A DNA stretch of 24,652 bases from a virus. Positions 1-24,652 of this stretch are shown here, one piece after another. The stretch lies in the IMG/VR virus record IMGVR_UViG_3300035179_000892, positions 1-24,652 of that record; one strand, written 5' to 3'. Under the pieces are notes generated by a model, which saw only the letters and a list, made by a program, of their open reading frames with translations, did not search any database and was not told where the DNA came from. Positions within the stretch are counted from its first letter, which is position 1. Every line of letters begins with the position of its first letter. The position numbers and the translations under genes are program-made.

Positions 1-879
1 GCCGAATTCATCGAATCCATGCCTGACCCAGAGGAGATGCAAAGCCTCGACTGGTTCAAGTTCGGCATCGAGAAAGTCACAAGCGTCTTCGGCGTCACAC
101 CAGTCTTCGTCAGCATAATCGAGAGTGGACGCGCGGGCAATAACCCACGCATGCAACTCGACGTCCAGAACCGCACTATACAGGAGATCCAGCGCAGCGT
201 CGTCTCCGCGTTGAATCATCAACTGCTCGAACGTTTGAAGATCTACGATTGGGAGCTTACGTTCAAGGATATCGAGCTACGAGACGAACTCCGCCAAGTA
301 CAGATCCATGAGATACGGGCCCGCGCCGCAGAAAGATGGCTCGCGGGAGGGTTCCAGGTCAAGATCGACCCCAACACAGGTGACCTTATCGTCAGTGGCG
401 AAGGGAAACCGCCCGCCGAATCTCCGCCTGAGGCCCGAGGAGTTCCAGGGCCCCACATCTCCGAAGAGAGCGGAGCCATCTTGGAGAAGAGCCGTTTTTT
501 CTCTAAGGCGAAGCCCACGATTCCAGGAGGACCCGAACACACCGAGCCAGATTGGACGCGTCTCGCAATCAAAGAGGAACGCAGCCTCGCAAGAAAGCTT
601 CGCGCGATACTTCTCCACTACCGAGATCGGCAGATCACCCGCGAGGGGGCCCTGAAGCTCGGAGAGGAGACCATAACGAAACACCGACCGACCCTTGAGG
701 AGATCGCCCTCACGAAATATAATCAGATGCTCAGGCGCATGCTCCCCGCTCGTGAACGCCGTGGGTTCGAATCCCTCAAGGAGCTTCCGCCTGAAGCGTT
801 GAGGCGAATAACCGCGGTACTTGAGGGAGCTCTCATAGATTTCCGATCAATCCTGGGAGACGCCCAAAGCCAAGCCTAG
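1..879 (+). CDS. Phage portal protein, C-terminal part (5' end outside window)
   Basis: The frame is open from base 1, so the first ATG at 19 is probably internal and the gene starts upstream of the window. The visible part matches the C-terminal half of siphovirus portals: a segment around GVTPVFVSIIESGRAGNN (residues about 25-42 from the ATG at 19), where portals usually carry a VPP-type motif, then a long helix (TIQEIQRSVVSALNHQLLERL) and a region ending GGFQVKIDPNTGDL. Portals form the dodecameric ring at the capsid vertex through which DNA is packaged. The last 100 residues, rich in Lys, Arg and Glu, are an extension that could be the N-terminal part of a MuF-like region. It ends with TAG. 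The family call is from motif recognition only. Confidence 0.75.
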   Translation, partial: AEFIESMPDPEEMQSLDWFKFGIEKVTSVFGVTPVFVSIIESGRAGNNPRMQLDVQNRTIQEIQRSVVSALNHQLLERLKIYDWELTFKDIELRDELRQVQIHEIRARAAERWLAGGFQVKIDPNTGDLIVSGEGKPPAESPPEARGVPGPHISEESGAILEKSRFFSKAKPTIPGGPEHTEPDWTRLAIKEERSLARKLRAILLHYRDRQITREGALKLGEETITKHRPTLEEIALTKYNQMLRRMLPARERRGFESLKELPPEALRRITAVLEGALIDFRSILGDAQSQA

Positions 880-903
880 ACTTCAGTGAGAAGCTCCTAA
901 ACG

Positions 904-1086
904 TTGCCGATCAGAATACTCGTCCAGGAAGTCACCAAACTATTCTGCGAGACATGCCAGATCGGCGTAATGCCAAATACGACGGGGTACCCGCTCACAC
1001 AGCGCATCGTCGATCAGTTTCTCACACATCACCAGGATCATCGCCTAGGCATCGAAGCGAGATCGCGTCTGCGAGATCGAGAATGA
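904..1086 (+). CDS. Small CxxC/HH protein, possible zinc-binding
   Basis: This 60-residue ORF begins at TTG 904, 24 bases after the portal stop, and ends with tandem TGA stops. It has FCETC near residue 14 and LTHHQDH near residue 40, so a zinc-finger-like CxxC...HHxxH site is possible. No strong ribosome binding site precedes the TTG. It lies between the portal and the MuF-type gene in a compact + strand operon. I do not recognise the family; it may be a virion or regulatory accessory protein. Confidence 0.45.
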   Translation: MPIRILVQEVTKLFCETCQIGVMPNTTGYPLTQRIVDQFLTHHQDHRLGIEARSRLRDRE

Positions 1087-1095
1087 TGATCCAAG

Positions 1096-1386
1096 ATGCC
1101 GATCGAGGAATTCTGGCGGACCCTCCAGGGCCTACTCGCTCGCCTCTCGGACCTCGCTCATCATTTCACATGGTCTACAGTGAATACCGCGGTCCGTGAA
1201 ACCGTCACAGTCGTCGAAGCCGAAAGGCCTCCCGAGGAAAGGCGACGGATCCTCTGGGTCACGATGGCCGATGAGACGGTCTGTACCGTCTGCGAGGAGA
1301 ACGAGGACGAGTACGAGCTCGATGAGCCGCTGCCTGAGATGCCTGCGCATGTGATGTGCCGCTGCCATTGGGAGATTGCGGAGTGA
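1096..1386 (+). CDS. MuF/SPP1 gp7-like head morphogenesis protein, C-terminal module only
   Basis: The 96-residue product carries the signature end of phage head morphogenesis (MuF/SPP1 gp7) proteins: DETVCTVCEENEDEYELDE followed by PAHVMCRCHW. The paired CxxC and CRC cysteines are what the family shows. MuF proteins are minor head proteins next to the portal, and the position just after the portal gene fits. Full MuF proteins are usually 250 residues or more, so this is only the terminal module. The helical N-terminal part may be fused to the portal extension or lost. The start is ATG 1096, ten bases after the previous gene. Confidence 0.65.
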   Translation: MPIEEFWRTLQGLLARLSDLAHHFTWSTVNTAVRETVTVVEAERPPEERRRILWVTMADETVCTVCEENEDEYELDEPLPEMPAHVMCRCHWEIAE

Positions 1387-1454
1387 AGCCCTGACAGGGG
1401 GTTCGCTCGGAATGGGCGGCTTCTTAATTCTCTCAAAATGACGGGTGAGAGATG

Positions 1455-1463
1455 GGGAGGTGA
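1455..1463 (+). promoter_or_regulatory. Strong Shine-Dalgarno site deciding the start of the next gene
   Basis: The run GGGGAGGTGAG covers about 1454-1464 and closely matches the anti-Shine-Dalgarno complement. Three consecutive TTG codons follow at 1465, 1468 and 1471. The third gives the best spacing, so the gene probably starts at TTG 1471 and not at the upstream in-frame ATG 1438. Confidence 0.6.
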
Positions 1464-1470
1464 GTTGTTG

Positions 1471-1662
1471 TTGAAAATCAAAGTTGTCGTTAGCGGAAAG
1501 GAAATCGTCTACTCAAGCCATAATCGGCTTGAAGTCATCAACAAAGCCGACGGTACACTCGTTGTGACCGAACCATTTGCTGACAAGACGAATGTTGTTG
1601 CTGTGTTCAAGGTCTGGGACTATTGGGAGCCAATCCCTTCTAGTGATCCAGCAGACCGCTGA
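1471..1662 (+). CDS. Small hypothetical protein, beta-rich
   Basis: About 63 residues, starting MKIKVVVSGKEIVYSS when read from TTG 1471 with the strong ribosome binding site just upstream. The composition suggests a small all-beta protein (alternating hydrophobics in KVVVSGKEIVYS, GTLVVTEPF and NVVAVFKVWDYW). The A/T-rich stretch CTTAATT near 1423-1429 could be a weak promoter, but this is not convincing. The product ends with TGA. I do not recognise it, and the neighbours give only a viral accessory context. Confidence 0.5.
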   Translation: MKIKVVVSGKEIVYSSHNRLEVINKADGTLVVTEPFADKTNVVAVFKVWDYWEPIPSSDPADR

Positions 1663-1707
1663 GATGAAACACTGCAATAAACAAGTGAGACCAAACATGG
1701 AGAAACC

Positions 1708-2067
1708 ATGATGACGAGGTCCACTAAACGCGGACCTCGGGACCGTTGGCGTCCCGTCAAGGATGCAAAAGAGTTAGACCCGCGGCTGCCAGGCCCGCTC
1801 ACAGGCATCGGCGATATCGTCCTTGACGACGCAAAACTTGAGCAGCTTATTCCGAACGATCGGATTCGCGAGATCGTGGTTCGACGCGAGGTCAAGAAGG
1901 GCACCGTCATCCCGATCGTGGACAAAGGCTACCGCTTCTACGCGGAGCCGATCCGCAGAGTCGTCTTCGGCAGACCTGTCAAATCCATGAACAGTATGCT
2001 CGCCGAGATCACGATTGAGCTCAACAAGATTCTACATCCTGAAAAGATGAAACGACTTGAAACCTAG
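1708..2067 (+). CDS. Hypothetical protein, basic, within head operon
   Basis: A 119-residue product starting at ATG 1708 with GGAG at 1699-1702 as ribosome binding site. The N-terminus is very basic (MMTRSTKRGPRDRWR). The middle contains GPLTGIGDIVLDDAKLEQLIP, and the C-terminus is helical (NSMLAEITIELNKIL). The stop TAG overlaps the TTG start of the next gene by 11 bases, so the two are probably translationally coupled. No family recognised. It could be DNA-binding given its basic start, but there is no specific motif. Confidence 0.5.
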   Translation: MMTRSTKRGPRDRWRPVKDAKELDPRLPGPLTGIGDIVLDDAKLEQLIPNDRIREIVVRREVKKGTVIPIVDKGYRFYAEPIRRVVFGRPVKSMNSMLAEITIELNKILHPEKMKRLET

Positions 2068-2356
2068 CTTGACGGGCCTTGATCGAAGGCTCCTGGAAAC
2101 GCTCTCAAAGATCCGCAAGCCCGCAACAGGCCGCTACCTAGCGAGGGTTCTGAACGAGCCTCCAGACGTCGTAAGCCAGCGTCTCGCGCAGCTCGCGCCA
2201 ATCGTCAGACGAGAACAGCACTCGGTCAAATGCGCGGGGTCCGATCAGACCTACAAGATATGGGCCTATTCACTCGCGCAACCTGAGCTCGTAGCCGCCC
2301 GCATCTTTGCAGCCAAGACCTGCCCGAAGTCGACGATGCTCAACACGATCGAGTAG
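2057..2356 (+). CDS. Winged-helix-like small protein
   Basis: A 99-residue product from TTG 2057, overlapping the end of the previous gene. Residues 8-45 (DRRLLETLSKIRKP, then GRYLARVLNEPPDVVSQRLAQL) read like the helix-turn-helix of a winged-helix domain: a leading helix, the 'A..LA..L' helix, a turn, and a recognition helix followed by the wing. The rest holds a Cys at about 55 and a Cys near the C-terminus. It may be a DNA-binding regulator or a DNA-recognition partner of the methyltransferase-ligase gene that starts 9 bases after its TAG stop. Confidence 0.5.
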   Translation: MKPSLTGLDRRLLETLSKIRKPATGRYLARVLNEPPDVVSQRLAQLAPIVRREQHSVKCAGSDQTYKIWAYSLAQPELVAARIFAAKTCPKSTMLNTIE

Positions 2357-2364
2357 AATCAGCA

Positions 2365-4152
2365 TTGGACATTTCCAAAGGACAGGCCGCCGAGCCAGTC
2401 ATCAAACTCGACATAAGCGAGGAGAGATTGCCACCGCCTGGCCAGCATCCTTCTGGCAAACGCCGCCTCCGTGCATTGCTCGTCAAACTGATGCCCGACC
2501 ACGAAATCTACTGCGAGCCGTTCTGCGGTCTAGCAGGAGTATTCTTCGCGAAGCCGCGAAGCAAGAAGGAAATTCTCAACGATGTGAACCCTGAATACAT
2601 TGGGTTTCTCAAGTTTCTTCGTGATGCAAGCGATGCCGATTGGGAAAAGATCAAGGCTATGGAATGGAGGCCCTCCGAGAGACGATGGGAAGAGCTTCGC
2701 GTTTCCAAACCTGACAGCAACATCGGCCGAGTCTATCGCATCATGTACCTCATGCGCTATGGCTACCGTGGGAATACTGGGCCTGGCAACTACGCTCCGA
2801 GCCGCGCATCGAGTGGTTTCCCGCAACTTCTCTTTGATCGACGCCAAGCCTACAAAGAAAGGCTTCGAGATGTCGTGATTCTCAACAAAGACTTCGAGGG
2901 CGTCATGCGAGAATACGATTCAGCGAACACGCTCTTCTTTCTTGATCCGCCATACCTGCAAAGCCCAGGCATGAGAGAAGGCGGGCAACACTTTCCAGGA
3001 AGCTCACCCGAAGAAGCCGAAAAGATCTTCATACGATTAACCGCCCGACTCCACTCTGCAAAGGGAAAGTGGATCCTAACGCATTCTTGGAATACCAAAG
3101 CGCGAGACGCCCTAGAGAGGCTTGGACACCTCCGCACCGTCACGGTGACTGAACCAACTGCATATGAAGGAGAGCTTGGAAGCCGACGCGAGATGATTGC
3201 CGCCAACTTCAAGCTGCCCGAGCGGCTACGCATCGTCTATGTGAGCAAGGGCACCCCAGTTGCCACTCTGATCCTTGCGCCCCTTGAGGATTCGGGAAGC
3301 CAAGATCTGAGAAAGATTCCAGTCAAGGAGATCAATCCCTCTACGCTCCGACGCGAGGACGCCAAACAGGTTCTCAATCTGCATCTGCGGATGCATCAGC
3401 TCTGGGGCTTGCTTGACCAACACGATTCGCTGGACGGCACGACTCGCGAGGATATCGCGAACGCTCACTACTTCGTAGCCCAGGAGCTTGCACGCAGAGA
3501 CTTTCGTCATTTCATGCACGACTTTCTTGACGACACCCTCCAGGAGGCCCCACTCGGCAAAACGATGCAGAAGATCTACGTCGAACGAGCAAAGCCCGCC
3601 TGGCGCATCTTCGAACTCGAAGATCTCCAGGAGATCGACGCCTTCAAGCCTGAGAATGCTGAGCTCGTGCTCGAGGTCAAATGGGATGGCGAGAGGATCC
3701 AGAGCCAGAAGCATAACGGCCGCGTAGAGATCTGGAGCGACTACCCACGTCGCGTAGATCACCGCTTACCACATCAAGTCAAAGAGCTCGAAGCCATGAA
3801 GCTCGATAATTTCAGGCTTGACTCCGAGGCCGTGATGCTCGAACCAGAAAGCAAAGAGACGCTGCACCGAACCATGGTTACGGCCCTGCTCAACGGGAAA
3901 TTCGACCCGACCGAGCGGGCGAAGATTCTCCACCTAATCGTCTTCGACTGCCTCGAGTTCGACGGCAAGGATCTCCGCGATCAGCCTCTAACAGAACGGA
4001 TCAAATTCCTGAAGGAATTCACTGGAACCGACCATATCCATCTCCTCACCGATTATCTCTCCGAGGATCCTGGCAAGGACGCTCTCGCCTATCTGATACC
4101 GCGCAGCCACAAACGGTTCGAGGCTACGATCGACAAGCTGATGGAAAAGTAG
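2365..4152 (+). CDS. D12-class adenine-N6 DNA methyltransferase fused to ATP-dependent DNA ligase (N-terminal part, ends at in-frame TAG)
   Basis: 595 residues from TTG 2365. Residues about 25-300 form a D12-class (Dam/DpnII type) N6-adenine methyltransferase: EPFCGLAGVFF at 51-61 is the SAM-binding motif and DPPY at 194-197 the catalytic motif. After a linker at about 300-420 comes the nucleotidyltransferase core of an ATP-dependent DNA ligase: KWDGER at 439-444 (motif I, K439 the AMP-accepting lysine), RLDSEAVM near 485 (motif III) and LIVFDCLEFDG near 525-535 (motif IIIa). Motifs IV and V are absent here but occur in the same frame straight after the TAG at 4150. The gene lies between a winged-helix-like gene and the prohead protease. 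Whether the TAG is read through, the ligase acts as two chains, or this is a decaying gene cannot be settled from sequence. Confidence 0.8.
   Translation: MDISKGQAAEPVIKLDISEERLPPPGQHPSGKRRLRALLVKLMPDHEIYCEPFCGLAGVFFAKPRSKKEILNDVNPEYIGFLKFLRDASDADWEKIKAMEWRPSERRWEELRVSKPDSNIGRVYRIMYLMRYGYRGNTGPGNYAPSRASSGFPQLLFDRRQAYKERLRDVVILNKDFEGVMREYDSANTLFFLDPPYLQSPGMREGGQHFPGSSPEEAEKIFIRLTARLHSAKGKWILTHSWNTKARDALERLGHLRTVTVTEPTAYEGELGSRREMIAANFKLPERLRIVYVSKGTPVATLILAPLEDSGSQDLRKIPVKEINPSTLRREDAKQVLNLHLRMHQLWGLLDQHDSLDGTTREDIANAHYFVAQELARRDFRHFMHDFLDDTLQEAPLGKTMQKIYVERAKPAWRIFELEDLQEIDAFKPENAELVLEVKWDGERIQSQKHNGRVEIWSDYPRRVDHRLPHQVKELEAMKLDNFRLDSEAVMLEPESKETLHRTMVTALLNGKFDPTERAKILHLIVFDCLEFDGKDLRDQPLTERIKFLKEFTGTDHIHLLTDYLSEDPGKDALAYLIPRSHKRFEATIDKLMEK
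4150..4152 (+). other. In-frame amber codon inside the ligase core
   Basis: The TAG follows ...DKLMEK, and the same frame continues ATSSLPVNLLEFKKLSEGV into ligase motif IV without any other stop until 6343. Start codons after it are poor: the first is TTG 4165, with no convincing ribosome binding site. TAG also ends about ten other + strand genes in the window, so it is a normal stop here and is not generally reassigned. Confidence 0.75.
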
Positions 4153-4164
4153 GCCACTTCTTCG

Positions 4165-6345
4165 TTGCCCGTCAACCTGCTCGAATTCAAGAAGCTCTCA
4201 GAGGGCGTCATGATAAAGCGAGCGGATAGCGTCTACGAGGCGCCTCAAAACAAAGCCTGGGCCAAGCTTAAACGCGAATACGAAATCGACGGCATCATCC
4301 TGCAACGGAACCAGACGAAGGTTCCGACGGTCTTCAACTACGATCTCGGCATCGGCCCGATCGCGGCCGAATATGCGAAAGCGATCGGCGAGAAAGCTTG
4401 CAAGCACGACGACCGATGGTATATGTTCATCGGCACAAGTGATGCCACGACATTCAAGCTGAACGCAGGAGAGATCCTTCGAGTCGCAGCGGAAGAGATC
4501 ATACTCCACGAAACTGAGGATCCCGAGTTTCCATACTACACGGGCTATGTGATGCGGGTCCGCGAGCCCGTCCCCGAGAAGAGCCGACCAGACCCTGTCC
4601 TGGTGATGCAGCGTCTAGCGGCTTTGGAACCGCGCAGGCTTCCGCAAGTCAGGAAACAACTTGAGACGCTTGAGTTCCCAGAGTTCGTCTGGATTCCAGG
4701 ATTCATCTCAATCGCGGGCAGCCTCATCTACCACGCAGAAGGTTACACAGACCGCGAGCCGAACGATATCGACATAATCGCTCGCTGTGAACGAGATCCA
4801 CAAGGCAGATTCATTCTGCGGCTAGATCCTGCGCTGCGATTGAAGCTCGATCGTATCCTGGAACGAAATTTCGGCGGGAAGGAAACCCAGTACTCCTCAA
4901 GTCCGTACGGGCCGAATTGGGACTACGCCCCAATCTACGATCTGGTCCTGCGCCCACACAAGCCGCTCAAGGTCGAGGAGCTCGAGGAAGACGAATTCAA
5001 GGAGCTCTTCTACAAGCAGGCCGAGGGGCGCCTCGAGAAGCAAGCGGATCCCTACATGGAATATCTGCCCGAGGACAAACGACACGACTACATGATGCAT
5101 GCCCACTACCGCGGAAAAGGCGCGCATCTCGATCTACGCTTCCAGGGACCCGAGAAGAAGTACTTGATCGGATGGACCATTTCAGCCCAGAATCCAGGAG
5201 TCATCAGAGAATCCGTTGAGACTCTGACAGACGCAAAGAAATGGTTCGCGAACTCCGACGCCTGGAAGATTGACTTCGAGAAGGGACGCGTTAAACTCCG
5301 CCGAGTCCGCGGAGGCCAAGTCAGGCCCGCTCAATTATACGCTTCCAGGAAGGCGAAGGAACCGCTTCCCTGGATGAAGTTCGAGGGCCGAGTCGAGCCT
5401 GGCCAGGTCGGCGCAACTCGATACGAGTACGGAGTATTCCTCATCGTCGAGGATGGCACAATTCAGACTGGAGCGCAGAAACCCTACTTCCACGAATACT
5501 TCCTGAACGGCAAGATCTTCAAGAGCCGAATCGCCTTCCGTCTCCTGGGGCGCCTCGAGAAGCAGGCTCGCGACATCCTGCCCGTCGGCGTTGAGGCTGA
5601 GGACTTCCGAGATCCATACTTCTGGAGCCTCATTCAACCCGTGGACCAAAGGCCCTACGTGCTGAGCCGTGAGGCCGTCGAGAAGAAATGGATGCCGCCA
5701 GACGGATTCTCAGCGCTCCCAGAAGAAGTTCGCTCTCAGCTCCCTCTCCAGTTCAGATATTGGAATGAGAAGGGCGAAAGCGCAAGGACGGCCCGAGATC
5801 TCCTTGTCGACGCCATTCAGGAAGGCCGCTTGAAGATCGACTTCGACGCCGTACTGCATGGACAGAGAATCGAGAAAGCCGCTTATCCCTACGTAATCCA
5901 GTGGCATTACTGGAAGAAGCAGAAAGTCGTCCGCGAGGGCCCGTCGACGCAACATTGGGATCTCCGCATCGACTTCGGCAAGCTACCGCTCTTCCATCTG
6001 GTCCTCGAGAGAAACCCGCTCGAGGAGAGTGAGGTCTCAGGCTACGAGAAACCATCCGAGGGCCGCGATGTTATGGAACGCGGCAGGAAGGGTCCTGAAT
6101 ACTTGGAACCGAGCGGGGATGCCAAGCCAAGCGAAGCAGGCTTCAATCCTTGGAATCCGACCAAAGAGACGCCCGCTTGGGTCGAGATGATTGATCACGG
6201 CGACGTCGAAGTCCTCGAACACACGCCGAATCTCATCCGCGTCCAATTCAAAAGCGGCCAGATGAAAGGAACTTGGCTGCTCGGACGCGAAGAACCAGGA
6301 TCGAAGTTCTGGCACATGCGTCGAACCCGCGAAGGACCAGGATAG
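4165..6345 (+). CDS. Ligase C-terminal part + nucleotidyltransferase-like segment + two LigD 3'-phosphoesterase-like domains
   Basis: 726 residues if started at TTG 4165, but in the same frame as the upstream methyltransferase-ligase; read through, the pair would span about 1,326 residues. Residues 13-19 (EGVMIKR) and 31-37 (AWAKLKR) are ligase motifs IV and V; an OB-fold-like stretch follows to about 135. Near 180-210, IAGSLIYHAEG followed by PNDIDIIA resembles the GS...DxD motif of minimal nucleotidyltransferases. At about 295-465 is a LigD-type 3'-phosphoesterase (PE) domain: HAHYRGKGAHLDLRF carries the H...HxDxR signature and WMKFEGRVEPG follows. A second PE-like domain at 575-726 has QWHYW...QHWDLRIDF. 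PE domains trim 3' phosphate or ribonucleotide ends before ligation. The next gene has its own GGAG at 6346-6349, so TAG 6343 is a true stop. Confidence 0.75.
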   Translation: MPVNLLEFKKLSEGVMIKRADSVYEAPQNKAWAKLKREYEIDGIILQRNQTKVPTVFNYDLGIGPIAAEYAKAIGEKACKHDDRWYMFIGTSDATTFKLNAGEILRVAAEEIILHETEDPEFPYYTGYVMRVREPVPEKSRPDPVLVMQRLAALEPRRLPQVRKQLETLEFPEFVWIPGFISIAGSLIYHAEGYTDREPNDIDIIARCERDPQGRFILRLDPALRLKLDRILERNFGGKETQYSSSPYGPNWDYAPIYDLVLRPHKPLKVEELEEDEFKELFYKQAEGRLEKQADPYMEYLPEDKRHDYMMHAHYRGKGAHLDLRFQGPEKKYLIGWTISAQNPGVIRESVETLTDAKKWFANSDAWKIDFEKGRVKLRRVRGGQVRPAQLYASRKAKEPLPWMKFEGRVEPGQVGATRYEYGVFLIVEDGTIQTGAQKPYFHEYFLNGKIFKSRIAFRLLGRLEKQARDILPVGVEAEDFRDPYFWSLIQPVDQRPYVLSREAVEKKWMPPDGFSALPEEVRSQLPLQFRYWNEKGESARTARDLLVDAIQEGRLKIDFDAVLHGQRIEKAAYPYVIQWHYWKKQKVVREGPSTQHWDLRIDFGKLPLFHLVLERNPLEESEVSGYEKPSEGRDVMERGRKGPEYLEPSGDAKPSEAGFNPWNPTKETPAWVEMIDHGDVEVLEHTPNLIRVQFKSGQMKGTWLLGREEPGSKFWHMRRTREGPG

Positions 6346-6354
6346 GAGATCGCG

Positions 6355-7827
6355 ATGCCTAGACCCCAATTGCTCATGCAGACATGCGCCGTGGATCCAC
6401 GGGAATGCGAGGTCTGCGGCGGCAACCCATTCAAATGCCGACTCTCACTCGAGATAATCGAGCGGAACATTCCGTATCGTCTAGTCAAGTTCACGCTGCC
6501 CGCTCAGGCCCAGATTATCCTCCAGGAGCCCGATCGGATCATCGCAGGCTACGCGAATATCGAGATCATAGACGCCCAGGGAGAGCTCATTCCTGCAGAA
6601 GCCTGGCATGAAGCATTCACCAAGTTCATGGCGAACCCGAAGTTTAGACTCGTCCACGTCTTCCATACCGATATCCCCATCGGCGAAGTCATCACAGGAT
6701 ACAAGGACTCGAAACATCGCATCTGGCGCTCCCATGTTGACGATCGCGGCCTCTTCGTCGTCGTTCGTCTACGCAAGGATCTCGTAGCCGCCGATCGCGT
6801 ATGGGACGCCATCCTGAAAGGCCAACTTCGCGCTTTCAGCATCAGCGGACTCGCCCTCGAGCGTCGTGTAGAATGCGCAGGCGGACGATGCTTCCGAGTC
6901 ATCCCACGACTAGAGCTCCACAGCATCACGGTCTGCGAGAAAGGAGCGAATCCAGGAGCACTCTTCGCGGTCGTGAAGAGCATCCCACTAGTAAGCCTTT
7001 TACGAATGCAAACGAAGCCCGCCCGACAGAAAATGTCTGAAGAGGAAATCCTGAACACACCCGAAGACCTCTCTATGCTAGAGAATGCAGGATCCGAAGG
7101 CAAGCCTTCGGAAACTCCTACTACACCGCAATCAAGCCAGCAAGCACCCGAGTCCAAAACTAGCGAGACTCAGAAGCAAGCGCAGCCGAGCGCTGATGCT
7201 GCGACGCCGCTCCTCCTCGAGATGAAAGCTCGCCTCGACCAGATCGCTGGCCAGATGGAGAAACTGGTCAGTGAGATGGAGAAGGCCCGCAAGCCCCAGG
7301 CGTATCCGTACCCTGGGAAGAAGAAGGCCAAGGAAGACGAGGAAGAAGAGGAAGAAGAGGAAGAAGAGAAGGCTGGAAAGAAGCCCGAGGAATACCCGTA
7401 CCCCGAGGAGAAGGCTCCCAAGGGGAAGGACAAGGAAGAGCCCGAAGAGAAGGCTGGAAAGAAGCCCGAGGAATACCCGTACCCCGAGGAGAAGGCTCCC
7501 AAGGGGAAGGACAAGGAAGAGCCCGAAGAGAAGGCTGGAAAGAAGCCAAAGTATCCTGCGCCACCGACGCGGAAAGGCGAGGTCCTAGCCATCAGTGGGG
7601 AAGACCTCGCGAAGATGATCGAGGAGAAGGCCTCCGAGATCGCTGAGAAGAAAGTCACCGAGATCCTCCAGAAGTCTCTTGGCAAGACTGAGAAGCGCGG
7701 CCAAGTCCCTGATATCGGCGGACCGTCGCCCGTCAGTGGGCCTCAAGCCCTTCTGAAGACGCCGCTCGCGAAACTCGGGACCATGCCGAGGCAAGAGTTC
7801 TGGAGCCAATTGCGAGGAGGACAGTGA
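6355..7827 (+). CDS. XkdF-like prohead serine protease fused to a repetitive scaffold-like tail
   Basis: 490 residues from ATG 6355 with a good ribosome binding site (AGGAG, 6345-6349). Residues about 55-220 match the prohead protease group: GYANIEIIDAQGELIP, RLVHVFHTDIPIGEVI with the catalytic-type His, LRAFSISG with the serine, and LHSITVCEKGANPGA at the end. Such proteases cut scaffold and capsid precursors during head maturation. Residues 230-480 are low complexity, Lys/Glu/Pro-rich and coiled-coil prone, including two 27-residue repeats (EKAGKKPEEYPYPEEKAPKG...). A charged helical domain after a protease, just before the capsid gene, is what a fused scaffold looks like. The cysteine-rich N-terminus (CEVCGGNPFKC) could bind zinc. 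Confidence 0.8.
   Translation: MPRPQLLMQTCAVDPRECEVCGGNPFKCRLSLEIIERNIPYRLVKFTLPAQAQIILQEPDRIIAGYANIEIIDAQGELIPAEAWHEAFTKFMANPKFRLVHVFHTDIPIGEVITGYKDSKHRIWRSHVDDRGLFVVVRLRKDLVAADRVWDAILKGQLRAFSISGLALERRVECAGGRCFRVIPRLELHSITVCEKGANPGALFAVVKSIPLVSLLRMQTKPARQKMSEEEILNTPEDLSMLENAGSEGKPSETPTTPQSSQQAPESKTSETQKQAQPSADAATPLLLEMKARLDQIAGQMEKLVSEMEKARKPQAYPYPGKKKAKEDEEEEEEEEEEKAGKKPEEYPYPEEKAPKGKDKEEPEEKAGKKPEEYPYPEEKAPKGKDKEEPEEKAGKKPKYPAPPTRKGEVLAISGEDLAKMIEEKASEIAEKKVTEILQKSLGKTEKRGQVPDIGGPSPVSGPQALLKTPLAKLGTMPRQEFWSQLRGGQ
7366..7547 (+). repeat. 81-bp tandem coding repeat in the scaffold-like region
   Basis: Two identical 81-base units (7366-7446 and 7447-7527) are followed by a 20-base third start (7528-7547). 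They are in frame and encode 27-residue units rich in Glu, Lys and Pro. Identity at DNA level, third codon positions included, points to recent duplication by slippage or unequal crossover. Before them is a GAAGAG-type run (about 7338-7368) coding for poly-Glu. Confidence 0.9.
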
Positions 7828-7833
7828 TCCGAG

Positions 7834-8979
7834 TTGTCTAGTCTAATGGATCCGCAAGTGGAACGCCTATTCCGCACGATGGAGACCCTTGAGAAACACT
7901 ACTATGAGGGAGCTGGACGCTTCGAAGGCCCCTTCAACCTATTCGGCGCAGATCTCCTGCTCAAGCAGGCTCCGCATCTGACAACGACTGCGGGCCTCTG
8001 GCAGGCGATCCTCGGTCGAAGAGTTTGGGGACAACTCAACTACGAGCCCAACGCCTTCGCCATACTTCCGAAGAAGCCATGGGATCGCTCGGGATGGCGT
8101 GTCAAGACAGTTAAGGGCGCAATCACTGGAGGCGGCATCGCTGAAGACGGTACTCTGCCAACGACTATCAAGGCGACCTATTCGACAGTTGCGACGAAGC
8201 CGAAAATCCACACGAACACATGGCAAGCAAGCGAGCTGCTCGCTCTACTCTCCGAAGTAGACGATGCAGTCGATATCCTCGCGGTGGGCCGAGAAGACTC
8301 AGGCCTAATTCACCGCGATCTTATGAACGTCGCCCTGCTCACCGAGTTCGGCACACTGCCAGGTAATACCATCGAGTCTATCGACCGAATGTGTGCAAGC
8401 ACCGCGGAGCGAACCGCCTGCGGTGAGACCGACGGAGACGAGGACCCATGGGGTACTGCTGTCTTGGACAGAAGCGCGAACGCCTGGGCCGACTCGAACG
8501 TCCTACACAACAGCAACGTAGATCGAGATCTATCGCTTGCTGTGATTGACCAGCTCTATCGAACAATCTACACAGCCGCGGGTGAAACTCCCAACGTCAT
8601 ATTGACAGGCTACGATACGCTGTTCTCGTGGGGCGCATTGCTCCAGAGCCAGCAACGCTATTTCGGCTCCATAACCGTCCAGCCGACATTCAATGGAGTC
8701 CGCGCTGCCACGCCAGGCGTCGACGGTGCCTTCAACGTGAGCAGCTACTTTGACACTCCAATAATCGTATCGAAGAACACGGCTGTCGATACGATCAGCC
8801 GAATCTACATGCTGAACACGGAGTACATGTTCCTCAAAGTCGCAAGGCCCTCGAGATACTTCGAGACAAGCGATCCCTTCGTCGTCAACCAGTTCGCAAC
8901 CAAAGGCGCCTACGAGACAGTCCTAGAACTGATCTGCACGTTCTTCAAGGCTCAGGGCAAGATCAGAGATCTCAAGTAG
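7834..8979 (+). CDS. Major capsid protein, HK97-fold type
   Basis: 381 residues from TTG 7834 (GGAGG at 7816-7820; ATG 7846 is the alternative). It directly follows the protease-scaffold gene, as capsid genes do. The sequence has a short helical N-terminus (QVERLFRTMETLEKHYYEG), then a capsid-like body with VWGQLNYEPNAFAILPKKPW, a TWQASELLALLSEV segment and a C-terminal part with YFDTPIIVSKNTAVD and MLNTEYMFLKVARPSRYFE. These resemble the P-domain and C-terminal strand of HK97-type capsids found in archaeal viruses. There is no 100-residue delta domain, which fits a scaffold supplied by the upstream gene. The call rests on position and overall pattern. Confidence 0.75.
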   Translation: MSSLMDPQVERLFRTMETLEKHYYEGAGRFEGPFNLFGADLLLKQAPHLTTTAGLWQAILGRRVWGQLNYEPNAFAILPKKPWDRSGWRVKTVKGAITGGGIAEDGTLPTTIKATYSTVATKPKIHTNTWQASELLALLSEVDDAVDILAVGREDSGLIHRDLMNVALLTEFGTLPGNTIESIDRMCASTAERTACGETDGDEDPWGTAVLDRSANAWADSNVLHNSNVDRDLSLAVIDQLYRTIYTAAGETPNVILTGYDTLFSWGALLQSQQRYFGSITVQPTFNGVRAATPGVDGAFNVSSYFDTPIIVSKNTAVDTISRIYMLNTEYMFLKVARPSRYFETSDPFVVNQFATKGAYETVLELICTFFKAQGKIRDLK

Positions 8980-9004
8980 ACACGCGCCGACTGGTGGCTG
9001 AACC

Positions 9005-9316
9005 ATGGGAAACATCACGGTCACAAGAGACGGGCCACCGAGAGCCGTCGGCAACCGACTCGTCGTGACAGGGCAACTCTCGCCCTCAGCAACTTATGCC
9101 GCAGGCGGAGAATCATTCACAGCCTCCATGTTTGGACTCTCGAGGATCGAACGTCTCATCGTAATGCCAGCGCTAGGCGGTTACTTGGCAGCGCCAGACA
9201 TGGCGAACTTGAAGGTCAAGATCTTCCAGAACGCTGCAGGCGCAGGCGCCTTCGCAGAAGTCACGGGCAATCTATCAGCGCAGAAATTCGACTTCGAAGC
9301 GATCGGCTCCAAGTAG
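9005..9316 (+). CDS. Small virion protein, possible capsid decoration protein
   Basis: 103 residues from ATG 9005, directly after the capsid gene. It is Gly/Ala-rich and beta-predicted (TVTRDGPPRAVGNRLVVTG, RIERLIVMPALGGY, NLKVKIFQNAAGAG), ending at TAG 9314. Position after the major capsid gene, size and beta content fit a decoration or head-stabilising protein. I do not recognise a specific family. Confidence 0.5.
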   Translation: MGNITVTRDGPPRAVGNRLVVTGQLSPSATYAAGGESFTASMFGLSRIERLIVMPALGGYLAAPDMANLKVKIFQNAAGAGAFAEVTGNLSAQKFDFEAIGSK

Positions 9317-9366
9317 GATCCGCTCTGAGGAAAGTCGCGGAAGAATCAAGCTTCGGGAGATGAACG

Positions 9367-9582
9367 GTGCTGCGGGTGCGATGCGTAGCTAGAGTGCCAT
9401 ATAGTCCTCCGTTCGAGCTCGTGGACCTCAACTTTGCGCCCTGGTTCTCAGGCGAGGAACGCGAGGTTCACGATGAGCTAGGCCAGAAACTACTCTTCGA
9501 CGAGCACTTCGAGAAAGTCCTTCTCGAGGAAGAGCCCGAGGAGGAGTCCGAGGAGGAGCCGAAGGCTAGACGGAAGCGCTGA
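9367..9582 (+). CDS. Small acidic-tailed hypothetical protein
   Basis: 71 residues from GTG 9367. The first half is mixed (LRVRCVARVPYSPPFELVDL) and the last 25 residues are highly acidic (LLEEEPEEESEEEPK) ending in the basic ARRKR. It lies between two other small head genes with short gaps. Function unknown. An acidic tail in a small head protein could bind a basic partner, but that is inference. Confidence 0.45.
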   Translation: MLRVRCVARVPYSPPFELVDLNFAPWFSGEEREVHDELGQKLLFDEHFEKVLLEEEPEEESEEEPKARRKR

Positions 9583-9619
9583 CTGGATTCCGAGAGCCTA
9601 AATACGCTGTCTGACGAGT

Positions 9620-9943
9620 ATGGGACTGGTAGGACCAACACACATGGCAAAGATCAAGTTCCTCGGATCGAGACCCGTTCAGACGTCAGGCTACGCCAGC
9701 GCCCAAACCAAGGCTAGCCTCGGCCCAGAGATGACGCCGCTCAAGGTCATGCAGAAAGAATGGTGCGACGGCTACACGAGACTCTGGAATCCAGGCGAGA
9801 CGCTCTCCCTCGCATGCGATTGCCCAGACATGCGCCATATCAGACAGCTACTCGGCAACGAATACTTCGAAGTTTCGCTATCGCTCGCCGAGAAGATCCG
9901 ACTCGCAAGAATAGAGGGAAGAGAAGAGCCGAAAGAAGAGTGA
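9620..9943 (+). CDS. Hypothetical head-region protein
   Basis: 107 residues from ATG 9620, or 99 from ATG 9644 (MAKIKFLGSRP), which reads like a more natural N-terminus. No strong ribosome binding site separates them. The middle has WCDGYTRLWNPGETLSLACD and CPDMRHIRQLLGN, with Cys residues in a CxCxxM pattern. The C-terminus is charged (EGREEPKEE). No family recognised; the context suggests a head or neck protein. Confidence 0.5.
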   Translation: MGLVGPTHMAKIKFLGSRPVQTSGYASAQTKASLGPEMTPLKVMQKEWCDGYTRLWNPGETLSLACDCPDMRHIRQLLGNEYFEVSLSLAEKIRLARIEGREEPKEE

Positions 9944-9947
9944 TGGG

Positions 9948-10205
9948 ATGGGCAGGAGCATCGAAGTAACAGCCACAGACGCAGCCTACTCGTCCCCCTG
10001 CAAGCTGCTGCGGGTCATAGTCAAGCCTAGCGGAATAACAGGATCTTTCACCGTCAGAGACGGAGACGCCGCTGGGCGAATAGTTGCGTCAGATGGATAT
10101 GTTCCAGCGAGCGGACAAAGCTACTTCCTCGAAGTGGATCACGACTGCCAGACGGCCCTCCACGTGACCATCGCGAACTGCACTATCTATTGCGTGATAA
10201 GGTGA
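9948..10205 (+). CDS. Small beta-rich hypothetical protein
   Basis: 85 residues from ATG 9948, four bases after the previous TGA. Short beta-type stretches (KLLRVIVKPSG, GSFTVRDGDAAGRIV, SYFLEVDHDCQTALHVTI) and three cysteines suggest a compact beta-sandwich virion protein. It resembles in style the next gene, which is longer. No specific family recognised. Confidence 0.45.
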   Translation: MGRSIEVTATDAAYSSPCKLLRVIVKPSGITGSFTVRDGDAAGRIVASDGYVPASGQSYFLEVDHDCQTALHVTIANCTIYCVIR

Positions 10206-10214
10206 CGTCACGAC

Positions 10215-10718
10215 ATGCCAGATAAAGGAAAACCACAGAGACGGAGAACCAAGCTCGTCACGATCTACGGGAGTGGGATCGCGGCGGTCGATCAGGGCCG
10301 CAGCTTTGTCTCAACGACTGGCCCACACACAACTACAGCTGGCGACATGAGATTCGCTCTCATAAGAGCTGGCTCAGCAAAGCAGTTCCGAATACGAAAG
10401 ATCATCTGCTCTTCGGATGCGACGCTGCGCTTCCGATTCGCCTGCAACCCAACGGTTACGGACTACGGCACTGAGCAGGGCTACCAGAATCGAAGGCTCG
10501 GAGATGCGGGAACCGCGGAGGGGAGACTCTACTATAACCCGACGGTCTCGGCTGAAGGAACAGCGGTCTATGACCAGTGGGTTAATCCAAACGCACCGTT
10601 CGTCTTGGACTTCGCCGAATCTCCTTGGATCCTAACTCCGAATCAGACGGTCCTAGTGACTGTCGCCTCGGGCGGAGGCCAGAACGCCTCGCTCTCAATC
10701 GAATGGGACGAGCTCTAG
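10215..10718 (+). CDS. Beta-rich hypothetical virion protein
   Basis: 167 residues from ATG 10215, after a very basic start (KGKPQRRRTKLVTIYG). The rest is beta-rich: FRIRKIICSSDATLRFRFAC, PFVLDFAESPWILTPNQTV and LVTVASGGGQNASLSIEW, a pattern like jelly-roll or sandwich structural proteins. It ends with TAG ten bases before a TATA-like promoter candidate, so it is probably the last gene of the head transcript. Function unknown. Confidence 0.5.
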   Translation: MPDKGKPQRRRTKLVTIYGSGIAAVDQGRSFVSTTGPHTTTAGDMRFALIRAGSAKQFRIRKIICSSDATLRFRFACNPTVTDYGTEQGYQNRRLGDAGTAEGRLYYNPTVSAEGTAVYDQWVNPNAPFVLDFAESPWILTPNQTVLVTVASGGGQNASLSIEWDEL

Positions 10719-10727
10719 CCAGAGAAG

Positions 10728-10737
10728 CTATTATAAC
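10728..10737 (+). promoter_or_regulatory. TATA-like archaeal promoter candidate
   Basis: CTATTATAAC preceded by the purine-rich AGAGAAG (BRE-like) sits just after the stop at 10718. Archaeal transcription usually starts about 25 bases downstream, here near 10755-10762. That would place the start point after GTG 10753 and supports a later start for the next gene. Confidence 0.4.
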
Positions 10738-10782
10738 CGAAAGGATTCACCAGTGCGTTACTGGTATGGGAGGCCTCAGAGA

Positions 10783-13701
10783 GTGACCAGGATGAAACTA
10801 ACCACGATCTCAACCATAGCCCTGATAGTCCTCGTTCTGCTCGCGTCGAGCTTCAGTGCTGCACAAGCCAGTCTGCCGACTCCGACCTCGAACAGCTTTC
10901 TGACCAACGCGGCCTCGACCGCGATTACGAATTTATGGGATGCAGGTAAAGGTGCCTTCAAGGCCTCGCCGTTCACGGAGCCTTACAACTATTGGATCGA
11001 CGATCAAGGCAAGATGCTGGATCTCCTAGCTGCCAGCCCTACACACTACTCATACGGAAGCCAGGCAGCCGACTTCATAGCAAGCCACACGACGACAGAC
11101 GGCAGTGTCATTCGGAGAACAATCATCCAGTATCCCACAATCACGAGCGCGAATCCTCTGAACTTCGCTATGGATAACCGAATGGTCGAAACCTACGGAG
11201 ACCTCTCGAAGGCGAAGGATCGCAGTTTCAAGATCCTCTATCTCCCGCAGGGTACTATGATGGCGTACCTTCAGGGTCATGTGGTCTGGGATGGAGTCGC
11301 AGATCGCGATCTGAGCTATGTCTATCCGCCGACGGGCTATTCGATGTCGTCAGGAACAAGCGGCGGCCTAGCCTACACCCGCGCAACTCAGATCTGGGAT
11401 CTCGCAAACTTCACCATGACGATTGACTACACATTCTGGGAGCATCGGCCATACCTGAACGTCTCTTACACGTTCTATGCGAAGATCAACTTGACCGACG
11501 TCAAAGTCGTGGTGCCGTTCGATCAACTTGACTGGCTTGGCAGCACGCTGTTCACAGGCGGCCCGCATCTTGGATATCAATGGATCTGGATACCAGGGTA
11601 TCCAGATCAGAAATCGGACGACACTTCGAACCAGCACTTTCTCCCGAATGTGAATCAATGGAACGCAACCTGGTACATGATTCACATGCACGATAAGCCA
11701 GACGGAGTCTCTTCAAGCCTCGCGATCGTGGCTGATTGGGGGGTCAACAAGACCGTTCTCGGCGCTATTGACAACGCGCTCACAGGATCTCCTCTGCCAC
11801 CGAATCGTCTCGCTCCGAATCTGCATTGGCTAAAGCAATACGCCTTCCTTCATCAGATGATCGCTGGGCAGACAAAGAAGTTCAGCTTGAAATACTACTT
11901 CCTCAACGCGCATGATTGGACGAATCTCTGGCCGACGTATCATGAGATCTTCGACGTCAGGCCTTCTCTCGCAGACCTAGATCTCAGCCAGAACTATCAG
12001 TATGGCGCACTTGTCTACGGCCTCGCTCGCATGTATCAGGCCACAGGCACGAGCAAGTACATCAACCAAGCCCTGAAGATCTGGGCGAACTGGGATCGCA
12101 TGTTTCAGAGCGCAGGATCCTGGCCTTACGTCAACGGCACCTATCTTCAATCGCTTCCCTTCATGTTACGCGGTGAGCTTCTGCTCTATTCTATGACGAG
12201 CGATCCAGCGCTTCAAGCCCAACTGAATGTAGCCATCATTCGAGCTTTGAACAAGCTCCTAGAGACCCAGCAACTCGATATCGCGAAGCCGAACTATGGC
12301 GGCTTCCAGGAATGGCGATTCTACAATTTCACTTCGGGCGTTCAATATTGGGGGAACAGCTATGAGGATTTCACAGCGCCCGCGATGACAGCTCTCTGTG
12401 ACTACTATAACGCTCGCGGGAATTCAACCGTCCTGGATCGAATCACGAAAGCAACAAGCCCGTGGACTGTCTCTGACGGAACTTCGAGCTATCAATACGT
12501 GATCTGGGATCCTATCACACAGACAGAGATCTATCGAACTATCCCAGCAGGCCACATCGTTCATGCACAAAACACGACGGCTGGAATCTATGATTGGGCT
12601 TGGCCCGCATACAAGTCAGCCCTGATCGCTCAAGCCTATTCGAGCACTCTAGACAATCTCGGGTATGACAAGCCCATCGCATTTCGAGCTATCTCTCAGC
12701 TCTGGTGGAAATCAACCTTCAACTCAACAAGGACAGCGATCTACGTTGATGCGGCCAAGTATGAAACGAACTCGGAGACGCAGCCCTGGGGAGCGCTTGG
12801 ATGGTCAGCTTGGATGAACGCTGCCACGGCGCTCACTGGGTCGGCGCAAATGACAATAGCCTCAATCCTTTCAACAGGCAAAGCCAACATGACAGCTCTC
12901 GCATGGACCCCGACGCCGAATTATGCAACGTACTCGATCACAATGCAACTGCCCGCTCTTGAATCATTGAAAGCCGCCGTCGCAAGCGCCAAAGAGATCA
13001 GCGGAGTCTACATGAGCGGAGCCAGCACGATAAGCTACACTTGGAGCGCAACCAGATCTGTCGCAGACATCTCATTCTCTGTTCCCACGGCGGGAACCTA
13101 CGTTCTCCAAGTGAGATACCCGATCACATTCTCGGTCGTAACAACGTATCCCTACGCTTGCATCTCATGGACAGGCTCAGGCGGCCAGAAAAACTTCACA
13201 GGCTATATGCTCGCGAACGAACGCATGGGCACTGTGAACGCGTCTCGGACAGGATTCTACCTGGGATTCAACTATCCAGAATGGTGGATCTTCGTCAACG
13301 ACACCGCAAGCGGATCAAATCAGATCTGCATGATCTACAATAAGAAAGTGGGCTGGATTCTCTCGAATAGTCCGATGCCCTCGAGCATCTACGGCGAACA
13401 AAGCCTGATGGGCAACTTCACGCTCAGCGGGCCCCTCCATGTGAAGGCCGATTCAGGCTTCTTCGCCTATGGACCTCGCATGGCGCAGCTCCAGGGACTG
13501 ACCGCACCCTACGGAAACGGGACCTGGTCGGCATACCGATATGACCTCGTCGTGGTCCCGATCTCAGGCTACACGTACGGCCAGATCTACATCATCTGGG
13601 AGCAGGCGGGGCCTGGCACGGCTACGATGATAGTTGTCGGAATCATCGCGGTCTCGGCCGCTGGTGTGATCTACGTAGCCAGGAAGAAGATCAAGAAATG
13701 A
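10783..13701 (+). CDS. Secreted, C-terminally membrane-anchored surface protein, six-hairpin glycosidase-like core
   Basis: About 972 residues from GTG 10783, which has GGGAGG at 10768-10773 with nine-base spacing; ATG 10792 is also possible. Residues 1-30 are a clear signal peptide (TTISTIALIVLVLLASSF, then AAQA). The C-terminus has one membrane helix (TMIVVGIIAVSAAGVIYVA) and RKKIKK. Many N-x-S/T sequons fit glycosylation. The middle (about 400-660) has helical repeats rich in Trp and Tyr (ALVYGLARMYQATGTSKYI, ALKIWANWDRMF), like (alpha/alpha)6 enzymes of the six-hairpin glycosidase group. Beta-rich parts lie before and after. It is out of place between head genes and the connector. It may act on, or be displayed at, the host envelope; no catalytic residues can be named. 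Confidence 0.6.
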   Translation: MTRMKLTTISTIALIVLVLLASSFSAAQASLPTPTSNSFLTNAASTAITNLWDAGKGAFKASPFTEPYNYWIDDQGKMLDLLAASPTHYSYGSQAADFIASHTTTDGSVIRRTIIQYPTITSANPLNFAMDNRMVETYGDLSKAKDRSFKILYLPQGTMMAYLQGHVVWDGVADRDLSYVYPPTGYSMSSGTSGGLAYTRATQIWDLANFTMTIDYTFWEHRPYLNVSYTFYAKINLTDVKVVVPFDQLDWLGSTLFTGGPHLGYQWIWIPGYPDQKSDDTSNQHFLPNVNQWNATWYMIHMHDKPDGVSSSLAIVADWGVNKTVLGAIDNALTGSPLPPNRLAPNLHWLKQYAFLHQMIAGQTKKFSLKYYFLNAHDWTNLWPTYHEIFDVRPSLADLDLSQNYQYGALVYGLARMYQATGTSKYINQALKIWANWDRMFQSAGSWPYVNGTYLQSLPFMLRGELLLYSMTSDPALQAQLNVAIIRALNKLLETQQLDIAKPNYGGFQEWRFYNFTSGVQYWGNSYEDFTAPAMTALCDYYNARGNSTVLDRITKATSPWTVSDGTSSYQYVIWDPITQTEIYRTIPAGHIVHAQNTTAGIYDWAWPAYKSALIAQAYSSTLDNLGYDKPIAFRAISQLWWKSTFNSTRTAIYVDAAKYETNSETQPWGALGWSAWMNAATALTGSAQMTIASILSTGKANMTALAWTPTPNYATYSITMQLPALESLKAAVASAKEISGVYMSGASTISYTWSATRSVADISFSVPTAGTYVLQVRYPITFSVVTTYPYACISWTGSGGQKNFTGYMLANERMGTVNASRTGFYLGFNYPEWWIFVNDTASGSNQICMIYNKKVGWILSNSPMPSSIYGEQSLMGNFTLSGPLHVKADSGFFAYGPRMAQLQGLTAPYGNGTWSAYRYDLVVVPISGYTYGQIYIIWEQAGPGTATMIVVGIIAVSAAGVIYVARKKIKK

Positions 13702-15125
13702 GCCTAGCCTTCCAGGATATGAACGGCCTCTCGATCCAAGCGCTTAGGATCGACGACGCGCAGCCCACCTATCGGAAATTCCGAATCAAAAACACAAGCG
13801 CAAGCCCCATCGAGAACGTGAAACTTCGACTCCTCGAGCTCGGGAGAGCGGCCATAGATGCGTCGGAGCTCTCGCAGCGAGCGGTTCCAGAACTCAGCTA
13901 TACGCGCCAAAGCAGCGGGCTTGCCGAGAAGCAGTACCTCGGCATCGGCCCAATCGCCGTCACGACCGAGGATCCTGAAGAGCTCGAGGCCGTCCTGATG
14001 ACTGGATGGCTGCAACTTAGTCCCGACAGCTTCCGCTGGGGAAGTCTCCTCCAGATCGGGACGCTTGGTGCAGGCGAGTATCTTGACGTCTACGCGCGAT
14101 ATCAGAAACCAGTCTACGCGTCGACGCTGATATTCCAGTTCTCGCTCCACAACATCGGAACCGACGCCTTCCTCAACGCGGTCCTAACCGCGTCTGGATC
14201 AGATCTCCTAAGCCTCAACGGCGTCGACTTCTCCTCGAGCGTGATCCTCGGCAATCTTGCGCCTGGCATCGTCAAGACAATCTGGATCCGCACCGCAAGT
14301 GTAGGATTCATAGTCGTCAACGCAAAGATCGAAGCCTTGACAGGGTCGAGCATCGTCTCCTCGATCAAGTTCGACGTCGCGGGCGGACGGGCATACTGCT
14401 CTATCCATCAGGTGCGCTCCTTCCTGACGACTGTCAATATTGACGTCGTCTCATCTGACGAGGAGATCTTAGATCTGATCTACGACGCCGCCGAGCATAT
14501 CGACCGAGCAACGCAGAGGCGCTTCGATATGACTTTGACGACAGAGCGGTACGACGATCCAGGCGTCGGGAAGCTCGTACTGCGGAACTGGCCCATCGTA
14601 GAAGTGAACGCGATCCGTCTCTACGATCACTCGAATAAGATGATGAAGGAGCTCAAGCCCACAGACACGGACTGGAGTGAGCGGGTCATCGTCGATGATG
14701 AGAACGGCTTCCTCGAGCTCCCGATCACGAGGCAACCGATCTTTCTTGCAACGGATATTATAGGATGGCGTACGGGCGCTCCAAGCGAGCGGGCTGAATG
14801 GCCTCGATCGGCCGACGTCAGGAGAATGGCGTCGATCGTCGCCTGGATCGAGGTCGATTATGTTTATGGATTTCAGGCAATCCCAGAGCTCGCCCAGAAG
14901 GTATGCATGAAGCTCGTCGCGATGGAACTGCTCGGCAAGAAAGGCGCGTCAGAATCTCAGGGCACCAGCACCTTCACGATCGCAGGCATGGGCGAAACCT
15001 GGGGTCAGGGCACAGGCGTCTTCGGCGGCCCCTTCGGCGCCCTACTCGGGCAGCTTAACGCTGACGTCGAGAAGAACCTCACATTGCTTCAGCGACGCAG
15101 AGGCATAGCCGTCTCAATCCTTTAG
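13698..15125 (+). CDS. Head-tail adaptor (gp6/gp15-like connector) fused to an N-terminal beta domain
   Basis: 475 residues from ATG 13698, overlapping the previous stop as ATGA. Residues about 235-300 are typical of head-tail adaptors: YCSIHQVRSFLTTVNIDVVS, then DEEILDLIYDAAEHIDRATQR, a helical four-element core followed by the beta hairpin region LVLRNWPIVEVNAIRLYD. Such proteins dock under the portal. Residues 1-230 form an extra beta-rich region (FRIKNTSASPIENVKLRLLE, FQFSLHNIGTDAFLNAVLT) that reads like two immunoglobulin-like modules. Adaptors are normally 100-150 residues, so the N-terminal addition is unusual. It may reach outward at the neck. Confidence 0.65.
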   Translation: MSLAFQDMNGLSIQALRIDDAQPTYRKFRIKNTSASPIENVKLRLLELGRAAIDASELSQRAVPELSYTRQSSGLAEKQYLGIGPIAVTTEDPEELEAVLMTGWLQLSPDSFRWGSLLQIGTLGAGEYLDVYARYQKPVYASTLIFQFSLHNIGTDAFLNAVLTASGSDLLSLNGVDFSSSVILGNLAPGIVKTIWIRTASVGFIVVNAKIEALTGSSIVSSIKFDVAGGRAYCSIHQVRSFLTTVNIDVVSSDEEILDLIYDAAEHIDRATQRRFDMTLTTERYDDPGVGKLVLRNWPIVEVNAIRLYDHSNKMMKELKPTDTDWSERVIVDDENGFLELPITRQPIFLATDIIGWRTGAPSERAEWPRSADVRRMASIVAWIEVDYVYGFQAIPELAQKVCMKLVAMELLGKKGASESQGTSTFTIAGMGETWGQGTGVFGGPFGALLGQLNADVEKNLTLLQRRRGIAVSIL

Positions 15126-15137
15126 GCGAATAGAACG

Positions 15138-15590
15138 ATGGCAACTGTACTTCAGCCCGACGTCGTAGACCTCGTATGGAAGGCTCTCTCCGACGACACG
15201 ACACTCAAAACCATTCAAGGCCTATCCATTACCAAGAAGACCGAAAGACGAGTACTCGCTTCAACCAGCGCCGAAGGAAACAAGGTCGTCATCATCAACA
15301 AGGAGGGCGAGGTTCCAGTCGAATTCAAGACAGGCTGCCAAGGCGTCATCATGGCCGAACGCGTGAGAATCGACATAGTAGCTAAGACTGTCGAGGGCAC
15401 AGAGGATGCCCGCGCCGCAGTAGATACGATAAGGAAGAAAATTCGCGAAGTCATGTCCCTGCAGGAGTTCCTGGGCACGGGATGGCTCTACCATAAGGAA
15501 GTCGGGGACCGATGGCCTTCACCTCCGACGTCAACGCGCGCCTACAATATCCTCAGATACGACTTTGTGACTTCCTTCGGAAAGGTCTAA
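15138..15590 (+). CDS. Tail terminator-like protein
   Basis: 150 residues from ATG 15138. The pattern (helix DVVDLVWKALSDD, RVRIDIVAKTVEGTEDARAAV with KKIREVM, and a C-terminal YNILRYDFVTSF strand) matches tail terminator or gpU-type proteins. These cap the finished tail tube and join it to the head. Placement between the head-tail adaptor and tail tube gene supports this. It ends at TAA 15588. A head-closure role is the main alternative. Confidence 0.5.
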   Translation: MATVLQPDVVDLVWKALSDDTTLKTIQGLSITKKTERRVLASTSAEGNKVVIINKEGEVPVEFKTGCQGVIMAERVRIDIVAKTVEGTEDARAAVDTIRKKIREVMSLQEFLGTGWLYHKEVGDRWPSPPTSTRAYNILRYDFVTSFGKV

Positions 15591-15630
15591 ATTGTATGAG
15601 CAATCGCGGAGGATGAGGGAAAGGTAGAGA

Positions 15631-15792
15631 ATGGTATTCTCGATCAGCATAGGTGGAAATACGACTGACGACCAGGAAGAGAAAGCTATCCTGGAAGACA
15701 TCAAGGCGTTCGTCAAGAAGCATCGCAAATCAGTCGCAGGCGCTCTATGGAGCGGATCAGCAACAGGAGCAAACGTGAACCTGGCGGAGTAG
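15631..15792 (+). CDS. 53-residue protein before the tail tube gene
   Basis: A short ORF from ATG 15631 to TAG 15790, with purine-rich GGAGGATGAGGG (15608-15619) and AAGGTAGAG upstream. It begins MVFSISIGGNTTDDQEE and continues with a charged helix (EKAILEDIKAFVKKHRKS). It fills the gap between tail terminator and tail tube genes, and its stop is just before the next start. It is too short for family assignment. Confidence 0.5.
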   Translation: MVFSISIGGNTTDDQEEKAILEDIKAFVKKHRKSVAGALWSGSATGANVNLAE

Positions 15793-15799
15793 ATGAAAA

Positions 15800-16210
15800 G
15801 TGGTAGGTGAAGCGGGCAAAGAGACCGTTGCGAAGCATGCCCTGCTCTCTGTGAACGGTGTGCTGATGGCAGCGGCAAAGAACTGGCGCATGAGACACGG
15901 TCTCAGAACTCATGAAGAACCAGTCTGCGGCAGCGACATGCCCAGAGTCTTGCATGGCGTCTTCCACGGCGAAGTCGAATGCGAGTCTATCTACGTGACA
16001 AACGATAATTGGGGCTCGCTCGCAGCAGGCCGAGACACTCCGATCACAGTAGTCAGCACTGACAAAGACACGAGCGCTCCGCAGGGCACGAAGACGAACA
16101 CAGCCAGTATCAAGGTGAACGAGTTCGAGCGCCAGGGACCTGCAAATGCTGATGGCGTGGTGCGGGCAACCCTGAAAGGCACGATGGTCGCAGAGCCCAC
16201 TATCGCCTGA
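15800..16210 (+). CDS. Major tail tube protein (probable)
   Basis: 136 residues from GTG 15800 (a GTAGGTGAA-like sequence sits at the start itself; upstream signals are weak). The beta pattern with a C-terminal repeat-like ending (KVNEFERQGPANADGVVRAT, then LKGTMVAEPTIA) is typical of siphovirus tube proteins, where late strands close the tube subunit. The N-terminal part, GKETVAKHALLSVNGVLMAA, is probably the joining arm. Place in the operon, between terminator and gp10-like genes, agrees. It is short for a tube protein but within range. Confidence 0.55.
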   Translation: MVGEAGKETVAKHALLSVNGVLMAAAKNWRMRHGLRTHEEPVCGSDMPRVLHGVFHGEVECESIYVTNDNWGSLAAGRDTPITVVSTDKDTSAPQGTKTNTASIKVNEFERQGPANADGVVRATLKGTMVAEPTIA

Positions 16211-16227
16211 GGCCTGAGGCTTGATCG

Positions 16228-16680
16228 TTGGCGATCTCAATCGAAGTCTCAGGGGTTGACGATGCAGCCGAATATTTCCGAGAAGCCTCAGCCAATCTTG
16301 TGCAGGCCGTCTCAGTGCGTCTCGAGGCAGTCTGCCAAGAGATCGTAGTCTACGCTCAGTCGATCGCTCCGCGAAAGACAGGCGAATACGCTGAGTCTAT
16401 CACACTCGAGCAAGAGGGACCGCTAAGATTCATAATCAGGGCGGGCGCTGCCCACGCAGCCATCATCGAGTACGGCTCTATGCCGCACTTCATTCTTCCC
16501 AGGACAGGCAAAGTCCTGCGCTTTGAGGTAGATGGCGAAGAGGTCTTTGCGAAGTATGTCATGCATCCTGGAACCCCGCCTATGCTGATCATCCACACAG
16601 CCAAGAAAGACAATCTGAGCAAGATCATCGAAGCGATTCGAGAAGGCATTAGAGAAGCGCTCGGAAAGGGGGGAAAATGA
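16228..16680 (+). CDS. HK97 gp10-like tail completion protein
   Basis: 150 residues from TTG 16228. It has the gp10-family layout: an N-terminal helix pair (EYFREASANLVQAVSVRLEA), then IAPRKTGEYAESI, a beta part with HAAIIEYGSMPHFILP, and a terminal helix (KIIEAIREGIREALGK). The A-x-x-x-T-G and YG motifs are characteristic. These proteins act at the tail neck. The stop codon overlaps the next ATG as ATGA, so translation is coupled. Confidence 0.7.
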   Translation: MAISIEVSGVDDAAEYFREASANLVQAVSVRLEAVCQEIVVYAQSIAPRKTGEYAESITLEQEGPLRFIIRAGAAHAAIIEYGSMPHFILPRTGKVLRFEVDGEEVFAKYVMHPGTPPMLIIHTAKKDNLSKIIEAIREGIREALGKGGK

Positions 16681-17129
16681 GCATGGGAGAAAAGACTGAG
16701 AAACTCTTCAAAGCGATGGAAGCAGACGAGAAGCTAGTCGAAGCCACGATGGATAAACTGACTCAGCTCGCAAACCAGCCACTCAGGATCAAGATCAAGA
16801 ATCGTGCGACGAGCGAGATCATAGAAATCCCTGCTCGCCAGCTCAAGGATTTTGAAGTCTCGGCATTCCTGAAGGCTCAGGCCAAGATCAACCCGAAGAT
16901 CTTGACGGCCACGTCGCCTAGCGATGTAGGGCTCTCGCCTGAGGAGAGCGACAAACTCTACGAGCTCTATGATGAGTACATTCAGAAAGCTACAGGCCTG
17001 CCCAAAGCCAAGTTGAGAGAGCTTGGAAGCATACCGATTCGGTTCGCCCTGATCATGGGAATCATGCAGGGCAGCTCGATGACGGCGAAAGAGCTCGAGG
17101 AGATCCAGAAATTTCGCTCAGATGAATGA
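16677..17129 (+). CDS. Tail assembly chaperone, first ORF (gpG-like)
   Basis: 150 residues from ATG 16677, overlapping the gp10-like gene. The helical, charged sequence (MDKLTQLANQPLRIKIKNRA, LPKAKLRELGSIPIRF, AKELEEIQKFRSDE) and its position between tail tube genes and the tape measure fit the first tail chaperone of siphoviruses. Its end overlaps a second short ORF in another frame, the classic gpG/gpGT arrangement, but by stop-start overlap and not by an evident slippery site. Confidence 0.6.
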   Translation: MSMGEKTEKLFKAMEADEKLVEATMDKLTQLANQPLRIKIKNRATSEIIEIPARQLKDFEVSAFLKAQAKINPKILTATSPSDVGLSPEESDKLYELYDEYIQKATGLPKAKLRELGSIPIRFALIMGIMQGSSMTAKELEEIQKFRSDE

Positions 17130-17268
17130 GGGCTTTCGCCTGGGAGAGCTCTGCGAGATTCTAGGACGAACTCCAAGCGAGATCGGGCAACTGACTCGCC
17201 GAGAGCTAGCTTTCCTGGACGAATACCTGAACGAACGCACGAGAAGGTGGAATAGAGCCTTTGGCTGA
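17122..17268 (+). CDS. Tail assembly chaperone, second ORF (gpT-like)
   Basis: 48 residues from ATG 17122, starting inside the last codons of the upstream chaperone ORF (GATGAATGAGG) and in another frame. The product (MNEGFRLGELCEILGRTPSE, then REL..LDEYLNERTRRWN) looks like the short second chaperone segment that in other phages is made as a frameshift fusion. Its TGA overlaps the TTG start of the tape measure gene at 17261. It can be made by reinitiation. No heptamer slip site was seen. Confidence 0.55.
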   Translation: MNEGFRLGELCEILGRTPSEIGQLTRRELAFLDEYLNERTRRWNRAFG

Positions 17269-17890
17269 AGTTCCAGAAGAAGTCGTTGTAGCCATCGAGG
17301 CCGATGATAGAGCAACGCCGACCCTGACAGGGGTGGGCCGCTCTCTCGTGCTGCTGGGTTCGAACATCGCCTATATCACTCGAGAGCTTGGAATTCAGAA
17401 TCCCGCTCTCACTCAGATCATCAACGCAATTCTTCTGCTCGGTCACATCGTTAGAGCAGCCGCAGCCGCTCAGAGGCTTCTAGCCGCAGCGCAGGCTATC
17501 CTCACAGGAACCCAGGTCGCGGGCACTGCCGCAACGGCTGGCCAGGCCGCAGCGACAGGAGCCTACACGGGCGCAGCGGCAACAGCCACAGCGGTCAACT
17601 ATGGTCTCGCAGCCTCTTTCAGAGCTGTCATGGCAGCAATGGGGCCAGTAGGCTGGCTTCTCCTGGGCTTGGGCTTGCTAGGCGCAGGAGTTGCAGGCTA
17701 CGCTCTCGGCGGGGGCTTCGCTCCTAGACCAGCCGCAGGTATGCCTGCGCTCGGTGAGGGACCGTTCCAGGAGCCGAAGGTCAGCATCAACATTCAGAAT
17801 GCGAATTTCCAAACGAAGCAACAGGCTCTCGAGTCGGTTCAGCAGATGGGAACGCTCTGGTATGAGCAGATGAGGAGATATCGACACTAA
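17261..17890 (+). CDS. Very short tape measure protein (probable)
   Basis: 209 residues from TTG 17261. It has the usual tape measure features in miniature: an alpha-helical, Ala-rich middle (AAAAAQRLLAAAQAIL, AATAGQAAATGAYTGAAATA) and a hydrophobic membrane-like segment (MGPVGWLLLGLGLLGAGV, about residues 125-145) with a following Gly/Pro-rich region. It lies between the chaperones and the baseplate gene, where a tape measure is expected. Typical tape measures have 600 residues or more. At roughly 0.15 nm per helical residue, this one would set a tail of only about 30 nm. The stop TAA overlaps the next ATG. Confidence 0.65.
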   Translation: MAEVPEEVVVAIEADDRATPTLTGVGRSLVLLGSNIAYITRELGIQNPALTQIINAILLLGHIVRAAAAAQRLLAAAQAILTGTQVAGTAATAGQAAATGAYTGAAATATAVNYGLAASFRAVMAAMGPVGWLLLGLGLLGAGVAGYALGGGFAPRPAAGMPALGEGPFQEPKVSINIQNANFQTKQQALESVQQMGTLWYEQMRRYRH

Positions 17891-18336
17891 TGGGAACGGT
17901 CTATTTCTATCTCTACGATCTTGAGGCAGGCGGCTCAACTATCACGATGTCCTTCTCCGAGTCTGGTTCAGAGCCGCAAGGTTCAGTTCCAGATGAGGTA
18001 GGGAAAGACCTCAGACGAGCAATAGTGCGCCATCCAATTCCAGGGCTTGACAGAGACATCGGCCAAGACATGGGCGCTTACTCGAGAGAATACCCGATCG
18101 GCGGGCTTTGCAAGCAGGATGTCAGAACTGCATTAGAAGCCGCATTCCTGGCAGCCCAGATCACGGCAGGCAAGCCTGGCGGTCGATACAGGATCAAGTC
18201 GGTCAGCGCTGACGGCACGACCATCGTAGACCAATCAGGCGTCGTCTTTGATTCCTATTCATGGCGCTATGTCGCAGGCAGGCCGAACTGGTTCAGGTAC
18301 GCTCTCAGGTTCGTGGAGTTTCAGGGTCAGACTTGA
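17890..18336 (+). CDS. Distal tail/baseplate protein
   Basis: 148 residues from ATG 17890 (TAATG overlap). The sequence DKDIGQ-like region then EYPIGGLCKQDVRTALEAAF and SYSWRYVAGRPNWFRYALRF resembles small baseplate adaptor proteins that link the tail tube end to the hub. It is between tape measure and hub genes. Its TGA overlaps the hub start as TTGA. The family is not firmly recognised. Confidence 0.45.
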   Translation: MGTVYFYLYDLEAGGSTITMSFSESGSEPQGSVPDEVGKDLRRAIVRHPIPGLDRDIGQDMGAYSREYPIGGLCKQDVRTALEAAFLAAQITAGKPGGRYRIKSVSADGTTIVDQSGVVFDSYSWRYVAGRPNWFRYALRFVEFQGQT

Positions 18337-19973
18337 CCAGATACAGGCCCACCTTCAGCCTCATGTCTGGCAGCAATGATCTGTCAGGCGATTTGATCAG
18401 AGCTGAGATCGAAGCTGCCATAACAAACCTAGTGCCCGCCTTCACGATCGACATAGACAACCGATTCGACAAATGGGATGCGCTCCTTTGGAACGACCCG
18501 ATCACGCTCTCAATTGATGGCCAGGGTGTCCTACGAGGCCGCTTAGACATTCCTGACCGCTCGCTCGAAAAGAAGCAGGGCAGGATCCTGCAGCTTAGAG
18601 GCCGAGGCGATGCGGGCGCTCTCGAAGACATTCAGGCGAGCATGCACGTCGTCAACATGAAGCCCAAAGACATCGTCGACAAGATCATGAACCTCTACTC
18701 GCTCATGCGATACACAGACGATCCCGCCATCGCCATCTCAAGCAACCTCGCTCCTGACGATATCACGATGAGTTTTCTCTGGAAACGAAAGGGCCTCTGG
18801 GCCATGTACCGAGATATCGTAGACGGCCTGGGCGCTCCCGTTGCTCTCGGCGGCAAGGATCAATTCTTCGACTTCTACGTCGACGTGACAGACGGCTTCT
18901 ATTTCGAGCCGATAGGCAATCGGGACAGCGGGATCTCGATCCCCCTCAACTTGGAGACGATGCGAAGGCACAGGATCATAGACTCGCTCCCCGTCAAGAA
19001 CGACATCTGGGTCTGGGGCAACGAATCAGCAGGCACTATCCCGCTTCAGATGCAGGTCGGCTACAACGGAGGCGTCGGCGATGACCGAACTGATCCTTGG
19101 ACTGAAGGCAACGCTGCCGACTACAAGAAGGGCGCAGGCGTCGACATAATCTCAGACGAACCCACGGAGCATGTGATCGGATCTCAAAGCATCAAGATTC
19201 TGACGCTTTCCATCTTCTCATATCAGAAAGGATACTGGTACATGCCATTCCCCTTCGGCGCTCCCTACCCCCCAGGCGGTTCAAAGTGGCCTAGCCAGGA
19301 TCCTGCAGGCGGCCTCAACGCCTACAACGAGACAAAGATGGATGAGACGATGGGCGAGATCAATGCGATCGGGTTCTTCATCAAATCTGACACGCCCTTC
19401 AATCTCTGCATCGAAGTCAAAGACGGAACGGCAGGAGCCACCGCTGCAGGCGAATCAGTCAGATATGATCCTGGGCTCAACTTCCTCTTTCCGCCCTGGA
19501 ATTACGTCCAGCGCCCCTTCGGTCCATCTGCGGGATACAAGCCAACAACCCCGACCGCTCCCCCGACTGACGTGGTTAATTGGAGCAACATTGCCGAGGT
19601 TCGTTTCGTATTCTTCGGCTACCCCTACGGCCTCGGAACGATCAACATATTCTTTGACGGGCTGAGATTCATCAAGCCGCTCGTGGTCAGATGCCCCCAA
19701 GTGCCAGCATCGCCTGCCACGAGACGAATTCAAATCGAGCCCGTCAGCAACATGGCCAGCTATGCGCTCGCCAAGATCTACGGCAACGCTGTCCTGGAAA
19801 ACCTGATGACGGCGCAGCAGTACTATGACTTCGACAACCTGGGTAGAGTCGATATCCCCATCGGCTACAAATTCTCCCTCGAAGGTGTCCAGATGCTTAT
19901 GAGAGAAATGAGCTACATCTTCTCGAAAGATGAAGGCTGGACAATCAGAGGCAGGGGGTTCTTGCAGACCTAA
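18333..19973 (+). CDS. Baseplate hub protein (gp27/gpD-like) with an inserted carbohydrate-binding-like domain
   Basis: 546 residues from TTG 18333, overlapping the previous stop as TTGA; upstream in-frame starts exist but run through the previous gene. Residues 1-130 (AFTIDIDNRFDKWDALLWND, SIDGQGVLRGRLDIPDRSLE) read like the first barrel of phage hub proteins. A helical segment (KPKDIVDKIMNLYSLM) follows near 110-130. At about 275-445 the sequence changes to a jelly-roll type: VIGSQSIKILTL, IGFFIKSDTPFNLCIEVKDG, and TINIFFDGLRF, the last a typical CBM/galactose-binding ending. The C-terminus returns to hub-type (LEGVQMLMREMSYIFSKDEG). The insertion probably faces outward and may bind host sugars. 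Confidence 0.6.
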   Translation: MTRYRPTFSLMSGSNDLSGDLIRAEIEAAITNLVPAFTIDIDNRFDKWDALLWNDPITLSIDGQGVLRGRLDIPDRSLEKKQGRILQLRGRGDAGALEDIQASMHVVNMKPKDIVDKIMNLYSLMRYTDDPAIAISSNLAPDDITMSFLWKRKGLWAMYRDIVDGLGAPVALGGKDQFFDFYVDVTDGFYFEPIGNRDSGISIPLNLETMRRHRIIDSLPVKNDIWVWGNESAGTIPLQMQVGYNGGVGDDRTDPWTEGNAADYKKGAGVDIISDEPTEHVIGSQSIKILTLSIFSYQKGYWYMPFPFGAPYPPGGSKWPSQDPAGGLNAYNETKMDETMGEINAIGFFIKSDTPFNLCIEVKDGTAGATAAGESVRYDPGLNFLFPPWNYVQRPFGPSAGYKPTTPTAPPTDVVNWSNIAEVRFVFFGYPYGLGTINIFFDGLRFIKPLVVRCPQVPASPATRRIQIEPVSNMASYALAKIYGNAVLENLMTAQQYYDFDNLGRVDIPIGYKFSLEGVQMLMREMSYIFSKDEGWTIRGRGFLQT

Positions 19974-20551
19974 TGGCAAAGTGGAGACCGCAGACTAGAC
20001 CCATCCAGGGCTACGAGCTCGCAAGAATCCACAACCGAATAGATGAGATCGAGCGTGGGAGAGGTCGCATCCTCAGCGGCATCGGCATGGTGGGCGGGCC
20101 GCCCCCAGGGCTAGGAGCTCTCGTGCAAGCAGGGCAAGTCACCACTGATCCAGGAACGGGAAAGGCAACGATGACTTTCAAGACAGCCTACCCAGCGGCT
20201 CCGAATGTAGTTGCGACCGTCTTGAATTCTGGCGCTGATTTAATCGTCTGCGAGGTTGAGGCGATCTCTCCGACGCAATTCACAGTGAGCACCGCTCGTA
20301 TCGCTCTCCAAGGATCAACGGGCCTCTACACGGGCCCTGGGGAAGCTCATCAACACGGTCCAGGAACATTCTCGGTGACAATTCCGCCTGGCACAAATGG
20401 AAGCGCAGGAACGGTTGGAGTCGCAGGAGTCTCAGCCGCAGAATCTTCTCACAGGCATCCCGCCCCTGCCGACAACGTAGAGCACAGACACGGCAAGGAG
20501 CTCATCGGCGGAGTCCTGGTCTACTGGATAGCCTGCCCGACCACGCTCTGA
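19973..20551 (+). CDS. Tail fibre / receptor-binding tip with HxH motifs
   Basis: 192 residues from ATG 19973 (TAATG overlap). The N-terminus is a short helix (YELARIHNRIDEIERGRGRI) that can attach it to the hub. It is followed by Gly-rich beta stretches. Two clustered HxH sites (GEAHQHGPG near 122-131; SHRHPAPADN and VEHRHGKE further on) resemble the metal-binding HxH ends of phage tail-fibre tips. It is the last gene of the tail operon and ends with TGA 20549. This makes it the best candidate for host recognition. Confidence 0.6.
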   Translation: MAKWRPQTRPIQGYELARIHNRIDEIERGRGRILSGIGMVGGPPPGLGALVQAGQVTTDPGTGKATMTFKTAYPAAPNVVATVLNSGADLIVCEVEAISPTQFTVSTARIALQGSTGLYTGPGEAHQHGPGTFSVTIPPGTNGSAGTVGVAGVSAAESSHRHPAPADNVEHRHGKELIGGVLVYWIACPTTL

Positions 20552-20580
20552 GTCGACTGTCTACACGAAGACTTCCCGCG

Positions 20581-20613
20581 CTGCTTTCTCTTCAGTTTCA
20601 TCTACCTAGCGGA
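20581..20613. repeat. 33-bp direct repeat, copy 1
   Basis: The 33 bases match 21044-21076 with three clustered mismatches (TTC against AAT at positions 11, 12 and 13 of the unit). On the - strand the unit spans a TAG followed directly by ATGAAACT. At copy 1 the - strand ATG (20601-20599) opens a 26-codon frame into the fibre gene, which looks like a remnant. The two copies bracket the 3-helix membrane gene. Confidence 0.75.
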
Positions 20614-20650
20614 TGCTCTGGGGGAGAGACGCACAGCCGAGACGCCTAAC

Positions 20651-20664
20651 TTCCCCTTTTCTTT
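20651..20664 (+). terminator. T-rich terminator for the tail operon
   Basis: CCCCTTTTCTTT follows the tail fibre gene by about 100 bases, with no stable hairpin seen. Archaeal RNA polymerase stops at such T-rich tracts, so this is the likely end of the + strand structural transcript. It abuts the end of the - strand gene that terminates at 20663. Confidence 0.4.
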
Positions 20665-20965
20665 ATCCGACAACTGCTGCGTAGATTTGCAGCGTGATCA
20701 GAGCCCCGACTATTGCCATGATGAAACCATAGATCATAAGGCCAATCGCCTGCCTTCGCGTCGGTCTATACTTCGGATGCAAGTTCACAAGAATCAGAAA
20801 ACCGACAGACGCAGCGATCACTAGATCAACGGGGATGATCTCAGAGTTCGTGATCCCGAGAACTGAGTACGCATACGCTACGCCGACTCTTCCGCCCAGA
20901 AAGAAACCAGCAATCGGAACAAGAAGCAATCGCACTTCAGGCCAGATAAGAGGCCAGATCCTCAT
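20663..20965 (-). CDS. Small 3-helix membrane protein, holin-like by topology
   Basis: 100 residues from ATG 20965. Three hydrophobic segments are visible: VRLLLVPIAGFFLGGRVGV, PVDLVIAASVGFLILVNL and AIGLMIYGFIMAIVGALITL, separated by a basic loop (HPKYRPTRRQ). It follows two tiny ORFs on the same strand: GCGATG lies right after the TGA of the 31-codon ORF. Size, topology and place just beyond the tail module fit a holin or exit protein, but no holin family motif was seen, so this is inference. Confidence 0.6.
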   Translation of the reverse strand: MRIWPLIWPEVRLLLVPIAGFFLGGRVGVAYAYSVLGITNSEIIPVDLVIAASVGFLILVNLHPKYRPTRRQAIGLMIYGFIMAIVGALITLQIYAAVVG

Positions 20966-20968
20966 CGC

Positions 20969-21064
20969 TCATTCTCCCAAGGCTTTCCGTAGAGCTTTCA
21001 TCTCTTCGAGCCGCTCGACGCCTGACTCCACAAACTTCGACGGCTGCTTTCTCAATAGTTTCAT
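20969..21064 (-). pseudogene. 31-codon remnant of the zinc-ribbon gene 3' end
   Basis: Reads MKLLRKQPSKFVESGVERLE then EMKALRKALGE. The last eight residues and the DNA (20973-20997, 25 identical bases) match the end of the integrase gene (23607-23631) and nearly match the 21440 gene. No zinc ribbon remains. ATG follows the TAG of the upstream membrane gene directly and the TGA precedes the next ATG by three bases, so it could still be translated as a linker ORF. Confidence 0.5.
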
Positions 21065-21076
21065 CTACCTAGCGGA
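21044..21076. repeat. 33-bp direct repeat, copy 2
   Basis: This is the partner of 20581-20613. Here the - strand TAG/ATG within the unit is used as the junction between the 48-residue membrane gene and the 31-codon ORF, so this copy looks like the functional or source one. Confidence 0.75.
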
Positions 21077-21211
21077 GCTTGGGCTTGCCTCTTTCTTCTT
21101 GCGTTGCCATATCTTGAAGACTATGATCCAGATTACGATGAGGGCTCCTATCATGAGCAGGACTCGTTGCAGGTCAGGGTCTTCCCAAGGGGGCGGAGGC
21201 GGAGTAGTCAA
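21065..21211 (-). CDS. 48-residue single-helix membrane protein
   Basis: From TTG 21211 to TAG 21065. It begins with a Pro-run (TTPPPPPWEDPDLQ), then one membrane helix (RVLLMIGALIVIWIIVF) and a basic end (KIWQRKKKEASPSSAR). The start is uncertain because no clear ribosome binding site precedes the TTG; no other start codon is available in the frame before an upstream TAG at 21257. Topology (outside N-terminus, basic inside C-terminus) resembles small accessory lysis or pore proteins. No family recognised. Confidence 0.5.
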   Translation of the reverse strand: MTTPPPPPWEDPDLQRVLLMIGALIVIWIIVFKIWQRKKKEASPSSAR

Positions 21212-21227
21212 GATCCAGAAACGCGAC

Positions 21228-21256
21228 CACGATTCCGTGAGCCGTCCCCTCTTTTT
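21228..21256 (+). terminator. Hairpin plus T-run, copy B
   Basis: CACG-ATTC-CGTG (21228-21239) is followed by GAGCCGTCCCC and a five-T run (21252-21256). The same order, with a longer stem, occurs at 23445-23481 beside the homologous cassette. On the + strand it would stop transcripts that escape from the tail operon and run antisense into the - strand genes. Confidence 0.45.
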
Positions 21257-21290
21257 CTACATTCCAGAAATGTCACTCGCTCCTTTTCCT

Positions 21291-21443
21291 TCACGGGTAG
21301 ATGCCCCCGACCGAGCCTAGAAGCACCATCGCCCAGAGTAGCCACCAGAGAAAATAGAGAAGAGCGGCTGCCATGAGGCCGTATAGAATCCATCGCCATT
21401 TCACGCGCTCAACTCTCCATAGGTGCTTGCTCTCATGTCTCAT
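21291..21443 (-). CDS. Small single-helix membrane protein (copy B of the 3' cassette gene)
   Basis: 50 residues from ATG 21443, which overlaps the TGA of the upstream zinc-ribbon gene by ATGA; an internal GTG at 21404 would give exactly 37 residues, the size of the homologue at 23493. The core WRWILYGLMAAALLYFLWWL is a membrane helix continuing to WAMVLLGSVGGIYP. The homologue has the same LYGLM and LGSVG-x-x-YP landmarks. Conservation of the overlap and of the landmarks says the pair works together: a soluble zinc-ribbon protein and a membrane peptide made from one message. Confidence 0.65.
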   Translation of the reverse strand: MRHESKHLWRVERVKWRWILYGLMAAALLYFLWWLLWAMVLLGSVGGIYP

Positions 21444-21685
21444 TCACCCAAGGCTTTCCGCAGAGCATCCTTGAAAGATTCACTGTTGATCAGGCGCTTG
21501 ATAAAGTCTGGCTCCGCAAGGATCCTGTCGAGTCCTGCAAGCTGCTCATTCGGGAGAATCGCGCCACACTTGACGCAGTAGATCGCGATCGGAGCATTCT
21601 CTTGGCTGCATCTCGGGCAGCTCTGGGCTTCGGTTGGAGATCCATTAGGTTCAGAAACGCTTAAGGAAAAGGCTCCATACCCCAT
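21440..21685 (-). CDS. Stand-alone zinc-ribbon protein, paralogue of the integrase C-terminus
   Basis: 81 residues from ATG 21685. Residues 23-40 are a zinc ribbon (CPRC...CVKC). From SQENAPIAIYCVKCGA to the end it matches integrase residues about 295-349 nearly throughout (QENAPIALYCVGCGA; PKFIQSLINSESFKEALRKA against PDFIKRLINSESFKDALRKA). The first 20 residues are unrelated to the recombinase. The recombinase catalytic domain is absent, so this cannot recombine DNA. It could act as a regulator or decoy for a partner bound by the shared tail. The start lies only 18 bases from the divergent + gene at 21704. Confidence 0.75.
   Translation of the reverse strand: MGYGAFSLSVSEPNGSPTEAQSCPRCSQENAPIAIYCVKCGAILPNEQLAGLDRILAEPDFIKRLINSESFKDALRKALGE
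21660..21665. promoter_or_regulatory. CTTAAG TATA-like element for the gene at 21704
   Basis: CTTAAG is preceded on the + strand by AGAAACG, a possible BRE, 38 bases before TTG 21704. A start point near 21687-21692 would leave a short leader. Because it lies inside the - strand zinc-ribbon ORF, it is only a candidate. Confidence 0.25.
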
Positions 21686-21703
21686 CTCAACGACGAAACG
21701 CAG

Positions 21704-22711
21704 TTGAAAGTGGCAGCAGTCGCAGTCATTCTATGGGTTCTCGCTGTCCAGTCACTCGCAGCTCTCAATCTAGTCGCCGCAGAGCAGAGCAAGCCAAACC
21801 TGAATGCCTGCCTCAAAATGTTCGGTAGTGGGTATGGTTTTGTGAACGATACACCTTGGCCCTATCCCGAATCCTGGCATTGGGAATTTCGCATGAGGGT
21901 AGACTACAACGCAAGCGACGGCAGCCATCCTCAAGTCAGCATTCTATGGACTGATGATGTCGGCGGAACATTCGAGCCTTCACGAACAAGCCAAGAGGTT
22001 CATTGGAGATCTCCGCCAGAGATCATCTGCCTCACTATCAACGTGACCGTTTCCGCGCCAGGCTACGAATCAGGATCAGATCGGCTGGCTGCTGCGCACC
22101 TTGACATACCCATTCCTTCTGGCGGATACGTTCAGCCTACTCCGCAAAACTGCCCTAGTGCGTTCGGTGTTGCGTATCCCAGTGTCAACTCAGTTTCATC
22201 CACGACCACCACGATTCCTCGGCTCGAATCATTCTGTACAGTCGCGTTGTACGGTTATCTCACTGTTCGCGTCACAGACGAGAATGGCAAGCCAATTCAG
22301 AACGCGCTTGTCATGATAAACGGAACGTTGACCTGCAACCATCAAACGGGAACAGTAGACCGCTCAGGACTGACAGACTCTGACGGATATGTTTGGTTCG
22401 ACGCCTATCCAACCAAGTACAATATCTCAGTCATCCTGCCTGAGACTCTTCAGAGTCGAACAATTCTTGTCACGCAGACCACTTTTCCCGTAGGTACGTT
22501 CCAGACAACCCTTCACGTAGCTTGTACGCCCTCAGCGAATCAGTGCAGCATAGCTGCGCCAAAATCTGAAACGCAGGCAACTTCTGTCACAAGCGCTCCT
22601 ATTCCTTTTCTGGACTTCCCAGGGATTCTCGTCGCTATTCTTCTTGGGCTCTTTGTCGTGGTGAAAAAGAGGGAAAGGAACTTTCATTCACAGTATACGA
22701 GAAGACTCTGA
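21704..22711 (+). CDS. Secreted surface protein with C-terminal membrane anchor
   Basis: 335 residues from TTG 21704. A signal peptide (VAAVAVILWVLAVQSLAAL) opens it and a single membrane helix closes it (FPGILVAILLGLFVVV followed by KKRERN), with a Ser/Thr/Pro stretch before the helix. Residues about 185-260 (GYLTVRVTDENGKPIQNALV, MINGT, GLTDSDGYVWFDAYPTKYNI) match carboxypeptidase-regulatory/Ig-like beta domains common on archaeal cell surfaces. Several N-x-S/T sequons are present. It stands alone on the + strand among - strand genes, so it has its own promoter. It may coat infected cells or alter superinfection, or be a host-derived cargo gene. Confidence 0.6.
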   Translation: MKVAAVAVILWVLAVQSLAALNLVAAEQSKPNLNACLKMFGSGYGFVNDTPWPYPESWHWEFRMRVDYNASDGSHPQVSILWTDDVGGTFEPSRTSQEVHWRSPPEIICLTINVTVSAPGYESGSDRLAAAHLDIPIPSGGYVQPTPQNCPSAFGVAYPSVNSVSSTTTTIPRLESFCTVALYGYLTVRVTDENGKPIQNALVMINGTLTCNHQTGTVDRSGLTDSDGYVWFDAYPTKYNISVILPETLQSRTILVTQTTFPVGTFQTTLHVACTPSANQCSIAAPKSETQATSVTSAPIPFLDFPGILVAILLGLFVVVKKRERNFHSQYTRRL

Positions 22712-22776
22712 AGAGGCTTGGGCGGGAGAAAGTGCTCATTTGAAGTCGCAAGCAGTAGGGGCGCCTAAGATCTCGC

Positions 22777-22792
22777 CTGATCATATGATCAG
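22777..22792. repeat. Perfect 16-bp palindrome with two GATC sites
   Basis: CTGATCATATGATCAG equals its own reverse complement. A third GATC lies at 22769-22772. It falls in the 134-base space between two convergent genes (22711 end and 22846 end), where otherwise nothing is seen. It could be a dimeric protein site or an end-of-transcript hairpin. Confidence 0.8.
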
Positions 22793-22845
22793 CCTAACAG
22801 CAGCAGTGCAGAGACAGGCAAGACGATTAAGGCATGGCCCTTACC

Positions 22846-23358
22846 TCAAGAGTCTGTGCTAGCAGCATCGACTCCTCCTGAACCTGTAGCCTCTGCGAAC
22901 TTCACTGGCACTTTGGTTGTGAAACCGATCTCCTTGGCTGGTCTATTGACAAACTCCACTATCGCCGCGACCACGGACGAGTTAACCTCCGACACTTTAC
23001 CCCGTTCAACCCATATCCAGTAGTATCCGTCGGCGCCCACACCATGTGAGACTACCAACGTACCCCAAAACGGGAACGAAACATCGGGTCCCGAGACCTG
23101 AGCACCGAGCTTTGTTAGCATCCCAAGCCAGGCCAATTCCTCGGCTGCATCTTTGAAGGCAGGGAGCTGGCCGTACTTCAGAAAGTACGGTTGTGGCATC
23201 TCGGTCTCAGGAATCAAGAACCCAAACGTTGGAGTCATGCTGGCTCCTGTTGGAGTCTCGGACGGTTGGGTAGGATTGCGATACTGCACAGTCAGCGATG
23301 CGATGGAGACAGCGACAAACCCCACCAGCAAGAGGGTGATCGCGACCCTCCGTTCCAT
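22846..23358 (-). CDS. N-terminally anchored or secreted hypothetical protein
   Basis: 170 residues from ATG 23358, with GGAG at 23373-23370 as ribosome binding site. The start RRVAITLLLVGFVAVSIASL is a membrane anchor or signal peptide. A Thr/Pro/Ser linker follows (NPTQPSETPTGASMTPT), then a soluble domain with LPAFKDAAEELAWLGMLTKL, WGTLVVSHGVGADGYYWIWV and VVAAIVEFVN. No recognised family. It faces outside the membrane and is transcribed on the integrase strand. It is a second surface-type accessory gene in the right-hand region. Confidence 0.55.
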   Translation of the reverse strand: MERRVAITLLLVGFVAVSIASLTVQYRNPTQPSETPTGASMTPTFGFLIPETEMPQPYFLKYGQLPAFKDAAEELAWLGMLTKLGAQVSGPDVSFPFWGTLVVSHGVGADGYYWIWVERGKVSEVNSSVVAAIVEFVNRPAKEIGFTTKVPVKFAEATGSGGVDAASTDS

Positions 23359-23391
23359 AGGCCAGTCAACTCCAAGGCTATGAGATTCGAA

Positions 23392-23427
23392 CTATCGCAT
23401 AGACGCTCTCACGTAGAAGTCTATCGC
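23392..23427. repeat. Direct plus inverted repeat cluster upstream of the 23358 gene
   Basis: CTATCGC occurs at 23392-23398 and 23421-23427 (29 bases apart), and ATAGAC (23399-23404) pairs with GTCTAT (23419-23424) across 14 bases. The cluster sits in the 134-base gap between the 23358 start and the cassette at 23493. It may be an operator or recombinase-arm site. Confidence 0.5.
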
Positions 23428-23444
23428 CCATTTGGTAAATCCAA

Positions 23445-23481
23445 GGCCCGCGGAATCCGTGGGCCGCCTCCCCTATTTTTT
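23445..23481 (+). terminator. Strong hairpin plus T-run, copy A
   Basis: GGCCCGCGG and CCGTGGGCC (23445-23453 and 23457-23465) form a 9-bp stem with one G-U pair and a 3-base loop. CCTCCCCTATTTTTT follows. It looks like an intrinsic terminator on the + strand, and would stop transcripts entering the integrase gene antisense. The related copy B is at 21228. Confidence 0.5.
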
Positions 23482-23492
23482 CACCGTCTCAT

Positions 23493-23606
23493 TCATGGAT
23501 AGAGGCTGCCGACCGATCCTAGAACTACCATCCCCACGAAGATAAAGGCCAGCACAGCCAGCACCATCAGGCCGTATAGAACCCATCCCCATTTCAGTTT
23601 TCTCAC
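23493..23606 (-). CDS. Small single-helix membrane protein (copy A), coupled to the integrase
   Basis: 37 residues from GTG 23606, overlapping the integrase TGA as GTGA. Sequence landmarks are KLKWGWVLYGLM, a helix continuing through VLAVLAFIFVGMVV and the ending LGSVGSLYP. It matches the homologue at 21291 in length from its internal GTG and in the landmarks LYGLM and LGSVG. It is too short for standard gene calls. Coupling implies it is made together with the integrase, which is an unusual partner for a membrane peptide. Confidence 0.65.
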   Translation of the reverse strand: MRKLKWGWVLYGLMVLAVLAFIFVGMVVLGSVGSLYP

Positions 23607-24652
23607 TCTCCCAAGGCTTTCCGTAGAGCTTCCTTGAAAGATTCACTATTGATCAGGCTCTGAATAAACTTTGGATCCGAGAGGACTTTCGCCAAGTCGG
23701 CCATCTGCTCGCTCGCCAGCAGTGCGCCGCATCCGACGCAGTAGAGTGCGATCGGAGCGTTCTCTTGGCCGCAGACGCATTTGACGACCTGACTGATCGG
23801 CCGTAGAATCTCGTCCTTTCTCTTCAAGCCGTGCAGTACCAAATCTTTCTCTTCGACGTCCTGCATGGTTAGGTGCGTATAGACGCCCACCATGTCGGGC
23901 CGTTTCCATCCGAAGAGTTTCATCATCTCGCGATCTGTGAAGTATCTGCAGTCTTCGGTCGCCCTGGTGTGCCTGAACATCTTCGGATAGATCTTCTTGC
24001 TGAGAATCTGTTCGCCAAGATCCCTGACATGGCGATAGAGCGTCTGCCCCTTGAACGGGCTACCCCTCGAGGTTAGGAATAGGCGGACGTCGGGATCCTT
24101 CCTCTCTGGATGATTGTTGATCTGTTCGCGTAGGTCTGGAACGCAGCCGTAGATTCGGCGTCGGCGAGTTCCAGTCTTGCCTGTCAGCCAGATGATCGCA
24201 CCGTACTGGTCGAATTGGACGTCTCTTATTCGGAGGAGGGCGATCTCGCTTCGCCGCCCGCCCAATTCGTCCAACAGTTCAACGATGAGTCTATCCTGCA
24301 GCGTCGGGGCTTCGTTGATGAGCCGCTCGATTTCCTGGCGCTCGAGGACCTGGCCCTGTATCCCTGTGCCCAGGTCTGGTTGCTTCGGGAACGGGACCTC
24401 CTCCGCTAGGTCCTTTCGGCCAACGAACTTCAGGGACATCTTGACGACGACGACGTGCAGGGTATAGTAGGCGAGACTGGATCTCTCTCGAACGCGATCC
24501 AGCATAGCCATGAGCTCGGGCTTGGTGCAGGCTTCGAGATTCAGATGCTCATGATTGACGATCCTTTTGAGAATGCAGGTGTAGCGGTCGATAGTGGTCG
24601 AGGTGACGCCTCGCCGTCCCGCATCCTGGAGGAAACCCTGAACCCAGCTCAT
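23603..24652 (-). CDS. Tyrosine recombinase (integrase) with C-terminal zinc ribbon
   Basis: 349 residues when started at the ATG 24652 on the window edge; the true start could be upstream. Residues 1-95 are a SAM-like core-binding domain (TIDRYTCILKRIVNHEHLNL, AYYTLHVVVVKMSLKFV). The catalytic domain shows GGRRSEI (R133), a lysine in TGKTGTRRRR (K159), KMFRHT (R227), FGWKRPD (W249) and the nucleophile Y258 in GVYTHL. The usual H of HxxR appears as K224. Residues 292-308 form a zinc ribbon (CVC...CVGC), and the C-terminus ends INSESFKEALRKALGE. It integrates or excises the viral genome at a host attachment site. No attachment site was identified. Confidence 0.85.
   Translation of the reverse strand: MSWVQGFLQDAGRRGVTSTTIDRYTCILKRIVNHEHLNLEACTKPELMAMLDRVRERSSLAYYTLHVVVVKMSLKFVGRKDLAEEVPFPKQPDLGTGIQGQVLERQEIERLINEAPTLQDRLIVELLDELGGRRSEIALLRIRDVQFDQYGAIIWLTGKTGTRRRRIYGCVPDLREQINNHPERKDPDVRLFLTSRGSPFKGQTLYRHVRDLGEQILSKKIYPKMFRHTRATEDCRYFTDREMMKLFGWKRPDMVGVYTHLTMQDVEEKDLVLHGLKRKDEILRPISQVVKCVCGQENAPIALYCVGCGALLASEQMADLAKVLSDPKFIQSLINSESFKEALRKALGE

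Follow-up and report, generated by a model that had tools for sequence, protein, structure and literature searches.

The analysed stretch of DNA (the window) is the 24,652-nt IMG/VR record IMGVR_UViG_3300035179_000892, from an uncultured tailed virus. Two adjoining genes, ORF1 and ORF2, are flanked there by portal and MuF genes on one side and by head protease and major head genes on the other, with the following features:

1-879, + strand: portal protein, C-terminal part, running off the contig edge (PHROG portal, 3.2e-7; PF04860, 8.9e-7)
1096-1386, + strand: MuF-like minor head protein, C-terminus (PHROG head morphogenesis, 0.001; PF04233, 0.0056)
2365-4152, + strand: ORF1, 595 aa, TTG start, TAG stop; methyltransferase, helical module and N-terminal half of the ligase
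2455-3120, + strand: D12-class N6-adenine methyltransferase domain (PF02086, 5.2e-19 and 3.1e-16 in two scans)
3319-3564, + strand: HELX helical module (iterated HMM)
3646-4149, + strand: ligase adenylation domain, first half, with the motif I lysine (KWDGER) at 3679-3681 (PF01068, 2.5e-20)
4150-4152, + strand: TAG stop between ligase motifs IIIa and IV
4165-6345, + strand: ORF2, 726 aa, TTG start; C-terminal half of the ligase, probable nucleotidyltransferase, PE1 and PE2
4165-4602, + strand: ligase second half, with motif IV (EGVMIK) at 4201-4218, the motif V lysine at 4264-4266 and an OB-like region
4636-4977, + strand: nucleotidyltransferase-like domain, GS-x13-DID ... YDL (alignment and solved-structure matches)
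5023-5583, + strand: PE1, LigD 3'-phosphoesterase-like; triad codons H 5104, H 5125 and D 5131
5620-5808, + strand: MID, a conserved linker between PE1 and PE2 (HMM; present in 28/28 loci)
5854-6342, + strand: PE2, second LigD-PE-like domain; H 5905, H 5953 and D 5959 retained
6355-7827, + strand: head maturation protease with a low-complexity charged tail (PHROG, 2.5e-10; TIGR01543, 5.2e-6)
7834-8979, + strand: major head (capsid) protein (PHROG, 7.8e-40; NF033394, 5.1e-17)

The initial annotation had placed the block between MuF and the prohead protease, and the genes matched upstream and downstream confirm this position. The window protease fits HK97-type head maturation protease models (PHROG, TIGR01543), and a profile scan gave no match to the XkdF Pfam model. 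Related loci with the PE core, 27 in all, were found in IMG/VR, in the ANMV-1 virus and in one bacterial MAG. The block was present in ANMV-1 only among 50,697 phage records, and a Planctomycetota MAG was the sole match among 84,980 species genomes. In the relatives, the PE core lies among head genes, with portal, minor head or terminase models upstream and head protease or major head models downstream. Nearly all carry the ligase; domain order varies and extra enzymes occur. Ligase and PE are found together in 25 of 28 loci; of the remaining three, one lies at a contig end. The core of the family is an ATP-dependent ligase plus LigD-like PE, usually joined by a probable Pol-beta-type nucleotidyltransferase and often by DNA methyltransferases. 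A methyltransferase and a ligase are also neighbours in Sinorhizobium phage StopSmel, outside the head module; a Rhizobium phage likewise has its ligase away from the head genes.

That the block encodes an ATP-dependent ligase was confirmed by the PF01068 match in ORF1 and by motifs IV and V, with which ORF2 begins. In the NCBIfam scan, the ORF1 half matched TIGR02779 first (LigD ligase, 5.2e-18), level with PRK03180. All eight catalytic positions tested (K, D, G, E in the first half and E, G, K, K in the second) were invariant in 19 of 19 sequences, and in the window they extend across both chains. A structure model joined across the TAG matched archaeal DNA ligases (4eq5, E=7.4e-17), and in profile scans the window ligase fitted models of DNA ligases and none of RNA ligases. 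The single reading frame of the initial annotation had to be abandoned, as the TAG at 4150-4152 falls between ligase motifs IIIa and IV and makes two genes. An identical TAG is found at the split site in two related loci (L002 and L004), and in a third (L003) this region is broken by several stops and holds an out-of-frame ORF of 45 codons. ORF2 starts with TTG in the window and with GTG at the aligned position in L003. As TAG also terminates many of the other genes listed for the window, this codon is an ordinary stop here. On either side of the stop, dN/dS was 0.05-0.10 (figures that leave out the L003 methyltransferase). Both halves are thus under purifying selection, and the split of the ligase gene is therefore real. 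The window ligase would consist of two chains that need to pair.

Readthrough or recoding of the TAG would yield a single protein of 1,326 residues, like that of relatives whose gene is not split. The two ORFs share one register, and no stop interrupts the four codons that separate the TAG from the TTG in the window and in L004. However, the halves are separated by several stops and a separate ORF in L003, TAG terminates many other window genes, and no tRNA gene was found within the window, which makes readthrough highly improbable. Pyrrolysine or other TAG recoding was rejected as a general mechanism because of the L003 stops and the common use of TAG as a stop. That the ligase gene is decaying, broken by a nonsense mutation or by faulty assembly, has next to no probability: the ligase is intact in relatives, but the stop is kept in other contigs and the low dN/dS values flank it. 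Sequencing error at the TAG was rejected, as other contigs share the stop.

The methyltransferase had been correctly recognised: it has a D12 fold with EPFCG and DPPY motifs, and its PF02086 match (3.1e-16) is above the cut-off. The HELX module recurs in 21 of 28 loci (iterated HMM), and no convincing relative was found among solved structures. An identification of HELX as a pyrimidine-dimer glycosylase was rejected, as it had only a weak Pfam match (0.043) and no support from solved structures. The GS...DxD segment that had been read as a nucleotidyltransferase is present, but this fold is only probable. All 41 solved-structure matches listed were nucleotidyltransferases or Pol beta, but they were weak (best E=0.0086), and the structure model was poor (pLDDT about 45). 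In the alignment, one G and both D residues are invariant, and the third aspartate is missing in some relatives.

The two PE domains are firmly identified as LigD-PE-like, in agreement with the initial annotation. In profile searches against the PDB, the best solved structures were LigD 3'-phosphoesterases for both PE1 (3p43, 7.6e-5) and PE2 (3p4h, 7.4e-7; 3p43, 9.9e-7). The predicted structure gave the same fold: a Foldseek search with the whole model returned 3n9b (1.1e-5) and 3p43 (1.5e-5), and all six significant matches were LigD 3'-phosphoesterases. As profile and fold searches rank LigD PE and DNA ligase structures first, the likeness to these proteins is well above chance. The active site of LigD PE comprises His42, His48, Asp50, Arg52, His84 and Tyr88 (PMC8656161). 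In PE1, the H-H-D metal triad is invariant (24/24) and the Arg52 equivalent nearly so (23/24), while E or Q stands in place of His84 in 21/24 and W in place of Tyr88 in 24/24. The metal ligands of PE2 are retained in the window and gone in seven relatives (L006, L008, L015, L020, L023, L030 and L032). As PE2 has lost its ligands in many relatives and two phosphate-contacting residues of LigD are swapped in PE1, trimming activity by the predicted PE domains should not be taken for granted. In L016 and L027, inteins occupy motif V of the ligase and the HxD or GW site of PE1, and one in L022 lies apparently just ahead of ligase motif I. We consider it very unlikely that the PE domains are structural remnants whose role is non-catalytic binding to head proteins or DNA ends, in a block that is mainly a scaffold at the portal vertex or for packaging. 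The residue losses in PE2 and PE1 would fit such a scaffold, but the invariant PE1 triad, the nearly invariant Arg52 equivalent, the L016 intein at the PE1 metal motif and the invariant catalytic residues of the ligase argue against it.

As in the viral block, ligase and 3'-phosphoesterase are joined in LigD, and the viral PE keeps the fold, the metal triad and the Arg52 position. Unlike LigD, the viral family has replaced His84 and Tyr88 in PE1, contains two or three PE copies, and has a probable Pol-beta-type nucleotidyltransferase where LigD carries its AEP polymerase domain, for which Pfam and NCBIfam scans of the window proteins gave no match. LigD homologues without the full domain set exist (PMC8656161). 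The viral block further has methyltransferases attached, joined in relatives by a head protease, and it sits in a head operon. No Ku (PF02735) was found in the 24 records searched, many of which are fragmentary. For comparison, the ANMV-1 virus has portal-like and MuF-like genes, and between them it encodes the predicted nucleotidyltransferase, the ligase and both PE domains (AJP62006, KP703175). There they form a single unsplit gene, with the nucleotidyltransferase first, no methyltransferase and a degenerate PE2. Its annotation reads 'ATP-dependent DNA ligase' only, a label that conceals most of the protein. A TBP gene in ANMV-1 and in the L032 record points to archaeal hosts for these two. 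A weak MCM match (PF00493) occurs in two records, though this model also responds in bacteria, and no PCNA was found in the records searched.

The domain order had been singled out as unfamiliar. It is present in the window but not fixed in the family, as the nucleotidyltransferase is normally N-terminal to the ligase in relatives; the window's order is a local rearrangement. Five relatives (L008, L015, L020, L023 and L030) have an XkdF protease (PF14550) fused to the block. Late operon position alone is no proof of packaging; these five protease fusions make a capsid role more likely. They are also unexpected if these enzymes never enter the virion and work solely within the infected cell, in late maturation of DNA or repair of concatemer nicks and gaps before packaging. 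Such purely intracellular repair is rather unlikely: the domain set amounts to end healing and sealing without need for a packaging signal, and ATP-dependent ligases of other phages lie outside head modules, but a recurrent position amid the genes for portal, MuF, protease and capsid is unexpected for a plain repair enzyme.

The shuffling of several unrelated enzyme domains within one polypeptide, in a virion gene context, is also characteristic of the polyvalent proteins of phages and conjugative elements (Iyer et al. 2017, PMC5512222). Methyltransferase and 2H phosphoesterase domains are found both there and in relatives of the window block. What stays constant here is the combination of ligase and PE, and processing by a head serine protease is proposed rather than by a zincin-like peptidase. 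The main text of that study mentions neither LigD nor XkdF, and ligase three times (PMC5512222). The block could be imagined as an injected polyvalent effector that mainly protects against host defence by methylating incoming DNA or by processing RNA or nucleotide signals, with ligase and PE repairing RNA or DNA cut by host nucleases. The mixture of MBL and 2H phosphoesterase domains in relatives fits the published polyvalent proteins, and the ligases of some relatives also match RNA_ligase. We nevertheless think this improbable, as the window ligase and its joined model match DNA ligases, and the conserved core does not include the methyltransferase.

Our preferred reading, to which we give a probability of about 50%, is a modular, polyvalent-type family for LigD-like DNA-end processing that is made with the head and whose product most likely enters the procapsid. 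This suggests a virus-built counterpart of the bacterial end-joining machinery. The genes would be co-expressed with those for head proteins, and the product would enter the procapsid near the portal. The PE domains would clean 3' ends, the nucleotidyltransferase would add or fill in nucleotides, the ligase would seal, and the methyltransferase would mark the DNA. We infer that the product is carried in the virion and works on viral DNA ends or nicks, at the end of packaging or just after ejection, in circularisation or repair, and that the two chains of the window ligase pair with each other. The machine for marking, trimming and joining DNA ends that was initially envisaged had the right parts list, but it is spread over two genes with a split ligase, and the lost PE2 ligands and the PE1 substitutions weaken the case for trimming. 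A fuller version, in which a virion-carried, Ku-free, virus-built LigD analogue is matured by the capsid protease and heals, seals and marks ends at packaging or entry, is offered only tentatively and is open to considerable doubt. Against the best reading stand the failure to find Ku in 24 records (many of them fragments), the residue changes in PE1 and PE2, the poor nucleotidyltransferase model and the third aspartate absent in some relatives.

In known viral end joining, phages bring Ku and borrow the host LigD. The mycobacteriophages Omega and Corndog encode their own Ku and use host LigD, which is proposed to serve in circularising the genome (PMC7719229, PMC3706429), and it has been suggested that their Ku is packaged into the capsid (PMC3706429). 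There, viral end-joining enzymes serve after injection, a use that the window block may share. In contrast to these phages, the LigD-like enzymes here are viral and no Ku was found. Our literature search found no paper on this domain combination. The LigD-like set has been shuffled across many uncultured tailed viruses, in some with fusion to a capsid protease, and the split ligase would be a natural adenylation domain supplied as two chains. If our reading is true, a LigD-like set in a head operon would represent a new way of handling linear genome ends, and the idea of polyvalent proteins would be widened to DNA-end repair.

The 24.6-kb record, from an uncultured virus, contains two genes in one register at 2365-6345:

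ORF1, 2365-4152: D12 adenine methyltransferase, small helical module (HELX) and first half of an ATP-dependent ligase
ORF2, 4165-6345: ligase motif IV at the start, then motif V, an OB-like region, a nucleotidyltransferase-like domain (NTase) and two LigD-PE-like domains (PE1 and PE2)

The domain list of the initial annotation is correct, all of the named domains lying in ORF1 and ORF2, but its placement of them in one frame is not, as a TAG at 4150-4152 separates the two genes. By profile matches, the upstream flank in the window holds a portal fragment followed by a MuF-like gene, and the downstream flank holds the genes for the head maturation protease and major head protein. Charged tandem repeats form the tail of the head protease (7270-7650; EEPEEKAGKKPEEYPYPEEKAPKGKDK); their copy number differs in the related locus L003 (protein length 490 aa in the window versus 463 aa). 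A 982-aa protein inside the structural operon (10753-13701), with what look like a signal at its N-terminus and a membrane segment at its C-terminus, weakly matches a GH127 glycosidase (8.5e-6) and is perhaps a surface glycan enzyme. Further along, a small zinc-ribbon protein (21440-21685, minus strand) and the zinc-ribbon tail at the C-terminus of the integrase (23603-24652, minus strand) are paralogous, with the shared pattern ..QENAPIA.YCV.CGA...LINSESFK.ALRKALGE.

The ligase split is real. L004 has the same TAG, as does L002, a near-identical contig from a different sample, and TAG terminates many other listed window genes too. Synonymous divergence is 0.3-0.7 and dN/dS 0.05-0.10 on either side of the stop; both genes are therefore maintained. 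In L003, several stops lie between the ligase halves, together with an out-of-frame ORF of 45 codons (L003:3742-3885; MGEAEITLEV...ENGED); the 3' end of this small ORF overlaps the ATG of ORF2, and it is possibly an inserted-element remnant or a small gene. All eight catalytic positions checked in 19 aligned ligases are invariant, and the window has four in ORF1 and four in ORF2. When joined across the TAG, the predicted ligase structure best matched archaeal DNA ligases (4eq5, E=7.4e-17). The simplest reading is two chains that, we infer, pair.

Single-sequence Pfam scans gave no match for the window PE domains. The top solved structures for the PE1 family profile were LigD PE domains (3p43, 7.6e-5; 3p4h, 1.3e-4), the sole remaining matches being weaker (5dmp, 3n9b and 2lj6), and LigD PE structures also ranked first for the PE2/PE3 profile (3p4h, 7.4e-7; 3p43, 9.9e-7). 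An AlphaFold2 model from the NTase through PE1 and its linker to PE2 had a pLDDT of ~90 across most of the PE domains, and all six Foldseek matches in the PDB at E<=1e-3 were LigD-PE structures, which bears out the fold initially proposed. The model was poor over the NTase region. This domain is probably a nucleotidyltransferase: it contains the motif GS-x13-DID...YDL, and the solved structures listed as matches to its family profile are all nucleotidyltransferases or Pol beta, but weak (best 0.0086).

The active site of LigD PE includes His84 and Tyr88 (PMC8656161). PE1 of this family shares the manganese triad (invariant, 24/24) and the Arg52 position (23/24) with LigD, whereas the His84 position is mostly E/Q and the Tyr88 position always W; a family-specific HE pair is invariant. 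Judged from sequence, PE1 is likely to be catalytically active. The PE2 triad is present in the window, L003, L004, L010, L012 and L018 and lost in seven others; in a clade with three PE domains, PE2 is degenerate and PE3 keeps the triad. Window PE2 may be active.

Scans recovered 27 non-redundant relatives, comprising IMG/VR contigs, the ANMV-1 virus and one Planctomycetota MAG. Including the window, PE1 occurs in all 28 loci, the ligase in 25 and HELX in 21, and PE2 is absent from L011 and L031. The ligase and PE combination was found in a single one of 50,697 phage records, that of ANMV-1. The domain order varies among relatives: NTase-ligase-PE-PE in ANMV-1, NTase-D12 methyltransferase-ligase-PE-PE-XkdF in L020 and L030, and C5 methyltransferase-ligase-PE-PE-XkdF in L008. 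One clade has an MBL domain and ligase followed by three PE domains, the ligase and PE ORFs mostly overlapping by 6-45 bases. A 2H phosphoesterase lies within L023 and, in L008, within the upstream gene. Compared with the window, the methyltransferase half of L003 (L003:1897-2850) appears to have diverged much further than the ligase and PE portions have, which points to modules being exchanged through recombination. HELX (window 3319-3564) has the pattern LxxLHxxLHxx...NAHxxVxxELxRR and no confident known relative; a pyrimidine-dimer glycosylase match was weak (E 0.043) and came from one relative only. An ANMV-1 gene annotated as hypothetical (L006:5868-9368) encodes a 1,166-aa cysteine-rich protein with a MuF-like motif at its end.

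L016 and L027 carry inteins (Hint/LAGLIDADG) within ligase motif V and within PE1, near the HxD or GW motif, and L026 has intein sequence in an MBL-containing region; another intein apparently lies immediately ahead of ligase motif I in L022. As inteins tend to be retained in conserved active sites, these locations argue for function.

This kind of protein is already known twice over, from LigD-like enzymes and polyvalent proteins. The main text of the polyvalent-protein paper mentions neither LigD nor XkdF (Iyer et al. 2017, PMC5512222). We found no literature on this domain combination in open-licence papers, a coverage that makes absence weak evidence, and the combination itself appears new on that evidence.

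The domain composition equals an end-healing-and-sealing kit plus marking: the PE domains would clean 3' ends, the NTase would add or fill nucleotides, the ligase would seal and the methyltransferase would mark DNA. Relatives have portal, minor head and terminase model matches upstream and head protease and major head matches downstream, and the XkdF prohead protease is fused to the block in five loci. Because the genes sit among head genes and repeatedly fuse to the head protease, we favour a product that enters the procapsid and acts either at packaging or upon entry, with a probability of about 0.5, over the main rival, rather unlikely, in which the enzymes act only within the late infected cell. 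The closest functional precedent comes from mycobacteriophages Omega and Corndog, which encode Ku and use host LigD, for the proposed purpose of circularisation (PMC7719229, PMC3706429).

Follow-up and report, generated by a model that had tools for sequence, protein, structure and literature searches.

The window analysed here, the whole 24,652-base IMG/VR virus record IMGVR_UViG_3300035179_000892 (positions 1 to 24,652), carries at its right end a tyrosine integrase gene (349 aa; 23603-24652, minus strand) that is followed by a gene for a small membrane peptide. A second copy of the end of this locus, at 21231-21619, comprises the last 54-59 integrase residues, a 4-base overlap, a one-span membrane protein and ~30 nt of downstream DNA, and an eroded third unit at 20663-21064 retains just the tail's final ~30 nt, with the ribbon gone and an unrelated membrane gene behind it. 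The major capsid protein shares 31-33% identity with its counterparts in Haloarcula head-tailed viruses and 29% with that of a Methanofastidiosa virus, and the window therefore represents an archaeal head-tailed virus or provirus. No tRNA genes were detected in the 24,652-base window. The closest integrase in the sampled genomes (35% identity, E 2e-47) lies in a genome in the phylum of a Bathyarchaeota genome, which is a hint of host range, not proof. The capsid-protein search found four relatives, and since none of the four contains an integrase, the duplicated region cannot be compared across them; no closely related contig bearing an integrase was found.

Elsewhere in the window, between the portal-side and capsid genes (2365-6345), an ORF resembling by eye a Dam-type adenine methylase runs on into a KWDGERIQ motif resembling that of ATP-dependent DNA ligase, and the next ORF begins ligase-like. 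The ORF preceding the capsid gene contains, in its E/K/P-rich part, a perfect 81-nt tandem repeat of 2.3 copies (7363-7547), of which a related locus (L003) apparently has fewer copies.

The integrase and its zinc-ribbon tail

The integrase matches PF00589 significantly over its catalytic domain (E 3e-17; 63.3 bits against a cut-off of 27.1) as well as phrog_1 (E 5e-24), and its predicted structure (mean pLDDT 88) has a fold that matches archaeal XerA, Cre and lambda Int. The ORF reaches the last base of the contig, and its N-terminus is possibly cut. Catalytic residues R133, K159, R227, W249 and Y258 fall in conserved columns, giving an R-K-HxxR-H/W-Y set with one deviating position: the HxxR motif reads KxxR (K224 in PKMFRHTRAT; residues 222-228, window 23969-23989), where nearly all aligned relatives have H.

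The C-terminal tail (23606-23788, minus strand) consists of a zinc ribbon (CxC..CxxC) and three short helices. In the predicted structure it is a separate module behind a low-confidence linker: after the confident core, block pLDDT falls to 54-60 in the linker (about residues 274-288) and is about 81-83 in the ribbon and 72-90 in the three helices. The four ribbon cysteines that follow the catalytic tyrosine (C292, C294, C305 and C308) are invariant columns in an alignment of 50 sequences. The first knuckle in the integrase is CxC (KCVCGQEN) and that of the stand-alone copy is CxxC, the canonical form; because the archaeal integrases of loci L026 and L065 also have CxC, we discount the idea that this spacing marks the integrase ribbon as degenerate.

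Among 57 archaeal integrases that were recovered by core similarity and have a complete C-terminus, 50 carry a C-terminal ribbon, as do 32 of 37 in a further set; these fractions are possibly inflated in that the seed alignment held ribbon-bearing integrases only, though the patterns used for scanning were drawn from the catalytic domain. The same order of catalytic domain, ribbon and variable tail is seen in the integrases of the pleolipoviruses ThalV2 and GacPV1, of the Caudoviricetes vir524 and of many genome loci, the variable part being helical in the window model. A zinc ribbon with a variable C-terminal tail is thus ordinary on related archaeal integrases, and the stand-alone copy is the unusual part. 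The full text of the family's main review (PMC8371274) contains neither 'zinc' nor 'ribbon', and no tail function was found.

A small array of tail ends and membrane genes

The stand-alone tail gene (21440-21685, minus strand) has an ATG start and encodes an 81-aa zinc-ribbon and helical tail protein with all four cysteines (CPRC..CVKC). It is related to the integrase gene through the direct repeat D1 (173 nt, 77% identity, 21438-21610 against 23601-23773), and the tail proteins are about 70% identical (67-70%), residues 23-81 of the stand-alone protein matching the integrase tail at 69% (E 4e-24). Against PF13240 (Zn_Ribbon_1) the stand-alone protein scores 23.6 bits (E 4e-5), below the curated cut-off of 25 but with four cysteines present, and on the archaeal integrase-ribbon profile its ribbon outscores that of the integrase itself (28.5 against 20.2 bits). 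No remnant of the integrase N-terminus was seen upstream of it. Only 18 nt away lies the listed start of a divergent gene (21704-22711, plus strand) for a 335-aa protein that looks exported and contains a carboxypeptidase-regulatory-like domain (PF13620, E 4e-8).

Each tail gene runs into a single-span membrane gene on the same strand through a 4-base overlap: GTGA between the integrase stop and a GTG-initiated 37-aa peptide (23493-23606, minus strand), and ATGA between the stand-alone tail and an ATG-initiated 50-aa peptide (21291-21443, minus strand). The cores of the two membrane ORFs, which include a 33-nt repeat of 91% identity (D4), align with a score of 110, where shuffled sequences average 27 and reach 61 at most, and by sequence the two peptides are clearly homologous. 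A further repeat lies downstream of both (23453-23489 and 21231-21258, minus strand), recognised by pairwise DNA alignment; in the first copy it has an A-run and hairpin on the coding strand and a T-run on the plus strand. The recurrence in the same order described in an earlier note on this DNA is thus confirmed for tail, overlap, membrane protein and downstream stretch. Its hairpin and T-run do not stand as a terminator of the gene pair, the T-run being on the plus strand, opposite to the genes, and the terminator scan having made no call. The same note had counted the conserved overlap among the signs of functional pairing; 4-base overlaps occur at two other junctions of the window and are ordinary in this genome.

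The third unit, which the earlier note does not mention, begins with a 31-aa ORF (MKLLRKQPSKFVESGVERLEEMKALRKALGE; 20969-21064, minus strand) that carries repeat D2 and ends in KALRKALGE. Its copy of the D2 tail-end repeat lies at 20961-20995, with the other copies at 21432-21466 and 23595-23629 (plus-strand coordinates), and a 30-nt piece (20968-20997) is 97% identical to the end of the integrase tail (E about 1e-8), a match at the DNA level that rules out chance; at the protein level the resemblance is convincing for the last 8 residues only. One codon past the stop of this ORF begins a 100-aa membrane ORF (20663-20965, minus strand) unrelated to the 50-aa and 37-aa peptides. The unit is bracketed by the copies of repeat D3 (43 nt at 21034-21076, plus strand, 84% identical to 20571-20613), and between units 2 and 3 lies a 48-aa single-span membrane ORF with a non-ATG start (21065-21211, minus strand). 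Between their shared ends, units 2 and 3 show similarity not beyond the shuffled level. With shared tail ends and dissimilar stretches between them, the region amounts to a small array of tail ends placed ahead of different membrane genes, and the pairing of the third tail end with an unrelated membrane gene means that the association of tail and membrane peptide is not obligatory. The repeats show that a segment holding the integrase 3' end and the small membrane gene behind it was copied to a site about 2.2 kb off, within the provirus's right arm, and that further rearrangement produced a third unit keeping only the last 8-10 tail codons.

Constraint on the copies and searches for relatives

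The two copies differ at 39 of 162 nucleotide positions in the tail and at 36 of 111 in the membrane core. In the tail this amounts to 16 amino-acid differences, where neutral simulation predicts 24.6 (none of 2000 runs gave so few), and in the membrane pair to 16, where it predicts 21.1 (22 of 2000 runs gave so few), with replacements more conservative than in all 2000 simulations. Neither protein contains a stop, although about 70% of neutral simulations acquired one. Pairwise NG86 dN/dS, to which constraint on the integrase branch contributes, is about 0.24 for the tail and about 0.45 for the membrane ORFs. Judged from these sequence comparisons, the stand-alone tail and the membrane ORF are under purifying selection between copies and both look like working genes; since the duplication is known from one contig only, it is not possible to attribute this selection to the stand-alone branch by itself. 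At the DNA level the final third of the tail is better conserved (differences at 6 of 54 positions) than what precedes it (33 of 108), and this could reflect gene conversion or constraint on translation start instead of protein function.

That pattern bears on the main rival to the reading we prefer. In that rival, selection would act on the membrane genes as cargo, the integrase 3' end would serve them as a leader providing a ribosome-binding site and translational coupling, and the zinc-ribbon protein would be a passenger. What the three units have in common is confined to the tail's final ~30 nt, immediately ahead of a membrane gene start, the third unit precedes a different membrane gene with no ribbon at all, and the 3' third of the tail is its most conserved DNA, as such a leader would have it. 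Yet the stand-alone ribbon has kept four cysteines, its own start codon and protein-level constraint, RNA structure around the tail/membrane junctions is no better than shuffled, and the excess of synonymous conservation at the tail 3' end is not significant (p 0.49), so that we consider this explanation a serious one but unlikely.

Searches of IMG/VR and of about 690 archaeal genomes returned no stand-alone copy of the tail, and inspection of roughly 100 neighbourhoods of archaeal integrases (some 70 loci from genomes, 5 from viruses and another 37) returned none either. These neighbourhoods, those of the ThalV2/GacPV1/vir524 type among them, also lack a homologous membrane gene behind the integrase, unlike the window. 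Searches of viral contigs with the integrase, the tail, the tail alignment or the 100-aa membrane protein returned no close relatives; a DNA pattern for the tail end gave 0 matches there, and one for the membrane core gave 8, all in another frame of an unrelated protein. The tail profile found one generic ribbon only in 292 plus 398 archaeal genomes, a search run without a positive control, and a broader tail profile, applied to 40 genomes, mostly picked up host zinc-ribbon proteins about 105-113 aa long, the rest of whose sequence is unlike the window protein. Of the two findings that the earlier note named as counting against its idea, one was thus obtained, as the pair did not recur outside this contig in the viral contigs, archaeal genomes and integrase neighbourhoods covered, and the other was not, as the membrane ORFs do show purifying selection. 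The duplication of tail and membrane gene has been seen in one virus only and is a lead, not a discovery.

The nearest analogue is a separate small gene near the integrase of a methanogen locus (L069, 2151-2393, minus strand), whose product has the same kind of ribbon and helix tail; it differs in having an N-terminal segment that resembles ribbon-helix-helix proteins by eye alone, with no Pfam match, and in a tail that shares just ~33% identity with the integrase tail of the same locus. Free-standing zinc-ribbon proteins of arCOG08677 are among the commonest in archaeal mobile elements (PMC6563490) and resemble the window protein as small zinc-ribbon proteins within integrated archaeal elements, but an origin from an adjoining integrase tail is not described in the parts of that source drawn on here (PMC6563490).

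One way for a detached tail to arise is shown by the genome that holds the closest integrase, where an integrase pseudogene (L156, 632-967, minus strand) has lost its core, joining residues ~53-131 to the zinc-ribbon tail, and is 91% identical in DNA over 100 nt of the tail to an intact copy elsewhere in the genome. This example lends some weight to the view that the stand-alone tail is the decaying remnant of an additional integrase copy that had a membrane gene of its own and lost its catalytic core. The pseudogene, however, is full of stops, while the copy in the window has an uninterrupted frame, begins with ATG and is under constraint, and the missing N-terminal remnant upstream also speaks against decay; we regard this origin as improbable.

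Possible roles of the detached tail

The earlier proposal of a functional pair of zinc ribbon and membrane peptide survives in part: protein-level constraint on both members favours it, and the lack of recurrence and the swap of the membrane gene in the third unit do not. In another reading, the tail protein and the membrane peptide would make up one complex that anchors an integrase-related activity to the membrane. The 4-base overlap and the retention of both partners in both pairs are consistent with such a complex, but other archaeal integrases lack a coupled homologous membrane gene, the membrane partner is exchanged in the third unit and 4-base overlaps are common in the window, observations that do not support the suggested membrane link for integration; we rate the complex as very improbable. 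Also very improbable is a two-gene switch, in which the tail was split off as a dedicated trans-acting regulator together with an envelope-reporting or tethering peptide and ties integration or excision to the state of the membrane.

We favour, tentatively and at a little under an even chance, a local segmental duplication that has been kept as a trans-acting, tail-only protein, with a co-translated membrane peptide in a separate role. The stand-alone gene would yield a small zinc-ribbon and helix protein in which, as the substitution statistics indicate, the residues that determine the fold are kept. Since this protein comprises the tail but no catalytic core, its most likely mode of action is in trans, on whatever the integrase tail touches, and it would thereby tune recombination; candidate contacts are further protomers of the integrase, or else attachment-site DNA and the host factors there. 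The tail-only protein may in this way modulate the integrase, and a decoy or modulating role is our best functional guess. The membrane peptide is probably independent of the tail protein although co-translated with it, and the change of membrane gene behind the same tail end suggests that these peptides are cargo, coupled in translation but doing a job of their own.

By analogy, modulation of an archaeal integrase by small proteins has a precedent in IntSNJ2, whose integration activity in vivo is raised by Orf2 and Orf3 from the same operon (PMC8371274). Small same-strand genes follow the integrase in both systems, and those of IntSNJ2 modulate it (PMC8371274), but Orf2 is a coiled-coil protein and Orf3 is MarR-like, neither being described as a copy of the integrase tail (PMC8371274). 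The window genes are not accessory genes of the IntSNJ2 type, consisting of a 37-aa membrane peptide behind the integrase and a stand-alone zinc ribbon. A naturally detached and still constrained tail is a ready-made reagent for asking what the tail does, and it would be a small example of the regulation of a recombinase by a truncated paralogue.
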